Part shown: piece by piece, positions 1 to 64,000 of the stretch
Numbering within the stretch: the first letter of the stretch is position 1
Layout: each line of letters begins with the position of its first letter
Assembly (NCBI GenBank): GCA_026214975.1
Contig: CM047817.1
Coordinates: forward strand, 54,680,246 to 54,744,245
DNA length: 64,000 bases
Source of the DNA: Gentiana macrophylla
Lineage: Eukaryota > Streptophyta > Magnoliopsida > Gentianales > Gentianaceae
Reading direction: 5' to 3'
The notes under the pieces: generated by a model
Databases searched by the model: none
Seen by the model: the letters and a program-made list of their open reading frames with translations, nothing else
What the model was told of the DNA's origin: nothing
Made by a program: the position numbers and the translations under genes

Positions 1-79
1 TTCTTCATAAAATCGACTTCAAATGGCTATATCTTTTGATATAAAACTACGATCAACATAAATCTTTCACCTTAATTCA

Positions 80-305
80 TATTTTTATGCAGTGAAATCG
101 GCAATCATATATGCAGTGATATCAACAATTTATGCAGTGACATCGGCAATCATATATGCATGACATCAACAATTTATGCAGTGACATCAGCAATCAGATA
201 TGCAGTGACATCAACATTTTATGAGTGACATCATCAATCATATATGAATGACATCAACAATTTATGTAGTGACATTGTCAATCAAATATGCAGTGACATC
301 AACAT
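80..305. repeat. Degenerate minisatellite built on the word ATGCAGTGACATC
   Basis: The word atgcagtgacatc, followed by caacaattt or ggcaatcata, recurs about every 18-40 bases with point changes and small deletions. Further single copies lie near 563, 673 and 1517. The block has no open reading frame. It looks like a decayed short tandem array of unknown origin. Confidence 0.7.
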
Positions 306-319
306 TTGTGTTGAACTTT

Positions 320-745
320 TTGTCCCGAAATTAGGAAGATTTTACAGGGGAAATCGAGCTTATAAGCCACATCGAGCTATATCGTGTACTTAGCTAGTCG
401 AGTTCGATGTTGCCTTTTTATGGCTCAATCGAGCCCGAACTTTTTTAGTCGATTCGAGCTCGAGCCCTAGGGAGTATCGACTCAACTCGGATCGATTACA
501 CCCTAATGTGAATGATACTACACTTATTTTACAAAGTTACCAATTTTGTATGAATTTGTATATGCAGTGACATCAACACCCAAATTGCAAAAACAAAACT
601 TTGTAAATTGTATATCGCGATGACATATGCGCAGTGACTTCGATGTCATCGCAAAGACTTTCTAATCGTAAATGCAGTGACATCAATATCACTGCAACAA
701 TATTATTCCAAATCATACACAAACCCACCATTAACATATAGCTTT
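320..745. repeat. Dispersed duplication, copy A (partner at 1295-1600)
   Basis: A run of purine-rich words (gtcgag, ctcgatc, gagctcgagccctagggagtatcgactcg) is followed by an AT-rich tail ending in aatcatacacaaacccacca. The same order of words occurs again about 850-960 bases downstream. Copy A has an extra piece around 575-670. No coding content is visible. Confidence 0.6.
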
Positions 746-1294
746 TCTTTCTTTGTTTCAAGGTGATGCATGTTAAACTAATTGATCATTATTACATCAT
801 GATCGTTATTACATCAACGGATTGCTCCAAATCAAAAAACACCTCAATTTTCAGTTGCACTGCATATAACTTCCTCCTTATGCATGTGACCTTTGTTGCT
901 TCCCTTTTTGTCGAGCTAATCCTATCTTGAACCTTATGAAACTAACGAGCATGAAACCAAGCCGAAACAAGCTCGCACCACTCATGAACACGAACTCCTT
1001 GGCTCATTTGCACCCTTATTCCCACCCCATTTTTAGCACAAGCAAACGTTTTCCATAATCAAAATCCTAATACCTGAACCCTATAAAGCTAAATTTTTAG
1101 TGATAATTCATTCACATGATGATCAAGCAGCAGCAATTAAATTACTTCACAATGGGTTTGAACTTTGAACAAACTTTACTTTTACAATATTTAGCAAAGA
1201 GAAAGAAAATAAAACACGAGAATGCAAACTAGCATATCCATGAAACAATACAGGTCAGGGTTCTATACTATGCATCTAAAGCCCAAACAAAATC
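746..1294. other. Intergenic, nothing recognised
   Basis: AT-rich sequence between the two copies of the dispersed duplication. I see no open reading frame of note, no terminal repeats and no RNA gene. Confidence 0.5.
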
Positions 1295-1600
1295 TAGCAC
1301 AAGGGTGAAATCAAGCTCACGAGCCGAGTCGAGATATATCGAGTACTTAGAGAGTCGAGTTTGATCTTGCCATTTTATGGCTCGATCAATCCCAAACTTT
1401 TTAGTCGAGCTCAAGCTCTAGGGAGTATCGACTCGACTCGGCTCGATTTCACCCATAATGTGAATGACACTACATTTATTTTACAAATTTAACAAATTTG
1501 TGTATCAAATTGTAAATGCAGTGACATCAATGTCGCTGTATCAATTTTATTTCAAATCATACACAAACCCACCATCAAATTAATGTCTCTGCATCAATAC
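1295..1600. repeat. Dispersed duplication, copy B (partner at 320-745)
   Basis: This block carries the ctcaagctctagggagtatcg word group, the aatgtgaatgacactacattt tail and a final acacaaacccaccatc, all in the same order as copy A. The 250 bases that follow (1601-1853) hold an ATATGTATATAC-like simple repeat and nothing else that I recognise. Confidence 0.6.
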
Positions 1601-1853
1601 ATATGTATATACATATATGCATATACATATGATCATATTACAAATCGTAAAATGACAGCCGCGGATGGAGAATCAATTCATTGTTCCACAAACTCAATGG
1701 TATGCCAAGAAGCATTATGTTGGTACCAATATTTTGTTCGAAATCAGATGGAAAAAAAACACTAACAAAGAAGCAAATATACTCACAGTTACATCAATCA
1801 ATAATATTTCTGATACAACAATAATACAATCAAACTTTTTAATAAAAGAGAAA

Positions 1854-2156
1854 TCAAAGACTAACAGTAGTATTCCCAACAGGTTCAATCCCTTCAAGCA
1901 ATCTTCTTTTAGCAGATTTAGTTATATAACACCATACCTCAAAAGCTTCACTTAAATCTGGATACTTTACTTGCTGTGTGTTCTTCATCCATTCCATAAA
2001 TATCTCAGTTGATCGTTTGACGGTAATGCTAATATCAACGACACCAACGCCCCATGATGTTCTGGCAAAGATCTTCATCTAACTTCTTGTTCTTGAATCC
2101 AAAAGTGGCTTCGTTTATTGAATGTATGGCAGCCAACATTTTACTAAAACCATAAA
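1854..2156 (-). pseudogene. Unrecognised coding remnant truncated by a copia LTR
   Basis: Two overlapping minus-strand frames look coding. The upstream frame carries MLAAIHSINEATFGF and ends after DEDLCQNIMGRWC. The downstream frame runs on through FMEWMKNTQQVKYPDLSEAF and KRRLLEGIEPVG to a stop at 1854. A single frameshift near 2040-2075 would connect them. The upstream part stops where the copia LTR begins (2157), so the 5' half of the gene is missing. The amino-acid composition is protein-like (Trp, Cys, charged helical stretches). I do not recognise the family, and it does not resemble Gag, RT or integrase. It could be a host gene fragment or a transposon accessory gene. Confidence 0.35.
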
Positions 2157-2265
2157 TGGGAAAAACATATTCAAATGATTGAGGCACGTAGAACGTTGTC
2201 CTTAAGACTTTATTGCCCCGATTACATGCCCATGGATAATGGAAATTACAAGAAAATGGGTCTTT

Positions 2266-2625
2266 AATGAGGAGAATTCTCCTCATAAATTGTCAGTTTC
2301 TCCTCATTAATTTATGTCAGTTTCTCCTCATTAAAGACTTTTAATGAGGAGAACTCAATCCTCATTACTGCCTCCGCCGCTAAAGACATATAATGAGGAG
2401 AAGCGGATCTCCTCATTAATTAAATCATACATTTAATGAGAATATTTGCTCCTCATTAAAATTATTTTTAATAACGATTAATCTCCTCATTATGTAGTTA
2501 TTTACTCCTCATTAAATAAAAAATCAATACAACGCAACTCCTCATTAAAAGGTCATTTGCTCCTCATTAAATCATGAAATATTCATTATACATCTCCTCA
2601 TCATAAGGCAATTGACCCGTCACTA
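2266..2625. repeat. Left subterminal repeat array of the CACTA element
   Basis: About fourteen copies of CTCCTCATTAA or its complement TTAATGAGGAG occur in roughly 360 bases in both orientations, including a perfect palindrome near 2270-2290. In En/Spm-like elements such arrays are binding sites for the element's own DNA-binding protein. That role is inferred here from position and density. Confidence 0.8.
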
Positions 2626-2934
2626 AATTGTAACAATAATGTTGTACTTTTTTGGTAATCTCAAACATAAAAGATTTACATCTTCATAAGATGTATACTA
2701 ATCAATATACACAATGATGGATTATTTCCAAAAGATAAGTTAGATAATATGTATATTTAAAGGATTTTCTAATATCACATCCCAAAAGAAACACATTGCT
2801 TTTGGTCGCTACTACAAAAGACCAACTTCCAAAATATTCTTACGTACTACAACATCCTAGGATATGATACGATAGAACACAATGTCTCAACCATATAGAT
2901 TAACATCAGTAAATTGTCTTATCTATATGAGGGG

Positions 2935-3571
2935 ATATTACTTGATTTCTGTCCACAGTTCTTGCTCAATCTTGTACCTGCAAGATTAAGATGAAAAAAG
3001 GAAAGAATGAGCAATAAGTACTAAGTAATCAGTCATCTCCAAAAAAATATTAAGTATAGACAAATACAAAATCCTATGTTGCAAAAAAGAAAGCTTCCTT
3101 TAATGGAAATGTTTCAAAATTTCGGAACTTTTTGACCGGGGAAAAACTATTGGCTGGGTATTTATCTCACAAAACATTAACCAAATTGGCATGTAACTGA
3201 AAAAGGCCACGGTTTTAACAAATGATTAGAACTAGTGCGTAATATCATTACTTTTCACAGCTGTGTAATTTCTCAAGTTTGGCATACATGGAACATGAGA
3301 CACTTGAACTTTAGGGAACTTTGAGTATAATTAGGATTGCTTACCCCTAGCAGTTCTCTGGTTTAAAGCATTTCCTAGTGAGGATAGTTTTCATTATTCT
3401 CTTCAATTCAACCGAGTTCCTAATCTGAAGAACATTATATAGAATAAAAAAATGAATCACCGATTGTGACTTTAGAGCATAATAATAAGATATAGCAATA
3501 CTTGCCTGAACAGCCACTGAATTCACAACATTCAAATTATTCCCCAACTCGAAAACCTGAATAAGCATCAC
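2935..3571 (-). pseudogene. Captured gene fragment: 3' exon-like segments
   Basis: A segment near 3558-3508 encodes VFELGNNLNVVNSVAVQ. After an intron-like stretch, a segment ending at 3347 encodes NSVELKRIMKTILTRKCF and stops. A further short segment near 2985-2943 encodes YKIEQELWTEIK after a CAG acceptor and stops. The codon texture and splice-like borders suggest exons of captured genes. They cannot be ordered into one protein by eye, and the family is unknown. Confidence 0.3.
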
Positions 3572-4104
3572 TTAACAGTCACAGATTGGGATATAACTAA
3601 TCCCAAAACAAAACAAACAACGATCAACATGATATATGGTAACCTGGGTTCTGTGCTGAATTTTAAATGAGAAAACCCCAAGTTTATGTTCGATTCGTGG
3701 GGACTTGCATCAACTCCAAGAAGAAATATGAAAAAATCAATATCATAAAAGAGAATCTACGTCAGGTATGCAATCCATTACCGTAATGATTACGTATAAG
3801 CAAAATAACAGATAGGTGCAATTGCAAAAATTGATCTTCCCAATTTATCTTTTTCTCCTTTATATCCTTGAAAACTTATAGTCAGGTCAAATATGATGCA
3901 GGTTAGGAAAAAGAAAAAGAAAGGATATTTCATAGTGCCAAACTATTTAAGGACATCACAAAAGCATGCTTACTTTGTACTTTTAGCTTTGATACAATTG
4001 TATCGTTTTTTATACCTGACATTCAAAGGCCACCAAGAGATGGAAAATTTCACAAAAGCTAGTCATATTCATACCTTTAGCAGTTCCATTTCCTCCTTTG
4101 TAGG

Positions 4105-4585
4105 TCAAAACTTTATGAGGTTTTCGACCTGATCAACATCAATGGCCGAGTCTTCCAAATAAAGTACTGAACTCTGTCGTGGCAGCAAGTTGATTAACAC
4201 ATCGATCCTCAGAAACAGGGCATGTGATGATTTGAAACCAGAAAAATTATCATCCTGATAAAGTAGAAAGGTATTAAGATGTCCAGCAGGAAAAAAATCA
4301 AAATGAAAGGGAAAGAGAAACAAAAAGCTTTAAAAAAAGTAAAATTTCGGGATCTTTCACCCATTCCAATGGGTATACTAATCATCTTTGTGTGGGGATT
4401 CCACCAATAATTATTAAGTGAAGATAAGCAAGCGCTACATCCTAGATATAAACACACACACACACAAGCAAGACATATATGTATAATTGTTTGTCGGGAA
4501 ACATCACTTACCAATATGTCAGGCAAATGTACCTTCACCTTTGGAAGCATGATCTCATAGTTATATGTGTGCCTATGATCAACCT
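4105..4585 (-). pseudogene. Captured gene fragment: two exon-like segments
   Basis: An exon at about 4584-4512 encodes HTYNYEIMLPKVKVHLPDIL and ends at a strong GTAAGT donor. The next segment starts at 4254 after a CAG acceptor and encodes FLRIDVLINLLPRQSSVLYLED. It ends at a possible GT donor near 4130 or at the stop at 4105. The segments share orientation with the exons at 5514-5766 and may come from the same or a second captured gene. I do not recognise the protein. A CA dinucleotide run (about 4447-4466) lies in the intervening intron-like sequence. Confidence 0.35.
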
Positions 4586-4812
4586 ACAAAATTAGAATTG
4601 CAGAAATTCTAAGACACACAGAAAGTATAAAGAAAGCGCTAGACACAAAATAAAGCATACAATCATAACTGCATGACAAGGCAAGAAGATAATAACTTAT
4701 TATAGGGCAACAAACAAATGAAAGGTCACTTCTACATTGAAACAGCTCATCAATAATAATTCTGGGAATTTTTTCTGATCTAAAATGCCATCAGGTAGAA
4801 AGTTTTTCCAGT

Positions 4813-5114
4813 AGATACATGCATTACTGGAAAACACAAGATCAACGAAAGTTGTAGTTGTTGATAACGCAATTGAGAACTCTATGATTGAAGAGATTAA
4901 GAAGCTTGTTGTGCCGCAAAGCCTGAAAGCAAAGGATATTTTCATGAAGAAGATAACAGAGTTGAAATTTCATGATGGATTTATGCACATAAAATCAAAA
5001 GAAAATAAGGAACTTGGACCTAATCTCAATAACGATATGACATTGTTTGATGTAAAAATAGAAGCACTGGCATTCAGGAAGGGCAGTTCAATGAAAGATA
5101 CTCCACAATATTAA
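4813..5114 (+). pseudogene. Unrecognised plus-strand open frame inside the CACTA element
   Basis: An open frame of about 100 residues (76 from the ATG at 4884) contains VVVVDNAIENSMIEEIKKLV and then Lys-rich sequence up to KGSSMKDTPQY. It runs opposite to the captured exons. A predicted beta-strand-then-helix texture makes chance occurrence less likely but does not exclude it. No family is recognised. It could be an exon of a second captured gene on the other strand. Confidence 0.25.
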
Positions 5115-5513
5115 ATCTCAGAATCTTCTTCCAACGGATTTCACAAGAGAGCTAATAAATCAACAGAGAGAGTGGACGATAATGTTCTTGAGATTAGAGA
5201 GACAACTCAACACAATGGTCATAGTGAAACCGCAAGTTTCAAGATATAGTTCCTGAACAAACTCCCGATGGAGTTAACCGTACTAAAAAGCATTAACCAA
5301 AAGCTCAAGTTATGAATAACATCCATTATCTTTGCTCCCACCTAATCTTAGCAAAGCAAATACATGCCCTCTGTTTGTACTTATAATAGCTAAGACTTAT
5401 AATGTATTTGAAGGAGAAAAAGTGAATATACCGAGACTGACACTCATACGTTTCCGCCAAGTTTTGAATTCGAACAAGGACTAGCAACACTTGACTTTAA
5501 GAGAATAGATTAC

Positions 5514-5766
5514 CTTCTTGGTGGTTTAGCAGATTTTTCCTTGCCAGAAAGATCAACAACACTCACACACTCTTTCTTATACACTAGATGTCACTTGGGA
5601 TCTGGATCTAGGTGCAGAGGAATTAGATGCATCAGTGAGTAGTCAGTAGTACCTTCTCATCCTTAGGTTTTGATGCAGATCTAAGCGGATAACGTAGCAG
5701 CTTCGAGGTGGATCTCCCTACCTTCTCTATAGTAGAAGATGAATCATCTTTCAGTGTTTCTTCCAT
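5514..5766 (-). pseudogene. Captured host gene fragment: first two exons of a basic protein
   Basis: Exon 1 (5766-5653) starts at an ATG and encodes 38 residues including RYPLRSASKPKDEK. It ends at a GT donor (AAG|GTACTA). Exon 2 (5575-5514) follows an AG acceptor in the same phase, encodes VVDLSGKEKSAKPPR and ends at AAG|GTAATC. The Lys/Ser/Pro-rich N terminus resembles, from memory, a conserved plant protein family of unknown function that starts with a similar PLRSASKPKEEK and LDLSGKEKSAKPPRR pair. That match needs a search. No downstream exon of such a protein is evident, so this is a fragment. Introns are retained, so capture was at the DNA level. Confidence 0.5.
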
Positions 5767-7334
5767 GAATGAAGAAATTTAAAGAAAAAAGAGTTTAATA
5801 AGCATAAAAAAGGGTGGAATGAAAGATTAAATTTACCGAAAAGATTTAGAGTATTAGCTCATAATGAATATAACACATTCGGTCCCAGACGTAGCTGAGA
5901 TTGTAAGAACACCACCAAGATCAAGATTGGTTGCTGTATGGGTCACGATGCTGCAAGAAAAATGAAAGTGCCTTTAAATTTGAAAAACAATCAGAAGCAT
6001 GGTGAAACGAGGGTAACTAAATACTTCACTACCCTGCAACAACCATGTTTCTCTAAGATCAATATCAAGATTGTGTATGTATCTACTTCAAGAGTTTTTG
6101 GCACTTGAGTTATAAAGATATCACCTTAAATTACTCTAACTTTGTACTTTATATTCCTAATCTTGATTGCAACCTGTTATCTGATGTTGCCTATTAGCAG
6201 GCTCAACAAAGATAACAACTATTGTACTAATTGTTCATCTCATTATTGTGAATTCCATGAACTAGACTCAATGAGGAGGATTGACATCGATGAAATAAGT
6301 GTTGGGATTTTATACATCTTTCAACCTCCAGTTAAACAAGTGTTGGCCATTCTTGACGTGTCCCTGAACCAAGATTTGAGGCAGTGGCTCAAGTTTTTGA
6401 AGTAAAGAGTTGCCTCAAGGACTTCCTATGTTTTCACCCCTAGCATTATAAGTAAATGTATTTGAATGAGAAATTCACAATGCCAGCAAGCACAAAAGAA
6501 ACCACAAGAGGAAGTGAAGCAAGATAATTTGCTCTTGTCATGGTTGAACGCATCCCTCGAAATTCCAGGCCACCGAAAGGACTGCAACAAACACAATAAA
6601 ACCCATGAGAAAAGAATCTAAAATCAAGAAAAAGACATTTACTTATCTATAAACACATACTCAACGGAAATACAATTGTTGCATCCTACAAACATATATT
6701 GGCAGCATGGTGAACATCATGAAAACTAAAGTATCCCCAGGGACTATATGCAACCTTTAGTTGTTCAACAGCTATAGTATCATTATCTAGCACATGTTTA
6801 GCTTAGTTCCTAAAATCAAGTAACATAACAAATATGATGATCACATCATAAAAGTTCCAGGACACTACACATACTGAACTAAATATTTCTAAAGCAGAGT
6901 CCTTTTTCACATGAATTGTAAACATATTCAGTATACTTATCTAAAGCAAAATCAAAGGGCTCAAACCTAGGTACACAAGTGAAGATTATAAACACAATTA
7001 AAAGACACTTAAGAACATTCTCAGTTAAATGAACAGCACAAAAACACTAGGAAAATCATAGTAAACAGCCTATATCATCGAACAAACAAGTAAAATTTCA
7101 AATAGTTCAAAGCTGTCTATTGAAAGTCACTATTATTTCAACGGAAAACCTAAATCTGAGAGGCACAATCATTTCAACGAAAAACCTTAATCTGCGATAG
7201 AACTCCCCAATTTGGAAAAAAATTGAGATCTTTCCTAGAATGGAATAAATTACCGATTTGTCTTTCATCATAGCTTTTCCAATTGTTTTGATTGTAGTCA
7301 GAACTTAATGATTGAAGAGTTGGGTGCTCGAGAT
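5767..7334. other. CACTA interior without a recognised gene
   Basis: AT-rich sequence. A minus-strand stretch at about 6590-6470 could encode a short hydrophobic segment (MTRANYLASLPLVVSFVLAG), perhaps another captured exon. Apart from that I see no coding region, repeat array or terminal structure. Confidence 0.4.
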
Positions 7335-7571
7335 TCAAAGATGGTGGTAGCGGAGAAAGAATAACAACATGAGTAGCAGAGAGAAGAACAATAACGGTTG
7401 TAGAGAAAAGAGCAGTAACGGTATTGGATGGTGGAACGGAGGTGGCGGTGGGCTGTTGAACGGAGGCGGCGGTGGATGGTGGAACGAAGGAGGAGGCAGC
7501 GGTGTATAGTGGAACATCGTCGGGTAGAGAGAAGGATGAAGGGTTTGGGTAAGTGAATTTTCTATTGCCAA
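7335..7571 (-). other. Proline-rich open frame from a GGN-type repeat
   Basis: A run of ggtgg/gcggcgg words (7430-7505) reads on the minus strand as repeated PPPPPF and HHPP segments in a 78-residue open frame. It could be the first exon of a captured proline-rich protein, or simply a low-complexity repeat that lacks stops. The position next to the right subterminal array would suit a promoter-proximal exon of the element. Confidence 0.25.
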
Positions 7572-7685
7572 TGTTAAATTTTTTGTGTGGAAAGGGATGG
7601 TTAAGATAGTTTTTTGGAATAATAACGGGGTGATTTTTTTTTTTAACTTATAGTATAGATTGATATTATTTAAATATGTGTAGTT

Positions 7686-7850
7686 AATGAGGAGATGTTT
7701 TTAATTCTATCATTAATGAGGAGAAATATGATAAATAATGAGGAGAATTAACATTTGGTCATCCACCAACAAAATAATTTAAGTCTCCTCATTATTAGTA
7801 TCATTTACTGACGGAATTTCGACTCCTCATTAAAATCTCCTCATTGAAGA
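7686..7850. repeat. Right subterminal repeat array of the CACTA element
   Basis: About six copies of AATGAGGAG or CTCCTCATT occur within 165 bases of the right terminus. The word is the same as in the left array. The right array is shorter and less dense. Confidence 0.75.
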
Positions 7851-8729
7851 CCCATTTTCTTGTAGTGAATTAGTCTCCAAAGATACAACAATCAATACAT
7901 TTCCAGATTCTGGCACTTGAATGAGGAAAGCAAGCGAACTGATATGTCTTCATTATCTCTGATTTTTTATGAACGCAAAAAATGTTTTTGCAGAATTTCT
8001 GGATGTATGCAAATATATTTTTTACTATCTGTTTTTCATTCAGAACTGTTCCTTTTATAGGTATATAATGGTAGAGTAGCAACCATTCAAAAGATGGAAG
8101 TTAGGGGATTTACTATTGGTTGAAACCAACATAATTTCGAGCTTGTCTGTTCATGCGCACATCTGCATGAACACATCCATACAGATGCTTCTATTCAGGT
8201 TCATTCGAGTTGACCTGAACATTCATGTTTGATTTGATTCATAAATCCTTTGTTGAGATGGCCCAAAAATAATAATACAAGGCCAAACCAAGCCCGAGCC
8301 CGAGACCAAGGCCGAACCGAACCGGCCGGACGGACGGTGGCGGCGTGCGTGCATTAGAGATTTTGAATCAACAAGCATCTACGTCTTCCCTCCCTCACAA
8401 AATTCTCTTGTCCCTTGGGGCTTGCCTATATGTGTCACACTACTTCTTAAGTTGTGATTTCACTTGAGTCTCTTTTCCAATGTGGGACAAATGAATACAT
8501 ATTATTCAAAAACACTCTACACATTTTACTCTACCTTTAGGCATTAATTTCTCATTCACCCAATAATGGAATCAAGTGATTAAAAATCCTAACATCAACT
8601 ACTATCTTAGTAGTGTCCAAAACCGTGTTTAGCTGCCGAAAATTCATTCCGTAACATCATCAAAATCGAGTCTAAAGTGGACTGTTCGCCACTTGTTCCA
8701 AACCTCAATTTCAGCTAAAAACTCCAAAA

Positions 8730-8737
8730 TCCCCCAC
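8730..8737 (-). promoter_or_regulatory. Polypurine tract of the copia element
   Basis: The minus strand reads GTGGGGGA immediately upstream of the 3' LTR. This is the usual position of the plus-strand primer for reverse transcription. Confidence 0.6.
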
Positions 8738-9234
8738 ATGAATGAAAATTAATGCATATGCTATGCAGACTTTCTAAAGATAAAAGTGGGTTGATGCCTT
8801 GAACCTTCCTTAGTAGAACATCATCAACCATACTCGGCTAAGTAGTGAACTAGGTCTTGAACTACTCAGGCTTTGGTGCATGCCTAAACAATGATATCAA
8901 CACAATAGACCCACTGGCCTTCTCGAATTTCTAAAGGTTGTGTCCATTTTGGCCCTGGAACACCTTGGTTTCAGAAAGTGTGTTAGAGAATTCATCCAAC
9001 AAATTCTCACAAAAGTGGTCCCACATAAACTTACATATGTGACCTCCTATAAAGAGTACTATGCAATACCCCACTTGGCATAACCATGACATAGGAATCA
9101 TTAAAAACTTTATGCTTAACCTGAACCTTCCAGCAAACAAAATTTTTGTTCTAACAGAATGGATATGTGTGTAGTGTCCCTCATAACTTAGTTGTCCCTT
9201 TTGAACCATGATCTTGGGATCTTCAATCACTATG

Positions 9235-10934
9235 TTGGGTTGCCATTATAATGGAACATGCATAATAGGCTTCTGTCCCATTCCGTTTGTCAAGATTGAC
9301 ACCTGATCTCAAGGTAAACCTTTTGTCAGCCGATCTGCAAGATTCTCCTTTGATTTTATATAATTGATTGAAATCATGCCATTAGAGATCAATTGTTTAA
9401 TGATATTATGTCTACGACGTATATATCGAGACTCACCATTATACATACAACTTTTTGCACGTCCTATAACTGACATACCATTACAATGTATGCCAATAGA
9501 AGGAATAGGCTTTGGCCAACAAGGAATATCCTCTATGAAATTCCTAAGCCACTATGCCTCTTCTCCAGCTTTATCCAATGCAACAAACTTAGATTTCATA
9601 GTGAATCGAGCTATGCATGTTTTCTTTGAAGATTTCCAAGACACTGCACTACCACCAATAGTGAAAACATATCCACTAGTGGATTTTGAATTATTACATT
9701 CAGATATCCAGTTCACATCACAGTATCCTTCCAATAGTGTTGGATATCGTGTATACTATATCCTGAGGTTCATTGTTAACTTCAAATACCTTAACATCCT
9801 GTCAAGGGCTACCCAGTGATCCTCACATGGATTACTCGTGAACCTACTTAATTTATTTACCGCACAAGCCAAGTCTTTTTTAGTACAATTCGTAATGTAC
9901 ATCAGACTTCCAATCACTTGTGAGTATACCAATTGACCCACAGGTTCAACTAAATTCTTGACTAAGTGTTTACTTAAGTCAATTGGAGTCTTTCACAGGA
10001 CTCTATTCAAAAGCATTAAATATTTTGATAATAGACTCTACATAATGATCCCGTGACAACATCAGTCCATCAGAAATTTTTTTTGAGATTTTAATCTCAA
10101 GTATAACATCAGCAACTCCCATATCCTTCATCTCTAAGCTTTTACTTAACAGTCTCTTAGTGTTTACGATTATATCATGATCACTACCTATGATTAGAAT
10201 GTCGTCCATATATAAACATACTATCAAGTAGGCTTTAGGTGTTGTCTTTTGGTAGACACACTTATCACATTCATTGATTCTAAAGTCATTTGCAATCATT
10301 GTTTGGTCAAATTTCAAGTGCCACTGTTTAGGTGCTTGCTTAAGCCCATGCAGTGATTTCACAAGTTTGCACACTTTATTTTCTTGACCTGGAACCATAA
10401 ACCCTTCATGTTGTTCCTTATAAATTTCTTCCTCCACCTCACCATTTAAGAAAGCTGTTCTAAAATCAATTTGATGGATTTCTAGGTTAAACAACGCAAC
10501 AATGGCAATTAGAATACGTATAGACGTAATTCTCGTAACTGGTAAGTATGTGTCAAAGTAATCTTGGCCTTCCTTTTGTCTTTATTCTTTGGCTGTCAAC
10601 ATGGCCTTATATTTATCAATAGATCCACAAGCTTTCATTTTCTTCTTGAAATCCACTTACATCCAAGTGTTTATCTCCGGGTGGAAGATCAACGAACTCC
10701 CAAGTGTGATTTTGCATAATGGATTATATTTCACTGTTATTAGCCTCCTTTCAGAATGGCGCTTCTGGAGTTGACAAAGCCTCAGCATATGTCCTTGGAT
10801 CATCCTCTACCATATATGTAAGGAAATCAGGACCAAAAGACGTTTTTTTTCGTTTGTGTTGAACTTTTAGCATGTTGTGTCATCATTCCTTTAGATCATA
10901 ACAAAAGATTTATATTAAAGGTTTGTTTTGATCC
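9235..10934 (-). pseudogene. Ty1/copia pol fragment: reverse transcriptase and RNase H
   Basis: On the minus strand, an RT N-terminal piece near 10880-10740 (SFGPDFL/PRTYAEAL type) leads to the RT core at 10494-10003. The core carries IHQIDFRTAFLNGEVEEEIY, LHGLKQAPKQW and the catalytic CLYMDDILI. It continues through LVYSQVIGSLMYITNCTKKD (about 9935) and the RNase H motif [10 protein letters not shown] (near 9730). It ends around 9235 with ENLADRLTKGL. Several stops and frameshifts break it. No integrase, protease or Gag is present before the unclassified segment at 10935, so the element is severely truncated or internally deleted. About 500 bases of non-coding 3' region separate pol from the polypurine tract. 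Confidence 0.85.
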
Positions 10935-13150
10935 TGTAATGTCCCGTTCCCAGACACCAAGTCCATATCCGGAAAAGAACCGTTCGGCACATATAATATT
11001 AAATACATCAATATTATATGTAAGCCTCTACTATGTCGTATCGAGTTTAGCCTTAGCGGAAGTTAAAAGACTCGGGTAAATTTTACTTTCGAAACAAAAA
11101 TAGAAACACAACATTGTAAAGATAGAGAGATTACAAAAGTCAACGATATGTAAAGCATACAATAGTATGATGTTTAAAAGAACAACAAAGCTATCTTACT
11201 AGAAAACCAAATGAAAGTACAACATGTTTTAAAACAAAATGAACACAACAAGTCATAGTTTATCATAGATAGTAAAGTCTAGCATAGCATAGAAAACAAC
11301 TTCATATGTCATCCTCGAAGTCTGGTTCCACCTGTTCATCTTCTCATCCCCAAACACACAAACAATATGCATTCGAGGTAAGTACAAAGGTACTTTGCAA
11401 AAGATAAAAGCTATTGTATTAACAAGTATATAAATTATCAATTAGGTTTAAGAGATTATCTTTATGAAACAGACTCAATCTAGGGTTCATTTCATGCTCA
11501 TCAACTGTCATGACTAAACGTTTTTAACTTAACTTATATTTGTTGTACCCACATCCAAGAGCACTACGCATGGTGTATATCCACCATGAGATATCGTTTG
11601 CAACCTAACAATGGATCACACTGATAGCCATGAGATTAACCTGATAGTGCACGCGTTCGGCGAAGTCCCTCTACCATTCAGCCGTTTATTGGCCAGTAGA
11701 GATATTCGCTTTTACTGACCACTCACACGTCGCGATATAGCCTTGTGCCTAACCAAGAATGGCATGGTATTTATTATTTTACTACATAATTATGTATTTA
11801 TTAATCGTTAACTAGCCACCTATGTGTTTTCAGGGCAAAGCTCACCTTACCCAACTCTACTCCCTCTCTTAGACATCTAGACACAATGTCCTATCACGTA
11901 CACAGACATTGGAGGATACTAATCCACCAAAGCACAAGCCTATCATGTCCTTCCAATGCTCCCGAACATCAACTCCTTTTAAGAGTTCATTCGCTGTCAG
12001 AACTATACGCATCAGAAACTCATTCAAGGCTTGTTCATTTTTATTTACTGTTATTAGATCAATAATCAACAATTAAAACTCAACACATGGCTCACAACAT
12101 CATATTTCCCCAAAACAGGGTCAATGCATGCACATTCATTTGATGTGTGCGCATTCACTAGTTCAGAGGTTTCCTATTGCATCCTGATCAACTAATGTGT
12201 GTGCATTGTCTGCAATGTGTACGCATTGCATGTGCTGAAACATCCTGAACCAAGCTGCAGCAGGAATGCATGCGCATTCAGCCTGCTGAAACCATCATGT
12301 CCAACTCTTAACCAACAATGTGTGCGCATTGATATACAATGTGTACGCATTCTGCCTGAAAAATGCCTAACCATGAATTTCAACACTTCTCTCGATTCTA
12401 CAACCCATCTAACATGTTCTTCAACAGTTTTAACATCAAAACAACAGCCAAAACCAACTCTTTGATATACCATAACATAGCACATTGTTCCAAGTACAAA
12501 AACACATAAAACTTACACCAGAACAACTTCAAACTCATATCTAAACCATAAGATACTTTAATTAACAAAATAGGAAGATCTCTTACTTGTTTCAAGCACA
12601 AAACTCAGCAATCTTGAAGGAAAACTACAATAAAACCATCAACTTCAACAGAAAACCTATTTGATCCACAACCAATTCAAGAACTGGTTAGGATCAAGGT
12701 TTCTAAACATCTACCACAACGAATTAAACCAAGAAAACTCCAAACATGATCGAAACCGCCCTTAGGCCGAAATTCATACCTTGATGAAACTTGATGAACT
12801 TAGTATCAACACGATCCTTGTCTTCTCATGATTCCGGTGTTCTACATTGATATAAAAGTGGATAACAACCTTGTAAGAATGGGCAGAAAGTTTCCTTTGT
12901 ATTCTTTTCCTCTCAACTTCTATGTTTGAACGTATTTTCAGTTCTCTAACCATTTACATCAATACTGGGAGGTTTATTTTCCAAATAAAACCTCTCCCCA
13001 CATTTTCTCCATTAAACCTTTAACTAATCCTTAAATACAAGACAGTCCCCATTAAATATATATATTTATAAAACTTTAAATCCATAAAAGAAATAAATTC
13101 GTTCTCGCAAATTGACACGTCCGTCCTTTCCCGAGAATCGGAATATTAGA
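10935..13150. other. Unclassified LTR-like non-coding insertion
   Basis: The segment begins TGTAATGTCCCG, like many plant gypsy LTR starts, and interrupts the copia sequence. GATCC occurs directly before it (10930-10934) and again at 13151-13155, which could be a 5-bp target duplication. The right end is not a clean CA, however. The edge sequence around 10935-11000 is weakly repeated around 13115-13180 (a shared TTCGGC..CA..AT block). There is no convincing ORF. It may be a degenerate gypsy solo LTR or an unrecognised non-coding element. Confidence 0.3.
12120..12360. repeat. Repeated AATGTGTRCGCATT word
   Basis: Six to seven copies of a near-palindromic word (aatgtgtgcgcatt, aatgtgtacgcatt, aatgcatgcgcatt) lie within about 240 bases of the unclassified LTR-like segment. 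Spacing is irregular. The core TGCGCA/TGTACGCA is self-complementary. Confidence 0.6.
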
Positions 13151-13417
13151 GATCCATTCGGCCATCACATGATATTTTTGCAACAATTCACGTCTGAAAA
13201 AAATTTATGTGTCAATACATCTTGTTAGAACAAAATTGAATCTACAAGCATCCCGTGTTGCATTCTTGCATTCTGTTAGTGTTTACATAAAAGACTTCAC
13301 CGACACTACTGTCTGTCTAATTTAATGTAGGATTCAAATTTAGAGAAGTAAATGCATGGCTATCCTGAATAAGTAATTAATAAATGTCGTAATCGACCTA
13401 ATTTCCCAAATGGTATG
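13151..13417. other. Flank of the Tat-like insertion, ending in its target duplication
   Basis: AT-rich, non-coding sequence. The last five bases (13413-13417, GTATG) are the target duplication of the Tat-like element and recur at 48264-48268. It may belong to the interior of the copia element that surrounds it. Confidence 0.5.
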
Positions 13418-14024
13418 TGATGATGGCCAGAGTAGACCTCGCCATATGTCACTCAGAGAGTAGTGTCGTAATAAATAATAAGGCCAGAGCCCCATGTTAA
13501 TCAGGCCTAACCCCAGGTGGGAGGTCTGACCTGGCCCTTCCCGACTAGACCACCGCAAGGCGGCTCGGTCGAAACGGAGGGCAGGTCGTGCAACCCAGAG
13601 AGGACCTGAGGAGCCTAGCGCATGACGTCTAGGACTTTCCGTATACTGGTAATTCAAACGTGTTCCTATAAAATAGGATAACGACGGGAAGAATCCCTTG
13701 ATTATAGGACACAGATCTTATAAATAGTCTTAATTATCTTTTATCAAAGATTTGCACGTAATAATCCTTAGTGTTTAATAATCATATACTTGTCAAACAA
13801 GAAAAGAGGGCGAGACGCCTCCATACATAAACAACCCTAAGGAACTACGAAAGACTTGATTCCAATTACACACATTGGATACATAGGCAACTTGAGAGAA
13901 ACTAACTCTCAGGCTCAGTCTAAATCATATCGCAATCCCCATCCCCTTTGTTAGAGTTCTTGATAAATCTTTCTAGGAGTAATTTAGGCCCAGCTTATAC
14001 ACTCGACGATATCCATCATCGTCA
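13418..14024 (+). repeat. 5' LTR of the Tat-like element
   Basis: A 607-bp terminal repeat matching 47645-48263. It includes a TATA-like box at 13666-13675 and a region after it (ggcgagacgcctcc) shared with the 3' copy. It ends at gtca|attggcac, where the primer site begins. Confidence 0.92.
13666..13675 (+). promoter_or_regulatory. TATA box of the Tat-like 5' LTR
   Basis: ctataaaata lies about 250 bases into the LTR. The 3' LTR has cctatataata at the matching place (about 47897). This is the likely promoter for the genomic RNA. Confidence 0.5.
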
Positions 14025-14042
14025 ATTGGCACTATAAGGAGG
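14025..14042 (+). promoter_or_regulatory. Probable primer binding site of the Tat-like element
   Basis: TTGGCACTATAAGGAG follows the 5' LTR directly. It resembles the TGGCGC-type starts common in plant gypsy elements but is diverged, and I cannot name the tRNA. Confidence 0.4.
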
Positions 14043-14074
14043 GTCTCTTTCAGCGATTTCATCAATAATTAGCA

Positions 14075-15463
14075 ATGGCACCAAAGAAAATATAGGGACA
14101 AGGACCCAGCTTCAAGATCCGTTAGTCCAGGAAACGGATCCCACGGAAACAGCTACTGGATAGACAGAAGTGGAGAAAATGACTTCAATGCTACCACCAG
14201 CCAACACCAGCACCAGCAAGAAGAGGCCTTGGCAGTTCCTACCCAACAAGCCTTGTTGGAGGCGTTACGAAACCTTGACATGTTAGCATTCAAAAGTGTG
14301 CTGGTTTAGCCCTAAATGGGCGAGATGAGGATGCTTCAGAATAAAACGCTCCTCAGAACAATCAACTGCACAAAGATGATAGAGGGGATACACTATCCTC
14401 CACTTCCAACGGCTGGAAGAGGCAGGTCAACACCCAAGCCTAGGAGGCTGCTCGAGCAGAGCTCGATGGGATTTTAGGTCGAAGGTCAGACGATCTGTCG
14501 TTTGAGTCACCGTTTTCAAAGCAGATCTTAAGTTACCCGCATCCCGAGAGGTTTTAGATCCCCAAGTTGGAACCTTACGATGGCACAAAAGGACCCCCAG
14601 TATCATCTGTTTCAATACTTGACGCATATGAATCTGGATTTCATTGCAAAGGAGATGAAGTGCAAAGCCTTCCCCGCCTTACTCACAGGCAGGGCCCATG
14701 AGTGGTTTAGGAAATTGCCACCTCACTCAATTCCCAACTTTGAGACGCTGGTTAAGAAGTTTCTACAAGCGTTTGTCACCGTTAAGCCCTTTCAAAGAAA
14801 TGCTACCTACCTCCTCACTATCCGGTAGAGGAAGGAGGAGACGGCATAATATTGCAGAACCTGAAGAGGTTCAATAAAGAATCAAGGTAGGTTAGGAACG
14901 TAGAGGAGCATCTCTTGATCACCTCATTCGTAGCAGGTCTACGAGAGAGCCGGTTATACGCTAAGTTAAACAACAATGTTTCCCGGTCTATGGAAGAATG
15001 CATCGAACTGGCTTACAGATATTGCTAGGGTTAAGAGGCTAACCGCCTAAAAAGGGAAGGAGAGGGCTCCAAGAAAGACAAGGATGACAAACCTGACAGA
15101 AAGCGCAAGAGAGTATGGGATCGAGTTGCAGCAACGGTATTAGACCGACTGGGAAAGAAAGGTGCACTTCAGGAAAGGGATTTCATCCGTTTAAATAGAT
15201 CACACAAGTAGGTCCTTGCTATAATGAAAAGAAAAGGCATAGCCCGAGTCCCGCCACCCATGAGAGGTCTTCGAAAGAAAAGAGATCAGACCAAATACTG
15301 CAAGTACCAAGAAGATATTGGACACGATGCAGAGCATTGCAGAGACTTGCAAAGAGATATTGATGCTGCTATCATAGAGGGGAAGTTGGATGAGGTCATA
15401 TACCGTTCGCAAAACGTGGAGCCCAGAGGGAGGAGAGAGTTTAAGAGAGGGAACTTCGGTTAG
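14075..15463 (+). pseudogene. Gag of the Tat-like element, degraded
   Basis: An ATG at 14075 opens a frame that stops after six codons, so Gag is dead at its start. The retrotransposon Gag core is recognisable at 14580-14828 (LTGRAHEWFRKLPPHSIPNF). The zinc-knuckle region is at 15224-15463 with CKYQEDIGHDAEHC, matching the Tat-type pattern of Cys, Gly-His and Cys. At least two frame changes separate these parts. Basic sequence follows the knuckle (RREFKRGNFG). In a working element Gag would build the virus-like particle in the cytoplasm. Confidence 0.8.
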
Positions 15464-15686
15464 AACCGTGGCCGACGTGATGACTACCGCCATAGGAGAG
15501 ATCAGTCCCCGGATCCCTATGGGCAAGTCGATAACCGCCCCATCAACATGATCAACACGATCTCAGGTGGCCCGAGCACCACTTCCCAACTAGAGGAAAA
15601 GAACAATAGCAGGTCAACTACTCCCCCGGGACTCCAACAAAATACAAAGGCTTTCCGGAAAGGTAATTTACGGTCCTCGGGACCCA

Positions 15687-16196
15687 TTGCCCTTAGTCAC
15701 TAATAACGAAGGGTTAGTTATTGAAGTGGTAATTAACAAGCATACAGTGAAGCGTATAGGTGTCGATATGGGTAGTACGGTCAACGTACTATACTACAGC
15801 GCTTTTCAGTCCATGAAGCTGAGAGATGCTGAGTTGACACTTGTCTCGGCTCCGCTATTTGGGTTCGCAGGACCCCCAGTTCACCCTATGGGCATGATCA
15901 GATTGCCAACCACTTTTGGACGAGAACCAAGGGACATGACCCTCATGGTGGATTACATAGTAGTCAAAGCACCACCGGCCTACAATGTAATCATGGGATG
16001 ACCTGCATTGATAGATCTCCGAGCAATGATCTCCTCGGCTCACATAAGCATGAAGTTTTCAACACCACAGGGATCAGTGGAGATTAAAGGTGATGTTGAA
16101 ATAGCCATGAGTTGTTTCATGGCCTCTGTTAATAGAAAAATGATAGTACAACTGGTATCGGTAGAAGAGCTACTTCCGGAGAACGAAGAGGGCTAG
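15687..16196 (+). pseudogene. Protease region of the Tat-like element
   Basis: The aspartic protease core is seen as IGVDMGSTVNVLYYSAF, where DMGS replaces the usual D[ST]G[AS] context. It is followed by the flap-like FGFAGPPVHPMGMIRLP and the conserved end NVIMG-(stop)-PALIDLRAM. The stop at 15999 is TGA where related proteins have Arg, a change typical of CpG decay (CGA to TGA). The frame then reopens to 16196 (TAG). Function would be cleavage of the Gag-Pol polyprotein. Confidence 0.8.
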
Positions 16197-16253
16197 TCTC
16201 CGGAAGACATGGTCGAGGCGGTAAGTCTATAGAAAGATCAAGAAGATTTATCT

Positions 16254-17018
16254 ATGAATGTCGGGTCATGGATCCCAGAGCAGCAAAAAGAAGAACTTGT
16301 CAAAGTACTGAGAGTGTTCAGAGATGTGTTCGCATGGAGAACAGAAGACATGCCAGGTCTATCACCCGAGCTGGCCATCCATAGAATCAACATCGACCCG
16401 AGTAGGAGACCTGTTCAGCAAAAGAAGAGGCAATTCGCAAAGGAAAGAATGGAGGCCATTTAGAGAGAGGTAGAAAAGTTGCTCGAGGCTAACATCATAT
16501 GGGAGGTATTCTACCCGAGCTGGCTAGCCAACCCGCTACTTGAAAAAAAGCCAGATGGAAGTTGGCAGATTGTATGGACTTCACCAACTTGAATAATGCC
16601 TATCCTAAAGACTGCTATCCGCTTCCCAAGATTGACGGGTTAGTTGACTTAACTGTGGGTTTTGAAATATTTTCATTTCTGGACACATACAAGGGGTACC
16701 ATCAGATAGACATGGACCCTGAGGATGCATAAAAAACTGCATTCCTTACCGATCTGGGCACATTCTGCTATGTCACTATACCATTCAGGCTCAAGAATGC
16801 CGGAGCCACCTACCAAAGAGCGGTAAACAAGATTTTTGACAAACAAATTGGAAGATGTATGGATGTTTACGTAGATGATCTCCTGATCAAGAGCAGGTCT
16901 CTTGACCAGTACATGTTAGATGTCCAACAAGTGTTCAATGTGCTCAAACAGACTCAAATGAAGCCCAACCCCAAAAAATGTACATTTGGGGTCAGGTCGG
17001 GAAAATTCCTAGGATACA
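16254..17018 (+). pseudogene. Reverse transcriptase of the Tat-like element, first part
   Basis: The N-terminal RT region (FRDVFAWRTEDMPGLSPELA, then PSRRPVQQKKRQFAKER) is followed by fingers and palm. Motifs are FLDTYKGYHQIDMDPEDA, the catalytic MDVYVDDLLIKSRS at about 16859-16900, and KCTFGVRSGKFLGYM. Stops occur at 16461 and 16731, with a frameshift near 16575. The gene is interrupted at 17018 by the SIRE-like element. The next codons of the same domain resume at 39979 after the duplicated ATACA. Confidence 0.88.
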
Positions 17019-18443
17019 TGTTGGTCACAGAGAAGGGAAAAACTATAGTCAGAGGGGGGGGGGGGGTGAATGACTATAGTGGAGTTTCAAAAACTTTTCT
17101 TGCACTTAAAAGCTTTTGGGCTGCGGATAAGTCCCTCCTTACTATGTTATTTCAAAGTAGTTTAAGCAATCACAAATATATGATATAATATACGCAATTA
17201 AATAAATACAGTAAGGTAAATTTCAGAAAGTAAATTGACACAAGGCTAAAGTGGTTCAGGATGGTGTAATCCCTTAATCCAATCTTCTCTTGTGATGATC
17301 GGAGGAATTCACTATTGTTTTCACAGATACAATAGTACGATTGTCCTTGACTTCACAAGCTTCACAATCTACAAGACTATCACTCCTTGACTGCAACAAA
17401 TTCAGTGATTCAGTCTCTATCTCTGCTCCTTGGGATCAAATTCTTCAGCAGCTATCACAGACACAACTCCTTCTCAAAAGAATCAGATTCAGTTGCTTGA
17501 TTGATGTGAATTGGATTCAAAAACTTGTTGATCAATCTCAATGCTTGATGTTTGAGTTGTCGCTCTCAGTTTTGAGTTGATCACTAGATGTTTCCTTTTT
17601 GCATAGATAGAAGGCTTTTTTACTTTGACAGAGGTTTTGCTCAGATTTATCGTTCTCGCCTTTTTCTTTATCTTCTTCTATATTTCTTTTTCTGTCATTG
17701 CCCTCTATTTATAGCCTTGATTATTTGATTTGAATTTCCGTCCATTGTCTATATTAATGAGGGGAATAATCCTTGATTTTATTCTTGATTCCCCCTTAAT
17801 TATATTCTCCTTTATTTCAGTGATCGGATTTTTCTTCAAACGTTTATATGAAAATCCGTCCTTATTTGATCCTCTATTGATTGTGCATTTAATGCTTGAT
17901 CTTCTGTATCTTCTTCATATTTGAATAATCTGACTAAGTAAGGTTTGCTCAGCCGTTCTCCGAACGGTTAACTGGTTCATCTGACTTTTCCGCTTCGATC
18001 TTCCTTCACTGCTTTGTCTTCACTCAACCGAAAGTCAGTTTACATTGCCGATTCACTGTTTCCTTCATTCTTTCAATTCAAAGGAGAATCCTTGTACTTC
18101 ACTGATCCTTGATTTGTGTGAGATCAGTGTGCACCATCGTTAAACATTAAGTTTCATCACTTGAAACATAACTTAGACTTATCCAAGGTCATCACAGACT
18201 TCCTTGGTTATAAGTCAGACCATAATACCTTCATTGCTTCTCTGCTGGTACTTGGCTGGTTTCACTATGCCGAAAATCTGTTCTTGCTTTGCCGCCCTAC
18301 CAACTAGTACAATACTTGTCTGACTCAACTTATACAACATGTCAGACTCTAAGTAAAGACTATATAGAGTGTTCTAACTTATTTCAGGCTTGTTATAACA
18401 TCTAGTATGACCACCATCAAAACATAATAAAATGTTCCTATCA
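17019..18443 (-). repeat. 3' LTR of the SIRE-like element
   Basis: A 1425-bp LTR paired with 38555-39973, with scattered substitutions by eye. It contains a run of 13 G at 17054-17066 where the partner has 7, and a minus-strand TATA-like CTATAAATAG at about 17703-17714. The short open frames in it occur in both LTRs and are not genes. Confidence 0.92.
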
Positions 18444-18459
18444 ATTTCCCCCTTTTTGA
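18444..18459 (-). promoter_or_regulatory. Polypurine tract of the SIRE-like element
   Basis: The minus strand reads AAAAAGGGGGAAAT directly next to the 3' LTR. It is the primer site for plus-strand synthesis. Confidence 0.8.
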
Positions 18460-18613
18460 TGATGCCAAAACCTAATAAGCCTGAACATAAGTATGCCAAA
18501 AAAATTTCATAGTAATTAACAGAATAAAACATAAAAAATTTATTCATCCATTTAAGGGCAATAAGATATTGCATCTTTTTATTCAAAAACAAAGGCATAT
18601 GGAAATAATTCAA

Positions 18614-20104
18614 TTAAACAGAAGGGCTACTTCTTCTTCTCTTCAAACCTGATGCCTTTGCCTCTTTGGTGCCCTTGCCCTTATCTGTTGGGCTTTCCTT
18701 CTTTCCACTGGAGCTTTCAGGCTTTGAGCTTCCTTCCCCCTTTTTGGCATCACCAAACCGTTCTTCAAGAATCCTGATTGCATCTTCAGATTCAGGGAGG
18801 GGACCATATCTTTTCTCCAGTATCTTGTTGGATGCCTCACCAACTTTGAGAAGGATGTTGAGTTGCTTGCCAAAGTACTCCATGACCTCATCTAGATGCT
18901 GAATTTGATGAGTGTGAGCATTTAGAGTGTCCACCAAGGGTTTGAGATTGTTGTCAATCTTTTCAGTAGGAAATTCAAGATTGGTTTGGATATGGTAGGG
19001 AATAAGATGATGTAAGTTGCAAAGCAAGTTTCCCTATTTTTCCATGGCCTCATCTTGTACCTTGATGTGACTGATGATGGCTTCAATCTTGAGGTTGAGG
19101 GAGGTTGCTTCACTCCTTAAAGTAGCTTTCAGGTTCCGTCTGCTGTGATATTGCTTTTCCATGTCTACAATCAGTGGTTGAATATCCAGATTGAAGGTCC
19201 TCTCTGGATCAATTTCCTCTGGTGCCACTTCAAAATGCTCATCATCTTCGGCTACCTCATCTTCTTCAACTTTATCTTCTTCCTCCTTTTCCTCTTTCTT
19301 TTCACTTTCTGCCTTATCTTCTCTTTCTTCCTCATTAGACTCAGGGTCATTTAGAGGTTGCTATGGAGTGTTGGCTTTTTCATCAGCTGGAGATGCAGAT
19401 GTTCCCTCTTGGTCAATAATGGGGGAGTTGACAGGTTCAGCGGAGTGAGTTTGATCAGCTGGCTCACTTGGTTGTTCGTCAACTTGGCTGTTCGTCATCT
19501 TGTACCTTGATGTGACTGATGAGGGCTTCAATCTTATGGTTTAAGGAGGTTGCGTCACTCCTTAAAGAATTTTCAGTTTTGTCTCATTGTGATACAACTT
19601 CTCCATGTCTACAATCAGTGGTTGAATGTCCAGATTGAAGGTTCTCTCTGGATCAACTTCCTCTGGTGCCACTTCAACATGCTCATCATCTTCATCTTCC
19701 TCCTCTTCTTCAACTTCTTCTTCACTTTCTTTTTCTGCCTCTTCCTCTCTTCCTTTCTCTTCAACTTTAGAATCATTGAGAGGTTGTTTGGGAGTGCTTG
19801 CTTCTCCATGGGTAGAAGATGGCAGGTTTTATTCTCCATGAGCTAGAGACTTGATCTCTTCTACTGGTGGTCCCCCTTGATCAATAGTGGGGGAGTTGAC
19901 AAGTTCAGCGGAGTGATTTTGATCAGCTGGCTCACTTGGCTGTTCGTCAACTTTGCTGATGCTCCTGAAGAGCACCTCTTGAAGTATCTGCTCATCATCA
20001 GAAGTCTCCATGTTTATCGGATCATCTTCAAGATTGTCATCCTCTGAGTGATCATCCTCTGTCTCAGCTTCTCCTTCATCCATCTCATATTCTTCAGATG
20101 GAGT
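18614..20104 (-). pseudogene. Third ORF (env-like position) of the SIRE-like element, 3' part
   Basis: This continues the ORF at 32480-33558 across the Athila insertion: the reading frame reaches the duplicated GGAGT on both sides. It is strongly acidic at first (EDDHSEDDNLEDDP). It then carries Glu/Lys-rich, coiled-coil-like stretches, and its C-terminal end is basic and Ser-rich (SSGKKESPTDKGKGTKEAK, then LKRRRSSPSV). A 445-bp stretch is tandemly duplicated inside it, and a stop at 19829 and frame changes break it. In SIRE elements this ORF is sometimes called env-like, but here I see no clear signal peptide or membrane span. Function is unknown. Confidence 0.7.
19051..19945 (-). repeat. 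445-bp tandem duplication within the third ORF
   Basis: catcttgtaccttgatgtga occurs at 19051 and 19496, and the following ~440 bases match in order. These include tccatgtctacaatcagtgg, tcaacatgctcatcatcttc-like words and ggctcacttgg. The duplicated part encodes the acidic/coiled-coil segment, so the protein gained a repeat before the copies diverged. Confidence 0.8.
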
Positions 20105-20578
20105 TGATGACGGTTAAAATATACCTATTTATGTCATCAATTATAACCTTAAATCGGAGTTAATTATATATATTTCATATTTAATCACGTGTTTATATTT
20201 ATTATTTAATGATAAGTGATTATTAATATGATAATTGGTATTTAAATTTGTTTTTATTATAAAAGAGCAATTAATTGTGTGATAAATGCTGATTTTGCAG
20301 ATCATGATAAATCGGGAAGATAATTATCACGAAATCGGGAGATCTCAAGATAAAAGAGAAGAAAATCGGAGCATTGAAGAAAAGATTAATCAGATCAATT
20401 CAAAAGCATGGAGTGGGGAACAAGTCAGACGAACCGAGTTTGAAAACGCGTAAAGAGGGAGGCTCGGTCAACCGAGCCATGCCATTCGGTCGACCGAGCG
20501 TGTAGGTTCGGTCACCCGAGCCTAAATGTGATAAATGCGTGTCAATATTTTGGATCCTCCCTATGTCGGCTACAACTC

Positions 20579-20588
20579 CTATATAAAC
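20579..20588 (+). promoter_or_regulatory. TATA box, unit 1 of the expanded LTR
   Basis: ctatataaac lies about 95 bases after the unit start and ~30 bases before the conserved gagaaagacacaccactac, a plausible transcription start region. Confidence 0.6.
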
Positions 20589-21457
20589 AGCAGCCACGAT
20601 GCTGAGAAAGACACACCACTACAACACAAAACAATTCATACAATTTTAGCTTTTAAGTTTTTAGTTTTATTTTCTTTATTTTCGTTCATTGTGGATTTAT
20701 CGGATTGTCCGATTAGGGAGCGCATTAAAGAGTGGGAGTCACTCTCGTCTTCGAGGGTATGACTATTCAATTATGCAATCTTTATTCATAGATCTGATGT
20801 ATTTTATTATGGAGTAGTTTTATTTGTATTGGTTGCGTGATGTAGATTTATTTACGAACCCATGTGTTTAGGTTTGAAACGTTAAGAAGTAATCATGATT
20901 TGTACCAACACAGAACTGTGTTCGGTCGACCTAGACGTGTCACTCGGTCGCCCGAGTCTTTGTCGTTCGGTCGACCGAGCGTGGTGATGTGTAGGCAATA
21001 TTATGATCGGCCGACTACGTCGATTCTCCGAATTGGAATGAAAACGAGTAATTAAACTCCGATCAACTTAATTATTTGTCATCATAATTTAACATGAAAC
21101 CCGAAAAGTGATTGTTACTTAGGATATAGATTGAATCGGCATCTAAGAAGTACGCCTTACCCTAGGAATGTTGCTTAGATGAGGTTACGGTTTATACCGG
21201 CATCCCTAGTTTCATAATTGTGTCAGAAGTTATATGAGATGGAGGCATTAAAAAGCAAAGTCACGTAATGGAGGCACGATGATTTAGATGGCCTAACTGG
21301 AGCTAAATCTACCTTAGGGGATGACTCCCGTAGTCATAATAATCAATCTTCAACGTTTGTTATTCGGTCGACCGAGCATGTAGGTTCGGTCACCCGAGCC
21401 TAAATGTGTTAAATGCGTGTCAATCTTTTGGATCCTCCCTATGTCGGCTACAACTCC

Positions 21458-21467
21458 TATATAAGCA
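21458..21467 (+). promoter_or_regulatory. TATA box, unit 2 of the expanded LTR
   Basis: ctatataagc at the equivalent place of the second unit. The following bases (aaagaccacgacgattt) are closer to the 3' LTR version than to units 1 and 3. Confidence 0.6.
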
Positions 21468-22340
21468 AAGACCACGACGATTTGAGAAAGACACACCACT
21501 ACAACACAAAACAATTCATACAATTTTAGCTTTTAAGTTTTTAGTTTTATTTTCTTTATGTTCGTTCATTGTGGATTTATCGGATTCTCCGATTAGGGAG
21601 CGCATTAAAGAGTGGGAGTCACTCTCGTCTTCAAGGGTATGACTATTCAATTATGAAATCTTTATTCATAGATCCGATGTATTTTATTATGGAGTAGTTT
21701 TATTTGTATTGATTGCGTGATGTAGATTTATTTACGAACCCTTGTGTTTAGGTTAGAAACGTTAAGAAGTAATCATGATTTGTACCAACACGTAAGGCGT
21801 GTTCGGTCGACTAGACGTGTCACTCGATCGCCCGAGTCTTTGTCGTTTGGTCGACCGAGCGTGGTGATGTGTGGTAGGCAATATTATGATCGGCTTCGAC
21901 TACGTCGATTCTCTCGAATTGGAATTAAAACGAGTAATTAAACTCGATCAACTTAATTATTTGTCATCATAATTTAACATGAAACCCAAAAAGTGATTGT
22001 TACTTAGGATATAGATTGAATCGGCATCTAAGAAGTACGCCTACCCTAGGAATGTTGCTTAGATGAGGTTACGGTTTATACCGGCATCCCTAGTTTCATA
22101 ATTGTGTCAAAAGTTATATGAGATGGAGGCATTAAAAAGCGAAGTCACGTAATGGAGGCACGATGATTTACATGGCCTAACTGGAGCTAAATCTACCTTA
22201 GGGGATGACTCCCGTAGTCATAATAATCAATCTTCAACGTTTGTTATTCGGTCGACCGAGCGTGTAGGTTCGGTCACCCGAGCCTAAATGTGATAAATGC
22301 GTGTCAATCTTTTGGATCCTCCCTATGTCGGCTACAACTC

Positions 22341-22350
22341 CTATATAAAC
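22341..22350 (+). promoter_or_regulatory. TATA box, unit 3 of the expanded LTR
   Basis: ctatataaac at the equivalent place of the third unit, which is the one nearest the Gag leader. Confidence 0.6.
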
Positions 22351-23467
22351 AACAGCCACGATGCTGAGAAAGACACACCACTACAACACAAAACAATTCA
22401 TACAATTTTAGCTTTTAAGTTTTTAGTTTTATTTTCTTTATGTTCGTTCATTGTGGATTTATCGGATTCTCCGATTAGGGAGCGCATTAAAGAGTGGGAG
22501 TCACTCTCGTCTTCGAGGGTATGACTATTCAATTATGCAATCTTTATTCATAGATCGATGTATTTTATTATGGAGTAGTTTTATTTGTATTGATTGCGTG
22601 ATGTAGATTTATTTTACGAACCCATGTGTTTAGGTTAGAAGCGTTAAGAAGTAATCATGATTTGTACCAACACGAAGCGTGTTCGGTCGACCTAGATGTG
22701 TCACTCGGTCGCCTAGTCTTTGTCGTTCGATCGACCGGCGTGGTGATGTGTAGGGCAATATTATGATCGGCCGACCACGTCGATTCTCTGAATTGGAATT
22801 AAAACGAGTAATTAAAACTGATCAACTTAATTATTTGTCATCATAATTTAACATGAAACCCAAAAAGTGATTGTTACTTAGGATATAGATTGAATCGGCA
22901 TCTAAGAAGTACGCCTTTACCTAGGAATGTTGCTTAGATGAGGTTACGGTTTATACCGGCATCCCTAGTTTCATAATTGTGTCGAAGTTATATGAGATGG
23001 AGGCATTAAAAAGCGAAGTCACGTAATGGAGGCATGATGATTTAGATGGCCTAACTCTGAGCTAAATCTACCTTGGGGATGACTCCCGTAGTCATAATAA
23101 TCAATCTTTAACGTTTGTTTTATCTCGTAATCATCCTAATTCACATGGGGAGTTATAATCTACTAGCGTAATCAATACTATTTGTTTAGATAATATCAAC
23201 CGCTTTATCCGTGTTTTAGTAGTCTTTAGTCTGCTCTTTGTGGTTTTTGTGTCTTGTGGTTGTCACTACTTTATTTATTGCATTTAGTTGGTCGTAGACC
23301 GCCCCTTTCAATTTAGTTCTAATAGGATAAAGTTGTGTTTTATTTGTGCCGAGTCTCTGTGGGATCGACCTCGACTCTATCGACTATACTCTGATTGAAC
23401 CTAGTTCTCTTGCTAGTGTGTTAGTAGGCATCGAGTTAATAATTTAACTTGACCTCCATCAAGTTTT

Positions 23468-23483
23468 TGGCGCCATTGCCGGG
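23468..23483 (+). promoter_or_regulatory. Primer binding site of the Athila-like element
   Basis: TGGCGCCATTGCCGGG starts six bases after the LTR. It matches the TGGCGCC(G/A)TTGCCGGGG primer site typical of Athila elements. Confidence 0.85.
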
Positions 23484-23799
23484 ACTCGAGTCATTAAATT
23501 AAGATATAGCTTATTTTGTTAGAAATCGATTCGTGAATATTCGTGAATAAGAGTCCATACATTAAAAAGATTGTCGTAAAAATAATTAAAAAAAAAAAAG
23601 CGTTCGGTCGACCGAACCACGGCTCTCGATCGACCGAGAATTTATTTTTTTTCTGCTTTGCTCGTATTAGTTTTAAAACATTCTGCTTCTGTTTACGTTT
23701 TCTTTTCTCAAATTTATTTCGAGTCTGTTTTAGTTAGTTAGTTAAAGGCCTAGCCTTTACTAGTGATTAATTGTTTTATTGTTGTTTATTATTTTATAG
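23484..23799 (+). other. Untranslated leader of the Athila-like element
   Basis: 316 bases between the primer site and the first open Gag frame. It holds an A-rich run (23588-23599) and then another pair of the palindromic gttcggtcgaccgaac-type words (23601-23640) also found in the LTR. The text just before Gag (ttgtttattattttatag) looks like a 3' splice site. Confidence 0.5.
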
Positions 23800-25346
23800 T
23801 ACGCTACTCGGAAATCGAAGGAACCGCTTGAGCCATATAATCCTGAGATAGAGAAATTTGCAAGAAGGAATAGGAAGTTAGCTAGGGAGCTGGCTAAGCA
23901 AGGAGAAGAGGATCCAAATCTTGAGGAAAGCGAGCAAGGAGTGGAAGAAGGACATACAACCGATCATTCTGAGCATTCTGAATCTGAAACGGAAATGGAA
24001 GGAAATCCAGTCAATCCAAACCAGGTACCTAATCCTGTTATTAATAATGCCAATAATGTGAATGCAAATGCTAATAATGAGAACCAAGCCCTAGTTCAAG
24101 GAGCGAGGCGTACTTTGCAAAGTTATGCAACGCCAACTATTGAACAATTCATTCCCGCTATCGTAGCACCACAAGATGCTGCGGAAGTCTATCACCCTAG
24201 GCCTAATGTAATTCAAATGGTGACCAACTATTCCACTTTTCATGGAATTCAGAACGAGGATCCTGGTGTTCACGTAACAAATTTCTTGGAAATCGTCAAG
24301 ACAAATGAAACTGAATTAATCCCGGAGGGAACATTAAATCTTAAGCTTTTTCCTTTCACTTTGAAAGATAAAGCTAAGCAATGGCTTCTCTCTTAGAAAT
24401 TTGGATCTATCACAACTTGGGAACAATTGTTGCAAAAATTCATGAATAAGTATTTTCCCTTAGGAAAAACTTTTAAGTTACGCCAAGACATCCTAGGATT
24501 TAAGCAACAACCTGGGGAGAGTTTTGATCAAGCTTGGGAGCGTTTCAAGGAAGCTATGAGGAAGTGTCCTCATCATGACATCTCTCTTTGGCTTTTAATA
24601 CAAACTTTTTACCATGGGTTGAGAGAGACTGAGAAAATTAGAGTAGACGCCTCCAGCAATGGAGCGTTTGTTCTTTTATCTCCTGAGGAGGCACAAGGGA
24701 AGATGGAGCAAATAGCGATGAATAGCCAATGGGGAGGCAATGACATAGCCACTGTGAAGATGGCCACTGACATATTTGATGATAGTGCATCTACCAAAAT
24801 CTTAGAACAACTTTCTGTTATCAACAATAAGGTAGATGGGATGCAAGAGAGGATGACAAGAGTAGAGAAAGGGGCTAGAATCGAGGTAGCACCTCAAAGT
24901 GAGAATGCTGGTACTGAAGAAGCCAATTATATCGGGGGAGGGTGCAGGCCTAATCATAACCATCCGGATTCCGATATAGTGACATTAATGCGGGAGAAAG
25001 GCCTAAACCACGCCGCTTATGTACCATGTGCCAGACTAAAACTTATGGTTGGGGAAGCTGCGATAGAAAAAGCGAGTAATGTAAATCACCGACAATATGG
25101 GACAACTTTCAAAATCTATGCATTTGAACTAGCCACTAACTTTAGCCAATATTGTCGAAGACCGATGCTAAGGTGACCAATCAGGAAGCTCTAGTCCAAA
25201 ATCTCACGCACCAGGTAGGACAACTAGCTGAGCAAGTCTCAACTAGACCTCCTGGAGGGTTGCCAAGCAACACTGAAAAGAACCCTAAGGATTTGAATGC
25301 GATCATGACAAGAAGTGGAAAAGAAGTAACTCCACCATCCCTGTAA
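23800..25346 (+). pseudogene. Gag of the Athila-like element
   Basis: The frame is open from 23800 with a basic N terminus (FARRNRKLARELAKQ). No ATG is evident there. The Gag core runs through PNVIQMVTNYSTFHGIQNED and the TAG at 24394, within WLLS-(stop)-KFGSIT. It continues with LQKFMNKYFPLGKT and RQDILGFKQQPGESFDQAWE. A frameshift near 25140-25180 leads to the Gag C terminus (LTHQVGQLAEQ, IMTRSGKEV), which stops at 25344. The order and motifs are those of Athila Gag. The protein would form particles, but this copy cannot make a full one. Confidence 0.85.
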
Positions 25347-26315
25347 GAGAAGGCCGCAAAGGATAAGGATGGTGATCCAAGCAATGAGACCAATACTTCC
25401 GAGACTTTGCCTGAGCAAAGAACATATAAAGAACCTGCTGGCCCTAGAGTTGAATTTTACGCTAACAAGTATCCAATTTTCACTGATGTCGATCCTTCAA
25501 CTCTACCTTATCCTCCACCAAAGCCGAAGCCTAAGTTTGATAATAAGAGGTATAAGAAGTTTGTGGATATGTTTAGTAAGTTACAAATCAATATACCCCT
25601 AGTTGAAGCACTAGCTGAAATGCCTGAGTACACCAAGTTTTTAAAAGACGCTGTCTCAACTAAAAGGAAACTTCTAGATTTAGAGACCATATGCCTGAAT
25701 GAGGAATGCTCAGCCATTCTTCAACATAAGTTACCCCCAAAATGCAAAGATCCGGGAAGCTTTCTCATTCCCTGCACCATAGGTAACGTATGTCTAAACA
25801 AAGCTTTGTGTGATCTAGGAGCAAGTGTGAACCTGATGCCACTATCTATTTTTCGGAAGCTAGGCATGAAAGATCTTAAGAAGACCTCAATGACACTGCA
25901 ATTAGCTGACCGTTCTGTCAAAGAACCGTGTGGAGTGGTTGAGGATGTGCTAGTAAGGGTTGAGAAGTTTGTATTTCCTGTCGACTTTGTGGTATTAGAT
26001 ATGGAAGCTAACTACGAAGTTCCCTTGATATTAGGGAGACCTTTCATGGCCACTAGTAGGACGCTAATTGATGTTTACAAAGGCGAGTTGGTATTAAGAG
26101 TGAACGAAGAGAGAGTTGCATTCAATGTCTTCGACACTATGAAACAACCTGATGATGGAGAGGATGCATGTTTCATGTTGGATTCGACTGATAGGATCGT
26201 TCAAGAATTTCAACAACATGAAAATATCAAGGATTTTTTGGATGCTGTCTTAGAAGAAGAAGATGAAGTCAAGTACGTGAGTAGAGGAGGAGAAGATGAT
26301 ATGGCCAGGATGTAG
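25347..26315 (+). pseudogene. Protease region of the Athila-like element
   Basis: A 302-residue open frame (from 25407, in the same frame as the Gag C terminus). It carries a Pro-rich linker (LPYPPPKPKPKFDNKRYKKF), a helical segment, and the aspartic protease motif LCDLGASVNLMPLSIF at about 25810-25850. The later LILGRPFMATSRTLIDV is the usual end of the fold. DLGA in place of D[ST]GA is normal for Athila elements. It is one of the best preserved parts of this copy. Confidence 0.88.
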
Positions 26316-27945
26316 TAGAGGGACCCCAAGACCTGTAGAGGAAGTAAGTGCCGCGGAGATTGAAAGATTCTATCATAGACCAACGTGGCATAAGTACTTC
26401 GAACTCAAACTCACAGGTCAAAAGTTGAAGACATCTTTGAAAGAACCTCCCACAAATTTGACTTTAAAACCTCTTCCTGCAAATTTGAAGTACGTATTTC
26501 TTCAAGATGAGACCTTGCCACTGATCATATCTTCTTCCTTGACGGACTTACAAGAGGAAAAACTCATGAGAGTTTTGAGAGAGTACCGCGGAGCATTTGG
26601 ATGGACCATAACTGACGTTAAGGGTATTAGTCATAGCGTATGTATGCACAAAATCTCTGTGGACCCTGAAAAGAAAGCGGTTGCACAACCTCAAAGGCGT
26701 TTAACCCCATAATTAAAGGACGTGGTTAGAGATGAGGTTATAAAAATGCTAGAAATGGGAATTATATTTCCAATTTCTGATAGCGAATGGGTTAGCCCTA
26801 TCCACGTAGTTCCCAAAAAGGGAGGATTGACGGTGCAAGCCAATGAGTTGAATGAGTTAATTCCTGTGAGGCTAATCACCGGTCATCGAGTATGCATAGA
26901 CTTTAGGAAACTAAATGATGCAACTCGTAAGGACCATTTTCCTCTTCCCTTCATCGATCAAATGCTCGAGAGACTGAGTGGGCATGCTTTCTATTGTTTT
27001 CTCGACGGATATTCGGGATACTATCAAATCGACATCTCGCCTGAAGATCGTGAGAAAACAACGTTTACATGCCCATATGGGACATTTGCGTATAATCGAA
27101 TGCCATTTGGATTGTGTAACGCCCCCACGACATTTCAACGATGTATGATGTCATTATTCGCGGATATGGTGGAAGACTTCTTGGAAATCTTTATGGATGA
27201 TTTCTCCGTGTTTGGAGACGATTTCGATTCATGTCTCACACATCTAGCACGAGTTTTGAAGAGATGTGAAGAGACTAATCTTGTGCTAAATTGGGAGAAG
27301 TGTCATTTGATGGTTACAGAAGGTATAGTACTAGGCCACCGCATATCAAAGAACGGTATAGAGGTGGATAGGGCCAAAGTTGAGGTGATCGAGAAATTAC
27401 CTCCACCTACTAATCTTAAAACTTTGCGAGGTTTTTTAGGCCACGCCGGATTTTATCGTAGGTTTATCAAGGACTTTTCCTTAATCTCTAGACCTCTTAC
27501 CGAATTATTGGCCAAGGATGTGTCATTCATGTTTTCCAATGAGTGCATAAAAGCTTTCAACGAAATAAAAAGTAGGCTGATCATTGCACCCGTTCTGGTC
27601 GCACCGGATTGGGATCTTCCGTTTGAGCTGATGTGTGATGCAAGTGATACTGCTGTTGGCGCCGCTTTGGGTCAAAGAAAAGATAAGATTTTTAGGCCCA
27701 TTTATTATGCAAGCCGGACTTTGAATGCTGCCCAAAGAAATTACGCCACAACGGAGAAGGAACTTTTAGCCGTTATCTTTGCTTTTGACAAGTTTAGATC
27801 TTACTTAGTGGGATCTAAAGTCATGTGGTGGGTGACCATGCGGCTCTTAAGTATCTCCTAGCAAAGCAAGATTCAAAGCCGAGATCTGTTGAGATGGATT
27901 CTACCGTGCAAGAATTTGGCGTAGAAATCCGAGATAAGAAAGGAA
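26296..27945 (+). pseudogene. Reverse transcriptase and RNase H of the Athila-like element
   Basis: The frame begins in frame 1 overlapping the protease end. It has a stop at 26710 (RLTP-stop-LKDVV) and then an intact 379-residue stretch. Motifs: WVSPIHVVPKKGG, RVCIDFRKLNDATRKDHFPL, FLDGYSGYYQIDISPEDREK, MPFGLCNAPTTFQRCM, the catalytic FMDDFSVFG (near 27192-27220), and LRGFLGHAGFYRRFI. RNase H starts around 27630 (MCDASDTAVGAALGQ) and continues with FRPIYYASRTLNAAQ and TTEKELLAVIFAF. A frameshift near 27820 breaks its last part (KYLLAKQDSKPR is in another frame). Confidence 0.92.
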
Positions 27946-29413
27946 GTGAGAACGTGGTGGCCGATCATCTATCGCTTACAATTAGAGGATGGTGAGGAAT
28001 TACCTGAGATAGGAGAATCGTTTCCTGATGAACAACTTTTCTCCATCACCACCATCGGGGGACATGATGATTGTGTTGCAGTTTCTTCGCGAATTGAGGT
28101 TGTGCAGGAGAAGAAGCAACCATGGTTTGGTTTGTTTGTCAATTATCTATCCGCAAAGTACCTACCACCAAATCTCACTGTCCAAGAAAGGAAAAAATTC
28201 TTTAAAGATCTTAGACACTACTATTGGGATGAGCCTTATTTGTTTAAGCTAGGATCGATAATATTTTTGAAGGTGTGTGCCGAAGAAGAGTATAATGATA
28301 TCCTGAAGCATTGTCATTCCTATGAAGTTGGAGGACACTACGGGGAGAAAAAACCGCGGCTAAGGTCCTCCAATGCGGTTTTTATTGGCCGACATTGTTT
28401 AAGGATGCACACCAATATGCAAAGGCATGTCATGCTTGTCAAATGACATGTAATATTTCAAGGAGGAATGAGATGCCACTCAAGAGCATCTTTGAAGTAG
28501 AACTTTTTGATGTTTGGGGAATAGATTTCGTTGGACCCTTCACTTCATCACTATCTAACCGATATATCTTAGTTGCTGTTGATTATGTTTCCAAATGGGT
28601 TGAGGCCATTGCTTCCCCTACTAACGATGCTAGGGTTGTGGTTAGATTCTTGAAGAAGAACATTTTTACAAGGTTTGGGACGCCTAGGGCGATTATAAGT
28701 GACAATGGTAGTCATTTTTGCAATAAACCCTTTGAAAGGCTGATGATTAAGTATGGGGTTCGACACAAGCTAGCAACCGCCTATCACCCCCAGACTAGTG
28801 GTCAGGTAGAAGTCACCAATCGAGAGATAAAGCGTATCCTGGAGAAAACGTCAATGCGACTAGGAAGGATTGGTCGTTACGTTTTAGACGACGCTTTATG
28901 GGCTTATAGGATCGCATATAAAACCTCGATTGGAATGTCGCCGCATGTGAGATTGTTTTTGGAAAGGCATGTCATCTACCCGTGGAGGCCGAGCACCGGG
29001 CCATGTGGGCAACAAGGATGCTAAATTTTGATGAGACGTTGGCCGGTGAGAAAAGGATGTTAGAATTAACTCGCCTGGAGGAGTTTCGTTTAGAGGCATA
29101 TGAGAATGCCAAAATTTTCAAGGAGCGCACGAAGAAGTTTCATGACAAAAAGATTCTGGAGAGGACCTTTCAAGAAGGTGATATGGTTCTATTATACAAT
29201 TCGCGCTTAAGACTCTTCCCGGCTAAGTTGAAATCAAGATGGTATGGCCCATTTCAAGTACAAAAAGTCTTTCCTTCTGGAGCGGTGGAGCTATTCAATT
29301 TCAAAGACGAGTCAGATTTGTGGTCAATGGACATCGTATTAAGCATTATCACGGGCTTCCGCTTTCTTGCTTTGAGGAGGAGGTTTTGTACCTCGATGAC
29401 CCCCTGTCTATGA
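27946..29413 (+). pseudogene. Integrase of the Athila-like element
   Basis: The zinc-binding HHCC region lies near 28305-28440 ([12 protein letters not shown], then CHACQM) and is split by a frameshift. The catalytic core at 28395-29024 retains the three acidic residues in [19 protein letters not shown] and [12 protein letters not shown] frameshift near 28960 leads to the C-terminal domain at 28982-29413. That part ends with EGDMVLLYNSRLRLFPAKLK and RWYGPFQVQKVFPSGAVEL. The gene is broken in at least two places. Confidence 0.9.
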
Positions 29414-30872
29414 ATAAACCATCTTGAACTGAGTCGAGCTAGCGACTATAAACTTAGAACTACTACCTATACCTATCTTTTTCGTTTTTTCTTTTTAATA
29501 AAGTAGCATGCGCCTATCACGGTTTTTTTTATCTCGCCATGTTCCGAGTCTAAGTTCGGCATAAACGAGGTTTTTTCCTTGATAGCCGTCATGTGAGTTT
29601 TTATTTAGGTTTAAATCCCTTTTGGTCTTGTCCGTGGCAGTATAAAGTAAAGTGGCTTAAACTGTTTTTAGATATCTATATCTAATTACTGCCACATTAT
29701 TTTATAACTTCCATAGACATGGTATTTGATGATTTCGTGGAGCTTGTTTGTTTATACAGGATGTGTCTGTCTCTCCACGCTGTGCCGATGATTACTCCGA
29801 TGTTGTTCCTTTACTTGGGAGCCGTTTCCAGAGCTAAGTCTTTCATCTTGAACTCTCATTTATTTTTGTCATTGAGGGAAATGCCATGTTTAAGTGGGGG
29901 GCAAGGGACTTAGCTATAGGTTGAAAATATATAGTCAAAGGAGCGAGTACTGAGACAATATTGAGCCAAATTTAAAAATTTTATGGATAAATGCCAAGTT
30001 GTTTAACTCGTACCCTTAAACTTGTGAAGTTCTTATACTTAGAATTGATAAGAAATGAACCAAGTTGCGTGAGTACGTGGTCATATTATACTTTTGCGAT
30101 AAATTGTTAGTAAACTTAAGGATATTCATGCCAACAATTGCAAGTAGTTAGGTATTGTTCAAATTACTCAAATTGTGAATCGTTTGGTCACGCATGAGTT
30201 ATAATAATTGAAAGAAGTATGTGTACATTGCGTAGATAATTGGTTATGAGGACCTAGTGTCGATATTTGTCGACTGATGTATTCTAATCTTCTAGCCAAC
30301 AAAAGCGGAGTAATAAGCTTGGGACGTACCTGTGTTTTGACAATGCATTAAAACACTGGGCTTGTAGTAACATTACCAAAGTAGCCCCGCGCTTGTGGTA
30401 ATATTCGATGCTATGCTTAATCTAAGATAGGGGGATACTCTATAAGGTTTTCTTCCTTGAGATTAGTAGTATTCGACAAATATGCAAAAAGATTGAAAAA
30501 CATTTCGAAGTTTTAGAGGCTTTGAGTAGTACTCGGTCTCCAAGTCCAAAACCCTATAGATACGCTCTTGCTTATTGTTCTAGTGCTTTAACCATCATGA
30601 GGCATAAGAAGTATGAATCTTGATGTTGGTGAATTTAGATATGAAGTCTGCATAAACTCTAATCATGCTACATTTATATAAAACCAATGCACATGCACAC
30701 AATCACTTCGATTCATAGCGAGTAGTGACAATGCTTATCTTGTGAGCATGACTGGTATGAGTAGACTCGGGTTTCTTGTGTAAGTATGAGTTGACCATAG
30801 AAAATGTTGTCTTGGGGAATAACTTGTTGATGCTTTGTTCGGGACGAAGCAAAGTTTAAGTGGGGGGCATTT
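29414..30872 (+). other. Non-coding region between integrase and 3' LTR of the Athila-like element
   Basis: 1.46 kb with no long frame on either strand. Many Athila relatives carry an env-like ORF here; none is visible. The phrase gtttaagtggggggca occurs twice, at about 29888-29904 and 30854-30870. The second is the true polypurine tract, so the first is an internal copy of it. Confidence 0.7.
30855..30872 (+). promoter_or_regulatory. Polypurine tract of the Athila-like element
   Basis: tttaagtggggggcattt ends exactly at the 3' LTR start (TGATGACGG). It primes plus-strand synthesis. Confidence 0.85.
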
Positions 30873-32474
30873 TGATGACGGTTAAAATATACCTATTTAT
30901 GTCATCAATTATAACCTTAAATCGGAGTTAATTATATATATTTCATATTTAATCACGTGTTTATATTTATTATTTAATGATAAGTGATTATTAATATGAT
31001 AATTGGTATTTAGCTGTTTTTATTATAAAAGAGCAATTAATTGTGTGATAAATGCTGATTTTGTAGATCATGATAAATCGGGAAGATAATTATCACGAAA
31101 TCGGGAGATCTCAAGATAAAAGAGAATAAAATCGGAGCATTGAAGAAAATATTAATCAGATCAATTCAAAAGCATGGAGTGGGGAAAAATTCAGACGAAC
31201 CGAGTTTGAAAACGCGTAAAGAGGGAGGCTCGGTCGACCGAGCCATGCCATTCGGTCGACCGAAGCGTGTAGGTTCGGTCACCCGAGCCTAAATGTGATA
31301 AATGCGTGTCAATCTTTTGGATCCTCCCATGTCGGCTACAACTCCTATATAAGCAAAGCAGACCACGATCTTTGAGAAAGACACACCACTACAACACAAA
31401 ACAATTCATACAATTTTAGCTTTTAAGTTTTTAGTTTTATTTTCTTTATGTTCGTTCATTGTGGATTTATCGGATTCTCCGATTAGGGAGCGCATTAAAG
31501 AGTGGGAGTCACTCTCGTCTTCGAGGGTATGACTATTCAATTATGCAATCTTTATTCATAGATCTGATGTATTTTATTATGGAGTAGTTTTATTTGTATT
31601 GATTGCGTGATGTAGATATATTTACGAACCCATGTGTTTAGGTTAGAAACGTTAAGAAGTAATCATGATTTGTACCAACACAGAACTGTGTTCGGTCGAC
31701 CTAGACGTGTCACTCGGTCGCCCGAGTGCTGTCGTTCGGTCGACCGAGCGTGGTGATGTGTAGGGCAATATTATGATCGGCCGACTCACGTCGATTCTCT
31801 CGAATTGGAATTAAAACGAGTAATTAAACCTGATCAACTTAATTATTTGTCATCATAATTTAACATGAAACCCAAAAAGTGATTGTTACTTAGGATATAG
31901 ATTGAATCGGCATCTAAGAAGTACGCCTTACCCTAGGAATGTTGCTTAGATGAGGTTACGGTTTATACCGGCATCCCTAGTTTCATAATTGTGTCAGAAG
32001 TTATATGAGATGGAGGCATTAAAAAGCGAAGTCACGTAATGGAGGCACGATGATTTAGATGGCCTAACTGGAGCTAAATCTACCTTAGGGGATGACTCCC
32101 GTAGTCATAATAATCAATCTTTAACGTTTGTTTTATCTCGTAATCATCCTAATTCACATGGGGGAGTTATAATCTACTAGCGTAATCAATACTATTTGTT
32201 TAGATAATATCAACCGTTTTATCCGTGTTTTAGTAGTCTTTAGTCTGTCTTTGTGGTTTTTGTGTCTTGTGGTTGTCACTACTTTATTTACTGCATTTAG
32301 TTGGTCGTAGACCGCCCTTTCAATTTAGTTCTAATAGGATAAAGTTGTGTTTTATTTGTGCCGAGTCTCTGTGGGATCGACCTCGACTATATCTGACTAT
32401 ACTACAGTTGAACCTAGTTCTCTTGCTAGTGTGTTAGTAGGCATCGAGTTAATAATTTAACTTGACCTCCATCA
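30873..32474 (+). repeat. 3' LTR of the Athila-like element (single-unit form)
   Basis: 1602 bp with one copy of the ~880-bp unit (31250-32132). TATA box tatataag at about 31346-31354. It ends CCATCA before the target duplication GGAGT. Compared with the 5' LTR it shows small indels and substitutions in addition to the missing units. Confidence 0.93.
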
Positions 32475-32479
32475 GGAGT

Positions 32480-33558
32480 GAGAACATATCCTTCCACACA
32501 TTCTTCCAGATAGGTGATGTCCTCTTGTTGTTTTTCTTCCTCCGTTGCTGTATCATCGCTGATTACCACAGGTGCGTTCAAGTTGCTGGTCCCAACCTCA
32601 GAGGATCTTTCTTGTGCCTTTTGTGATCCGGTTCTACGGCCTACTCCTGATCTGCTTCTTTCAGGTTGTTTTCTCTTTCTCCCAGCAGTGGGTTTCGGTT
32701 TCATAGATGCCTTGATGTAGGTAAACATTACTTTGGACTTGCGGGGAGGTTGAAGATTGGTGGGCTTCAATTTCAACATATCAAACAGGTGTTGAAGAGG
32801 GAACCCAAATGATTTCCTCTCCCAAAAATCACCTTTCTTCTGCAAACCCTTGTTTGGTGCCATAATTGATAGATCAATTTCCTTCTGAATTTGGTCTTTC
32901 AGTCTATTGAAAACAAATGTTGCCCAGTCAAAGAGAATACCTTGATATATTATTGCCATGAACTTGACTCGTACCTCGGTCAGGTTTCCATTGACCCTTT
33001 CCTGCCTTCGATGTTCTTGGTAATAACAGGAGCGAACTCGGCAAATGGAAGTTTGAGGACAGATCTGGGTAGATTGTAGGTTTTGTTGTTCTTTTTAGGA
33101 TTCTTGGCTATCTCAGCCCAGAAATTGTCGATATCAATCTTCACAAACTTTACGTTAGCCGGACCAATTCTGGGTAGATGTAGGAATCTGTTGAGAAGCC
33201 CAGGTGTGATGATTACTTCTTTCCCAAAGATTGAACTTTTGATGCAATCGGGTTCAATTTTCTTTGTGCTAGGCACAAACTTTGCATTTTTCCAGAATGC
33301 AATCAGGTTTTCATAACATATCCCATTGATTGGAGGGTTTAGGAAGGTCATTAACCCCAGATTTGTACACCCGTCTACTAACCGCCGGGCTTGAACATCA
33401 TTATCACAAAAGGAAAGATAATGTTCAGGCCTAAAGAATGATCCAGTGATGATAGATTTTTCAAAGAATCGCTCTGTGGGGGATAATGAGGATGATGAGG
33501 CCATCGATATGTGATTGATGTTTTGAAAATAACGCTTCGATTTTTCAGAGAGAATCAA
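32480..33558 (-). pseudogene. Third ORF (env-like position) of the SIRE-like element, 5' part
   Basis: A 192-residue frame (internal Met at 33504, MASSSSLSPTERF) carries KSIITGSFFRPEHYLSF, GLMTFLNPPINGICYENLIA and SIFGKEVIITPGLLNRFLHL. This pattern is widespread in plant retrotransposon ORFs annotated as plant transposon protein domains. One frameshift near 32960-32990 leads to a second frame (GILFDWATFVFNRLKDQI, then a Lys/Arg-rich stretch and acidic sequence). The frame ends where the Athila-like element entered. The ORF is preceded by ~550 bases after pol. Confidence 0.75.
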
Positions 33559-34116
33559 AAGTAGGGTTTGTAACTTGCAAATGAGCGTAAAGATTTATGA
33601 AAAACTTCAAAGTGTTGTTTATTTAGGATGATTTGGGTAGTGTGAATGTGGTTTGAATGTGGAAGGATTTTATGACATAATGGCATGATTTTGTGTATAT
33701 GATTCCTGATATTCGAGTGTAGTGGGGGAGTGGATTGAGGTAAGTAATGATAAATCCTGGTAATCAAGGCGTTTTTAATTAGAAAAATAATATGGTTACC
33801 TCCATAATTGTAAATTGATCTCCAAGTGTATAATCTTCCACAGTATAATTCTCCATAACTTCCTTATTCTCCACGTGTATAAAAGTTGATTTGATTCACA
33901 CTTTAATTTGCCCATTACTCCATTCTTTATTTCGGTGGAGTGCCTTGGCTGGTCACTTAGCCGATGAAGTGAATTTTTTTCACTGAGCTGCTTTATCCAA
34001 TGTTCCGAACAATCAGTGAAGTTAACTTCGCTGAGTACCAGTGCCTTTCCTGGTACATCTCATGTAATGGAAATGGTTTAAACAGCTGATGAAGTCACTT
34101 AGCTGATTTACTCCAG
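33559..34116 (-). other. Spacer between pol and third ORF of the SIRE-like element
   Basis: Non-coding. It holds repeated cagctgatgaagtc/cactgagctg-like words. In SIRE-type elements the third ORF is translated from the pol-side transcript or a spliced RNA; no clear splice acceptor stands out here. Confidence 0.4.
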
Positions 34117-35595
34117 TTAGCCGCTCTTTGGTACATAGTCAATTTCAATCATTCCCAACTCAGTTCTCAACATGCTAAATCTTTCATGACTGAGTGGCTT
34201 TGTGAAGATGTCAGCCAATTGATCTTCAGTGGGTATGTATCTTAGAATAACATCTCCTTTCTCAACATGATCCCTGATGAAATGATGTCTCACATTAATA
34301 TGCTTTGTTCTTGTGTGTAACACTGGATTTTCAGTAATAGATATGGCACTTGTGTTGTCACACATAATTGGAATTGTCTTTTCCTCCATTCCATAATCCC
34401 TTAGCTCTTGTCTAATCCATAGTACTTGTGCACAACAACTGCCTGCTGCTATATATTTTGCTTCAGTTGTTTATGTAGATATGGAGTTTTGCTTTTTACT
34501 GAACCAAGAGACTAGTCTGGTGTCTAGCATCTGGCATGTTCCAGAAGTGCTTTTTATGTCTATCTTGCATCCATCATAGTAAGAGTCTGAATATGATGTC
34601 AACTTGAATCCTCCATCTTTTGGATACCAAATTCCAACATTGATGGTGTTCTTCAGGTATTTGATTATTCTTTTGGCTGCTAGAAGATGAGATTCTTTTG
34701 GTTGAGCTTGATATCTTGCACATACTCCTACTGGAAATGCTACGTCTGGTCTGCTTGCAGTTAGATATAGTAGGGATCCAATGATTCCTTTATACATTTT
34801 CTGATCAACATCATTTCCAGCTTCATCTTTTCCAAGAATGACTCTTGCACACATTGGTGTATCTGCTGTGACACTTGTGTCCATACCATACTTGTGTATT
34901 AAGTCTTTTGTATACTTGGCTTGACTAATGAAAATACCATCCTTCATTTGTTTCACTTGAAGACCAAGAAAGTAATTTAATTCTCCCATCATACTCATCT
35001 GAAATTTGCTTTTCATTAGGTTTGCAAATTTCTCACACAGCTTTTCATCCTCTGATCCAAAGATAATGTCATCAACATATATCTGTACTAGTAGTGTACT
35101 TGTTCCTTCTTCTAATTTGAATAGAGTCTTATCTATAGTTCCCTTGTTGAATCCATTATTGATCAGAAATTGTGATAGTGTTTCATACAAAGCTCTAGGT
35201 GCCTGTTTGAGTCCATAAAGAGCCTTTTTGAGCTTTTATACTTTATCTTCTTTTCCTTTGAGTTGAAAACCAGGAGGTTGTTCCATATATTTCTTTTTCC
35301 AAAAGTCCATTCATAAATGCACTCTTGACATCCATTTGATAGACTTTGAAGTCTTTGTGTGCAGCATAAGCTAGAAAGAGTCTAATTGCCTCCAGTCTTG
35401 CTACCGGTGCAAATTTTTCATCATAATCTATTCCTTCTGCTTGAGAATAGCCTTTTGCAACTAGCCTTGCTTTATTTTTGACAACTATTCCTTGCTCATC
35501 CATCTTGTTTCTGAATACCCATGTTGTTCCAATGATGTTGGTTGTGTCTGGTCGGTCAACAAGTTCCCAGACTTCATTTCTTTCAAATTCATTTA
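34117..35595 (-). pseudogene. Reverse transcriptase and RNase H of the SIRE-like element
   Basis: RT starts with [19 protein letters not shown] and [20 protein letters not shown] (35503-35290). A frameshift near 35240-35290 follows, then LLVQIYVDDIIFGSEDEKL with the catalytic YVDD (about 35090), MSMMGELNYFLGLQVKQM and GSLLYLTASRPDVAF. RNase H has TSYSDSYYDGCKIDIKSTSG, a stop near 34471, then IMCDNTSAISI and EDQLADIFTKPLSHERF. The ending after GMIEIDYVPKSG is the usual pol terminus of the group. Copying of RNA into DNA is the ancestral role. Confidence 0.93.
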
Positions 35596-35596
35596 G

Positions 35597-36105
35597 TTAT
35601 TCTTGCATTGTTGTAATCCAATCTGCATCTTGAATTGCATCATCTATTGTCTTGGGTTCCACTTGTGATAGAAAACATGTTAGCATATGCTCCAGTTGTC
35701 TTCTGGTTCTAACTCCTGTGTGAATGTCTCCAATGATTTGTTCTTCAGGATGATCTCTTAGCCAATTTAGGTCAGGTTGAAGTTGTTCTTCACTTTGTGC
35801 TTCTGCAACTTCAGGTTCTGTATGAGCTTCAAGTTCTGGTGCTTCTTCTGTTGTAATGACTTGTGGCTCATCTTGATTTCCAAAATTGTGATTCAGAATA
35901 GTGGCTGGTACGGTTGTATTCATATACACTTGCCTTTGTGTTGCTTCTTCTTCTTGTTCTTGAAGATTTTCACCATTTGTGCTTGGTTCATCAAAGACTA
36001 CATGTATTGATTCTTCAATCACCAATGTTCTTTTGTTGAGTACTCTGAATGCTTTGCTGGTGTCTGAGTATCCCATAAAGATTGCTTCATCAGTGAATTT
36101 TCAAA
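35597..36105 (-). pseudogene. Integrase C-terminal tail and linker of the SIRE-like element
   Basis: Begins with the conserved EAIFMGYSDTSKAFRVLNKR and ESIHVVFDEPST, which mark the end of integrase. A Glu/Gln-rich linker and LNWLRDHPEEQIIGDIHTG, the entry to RT, follow. The zinc-binding region and the DDE core that should precede it are absent: the protease motif lies only about 110 bases upstream. So most of integrase has been deleted in this copy. Confidence 0.85.
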
Positions 36106-36290
36106 TTGTTCTTGAGCATTGTGCCTTCCCCCTTAATCTTGCTAGGGTTTTCTATGCCTCCAAATGTGACTTTGGGTCCATCAAAAGCTTTGAAGTCAGT
36201 GAGCCATCTCTTGTTTCCTGTCATGTGTCTGGAACATCCACTGTCTATGTACCAGACATCCTACAAAACAAATTAATTATGTTTAGGTAC
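36106..36290 (-). pseudogene. Protease motif of the SIRE-like element
   Basis: DVWYIDSGCSRHMTG (about 36260-36218) is the copia-type aspartic protease active site, followed by TDFKAFDGPKVTFGG and then a stop. The deletion that removed the integrase core joins near 36095-36125. Confidence 0.8.
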
Positions 36291-36331
36291 CCAACAATGT
36301 TTGGGTCCATACCTATTAGCAGTCATGCCTC

Positions 36332-37125
36332 TCACTCCAAGTGTATATCCAAATGATATTCTTTTTGGATAATTAAAGTCATCAACTTCATATGTATAAG
36401 GCATGGCAGAATAGCTTCTAATATTTTACTGAAGGCATTATGATACTTTTCTATACTTTTTGGTGCTTTTGCATCCATCCTCACTTTCCAATATGAGGTG
36501 GGAAACATATGTTGCTTCATGTGTAAAAGAACATACCTAGATTGATTTTTCTTAAACACATGATGCATATCATGGTATGGTTTCTTCTTGTATTTTGGAG
36601 ATGCAACATTCCAATCATCCTCTGAAGGATAAAGTCTTCCTTTACCTTTCAGAAGGTCTTTGTTTTTGGTTGACTGGAATGATGGTTTAGTCTACTATTT
36701 CACTGCACTAGGTTTTGACTTCACCGGTGCAGGATGAGTGGTTGAAACTATGGTCTTTCCCTTTCTTAATTTGGTCCATTGTTGGTCCTGGATTCAGAAT
36801 TGTGTTGACCGTTGTTTCTAATCTCATCCTGACTGTTGTAGCCAAGACCCGATTTGGATACAAACCTTTTTGAGGGTTTGTAAGATGATGCATTTAGTGG
36901 TGCAGTGGTGTTTTTAGCTGCTAGGTGGATTTCCTCAGCTGATCTGTTAGCAGTGGATGAGTTATCATCTGCTACTTTTTGATTGGGTGAGTTTTTCCAC
37001 TTAGTAGCTAGTTCAGCTTTCAATTTGTCCAGTTGTTCCTTCAATATTTTCTTTTCTTTTCTTAGATCCTTACATTCCTTTTCCAGAATTTCATGATTCA
37101 TCTCAATTTCATCAAATTTAGTCAT
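36332..37125 (-). pseudogene. Gag-Pol linker region of the SIRE-like element
   Basis: The upstream part is a predicted coiled coil (MNHEILEKECKDLRKEK). Asn/Ser-rich sequence and a conserved SIRE segment follow (MHHVFKKNQSRYVLLHMKQ, PTSYWKVRMDAKAPKSIEKY). It lies between the zinc-knuckle region and the protease. At least three frame changes break it. Its role is structural in the polyprotein. Confidence 0.65.
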
Positions 37126-37239
37126 GAGATTTTGGACTAGGGCTGCAGGATCTAATGGGAGAATAGAAGATTGTGCAGTGTTAGATGTGGATGCATTTGA
37201 TGGAGAGTAAGAACTAGATGTTACCTCAGTTTCATCAGA

Positions 37240-38458
37240 TTATTTGGCCATAAGACATAGACTTGCTTTCTCATTATCTGAGCTGTCACCATCATCTTCA
37301 TCTAATTCTTTGGTCATGAGACATAGACATGCTTTTTCATTATCTGAGCTGTCTACTTCATCACTATTATCTGAGTCGTTTTCAGATGATTGTGCATTCT
37401 TTTCACTGCTGGATTCAGCTTTGAGTGCTTTCTTACCTTTCCTCTTTTTAGATGCTTTGTACTTCTTCTTTTCTTCATCTTTATTATTTTCTTTGGGGCA
37501 ATCAGCCTTGAAGCCACCTTTTCTGTTGCAGTTAAAGAATCTGTACTCATCATCTCTTTTATTCATGTCTTTGTTTGAGCTTGACCTCTTGTTTGATGAT
37601 GAGTTCCTTTTGAATGGCTTCTTTTTGCTAAACCTGTCAAAATGTTTAACTAATTAAGCTACCTGTTCTTTAAGTTCTAGTGTCTCTTTGTTGATACAAT
37701 CAGCAAAGTTACTTTGCTGAGGTGCTATCAGTGCACTGGTCTTTGTGTCTCTTCCGGAGCACCTTCTTCACCATTTAATTCAAATTCATGAGCTTTTAGT
37801 TGGGACATCAGAGTCAGAGTGTTAGTGTTTGCAAGGTTTGTAGTTCCTCTGATTACGGATGTTATGATCTTCCACATTTCATATAAGCCTCTCAAGATCT
37901 TTAAACATACTTCTTTATGAGGATATGTGTGCCCAAGCTGTTGCAGTTCACTGATGATGCTTGAGAATCTGTTGTCAATTTGATCAATGGATTCACCAGC
38001 CTTCATTTTGAAGTTCTCAAATTTCTGTTTTGCAACAGATAGTTTGTTTTCTTTAACTGCTTCAGATCCTTCATTTATCAGTGCCAGCTTTTCCCACATA
38101 TCCTTTGCTATTTTGCAGTCTTTGATTCTCATGGACATGTTGCTATCCAGGGTCTTCAAGATCATATATTTTGCAACAAAGTCTATATTTGCTCTCCTCC
38201 TGCATCCTTGGTCCAATCTTTCTTGTGTTTATCCACTTCTTTTCCTTGATCTGCTCTTGTGGTTATCACAGTCATGATCATGATTGGGCCATCATTGATT
38301 ACATCCAGCATCTCCTCATGAGCTGCTGCAAGATGAGATAACATTTTTATTTTATATTCATCAAAATTATTAACATTAAAAATTGGTACTTTTGACATAA
38401 AGTTTGAGGAATCCATAAGTACAGATTTGAGAGATTTATGTATATAAGTAGAAAGCAC
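37240..38458 (-). pseudogene. Gag of the SIRE-like element
   Basis: The likely start is the Met at 38416 (MDSSNFMSKVPIF). UBN2-type Gag core motifs follow: DEYKIKMLSHLAAAHEEML, then (after a frameshift near 38200) IAKDMWEKLALINEGSEAV, KFENFKMKAGESIDQIDNRF and LKILRGLYEMWKIITSVIRG. The zinc-knuckle segment (37566 onward) reads FFNCNRKGGFKADCPK. The first Cys and the His of the normal CCHC are lost, so RNA binding would be impaired. It ends with a short internal repeat of an acidic motif followed by CLCLM/SLCLM. Confidence 0.85.
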
Positions 38459-38540
38459 GGATTTGAAAACTACTTTAAAAATAAGTGATCTCCTTGTTAC
38501 CAGAAATTAGATCTAAACAGGTTCTGATACTAGGAACACT

Positions 38541-38552
38541 GCTCTGATACCA
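38541..38552 (-). promoter_or_regulatory. Primer binding site of the SIRE-like element
   Basis: The minus strand reads TGGTATCAGAGC, the standard copia primer site complementary to the 3' end of initiator methionine tRNA. It lies two bases from the 5' LTR. Confidence 0.95.
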
Positions 38553-38554
38553 AT

Positions 38555-39973
38555 TGTTGGTACCAGAGAAGGGTAAAACTATGGTCATCGGGGGGGTGAA
38601 TGACTATAGTTGAGTTTCAAAAACTATTCTTGCACCTAAAAGCTTTTGGGCAGCGGATAAGTCCCTCCTTACAATGTTATTTCAAAGTAGTTTAAGCAAT
38701 CACAAATATATGATATAATATACGCAATTAAATAAATGCAGTAAGGTAAATTTCAGAAAGTAAATTGACACAAGGCTTATAGTGGTTCAGGGTGGTGTAA
38801 TCCCTTAATCCACTCTTTTCCTGTGATGATCGGAGGAATTCACTATTGTTTTCACAGATACAATAGTACGATTGTCCTTGACATCACAAGCTTCACAATC
38901 TACAAGACTATCACTCCTTGACTGCAACAGCTTCAGTGATTCAGTCTCTATCTCTGCTCCTTGGGATCAAATCCTTCAGCAGCTATCATAGACACAACTC
39001 ATTCTCTGATGACTCTGATTCAGTTGCTTGATTGATGTGAATTAGATTCACAAACTTGTTGATCAATCTCAATGCTTGATGTTTGAGTTGTAGCTCTCAA
39101 TTTTGAGTTGATCACTAGATGTTTCCGTTTTGCACAGATAGAAGGCTTTTTTTACTTTGACAGAGTTTTGCTCAGATTTATCGTTCTCGCCTTTTTCTTT
39201 ATCTTCTTCTATATTTCTTTTTCTGTCATTGCCCTCTATTTATAGCCTTGATTATTTGATTTGAATTTCCGTCCATTGTCTATATTAATGAGGGGAATAA
39301 TCCTTGATTTTATTCTTGATTCCCCCTTAATTATATTCTCCTTGATTTCAGTGATCGGATTTTTCTTCAAACGTTTATATGAAAATCCATCCTTGTTTGA
39401 TCCTCTATTGATTGTGCATTTAATGCTTGATCTTCTGTATCTTCTTCATATTTGAATAATTTGACTAAGTAAGGTTTGCTCAGCCGTTTCCGAACGGTTA
39501 ACTGGTTCATCTGACTTTTCCGCTTCGATCTTCCTTCACTGCTTTGTCTTCACTCAACCGAAAGTCAGTTTACTTTGCCGATTCACTGTTTCCTTCAATC
39601 TTTCAATTCAAAGGAGAATCCTTGTACTTCACTGATCCTTGATTTGTGTGTGATCAGTGTGCACCATAGTTAAACATTAAGTTTCATCACTTGAAACATA
39701 ACTTAGACTTATCCAAGGTCATCACAGACTTCCTTGGTTATAAGTCAGACCATAATACCTTCATTGCTTCTCTGCTGGTACTTGGTTGGCTTCACTATGC
39801 CGAAAATCTGTTCTTGCTTTGCCGCCCTACCAACTAGTACAATACTTGTCTGACTCAACTTATACAACATGTCAGACTCTATGTAAAGACTATATAGAGT
39901 GTTCTAACTTATTTCAGGCTTGTTATAACATCTAGTATGACCACCATCAAAACATATTAAAATGTTCCTAACA
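38555..39973 (-). repeat. 5' LTR of the SIRE-like element
   Basis: 1419 bp, paired with 17019-18443. Ends are TGTTGG and CTAACA on the plus strand, followed by the target duplication ATACA. Confidence 0.93.
39234..39244 (-). promoter_or_regulatory. TATA box of the SIRE-like 5' LTR
   Basis: The minus strand reads GGCTATAAATAGAGGG within the LTR, conserved in the other LTR at about 17703-17714. This is the likely promoter. Confidence 0.6.
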
Positions 39974-39978
39974 ATACA

Positions 39979-41225
39979 TGATCTCCAAGGAAGGCATCAC
40001 GTAAAATCCAGACAAAATCAAAGCATTAAGATTAATGCAGCCCCAAGGAGCATCAAAGAAGTGCAAAGACTGACAGGACGCATGGCTGCCCTGAACAGGT
40101 TCTTGTCTAGATCGGCACAGCGTGCCTTTCCGTTCTTCAAGGTCCTCAGGAAGACAAGTCATTTCCAGTGGAATAAGGACAGCCAGAAACCATTCGAGGA
40201 TCTTTAGGCTTATTTAGCTGAGTTGCCAACCCTGAAATCTCCTCAGGAAGGAGAAACTCTGCTAATATACTTTGCAATTGTTGAAGAAACAATCAGTGCA
40301 GTTCTAATCATGAATGAGGACAGTATACAGAGACCAATATTCTACGTGAGCAGAGTTGTACGTGGACCAGAAGTCAGGTACAATAACGCCATACTTTCAA
40401 GAACACCCAGTAACCGTGGTAACTGATCAACCTTTACGACAAATACTAGCTCGGTCAGACACATCCGGACGGTAAGCAAAATGGGTTGTAGAACTTGCAG
40501 AGTATGATTTGGACTTCCAACCCCGAACTGCTGTAAAGGCTCAAGCTTTGGCAGACTTCTTGGCTGAGGGAATTTCAGTGGACATCGAAAAAGATCAGCC
40601 AGTCGGGCAAGCTGAGCTTTGGACCCTGTATGTGGATGGGGTAGCTGGAAAAGAAAGGGCAGGGGTAGGCCTTCTGCTTATAAGTCCGAAAGGAGAAGAG
40701 TTTCCCTACGCCTTATGTTTTCAATTTAAGGCCACAAACAATAAAGCTAAATATGAGGCCCTGATCACCGGCCTCCGACTAGCCAGCAAGCTTGGAGCTG
40801 CCAATGTATAAGTATTCAGTGATTTCCAACTCGTAGTTAATCATGTCAAGGGGGAGAATGAAGCGAAGGAGGAACCAATGATGAAATATTCAACTGTAGC
40901 CAAAACTCTACTCATGAATTTCAAGTCTATCCAGACCGAGCAGGTTTTTCGGTCTCAGAACAAGCGAGCTGACGCTCTTTCAAAGATGGCTTCCAATTTC
41001 TTCTCAGACAGAAAAGTCTTGGTAGAACAACTTGCTGAGCAAAGTTATGTCCAGGACGAAGTTCAACCAGTCACTCAACAAGCTACATGGATGCACCCCA
41101 TTTTTAACTCTCTTAAACATGACATCTTGCCGGTAGACAAGTCTCAAGCCCGTAAGACGAAGCTACTGGCAAGCAGGTATTCCCTTTTTAATGAGGTTTT
41201 ATACAGACAATCTTTTACTTCCCCT
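39979..41225 (+). pseudogene. Tat-like element: end of RT, RNase H and second RNase H
   Basis: Coding resumes immediately after the SIRE target duplication with RT connection sequence (ISKEGIT, then RSIKEVQRLTGRMAALNRF). A degenerate first RNase H follows (ILIYFA/AVLIMNEDSIQRPIFYVSR). From 40600 a second RNase H is clear: LWTLYVDGVAGKERAGVGLL, NNKAKYEALITGLRLA and, after a stop at 40809, VFSDFQLVVNHVKGENEAK. This extra RNase H of archaeal type between RT-RNase H and integrase is diagnostic of Tat elements. Several stops and frameshifts are present (e.g. 40207, 40424, 40809). Confidence 0.88.
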
Positions 41226-42313
41226 TGGCTCAGATGTGCTTCAAAAGAATAAGGAAATTATCTTCATAGAGAAATTCATCTTGGTATCTACGGAAATCAT
41301 ATGGGTGCACGAACCCTTGTAAGAAAATGTCGTATGTTCGGGTACTACTGGCCCACCATGCAGGCTGATGCAAGTAGTCATAAGGTACAAGTCATGCAGG
41401 TGCATGATGACTTGACTCATCAACCATCACATGAAATGATTCCCATAGTCTCTCATTGGCCTTTCTATCAATGGGGGGTAGACCTGGTCGGACCCCTTCC
41501 TCGAGCCCCAGGAAATCTGAGGTTCCTCGTTGTGGCAGTTGATTATTTCATTAAATGGGTAGAGGTTGAGGCCCTAACTACCATCACTGGCAAGGCCATA
41601 CAGAAATTTCTATGGAAAAGCATTGTTTTTAGATATGGAATACCCAAGACCCTGATCTTAGACAATGGTACCCAATTCGAAGATAGGACAGTCAGGGCAT
41701 GGTGTGCTGAGCTGGGAATAACCCAGCATTATACGTCTGTTGGCCATCAACAAAGCTAATGGCCAAGTGGAGCGGACAAACAGACAAGTCAAGGTCGGTT
41801 TAAAGAAGAGACTAGAAGAAGAGGGAGAGAATTAGGTTGAGCACCTACCCAACATACTTTGGGCATAAAGGACTACGCCAAACACAGCAACGGGTGAAAC
41901 ACCTTTTCCTTGGCTTACGGATGTGAGGCAGTTATCCCTGTAGAAATCAGACTCCTTTCCCTGAGGACCATGCTTCATGTCCAGTCAGATCAAGATAGTG
42001 AACTCAGGCAGGCCAAGGATAACCTGGAAGTAGCTAGAGAAGTGGCATATATCTGAATAGCTAAGTACAAACAGAGGATATCTCAGTACTATAACTCTAC
42101 AATCAAACACTCCTACTTCAAAGAAGGAGATCTGGTGTAACTAAAGAATGAGTTTAGCAAACAAGGTCCTCGGGGAAAGCACAACCCGAACTAGGAAGGC
42201 CCCTACAAGGTGGTCAAAGTTCATGGAAAAGGCTCATACCAGCTGGCTGTTGCAAGAGGTAGGACCATACCTCGCAGTTGGAAAGCCAACAATCTCAGGA
42301 AATTTTATGTCTA
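41226..42313 (+). pseudogene. Integrase of the Tat-like element
   Basis: The zinc-binding region is recognisable but mutated (GARTLVRKCRMFGYYWPTMQ, then a segment where the two Cys are lost). The core (41301-41759) has WGVDLVGPLPRAPGNLRFLV and KTLILDNGTQFEDRTVRAW. The third acidic residue follows a stop, in QVERTNRQVK near 41765. The C-terminal domain ends near 42313 (GPYKVVKVHGKGSYQLAVA in alternating frames). Multiple stops break the gene. Confidence 0.87.
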
Positions 42314-42454
42314 GGACAGGTGCCGGACATGTTTTACTTTCTTTTCAGTTCAGTATTGTTATTTTCAATAAATATGTAATCACACATCCCCACATTTTAA
42401 CAAAATTTTCTTTTTCATGAGTATGACATTGTTAAATATAGCCCTTCAAGGGAA

Positions 42455-42925
42455 AAATCAAACTGAGTATTGCAGGTCAGACTCAGAAAGTTTGCATACC
42501 AAAAACTTCCCGAGTCTGCAGGTTAGGCCAAAATTTTAACTGAGTACTGCAGGTCAGACTCAGAAAGTTTGCATACCACAAACTTCCCAAGTCTGTAGGT
42601 CAGGCCAAAATTTTAAGTGAGTACTGCAGGTCAGACTCAGAATGTTACCACAAACTTTCTGAGTCTGCAGGTAAGGCCAACATTTTAACTATGTACAGCA
42701 GGTTAGACTCAGAAAGTTTGCAAATCAAAAACTTCCCGAGTCTGCAGGTCAGTCCAAAATTTCAACCGAGTACTGCATATCAGACTCAGAAAATTTGCAT
42801 ACCACAAACTTCCCGAGTCTGCAGGTCAGGCCAAAAATTTAACCGAGTACTGCAGGTTAGACTCAGCAAGTTTGCATACCATAAACTTCCCGAGTCTGTG
42901 GGTCAGGCCAACATCAAGCATACAA
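42455..42925 (+). repeat. Tandem array of about six ~77-bp units downstream of Tat integrase
   Basis: Each unit follows the pattern gagtactgcaggtcagactc, agaaagtttgcataccac, aaacttcccgagtctgcagg, tcaggccaaaattttaac, with starts near 42464, 42543, 42620, 42696, 42768 and 42846. Each unit contains the inverted pair gcaggtcagactcag / ctgagtctgcagg-like, so hairpins are possible. Tandem arrays in this place are known in Tat/Ogre-type elements. Confidence 0.85.
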
Positions 42926-43159
42926 AGCACGTAGAGCTCAAAATCAAAAACCAAGTATGCCATCCACTACACTAAGTAATGTATGCCATACTGGGGGGAT
43001 GCACGGGGTACCAGGTAAGTACTTAAGCCCAAAATAAATTTCAAAATAGAACTGAAAACAAAAGTACAGTGGGAAGAGCACCACAAACATCCAGAAAGCA
43101 TACAAGTATTTCAGAAATTCCATAAAATAAAATGTGTCTTAGCAACACAAAAAAAGGCA

Positions 43160-43739
43160 ATCAATTCTGGGCTCCAGAATTTTGCTCTGTTGAGGAAGGA
43201 GCCGGCTCAGTACTCTGAAGGATAGGTCAGCGTTTAGCATACTTAGCCCCGATGTCTTCCCCTACCTTAAACTCTCTCAGGCGGTCATCATAGATCTGAC
43301 CTGCAGCCGCCTTATATATGGTTCGATAATGAGGAGTCAGAAAGAACCAGCTCGGCACGTTGCTCTTTGGCCTCATCAACCCGAACAGTATAACCATGCT
43401 GCATGACTGGGTTCAGTAGGACCTTCAGAGCTCGAGCAAGGTGGTCAGAAGACTTATACTCAAGGACGCACTGGGTATTCTGAGCCGGGATAGTGGTTTC
43501 CAGAGCATCCCTCTCACCTTGAACTTTAACTAAGGCTTGCCCCAGCTCATAGTTTTCTGCGGTGTACTTGTGGAATACAGCTTAAAGTTTAGCCATACAC
43601 CGAGTCATGATCTCCTCGAGCTGATCCTTCAGGACCATACTTCATCCTTGGATTTGGAAGCCTCTCGGTACATCTAACGGCTCTCTCTCAGCTCTTCCAC
43701 GGTCTTCTTCAGAGCTTCTTTACTTGCCGAAGACTCGGC
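43160..43739 (-). pseudogene. Antisense ORF of the Tat-like element, C-terminal part
   Basis: The minus strand holds Glu/Lys/Ser-rich coiled-coil-like sequence (EELRESRQMYREASKSKDE) followed by broken frames. These carry VMQHGYTVRVDEAKEQRAEL-like words ending near 43160. This continues the antisense ORF at 45682-47288 across the solo LTR: the target duplication TCGGC lies in it on both sides. It is degraded by several stops. Confidence 0.6.
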
Positions 43740-45676
43740 TGTTGGAAAGGTGTCCTAAACCCAATCGGGTTGGACCGGATCTGACCGGGTCGGGTCATTT
43801 ACAGTATATTTAGTTCATGTAATAACTTTATTAAGATTAATAAAAGCACTTATATTATTATATATTGTTTATCTTCATGTTATTTGTTGTATATATATAT
43901 AGTAACGTCCCTAGTGTCAATCTGTGATAGAGAAACCATGATAGTGATTATGGTTGATGAGATCTCTAATAATTATAACAAGATTGGTACTTAAATGTCT
44001 CTAGTCTTACATATTATCAAATGGGACATTGATAGTATAATCAGACTAGCACATATTGGATGTCTTCTATCTTTTAGAAGATAGGGATAGATCTCATCTA
44101 TCGAAGTGTAGAGACACTAGGACCGTACGTTGACGTATATTAAAGAATGCGTATGTTAGACTGACCCACTTACATTAAGTGTCACACTATGTGGTGGTTG
44201 TGTAATTATCCTTTTGACCGGAGTCTTCATGGCATCACGGTGTGGATTGTCATGCTTTGACACTATTGAGATTTCCCCTAGCCATGGGGCGATCATGCGG
44301 TAGTGATTGGGTATGATATTGAAGCATGCGGAGTATACATGATTGGTCGTCCGGTAATCGTGTATCCTATGATTGCGATCGAATATCCGAAATGGCCTTC
44401 TTATAAGGAAAGTCTAGCTCTCGAGAATCTTTGCAAAGTGGGAGTAAATGTGTTATCCCGAGAGAGCATGATATCAAGATTATAAGATACGATCGTTAAT
44501 GTATCGACACTCGAGATAGGATCGTATGGATATTATTACAGCGATAGGATTGTAAGTTATACGGTAACTGCTTCACATGAAAGGTAGTAGGTAGTAGTCA
44601 TTGCTTTTGACTCTTCCGATGATTGGGGGTCACGGTGTGTTGCTAGACGCTATCCCGTGATCGTTAGGCATGAAGGGCATTTTAGTAAATTGCACTTTGT
44701 GTCTACGGACAACATATTCAGAAGCCTATCGGGTCACATACATATGAACATCGAGTCGGATTAAAATGCGGTTATAGTTGATTACCAAATAAGGAAAGTT
44801 TATCTCTAGACTATAAATTTTATAGTGGTAAATTAATATGGTGGTATTTATTTATTATGAATAAATAAAATACAAGATATTAATTATTTACAAATTATAT
44901 TAATTAAAGAATATTCTGGAAGTCAATTAATCGACTAATGGGGCGCCATCTTTGAGTGTATAAGATACACTTGGATTGTGCACTTTAATTAATAAGATTG
45001 CCATAATATTAATATAAGATATTAATTGATTTTGGAAAAATATATTTATGGTAAAAAGATAGTTATATTCAATATAAGATATTGGCAAAATTAATTATCA
45101 TTAAAGAGATAAAAATATTAATATAAGATATTAATTGATTTTGGAAAAATAGATTTATGGTAAAAAGATAATTATATTCAATATAAGATATTGGCAAAGT
45201 TAATTATCATAAAAGTGATAAATCAATCTAGAAGATTTTCTTTATTTTATTGGGAAAATGTTTTCTTCTCCTACACACATATGGGGCTCCACTTTTGACT
45301 ATAAATAAGATGTTGGTGTCAAGCTCTTTTGTACATCACAATTGCAAGAGCTCATAGTTCTTGTGTAAAATAGAGAGAAATCCATAGTGAGTTTGTGAGG
45401 GAAGAAAAAGGCGGGTCTAGCAACCGGAGTTTTTCCGATAGCAATCCAAGGAGGATTCCGTCAAGGGGTTCGTGTGGATTAGCGATAGAGGCCGGACACG
45501 TGGACGGCTTGCGCACTGAACTACTCTCCGTTGACGGTCAAAGCGACGATCTTATAGATCATCTGAGGTATAACCATCAAACTACATAACGTGTTTATTG
45601 CATTAAACAAAGAACGATCTAGTAAAAGGAAATCAAATTTTAAATTCCGCTGTGTTAAACTAGTGATTTCCTAACA
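43740..45676. mobile_element. Solo copia LTR (1937 bp) in the Tat antisense ORF
   Basis: Begins TGTTGGAAAGG, ends TTTCCTAACA, with perfect target duplication TCGGC (43735-43739 and 45677-45681). No internal domain, primer site or second LTR is present, so it arose by LTR-LTR recombination. A TATA-like ctataaata lies near 45299, which suggests plus orientation. The start and end words are of the Ty1/copia type. Confidence 0.9.
45005..45222. repeat. Two ~109-bp tandem copies within the solo LTR
   Basis: aatattaatataagatatta begins at 45005 and again at 45114. The following ~105 bases match almost completely, both copies running through atggtaaaaagata and ataagatattggcaaa. Confidence 0.8.
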
Positions 45677-45681
45677 TCGGC

Positions 45682-47288
45682 AAGTCGGTTCAAAAACTCC
45701 AGACTAACATGGGGCCCTTACAACCAGGATACGCACATCAGGAGGAAAACATAATGATACAAGGAGTCAGAGATAATCAAAGAAAATCTCACCACTGCTG
45801 CCAGGTTCTGGTCAGACAGTTCGAAAAGGCACCCCTGACCTGATGAATGCCTATCCCCAGTCAAGTCCTCGATATCATCAGCCGGACGAGACTCAGACCT
45901 TCTCTTTTTTGATCTACCTGTTTACGGGGTAGAAATAGATACAATCTTTCTTTTCCTTTGAAGGCCGACCTCCTCCTCATTCTCATCTTCTTTCTCGGTA
46001 TCTGCATCCACTTCCATAAGATGAACCACTGCACGCACGGAGGATGACCCTGGTGCGTCGTCATGAAGCTCAATTAAACGTTGAGTTGAGAAGGAGGTCA
46101 GGATTGTCCTGACGGATAGGGTCGCCCATAGGTCAGCACTCTCCATCCTATCCTACCCCTGATCAAGCTCAGTCGGCTCGACTCCAGGTGTTTCATCTTC
46201 CTTATCAACATCAGCAACCAGCTCAGCAAATAGATGACATTGTCAACAGTGAGGCATAAGGATCAGTACAACTACTCCGTAAACAAAAAAACAAATAAGA
46301 GAATACAGCATGTAAAAACACTACAAGTTTCATATTCTTTTTTAGTTAGTTCCTTGTAAGGGTCAGGCCCAACAGTAGGTAATTGGGAAGACTCAATCAA
46401 AGTAGATGAGTACTTCCTCATGCGGGTGTAGATGCCACTCTTGCTAATGTCATCTATCAACTTCTTATCAACATCTGTATGCCTGGGGTCAATTCCTAGG
46501 TCAACAGTATTCCAACTACCCAAGTTAAGTTCTACCTCAGGGAAGATAAAGAAAAACCGGGACTTCCACCCTTTTTAGGAAATCTCTCATTTTTTGATGA
46601 ATTGGACCTCTTTTAAGAACTCTCCTCGACGAGAAAAGCAGTAATAACCAGCCTGGTCCGGCACCTATTTTCACTGGTAGAAAAGTCAAAAGTATTGGAC
46701 GGTGAAAGGGATGCAAGCACATCGACACCAGATAGCGAAACCCACTATCGCCCTTATACCGTTCGGAACAATCCGGGCAAGCCCCAAACCGTAATGTTCT
46801 AGAATAGACAGTAAAGCAGGACACATTAGAAACCTCAGGCCACAAAGGAATTGCTCTTTATAGACGGCACAGTAACTGGCCGGAGCCTGGTAGGCATAAA
46901 CCCCGGGGGCTGGAACTATGGGTTTGAACAAGGGATTCTCCAGTTTTTACTGTTTATGAAGGGAGGCTAGGTCCTTCCTGGTTAAATTAGAGTCGATACC
47001 ATGACAAGCGGCTTGAGACTTCAAAGCCATGTGTGCTTTTTAGGTCATAACAAATTTTGAAGTACCAGAGGAACGTGGAGGACCGGTGTAGGATGGATCG
47101 TACCGGGGGCTAGAACCAAGTGTTCATCCCCTACGATTGATTAAGGGTTTGGAAATAGAGTTTTCGACCGGAGGAAGAACAGGTTTCTCAAAGTTAACCC
47201 TAAAATGGGAGGTTTCACTTTCTAATTCTGATTCAGACTCAAACAAGGCTTCTATTGAACTATCAGTGAGAATCACTGGCTCACTCAT
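45682..47288 (-). pseudogene. Antisense ORF of the Tat-like element, N-terminal part
   Basis: The minus-strand ATG at 47288 opens an acidic N terminus (MSEPVILTDSSIEALFESE) that stops near 47118. Downstream frames carry the domain often annotated as putative gypsy-type transposon: YKEQFLCGLRFLMCPALLSI, EHYGLGLARIVPNGIRAIVG (46820-46690). Further on are RMRKYSSTLIESSQLP, and an acidic-basic tail (EKEDENEEEVGLQRKRK). The layout matches the conserved antisense ORF of Retand/Grande-type Tat elements. The function of that protein is unknown. At least four stops or frameshifts make this copy a pseudogene. Confidence 0.7.
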
Positions 47289-47633
47289 TAATAATAAGGA
47301 AATTAAAATGGAGAAGTCAAAGAGAGCTTACTTGCTTTTGAAGAGGATGAAGCAGAATGGCAACCGTCCGACTTCGATTCTACGTTTAAATGGAAGATTG
47401 TAACGTCTGAAGGGACATGATGAGACTAGGGGTGTTATAAGCCCCATAGAGCGGTATGGGAAAAAATGCCTCATTATTAAGCCTGCTATATAAAATCTTT
47501 GTTTCTCATGCATGTCATAGTCAGCTGATGACAGCAACACAGCCACGTGGCAAGGCCAACCACTCTGTGAAGTAGCCGAGATGCGCTCCGCCTAGGTCAG
47601 GTTTGCCTTACCCTAGCATAGTCTAGTCAGGCC

Positions 47634-47644
47634 TGGGGGGCTTA
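47634..47644 (+). promoter_or_regulatory. Polypurine tract of the Tat-like element
   Basis: tggggggctta lies directly upstream of the 3' LTR start (TGATGATGG). Confidence 0.8.
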
Positions 47645-48263
47645 TGATGATGGCCAGACTAGACATCGCCACGTGTCAATCAGAGAGTAGTGTCACAATA
47701 AATAATAAGGCAAGAGGCCCCATGTTAATCAGGTCTAACCCTAGATTGGAGGTCTGACCTGGTTCGTCCCGAATAGACCACCGCAGGGCTACTCGGTCGA
47801 GATAGTGGGCAGGTTGTGCAACCCAGGTCGAGACGACCTAGGGAGCCTAGCGCAAGACGTCTAGGCCTTTCCGTATACTGGTAATTCAAACGTGTGCCTA
47901 TATAATAGGATAACGATGGGAAGAATCCCTTGATTATAGGACACATATCTTATAATTTAAATGCAGTCCTAACTATCTTTTATCAAAGATTTACAAGTAA
48001 TAATCCTTAGGGTTTAAGAATCCTATACTTGTCAAACAAGAAAAGAGGGCGAGACGCCTCCATACTTAAACAACCCTAAGGAACTACGAAAGACTTGATT
48101 CCAATTACACACATTGGATACGTTGGCAACTTGACAGAAACTAACACTCATGCTCAGTCTAAATCATATCGCAATCCCCATCCCTATTGTTAGAGATCTT
48201 GATAAATCGTTCTATGAGTAATTTAGGCCCAGATTATACACTCGACAATATCCAGCATCATCA
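47645..48263 (+). repeat. 3' LTR of the Tat-like element
   Basis: 619 bp matching 13418-14024 with many substitutions and a few indels. It ends ATCATCA, followed by the target duplication GTATG at 48264-48268. Confidence 0.92.
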
Positions 48264-48678
48264 GTATGTTTTGATTTGATCAACTTTTAATTTTTGTGTT
48301 CATGCATATGCTTTTGTTTCTGATTAAACTGATGCTTTTCAAATTCGTATAAAAATATATTGTAGGGTGTTTACCGGTTAAGCAATTTCTACTACGGGAT
48401 CAAACTAGTATCAAATAGTGTTTTGTCCCCTATACTAGTTGAATTCCTCTACCCGCCTTCTTGTCCTTTATTTGTGGGTTAATAATGTCTTAAGATTGTA
48501 GGAAAAATAGTTGTCGATTTCGTTTATAGTAACATATTTTTATCGTTTATAGAAACTTTCAAAAATGAAATAGGCAATGTTCAAAATCAGAAATAAAGAA
48601 ACGATTTTCTGAACATGTTTTTCACATTTAAACACATACAAATGCATAGAGAATGAAATGACAAAAAGAAACAGTAAA
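48264..48678. other. Right flank of the Tat-like insertion, nothing recognised
   Basis: AT-rich, without an ORF. It is either ordinary intergenic DNA or the 5' untranslated interior of the copia element whose LTR follows. The bases next to that LTR (minus strand TTTACTGTTTC) do not match the usual copia primer site. Confidence 0.4.
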
Positions 48679-49629
48679 TGTGAAAACTTATTCGAATGAT
48701 GGAGGCGCGTAGTACGTTGTCCTTAAGACTTAATTGCCCCGATTACATGCCCACTGATAATGTAAATTAGTCTCTCAAGATAAAACAGTCAATACCTTTC
48801 CGGATTCTAGCACTTGAAGGAGGAAAGCAGGTGAACTGATATGGGTTATTTATCTCTGACTTTTTATGAATGCAAAAATTGTTTTTGCAGATTTACTGGA
48901 TGTATGAAAATGTATTTCTTTATGTCTGTTCTTCATTCAGGACTGTTCCTTTAACAGGCATATAATAGTACAGTAGCAACCTTTTAGGAGATGGAAGTTA
49001 AGGAAGCTATCTATTGGTTGAAACCAACAGAATTATGAGCATGTATGTTCATGCAAACAATTATATGAACACATCCGGACTGATGCTTCTATTCTTGTTC
49101 ATTCGAGCTGAACCAAACATTCCTATCTGATTTCATTCAGAAATCCAATGTTGAGCTAGCCCAAAAATATTAATACTGGGCTAAGCCAAGCCAGGCCCAA
49201 GACCCGAGCCGAGCCGAGCCGAGCCAGCCGGACGGCGGTGGCAGCGCAAGCGTGTGTGTGTGGTTTTGAATCAACAAGCCTCTACGTCTCCCCTCCTTCA
49301 CAAAATTCTCTTTCCCCTTGGGGCATGCCTCAAATGTCACACTAATTCTTAAGTAGTGATTTCACTTGAGTCTCTTTTCCAATATGTGACAAATGAATAC
49401 ACATTATTCATCGACACTCCACACATTTTACTCTACCTTTAGGCATTAATTTCTCATTAACTCGACATTGGAATCGAGTGATTCAAATGCCTAACATCAA
49501 CTAATATTTTAGTAGTTTCCAAACCGTTTTAGCTCTTAGAAAATCATTCTGTAACATTATCAAAATTGAATCTAAAGTGGACTATTCGCTACTTGTTCCA
49601 AAACTAAATTTTAGCTAAAAACTCCAACA
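48679..49629 (-). mobile_element. Copia LTR, second copy, with the CACTA-free target site
   Basis: 951 bp collinear with 2157-2246 plus 7871-8729. Shared words run from ccttaagact(t/a)attgccccg through ggcattaatttctcatt to gctaaaaactcc. It begins TG and ends CCAACA on the plus strand. AAT at 48765-48767 is the single, unduplicated target where the other copy carries the CACTA element. It also has the gccga-rich stretch (49205-49240). It may be a solo or truncated LTR, or the 5' LTR of the same element as the pol at 9235-10934. Confidence 0.85.
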
Positions 49630-49635
49630 CATAAT

Positions 49636-51476
49636 TCATGATCCTTAACCAGAGGACTATTGTAGTGGAAGAATCCATCCATATGGCGTTTGATGAACCT
49701 AATACCAGCAGTGTAGGTATAATTGTTCTAGATGAAGAAGCAGCAATGACTTCTGAACTTGTATTCATCCCTGATGAAGCACCAAATGAAATTCTAGAAG
49801 ACTCAACCGAAGAACAAGAGGAAACACCAACTGAGACACCAACTCAAGCTTAACTCCAAACGGATGTGAACTAGTTATGAGATCACCCAATTGAGCAGGT
49901 CGTTAGAGATGTCCCAAAATGATTCTGAACCAGAAGACAACTAGATATTAGGCTGACATGTTTCTTATCTTAAGTAGAACCAAAGAAATTCGATGAAGCA
50001 ATCAAAGACTCAGACTGGATAACAACACTCCAGTGGATGAATTTGAGAGAAATCATGTATATGAACTTGTAGACAAACCTGATCTGGCCAACATCATTGG
50101 AACAAAGTGGGTGTTTAAAAACAAGATGGATGGACATGGAGAAATTTTTAGAAACAAGACTAGATTAGTCGCCAAAGGCTATTCCCAAGCTGAAGGAATA
50201 AACGATGATGAGACATATGCACCAGTAGCAAGACTTGAAGCAATAATGTTGTTCTTAGCCTATGCAGCTCGCAAGAAAATCAAAGTCTATCAGATGGATT
50301 TGAACAGTGCATTTATGAATGGACTACATGAAGAAAAAGTGTATGTGGAACAACCCTGGCTTTTGAGTAAAAGGAAAATAAGAGCTGCATACTAAAAGAA
50401 GGCACTATATGGACTCAAACAAGCACCTAGAGCCTGGTACAAGACTCATTTAAGTAGGAAATGGATTCAACAAAAGAACCATTGAACAAAATATTGTTTA
50501 AGATAAAAGATGGATCCGGCACACTTCTAGTACAAGTGTATATGGATGGCATCATCTTTTAATCAGAAGATGAGAACTATGTGAAAAGTTTTCCATACTG
50601 ATGAAGAGTGAATTCCAAATGAGAATAATGGGAGAACTCAATCACTTTCTTGGACTCCAATTGAAGAAAATAGAAAATGGAATTTTTAATAATCAAGTAA
50701 AATACACCAAAGACTTGATTAAAACTATGGAATGGAAACAAGTGGCACACTTGAAACACAAATATGTGCTAGAACCATCATTGAAAAAGATGAAAAATGA
50801 AAGGATGTAGATCAAAAGCAATACAGAGGCATAATAAGATCAGTGTTGCATCTCACTGCAAGCAGACCAGATATTGAATTTGCAGTTAGAGTATGTGCAA
50901 GTTTCCAGTGACAACCAGATGACTCTCTTTTTCTAGTAGTACAAAGAATAATCAAATATCTCAAGCACACTATGAATGTTGGATTATGGTATCCAAGGGA
51001 TGGAGGATTTAAGCTAATATCTTTCTCAGACTCAAACTATGCAGTCTGCGAAGTGGACATAAAAAGCACATCAGGCACCTGTCACTTGTTGGGCCGTAGA
51101 CTAGTCAATTGGTTCACCAAGAAACATAATCCCATCTCAACATCAACAACTGAAGTTTAATACATAGCAGCTGGAAGTTACTGTGCACAAGTACTATGGA
51201 TCAGACATCAGTTAAGAGATTATGGAATAAAAGAGAAGACAATTCCTATCATGTGTGACAACACAAGTTTTTTTTCAATAACAGAGAATCCTATGTTGCA
51301 CTCAAAGACCAAACACATAGATGTCAGACATCTCTTTATCAGATATCATGTGAAAAAAGGAGATGTGATCTTAGAGTATATTTCCACTGAAAATCAATTG
51401 GCTGATATCTTTACAAAGCCTCTCAGCCAAGAAATGTTTCCCAAGCCGAGAACAGAATTGGGCATGATATAACTTG
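49636..51476 (+). pseudogene. SIRE-like pol fragment: integrase tail, RT and RNase H
   Basis: Starts abruptly with MILNQRTIVVEESIHMAFDE, equivalent to the integrase tail of the element at 35597-36105. [62 protein letters not shown]. The catalytic site is ruined (VYMDGIIF then a stop, where YVDDIIFG is expected, near 50538-50562). RNase H: DGGFKLISFSDSNYAVCEVD, IKSTSGTCHLLGRRLVNWF, then MCDNTSFFSI and ENQLADIFTKPLSQEMF to the end at about 51476. It lies on the opposite strand to the other SIRE elements. Both LTRs and Gag are missing. Confidence 0.9.
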
Positions 51477-51692
51477 ACTAAATTAGCAAGTTTAGCAAGG
51501 TGAAAAAGACCAGCTGAGTAACTTCACCAGTAGGGTTGACCATTTCCATGTTGGGTGCAATCGCTTGGCAGGCTGGTGACACGCTGGTACCTTAAACTAT
51601 ACATTTATTTACCCTGAATTATGCTCAAGAAAGGAAGGATTATTTTAATATTATGCGAAATCCATGTTAATTGCATAGTGAGTGTTCTCTAA

Positions 51693-52970
51693 ATGTTGAT
51701 TCTGCATATGTACGATTACCCCATGGATTTGGTACTACTTAACTTTGTTATACGTGCTTTTTAGGACTACCTTGTTTCGGAGCAGTAGAAACATGGATCT
51801 AGACCAGAGAAAGTCATTGGGTCGAAATAAAAGAGTCCATGAAGGGATCTGTCAAAGAAACAAAGTGACGTTGGGCTCGATAGCTCGAGACCCACCACCG
51901 ACTTTTCGAGTTCTTGGAAGACACGAAACTGACTCTACAATGTTTACTATGTCGGCTAGGGTTTTATTCGAGTCATATGTCGGCTATATTGCCTGTATAA
52001 AGTCACAGTATTCGATTGTAACATATACATTTTCATACTTAGCATATACTATACAATTATTGATGAAATAAGGATTTAGCTTTTGCAATTTGAATTTTCT
52101 TCTGGTTTTCCATATTCCACATCGTATCTAACTTGAGTAGATCAAGTTAGATCTCCATAACCAACGGTATGTAGCTTGAACATTCCTTTATGTCTTAGTA
52201 ATGGCAGATTTACTTCTTTTAACGTGTTGTAATTGATCTGAATGTTTAACAACCCAATAATTTACTAAAATTAATCATAACGAAGCAATCTAGTTCCAAA
52301 ATTAAGAACCCTCACAATCAATTTATCGACGGTCTATATCGTTAATTCGAGGCAAATTTAGGTCACCTTAATCTAGAGAAGTGTCAGCTACATTGATCAA
52401 TAGGTTTAATTCACGATAGGTTAGATCTGGCCAATATTCTTGTCGTACATTGTAAATTAACATGAAGGACGATGAAGTGAAGTGTTAATTAGGACATAGT
52501 CTGGATCGATCTCTAGGAATGTGCTAGTCAATCCACGATAGCTGCTTAGAGAGGTTCTCGGTGTTGAGCCGGCACTTTCTAGTACTTATTGTGTGTGAAT
52601 TAGTAAAACCAATTAAGGAGGTTAACTGCACAAAGGCGTTTATTGTCCTTTCAATGGATGTAGAAAAAGTTAAGAGACTACACCCGTTGCTAAAACAAAA
52701 TTAATAATGTGTGATTAATTTGGGGAATTACTGGGGGAAGTAGACATGATGATTAGTTACATCTAGTTGTGGGATAGGTTGGGAAGGGAGGAATACCATG
52801 TTTATTTCCTTTCTTATGTTGGGCAATGACCATTTGTGTGTTCTTAGTTAGATTGAGTGCGTTTATTTCTAAGTTGCATTGTCTATGTGGGATCGACCTT
52901 GATTTGCCGTTACTATACTATAATTTGACCCAGTACTCTTACTAGTTAAGCGACCTTACGTTCAACATCA
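51693..52970 (+). repeat. Athila-like gypsy LTR, diverged (left end approximate)
   Basis: The right end is fixed by the primer site at 52971. The order of landmarks matches the Athila-like LTR at 20105-23461: a tatgtcggct word, a TATA-like ctgtataaag at about 51993, then gtctggatcg/gagccggcac motifs and tgtgggatcgacc near 52888. The left end is uncertain, and 51477-51692 appears to be post-pol sequence of the SIRE fragment. It has a single promoter unit, with no triplication. Confidence 0.6.
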
Positions 52971-52995
52971 TGTTTTTTGTGCCGTTGCAGGGGAC
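52971..52995 (+). promoter_or_regulatory. Degenerate Athila-type primer binding site
   Basis: gtgccgttgcaggggaca follows the LTR and resembles TGGCGCCGTTGCCGGGGA with several changes. Confidence 0.6.
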
Positions 52996-53091
52996 AATGG
53001 CCAATTTTTTTTAAATGCGTTTATATCTAATTAAGAACTATTTGTTTTTCTATTATATTTTTAGTAGTTAGGGTTTCGAGTCATTCTATAC

Positions 53092-54199
53092 GTGCCTGCA
53101 AATTGTAAGATCCGAGAGAGAAAATCAGAGATTGATTCAGTGGGGTGCCACTTCGATGAATCGAGTTCCAAAAATTTGAACTCTGATCGTCTCTATGATT
53201 TTGTGTTTATCCCTATTAGTTTGCAGTTATTAGTACAACAGCGGTTGGGTCAGAACCCAACTGAAGCAAAAGCTGCTAACCATGTTTTGTTTATTAATTT
53301 TGTCACTCTTGCAGAAAGTAAAGAACATTTCCGATTCTTTCTTTGACAAGATTTTTGGGAGTCAATGTCGAACCAGCATGATGCCTCGCACCGTTTTGAA
53401 CATCGGGCTGATCCCAATGTAACCCGGCTCGAAGGTAAGGGAACAATACGAGGAGGATAAGAAAAGAGTGAAAATGAAAGAAGAAGCAGCGAAAACCAAG
53501 AGGAACATTGAATGGAGCCTGAGGGAATAGGAGTACTATAGGAGAGGTATGTCCCATATTCAGGTTATTGATGTACCATCTTCTGAGTCTGATCCCGAAG
53601 AGGATTTTGACTATCTTCCATCTTAGCCCAAGGATTACCCGGACTCAGATGTTATAGAAAAATCAGGTGACCCTGGCACATGTAGTCTTCCTATTTCCTC
53701 AAATGGAGTATCTCTAGGACTAGGATTGTGTGACTGTGGTACGAGCTGCAACATAATTCTGCTTTCACTATGCCAAGCAGTAAACTTCAAGGTCACCATG
53801 GACCAGACGGATGCCATAAGATTTGTTGATCGTAAAGTTGACATGGCCACTAGCATGCTAGAAGACTACACCATCAGAGTGGGAGATTTTTGCTTTCTCA
53901 TTGATTTGTTGGTTTTAGACGTCCCTAATGACCCGAGTGCGAGTGTATTGTTAAGGCATCCATTCTTGTCTACTAGCGGAGCCATACTAGATTACGATAG
54001 TGGTGAAATCACACATTGGATCAACAATGATTCTAGAACTTTTAGGATCCTAGAGCCTCTAAAAATTAGACCTGGGGAGTGCCGTATGAGATCGAGTTTG
54101 GGAGAAGTCAAGATTGTAGAGATAGAGGAAGTGTGGGGAAAGCAAAGAGAGGTTTTGGTTGGGACCGGTGAGCAAGAATTTATGATGGTTCTGCTTTGA
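53092..54199 (+). pseudogene. Truncated Athila-like gag/protease remnant
   Basis: A possible Gag N-terminal frame (53092-53346) is followed by a Lys/Glu-rich stretch (YEEDKKRVKMKEEAAKTKRN) and acidic sequence with two stops. A 157-residue frame (53726-54199) is then a retroviral-type protease: CDCGTSCNIILLSLCQAV (active-site Asp), LEDYTIRVGDFCFLIDLLVL and LLRHPFLSTSGAILDYDSGE. RT and the rest are missing because a SIRE-like LTR begins at 54239. Most of the Gag core also seems deleted. Confidence 0.75.
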
Positions 54200-54238
54200 G
54201 AAAATTATGAGAGGGACCACGACCAAGCGCAACGGGAG

Positions 54239-57200
54239 TGTTGGTCCTTTGGAAAGGCTGACACATGTTTAGTGGGGGGTGAATAAACTTGTCACCAAAA
54301 ACTAGATTATAAGTCAAATTCATTTCAATTTTAAACTTATGTGGAGCTAAGCTAACAGAGCTGAAGTATAAATCAAGACTGATTTATATTAAAACTGAGT
54401 TAACATACAGCGGATATATTTTAGCCTTTATACAGATATTGTTGTTTCTAAGAAAAAGCTTATGAGTATGCAAAACTGAATTCTGGTGAATGTCAGTTTT
54501 TGAGTTGTGATTGAATAGAAATCAGTTTGTTCAGTTATGTTGTATGAAAACTTATATGAAAACAATCACACAAACTATAATAAAATTGACAATAAGTAAA
54601 ATGAGTAATGTAAGTAAGGCAAGAATTATAGTGGTTCCAGGTAGTGTAATCATGTCAGTTCACTCTTCCCCTGTGATGTAGGAGGAAATTTCCACTGGAA
54701 CTCTTTGAGGTAGCCGATTACAAATAGTCCTAATTGATAGTCCTTGAATAATCCCTAGCTTCACTATCTAAGCAACTGTAGAACATGTGTAATTGCTGCT
54801 CTGCAACAGCTTGAACCACTGGTCCTTAGAGGGTTGTATTGCCTCTTCACCAGCTCCACCACAAACACATTCTACCCTACTACAAATGCAACAACTGTCC
54901 TTGACAAATCCTAAACAGGATTGCTTCACAGTTTCAACCTTTGATAAAAATCAAAGTTGGGCAGAGAATCAATAAATTGATTCTTGCTTGTTGTTTTTCT
55001 AAGTGTTGGATTCTTGATTGAGTCTTTGAAGTTTGAACACTTGAAGATTTCTAGATATGATCTTGTTGAGCACAAAGATTGATAGCAATTCAGATGAACA
55101 AGACTTGGCCACAATAAACCTTATATTCTCGTGTTGTTGTGTGTTTGATCCTTGATGCCAAATCCCCTATTTATAGTAGTTGGTCCCAAAGAATGGTAAA
55201 ATTATAGTCAGAGGGGGGTGAATGACTATACTGGAGTTTCAAAAACTTTTCTCAATATAAAAGCTTTTGGGCAGTGGATAAGTCCCTTCTTTTAATGCTA
55301 TTTCAAAGTAGGATATTCACACACAAATTATGAATTTTGCAGTAAGTAAGTGCAGTAAAGTAAAGTGCTGAAAGTAAATTGACAAAAAGGCTTATAGTGG
55401 TTCAGTTGTTTGGAGGAATTCACTATTGTTTTTTTACTGGTACAATAGCTAGATTGTCCTTGTCTACACAAGCTTATCTCCAAGACTATCACTCCCTGGC
55501 TTCAAAAGCTTCAGTGACGCAGTCTTCAACACTACTCCTTGAGAACAAATCCTTCAGCAGCTATCACAAACACAACTCCTTCTCAGATGGCTCCGATTTA
55601 GTTGCTTGACGGGTGTGAATTGGATTCACAGATTCTGTTGATCAATCTCAGTGCTTGATGTTGAATTTTAGCTCTGATTGCTGATTTGATCTCTAGATAT
55701 GTCCTTTAAGTTCAGATAAAAGGCTTTTCAAATTGACAGAGTTTCTGCTTGTTCTTATGTAAATCAATCGTTGTTTTTCCTTTCTGTCAATGCCTTCTAT
55801 TTATAGCCTTGATAATCCTTGATTTGAATTTCCGTCCGTTGGCTATTTAATATGGAGAATAATCCTTGATTTAATTCTTGATTCCCTATTAATTATATTC
55901 TCCTTGATTTCAGTGCTCCGGAGATTTCTTCAAACGTTCATCACAAAATCCGTACTTGATTGTTTCTTGATTGATTGTGTATTTAATGCTCGATCCTCTG
56001 AATCTTCCTTACTTTTCACATTCCAAATAAGTATATGATATACCTTACTCAGTTGTTCCTTTACTTGGATGTTGTGTGATCAGTTGAGTAGATCTGCTCA
56101 CTTAACTGATGTGCTCTTCCTTCACTGAATTTCTCCAATCAGCCGATAGAATGTTTACCTCGCCGGTTCATTGCTTGTTTTCTTTCTTTGATTTTACAAG
56201 AATCCTTGTACTTCACTGAATTTCTCCAATTAGCCAATAAAATGTTTACTTCGCCGGTTCACTGATTTCTTTCTTTCTTTGAGATAACAAGAGTCCTTTT
56301 ACTTCACTGATCCTTGATTTGAGTGAGATCAGTGTACACCATATTTAAACAATGAATTTCATCACTTGAAATATAACTTAGACTTATCCAAGGTCATCCC
56401 AGACTTCTCTAGTTATAAGTCAGACCATATGTCTTCATGCATCTCTGCTGGTACTTGCCTGCTTTTACTCTGCCGGATTTATGTTTTACTTAGCCATCCT
56501 ACCAACTAGTACAATAATTGTCTGACTCAACTTATATAACAAGTCAGACTCTAGGTAAAGACTTATACAGAGATTACTAACTTATTTTAGGCTTGCTATA
56601 ACAGCTAGTATGGCCATCATTAAAACATAATAATATGCTCCTAACAATAGTGTGAGGTCCAACGTTCATCTTGCTTGAATTTTGAATTCTATCAACATCC
56701 ATATTTTTAGATGTCAGATGTCAGTGACCTTTCTGATATGTCAATGCTTTATCCAATAACATTAATTTGATATGTAACGTTCATATGTAAATTCAATTCT
56801 TTGGATGACTGACCCTATAGCTGAGTAGCCTGATCAGTTTTAGTCTGAGTATGTCAGTTATCAGTTTGTCAACTGACTTAGAGCATTAACTGGGTTTTTA
56901 CTCTTCTTCAAAACTTAGTACTCTAATCATCTGATTTCATCTGACTTAATCAGAGTGCACCATATCATTAAATCATCTAAGATATCATTGTCCTTATGCT
57001 TCTTAGGTCTTCCTACAAGATGCATAAAGTAAGTTCATGCCACACAGACTTACCTGAATTCTAACTTTACAGTCTCTACTTCAATCTTCATAACTGAGTT
57101 TAAGCCCTAAGTTCTTCATTCTTCAATAACTGAGTCGGTGTCCCTCAGTTCTTCCTCTACTGAGTTTGTTCCCTCAGTTCTCCATCTTTTAGATAAGTCA

Positions 57201-57528
57201 ACTGAGTTTGTGTCCCTCAGCGAACTTACCTTCTTCAGTTCTGAATGATCTTCAGTTCTAGGTTCTGCATGATATTTTCAGTTTAGGTCAGTATCCAGTT
57301 TTTTAGATGATTTCCAGTTCGTAGTTTTACGACTCCCTAACTATTACAGTGCTTTTCTGGTATAACCTATACAATTATCAGACTCTAATAAATCCTATAC
57401 ATTTAGTTCTAGACATCTTTTAGCTTTTCACTATAACAGCTAGCTTCAGCACTTCATCAGTAGGGTGTAAACAAACAAATAGACAAATAAGATGAATCAT
57501 CGTCAAAACATAAATTTTATTTCCAACA
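54239..57528 (-). mobile_element. 3' LTR of a second SIRE-like element, split by a solo LTR
   Basis: Begins TGTTGGTCC and ends TTTCCAACA on the plus strand. It is followed by a minus-strand polypurine tract (57529-57546, aaaaaatggggaaat on the minus strand) and a SIRE third-ORF remnant. Without the solo LTR it is about 1.8 kb. It shares landmarks (gtggttcca..gtgtaatc, ctgtgatg..gga) with the LTR at 17019-18443 but is clearly a different subfamily. The 5 bases on its left are GGGAG; the matching right copy would lie beyond the window or is lost. Confidence 0.8.
55178..56646 (-). mobile_element. Solo SIRE-like LTR nested in the LTR of a related element
   Basis: 1469 bp closely related to the LTRs at 17019 and 38555: it starts GTTGGTCCCAAAGAATGG, contains gtgaatgactatactggagt and ends ATGCTCCTAACA. 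The perfect target duplication ATAGT lies at 55173-55177 and 56647-56651. The first base of TG is mutated (AG). No internal region remains. The target is the TATA region (ctatttatagt) of the host LTR. Confidence 0.9.
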
Positions 57529-57811
57529 ATTTCCCCATTTTTTATGATGCCAAAACCCTCCTCAAAATAAAATCTTAAAGACAAAAATAATGCAAAAATA
57601 AGGTAAAACTGGAAACTGGATATATCATTAAAATTCACAAAAATTGGAACAAGTTACACAATTGAAGATAAAAACTGAAGTATAAGCTAAGAAGATTTTT
57701 GTGTAACCAAAATGAATTATCTTTTTATTTATCATGAAAGTGATATTCATTTTCCAATTTTGTATCTTCCTTGGAAAAGTTTCTGAGATAGTCAACTTGG
57801 CTTGACAGCTT

Positions 57812-58603
57812 CTATTTTCTCCATAGAGCTAACATGGGAAGATAATTTTCACGTTTGTAGTATTCTTCAAATTCAGCAATGTTTGCTTTCGTTTGTTCTT
57901 TCTTGTCTTTGATTTGAAGGTTCTCTTCAATATTCTGTATCTTCTTGTAGTTTGCCATTTTCTGATTGTGAAATTCATCAGATAGAAAATAAACGAGAGA
58001 TTCTTCATAAGTCCTATACTTGTAATTTTTCTTCACATGACTGTAATCCTTGTAGAACTTGACCCATAGATCTAGTGTTAGAGCAGCGCTTTTCTCTGCT
58101 AGTTGGCTGTATTTCAGTATGAGCTATTCATCACTGAGTTCTGTCTCGTTGCGAATAAATGAGTCTGTTGCCAACTTTCCTTTCTTCAGTTCAGCTTCCA
58201 ACTTCAGCTTCTCTTCTTGTAACTTCAATTTTTCTTGTTTTGCTTCCCCATTTTTGGCATCATACAACTGACTGATTAATAAATGATTTGCTTTTTGATC
58301 ATCTGCTATGCCTTTTTGAGAAGTTAGAACCTCTTTAAGTTGAGTTTCCAAGCCAAAATTTCTCTTTTTTAGGTGCCATTCAGCTTGAGCATGAATTTCA
58401 TGATCCTCCGTGGTTGTAAAATTTCAAACTTTTCCTTCATTTTGAGAATTTCAGAGACTGAGTTAGAAGTGGTCTACTTGATAGTGTCTAGCATTGAATG
58501 AACTAAGACGTCAGTCTTTTTCCTATAATCCATGTATCCAGATATTCTTGACAGTAGAGCATTGTACTCCTCTTTCTGATTGAGCATACTGTCCAAGGTT
58601 GTT
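57812..58603 (-). pseudogene. Third-ORF remnant of the second SIRE-like element
   Basis: The minus strand carries long Lys/Glu/Gln-rich coiled-coil stretches in alternating frames: ALLSRISGYMDYRKKTDVL near 58560-58500, EEKLKLEAELKKGKLATDSF near 58200, and KKEQTKANIAEFEEYYKREN to the end at 57812. The position just upstream of the polypurine tract matches the third ORF of the SIRE-like element at 18614-20104. The 5' part is cut off by the copia LTR at 58604. Confidence 0.65.
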
Positions 58604-60373
58604 TGTGCTGGATATACAGAAACCTGAATCCCGATCCGATCCATAATTGGATCGTTAGATCTGATTCACAGCACCGATCGAGACGCTCGATCATGCACAG
58701 CGGAAGCTATGAATAAATTCGCATGCGATTTTACCATGATATGATCCACATAAATTATTAATATAACTATGAGAAGGTTGATGATTTACCTAAACGGAGA
58801 GGGATAGTAAATCGACAGAGAGGGGAGAAGCCGCAGTCTTCCGGATTGTATCTCCTAACGACGACTGGTGGACGTCGATCCTCGCCGTAGAACCTCCTCG
58901 AATATGCCTAAGAAAAACCCTAGGTTTTTCTTTTCTTAATGACTAGACAAGAAACTAAATTTTCTCTTCTATTTGGTGATAAGTGGCGCAATTATTGTTG
59001 TGATATTATGCAGGGAGGAACTCTCTTTATATAGGTAAATAACTAGTCAAGAGAGAGTTATCTTTTTCACACCACAATTACCAATTCCCATAAGGAAAAG
59101 ATATTTGGCATAAGATAAGAGATAATTCCCAAAAAACCAATCTCTTATTTTTCAATTAATTATCCAACAAATAGATAATTTATTAATTACACATGTGACA
59201 TAATCTAGGAAAATTTCTTTTCCTAACTTATCCACATTTGGGGCGCCACTTACGTCATTAATTTTAATAGAAAAGGTCTTTCCTATTTTACATATTATTT
59301 ACAAAATAAATAATATTGCATATTCATTAAATAGACCAACTATTTAATTTATTCTCGAGGTTCCATAAAACGAGAAAACACTCGCGTGTTACGAGCCAAC
59401 CCGGGGACCATGGACCAATAACCAGTAGCTACAATAAATTGAAAAAAATATTCATCGTACATAATATTCCTACTCAACTTCTTAATTTCGAAATTACGCC
59501 AACATAAATCCGAAACTGAACTCTATCGATTATAGATATAACTATTCTCAAAACGTCGAGTCGATAAGTGTCCATTGATATAATCATTTCATTCAAACTA
59601 ACCCTCCATAGACTATCCGTAATGAAGCGGGATTATTTCCGTAAACCTTCTTCACTACATCTTATCTTTATTTACCATTAACCCACTAGTGATCAATTAG
59701 TTCATAACCAATATGAACTCTGCGGATCGATCAGTTTCTAGGATTAACAAATAAGGGGATAGTCTTTCTTCTTCCAGCAAGAAGGAATGGATCCCATATC
59801 TGTGAGACACACACTTCTCACTCATTCCAGAATAGTGCCAACGTGAAAGTTATTCCGACCGCGCCTCTTAGCGATCTTAACGAACACATCAAACCCTATC
59901 CTGAAACCAGTAGGAGTATGCAATCACTTCAGGATTAAGGTTAATCCATATATGATCATCTTGTGATTCAATAAGATTTCTCAATCACGGAATTATATGA
60001 GAAATGCATATTAAATCGGTCCAGTCCTATATGACTACCTCATATATAAATGCCCCACTTAGATAACCAATATCGACGGTCCGGATAAGGCAGTCACACC
60101 ATAAAGTGTTCTGGGCGCATTAATTGTGGTTTAATCAATAGACCTCATACTTTGATTAAGTTCACCACAGACTAATAGTTCAAGTGTATCACCATAAACT
60201 TAATCCTCATGTGTGACACACACTAAGTTATATGGCTACATATGATACGACTTGGGGTTTTCAGCAGTATATTAAATATAAGCACAAAGCAAATAATAAG
60301 ATGAGAATAAATATGTCATTTATTAATTATAAAAACAATTACATAAATTGTCTTTCGGGTGCTACTTCCAACA
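58604..60373 (-). mobile_element. Copia 3' LTR (about 1.77 kb) interrupting the SIRE third ORF
   Basis: On the plus strand it ends CTACTTCCAACA at 60373, next to a polypurine tract (minus CGGGCAAGTGGGAGAT). It begins near 58604 (TGTGCTGG), where the coiled-coil frame breaks off. The orientation is minus. The left edge is accurate to a few bases only. The text resembles the TGTTGGAAGTAGC-type LTRs common in eudicot copia elements. The partner LTR is not in the window. Confidence 0.7.
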
Positions 60374-60614
60374 ATCTCCCACTTGCCCGTAAGGTCAAGC
60401 AACAATTGCCTTATGGGCAGTACATCTAACAATCTTCCACTTGCCCGAAAAGACAAGCAACAATTGATTTTAGAGCACCATACCCTTATTATATCTATCC
60501 AGAATATTCTCCCACTTGCTCTAAAGCAGATGAGACATATCTCCCAATTTTATACCCGCCAAGAGCTTAGTAGGGACAATAAATGTCATGCGACTTGGTA
60601 AATTGATCAGCTAG
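60374..60614 (-). mobile_element. Interior 3' end of the same copia element, truncated
   Basis: Polypurine tract at 60374-60389, then non-coding 3' sequence. The tract region is repeated: caatctcccacttgcccg, caatcttccacttgcccg and attctcccacttgctct occur within 130 bases. The first two belong to a tandem duplication of about 57 bases that also includes caagcaacaattg. The element stops at 60614, where a CACTA end begins. Confidence 0.65.
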
Positions 60615-60830
60615 CACTACAAGAAAACTAGGTTTTAGTGATAGAAATTTAACTAGAGGAGTCAAATTCTCTCACTACAAGCAAATAATTTAGACTTTTG
60701 ATGAGAGTAAAAAATACATATAGCTAAAAGGTGTAGTTTTTAGTTATAAACATCCGATTCCTGTCACAATTTGTATCTTATCCCGTCGTTTTGCAAACGT
60801 TAGGTATATCCTCTCACTAAATAACATTTT
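60615..60830. mobile_element. Left end of a second CACTA element
   Basis: CACTACAAGAAAACTAGG begins at 60615, a canonical CACTA terminus with the outer CAC intact. Inverted and direct copies of a TAGTGA/TCTCTCACTA word follow within 200 bases (60634, 60668, 60702, 60812). The 3 bases before it are TAG. No matching right terminus was found to the end of the window, so the element either extends beyond it or is truncated. The subterminal word differs from that of the element at 2247-7867. Confidence 0.7.
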
Positions 60831-60840
60831 TCATACTCTA

Positions 60841-60876
60841 TTGTGTTGTGTGTGTGTGTATATATATATATATATC
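60841..60876. repeat. Microsatellite (GT)n(AT)n
   Basis: A tgtgtgtgtgtg run passes directly into tatatatatatat. Confidence 0.85.
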
Positions 60877-62264
60877 TACAAAAGAAATTTTGTACAATTT
60901 TTTTTCTCTGGTCATTAACTCGGAAGTTTTGGGTTTGAGTGCCAGCGAGAGCAAAGTGTGTGATATGTGTATCTTTCGTATCCCTAAAACATTTTTTTAC
61001 ATTTGTATACCTTCCTAAAACCCCTCGATTAAAAGACAAGAAAAATATATTCAGATCTCAAATTCACTTCCTGACAGCAACATCGCCAGAAGGCCTCGTC
61101 ATCTACCATGGAACCACCGACAAAATCTTCCATCAGTAGCATGTATCATTATTCGCTGATTTCCTTATTTCTCTTCAATGTTTCACATTTCTTTGTTTCC
61201 ATTCTCTCTACTTTCCTCGCTAACCAATTTTTGTTATTTCAATTTGGGTGCGATTTTTAGGGTTCAGTAGCAAGATTTCGCATTTTAGTCACAGCCACAA
61301 ATCCAGGTGCAATATAATCAAATCAAACCTTATGTTAAGAGCTTTCTACCGATTCAAAGAACCATTTCGTTGAGGTAAGTGTACTTGTCAGAACCAAAAT
61401 CTGTCTGTAAGATTTGTATCTTTCGCTAAAGATAGCTTCTTAGTAAATTATTTAAGGTTGTTATTGATTGTGGTAGTTGTGTGAATGGTGTTTAACAATA
61501 TCTGAAGTATTGCCTTTAATTGGTTTCTTTAGTTTATTTCGTATGCACTATTTGATAATTAATTGGGGTCTTCATTTAAAAGGACTTGGTCAACCCTCTC
61601 TTCATTTAAAAGGGTCTCTTCATCTAAAAACCCTTCATTTTACACACAAAATCAAACCCTTTAAAGAGAATCATTCCAATAAAGCGGCTAAGCGAGAATA
61701 ATCATCACCTGCGCACCCTTTTAAATGAATTTCCCTAATTATTTTGCACAAAATTATGTGAGAATGAACACATAAGGTAACATTCTTCCTTTGGTCTAGA
61801 TGAATGTAGCCGGTGAATAGCCAAATACAAGTTAATGTAATTGTGTTGTTTTCCTTGTTAAAATATAGGACTGTATTCTGTTTTTGGCTTTACTTACTGG
61901 GAATTCTATTGAACAGCTATTGTCGATTATTTGCGCATCTACTGTGTTGTTATGTATAGAAATCGTATAATCGTATTTTTTTTATGTAATAGTGCAAGAT
62001 CATTGATACTACATCAAATAGAACTTGAGAAATGAAGAACCTGCTAATTTGTTGAGTTTGCATCAGTCCTTGCAATAATTTTAGGTGTCGGCCTTAGTAG
62101 CTCTGAACCTGCAACTTGTTCTTATGTGATCATGACATGAGCATTGTGTGAGCTTTTATCAGCTTTGCTTAGTTAATGAACTTATTTTTGTGCATTTGTC
62201 TTACTACCTGTGTGAAGATGTCTGTTAACTAATCTGATTAAGAAAAAGGAGATTTGTTAAGTGT
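60877..62264. other. Non-coding sequence, possibly CACTA interior
   Basis: A 50-codon frame starts at 61108 in a good plant start context (accATGG) and encodes a hydrophobic peptide (FLFNVSHFFVSILSTFLANQ). It is not recognised. A strong donor-like gag|gtaagtg lies at about 61376. The word cttcatttaaaag recurs at 61573, 61600 and nearby. The region could hold a 5' exon of a gene or of the second CACTA element, but I cannot support a gene call. Confidence 0.3.
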
Positions 62265-63700
62265 TGCGCACGTTTCAGTAAGTCTGTTTAAAAGTCTTTC
62301 TTGACTATGTTTGTTGTAGTTTGATAAAGCTTAGACATATCTACCTTGTCTAAACTGAAAATCCTATCTTGTGCAATCTGCTCAGATGAGTGTCATGTTT
62401 ATTGACTGAGTGTATCAAGTCATGTCTTAGTTGCTATTTGCTCAGTTCAGACAGCTTGATCTGGTGTTTGTGTCAGTCTATTAACCATAGTTAAAGTATG
62501 TTCTTGTGCATTTGATATACCTGCTGCTAGCTTATTAAATGTCATGCATTGCAGCCCCTCCTCAAGATGATTTGAGTACTCTTATATGTGCCTTGTTGCA
62601 TACCTTAATGTGTGCTTTCATATTCTGTGGTTTGCTGAGTTTAAGTACATGTTTTAATGTGATCAAGGAACATGCATGATAGAAGTTGATGGCATGTTTT
62701 TTGTAGTGACATGCTGCTATGTGAGCACGCAAGTCTGGTCTCAATCTGTATTCATATCTCTGTTGGAGTCTTGTTTGGATCAAGACCTAAATATGTTTTG
62801 AGTTTTGTTCTCAGTCCCGTTCTAAGATACATGTGTTGTGTTTACCTAAGGTGAAATCAAGCTAAGGAGTCTAATAATATGTGTACAGAGTGAGCACAGC
62901 CTGTTAGTGTGCTTATGAATTAGTTTTCTACTTGACTGAAGTTATGCAGTCTATTCTTGTTGGTTCAATCTACTGGATTATTGAGTATTTATATCCACCT
63001 GAATAACATATTTTTTATTTTTTAAAGTTCAATCTGAGCTAGCTTGACATTCTCTAAACTTCTATTTATGTGTCTAACTGAATATGCATATGTTTGTCTG
63101 AGTTGCACACATTTCAGTCACTCTGTTTAAAAGTTTCTTGGCTATGTTTGTTGTAGTTTGATAAAACTTAGGCATGTCTTCCTTGTCTAAACTGAACTTG
63201 CTATCTTGTGCAATCTGCTCAGCTGAGTGTCATGTTTATTGAGTGAGTGTATTAAGTCATGTCTTAGTTTTTATCTAAAGTATGTTCTTGTGCATCTGAT
63301 ATGCCTGCTGCTAGCTATTTTATGTCATGTTTTGCGGCCCCTCAAGATGATTTAAGTACTCTTCTTTGTGCCTTGTTGGATACGTTAATTTGTGCTTTCA
63401 TGTTCTCTGGTTTGCTAAGTTTAAGTACATGTTTTTGTTGTGATCAAGTAACATGCATGATAGAAGTTGATGGTATGTTTTCTTAAGTAACATGCTGTTA
63501 TGTGAGCATGCAGTCTGGTCTCAGTATGTATTCATGTCTCTATTGCAGTCTTGTTTGGATCAATACCTTTTTTTTGAGTCTTGGTCTTAGTCATATTCTA
63601 AGGTACATGTTGTGTTGTGTTTTCCTTAGGTGCAATCAAGCTGAGGAGTCTGTTAATATGTGTACAGACTACAGAGTGTGATACTTAAGTGATTAGATGT
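62265..63700. repeat. Tandem duplication with an 839-bp period
   Basis: The block 62265-62900 is repeated at about 63103-63690: ctgtttaaaag, tgtttgttgtagtttgataa, caatctgctcag, tgagtgtcatgtttatt, catgcatgatagaagttgat and gcaatcaagct-like words recur in order. The second copy lacks about 45 bases present near 62435-62485. Neither copy has a coding frame. The last 300 bases of the window (63701-64000) show no recognisable feature. Confidence 0.8.
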
Positions 63701-64000
63701 GTCTTTTTGTCTGAGATTTTGTTTTTTTTGCATTATATCTTACTTGTGTTCACGTATGTCGACCTGTTTTAGTTGCTAGAGTCTAGGACCTGAAGTTCAG
63801 GTTGCACGATATGTCTAAGTTGTTGTATAAGATGTGTTTATCATGTGAGTGTGCAATCTGTTTGACATCTTGTTTGATGAACATGAAATGTGAAAGCCAA
63901 AGCTATTTTTATGTCAGGTTAAGATTTTCCATGATCGGTTGTGATTTTCCAAGATTTTGTGTTGTATTATCGCATGGTTTTCTACTTGAAGTTGTCCCCA

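Follow-up and report, generated by a model that had tools for sequence, protein, structure and literature searches.

Three tandem TATA-bearing units in one LTR of a Ty3/gypsy-type insertion of Gentiana macrophylla

Anatomy of the insertion and its unequal LTRs

We analyzed a 64,000-nucleotide stretch of Gentiana macrophylla DNA (the window), in which positions 20105-32474 consist of a single insertion of a Ty3/gypsy-type LTR retrotransposon, bounded on each side by a perfect 5-bp TSD, GGAGT. The element shows the features of this class, namely TG...CA LTR ends, a short TSD, a primer-binding site, a polypurine tract and, as determined with Pfam, the Ty3/gypsy domain order of gag, protease, reverse transcriptase (RT)-RNase H and integrase. 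The primer-binding site, TGGCGCCATTGCCGGGA, resembles what we take to be the complement of the 3' end of plant tRNA-Asp, as matched by eye. The reading frames of the element are interrupted and this copy therefore looks defective, allowing for possible base errors in the assembly. The features are as follows.

20100-20104, plus strand: left copy of the TSD, GGAGT, directly outside the 5' LTR
20105-23461, plus strand: 5' LTR with three tandem units, 3357 bp, ends TGATGA...CCATCA
20105-20483, plus strand: left flank of the 5' LTR, single copy, 379 bp
20484-21361, plus strand: unit U1, 878 bp, TATATAA at 20580
21362-22245, plus strand: unit U2, 884 bp, TATATAA at 21458
22246-23119, plus strand: unit U3, 874 bp, TATATAA at 22342
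23120-23461, plus strand: right flank of the 5' LTR, single copy, 342 bp
23468-23484, plus strand: primer-binding site TGGCGCCATTGCCGGGA, adjoining the 5' LTR (by eye)
24427-25176, plus strand: gag fragment, PF03732 (Pfam)
25407-26315, plus strand: aspartyl protease fragment, PF13650 (Pfam)
26722-27861, plus strand: reverse transcriptase and RNase H, PF00078 and PF17919 (Pfam)
28395-29024, plus strand: integrase core, PF00665 (Pfam), downstream of RT as in Ty3/gypsy
30858-30867, plus strand: polypurine tract AAGTGGGGGG, adjoining the 3' LTR (by eye)
30873-32474, plus strand: 3' LTR with one unit, 1602 bp, ends TGATGA...CCATCA
31250-32132, plus strand: unit V of the 3' LTR, 883 bp, TATATAA at 31346
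32475-32479, plus strand: right copy of the TSD, GGAGT, directly outside the 3' LTR

As demonstrated by self-alignment, the flanks and units of the 5' LTR listed above are matched in the 3' LTR by a left flank of 377 bp, the single unit V and a right flank of 342 bp. A sequence-only reading of this DNA had given LTR lengths of 3357 and 1602 bp and explained the difference of 1755 bp by two extra head-to-tail copies of an ~880-bp TATA-bearing unit in the 5' LTR; all three lengths proved exact, and the explanation agrees with the self-alignment and with the one TATATAA found in each of U1, U2, U3 and V. The four units share pairwise identities of 94.9-97.0% (BLAST), far above chance, and the unit, which begins 96 bp upstream of its TATA box and ends 342 bp short of the LTR end, lies wholly inside the LTR. 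The three TATA boxes are presumably passengers of the repeated segment; the earlier suggestion that the 5' LTR could drive several RNAs of different length is one that the presence of three such boxes would allow. Additionally, 12-bp palindromes resembling TCGGTCGACCGA recur within the LTRs and immediately downstream of the 5' LTR (20464-22738, 23604-23637 and 31230-31747), with several copies per unit that are often about 22 bp apart. There are 23 matches with at most two mismatches in the window against 0.44 expected, and these palindromes are possibly a protein-binding array.

The insertion lies in an older Ty1/copia-type element (17019-39973, RVT_2 on the minus strand), whose LTRs at about 17019-18445 and 38555-39973 are 96% identical and which has its own 5-bp duplication, ATACA, recognized by eye. 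The only match in an Rfam search was to the plant snoRNA family snoR71 (24475-24581, minus strand, 52.8 bits against a threshold of 40), which lies on the antisense strand of the gag region and outside both LTRs; this Rfam family may contain retrotransposon sequence. Searches of plasmid and viral sequence collections gave no match. Among the matches listed, the named protein relatives come almost all from plants, and a close relative of the plant RT of this element is labelled Salmonella enterica in its public source, which is probably contamination.

Unit number and sequence variation across the LTR family

We searched the whole host assembly (1.79 Gb) for the unit-unit junction, allowing up to two mismatches, and for the normal boundary between unit and right flank. 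The boundary pattern has 1030 matches in the genome. The junction pattern has three, two of which are those of this 5' LTR, while the third belongs to another sequence (locus L011) whose alignment to the unit spans 111 columns only, at 78% identity; thus no other LTR with this unit-unit junction is present in the assembly. This genome-wide count covers the one junction, and other breakpoints were sought in 113 other LTR loci, a sample of at least 1030 that was drawn from among the matches listed and is biased towards LTRs that resemble V closely or match the boundary exactly. Of these loci, which include L072-L124 for the census only, 106 are complete and contain one unit each, the remaining 7 are partial, and a second unit, defined as at least 100 bp of unit covered twice, was found in 0/113. 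The search for copies with one, two or three units that the sequence-only reading had proposed thus returned single-unit LTRs in all complete loci, and none with two or three units among the 113. For the relatives examined, the family has a single-unit LTR of ~1.6 kb, the form that the 3' LTR retains. Since every complete relative examined has one unit, it is the 5' LTR that gained two; expansion of the 5' LTR, one of the histories put forward earlier, is borne out by this census and by a junction private to the locus in the assembly. Later transposition would be expected to have seeded two- or three-unit LTRs elsewhere through transcripts starting in U1 or U2, and none with this junction is present in the assembly. 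In one further family LTR (L117, G000:C8:109005846-109008346) about 475 bp are missing inside the unit, showing that the unit also undergoes internal deletions.

We then compared the four units with the LTRs fetched by region. In a FastTree analysis with 58 of these 60 LTRs (L050, which is interrupted, and L055, which is truncated, were left out), based on the unit after removal of the blocks that vary most (LTR positions 474-503 and 800-935), U1, U2, U3 and V form one clade with a support of 0.95. V is placed inside the U1-U3 units with a support of 0.74, and not outside a U1-U3 clade. A mosaic of family alleles had been suggested by one block behind the TATA box and another around alignment columns 435-441, and also by what looked like reciprocal mosaics of U1 and U3 in V and U2. 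This reading was dropped, since such blocks differ within the LTR pairs of other elements and the differences concentrate at CAG/CTG; compensatory hairpins considered by eye in the mosaic-looking blocks were dropped on the same evidence.

The CAG/CTG effect is apparent among LTR pairs of the family. Within 18 LTR pairs (L050 and the pair L012/L013, with a flank divergence of 7.7%, were left out), differences at CAG/CTG amount to 0.157 per base versus 0.040 overall. CAG/CTG sites differ between paired LTRs in 166/560 directional comparisons versus 123/2143 for CAT/ATG, a descriptive ratio, since each pair enters twice, once per direction, and motif sites can overlap, which makes the counts non-independent. 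Of the 166 differences, 127 are indels or multi-base changes and 15 are single C-to-T or G-to-A changes. For the TATA-block, bin, masked-change and pair comparisons, L050 was left out of the alignment, leaving 59 other LTRs. Among the five 25-bp bins of LTR positions 801-925, within-pair differences are near or above between-element differences in three (0.152 vs 0.166, 0.234 vs 0.208 and 0.162 vs 0.188) and less than half of them in the other two. Examples in the window lie at 31346-31372, 31678-31690 and 31725-31735, such as TGCTG versus TCTTTG (18-19 family pairs among L012-L049). These differences probably reflect systematic read error at presumably methylated sites, or otherwise a mutational hotspot. 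A rate about four times above average between paired LTRs matters for LTR dating in such assemblies.

Junctions, timing and alternative origins

The two unit-unit junctions are located as follows.

21351-21363, plus strand: first junction, join between 21361 and 21362, T-to-C at 21351
22235-22247, plus strand: second junction, join between 22245 and 22246, T-to-C at 22235

Both junctions are identical in sequence, with AACGTTTGTT directly followed by ATTCGGTCGACC. In a comparison by eye of the U1/U2 join with its two parental edges in V, no bases or microhomology shared between these edges were seen, and the founding join was therefore probably illegitimate. The T-to-C change ten bases before the junction occurs in U1 and U2 only; U3, V and 59/59 other LTRs have T. 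Since the second junction is identical to the first including this private change, the pattern suggests one illegitimate join that was copied once by homology. Specifically, an LTR segment of ~880 bp would have been joined head to tail around the time of insertion, and the resulting two-unit LTR would have grown to three units by a homology-driven step that carried the junction and the T-to-C along. Unequal crossing-over, replication slippage and circle integration would each fit the two identical junctions equally well.

In the sequence-only reading, an expansion after insertion had been one of the options. The raw counts are 15 substitutions of 717 between the flanks of the two LTRs and, of about 872, 24-27 between V and the U units and 25-32 among the U units. 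Dating by raw unit divergence was dropped in favour of columns with CAG/CTG and gap neighbourhoods masked, in which the flanks differ at 5/593, V and the U units at 4-9 of 682, and the U units among themselves at 12-15 of 682. Across these 682 columns, the private changes number 8 in U1, 7 in U2, 4 in U3 and 0 in V; none unites U1-U3 against V, and one, the T-to-C, unites U1 and U2. The unmasked changes common to U1-U3 against V and the family majority all fall in a single CTG block around alignment columns 482-484. Under a shared history of U1-U3 covering half of the time since insertion, the absence of any common change would have a probability of 0.04. Since no change outside error-prone sites unites U1-U3 against V, the amplification appears to fall near insertion, and the split of the units looks about as old as the insertion itself and not clearly later.

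The distances are uneven in other respects. The ratio of mean U-U to mean V-U distance is 1.9 (bootstrap 1.7-2.0, masked), which taken alone would put the unit split before insertion, and the difference between U-U and flank divergence (5/593) is not significant (p 0.15). Private changes are significantly fewer in V (0/682) than in the U units (19/2046; Fisher p 0.006), which points to an uneven clock or to consensus errors in the array. Similarly lopsided LTR pairs occur in other elements, for example with 5 to 0 and 1 to 7 changes in the unit. For 35/47 unmasked single-unit substitutions, the state is also seen in at least one of the 59 other LTRs, so recurrent change, conversion from other copies or cross-mapped consensus contributes to them.

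On balance, the findings favor, with a probability of about 0.62, a tandem amplification that is private to this locus and would have occurred in the 5' LTR of a single Ty3/gypsy-type copy at about the time it inserted, the copy number being that of the assembly. An unlikely alternative, which still deserves attention, is that the asymmetry was born in reverse transcription, when a cDNA intermediate joined and slipped between units, giving one three-unit and one one-unit LTR. The two LTRs of a retrotransposon are completed by separate synthesis steps, and a slip in one is possible. A split simultaneous with insertion is what the data resemble, in that the U units diverge from one another no less than they do from V and nothing outside error-prone sites unites U1-U3 against V; however, a duplication right after insertion would give the same pattern, and the sequence bears no mark of a template switch, for the start of the unit lies 96 bp upstream of the TATA box and not at the transcription start that this box predicts. 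If the asymmetry did arise in this way, the locus would represent a natural departure from the LTR identity expected at insertion and would lead LTR dating astray.

It is distinctly improbable that one or two units were added by the assembler or inflated by consensus errors. The differences at CAG/CTG between paired LTRs (166/560 against 123/2143 at CAT/ATG, with 127/166 indel or multi-base) do point to systematic read errors, and the larger number of private changes in the U units than in V is in line with an artefact. Yet the junction offers no homology that an assembler could use and is present twice identically, changes private to each unit remain once the masked sites are set aside, and the array of about 2.6 kb is short relative to long reads, on which the assembly was presumably built.

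Returning to the amplification at this locus, we rejected its mirror image, also raised in the sequence-only reading, in which the parent had three-unit LTRs and the 3' LTR found here shrank to a single unit. Contraction would allow U-U distances that are not smaller than V-U distances, as found here, but it is very hard to reconcile with the single unit of every complete relative examined, with 0/113 other LTR loci having a second unit and with a junction found nowhere else in the assembly; moreover, none of the changes seen in U1, U2 or U3 in the masked comparison occurs in V. The further proposal that the two LTRs came from different RNA templates, the units being alleles of different family members, is scarcely credible and not needed, because the four units form one clade outside the variable blocks; just after the TATA box U1 and U3 do carry one common family sequence type and U2 and V another, but this block is a poor marker of templates, as it differs within 12/19 LTR pairs of other elements, in some by one base only, and the within-pair differences, like the mosaic-looking blocks, center on error-prone CAG/CTG sites.

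Parallels among LTR-derived repeats

The array is a new case of LTR-derived tandem repeats, a kind already known. The closest parallel is given by CRM1TR and CRM4TR, tandem repeats derived from the maize centromeric retrotransposons of the Ty3/gypsy type (Sharma et al. 2013, PMC3648361). The CRM4TR units include the TATA box of the LTR and are transcribed, with three cDNAs that begin 18, 40 and 43 nt past this box. According to that paper, no short direct repeats of the kind that a single illegitimate recombination would require were found at the founding junction of CRM1TR and CRM4TR, and gene conversion was proposed as the main route of growth, unequal exchange not being excluded (PMC3648361). 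The present array likewise consists of head-to-tail units cut from a Ty3/gypsy element, here three units with two identical junctions; its unit includes the LTR TATA box, as in CRM4TR, and its founding junction is without shared homology, as judged by eye. Unlike CRM1TR and CRM4TR, whose units are described there as part of the LTR plus UTR, the present unit lies wholly within the LTR, both ends of which are intact, as is the TSD. The array resembles an early stage of the CRM1TR/CRM4TR kind. It presents an LTR-derived array at the three-unit stage in an intact, datable insertion, with a readable founding junction and more than 100 unamplified sister LTRs, and it illustrates how an LTR can give rise to satellite-like arrays.

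Two other systems are also comparable. LTR12 (ERV9) LTRs contain 5-17 tandem 41-nt U3 repeats (PMC11853044), so that there too the number of tandem repeats within an LTR is variable and the promoter region is involved; the LTR12 repeats are short enhancers shared family-wide, whereas the ~880-bp unit described here is private and includes the TATA box. Among the titles and abstract openings returned by a literature search on LTRs of unequal length and on tandem repeats in LTRs, none describes the present case, which is weak evidence of absence. Cassandra arrays are tandems of the form LTR-internal-LTR-internal, attributed partly to unequal crossing-over (PMC7215508). They share with the present case the tandem growth of LTR retrotransposon sequence, but their repeat comprises the LTR plus the internal domain, and here no internal sequence is repeated. 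Within the present element family, four LTRs (L052-L055, G000:C1:10083492-10112515) stand in a row about 9 kb apart, which suggests an LTR-internal-LTR-internal-LTR-internal-LTR tandem of whole elements.
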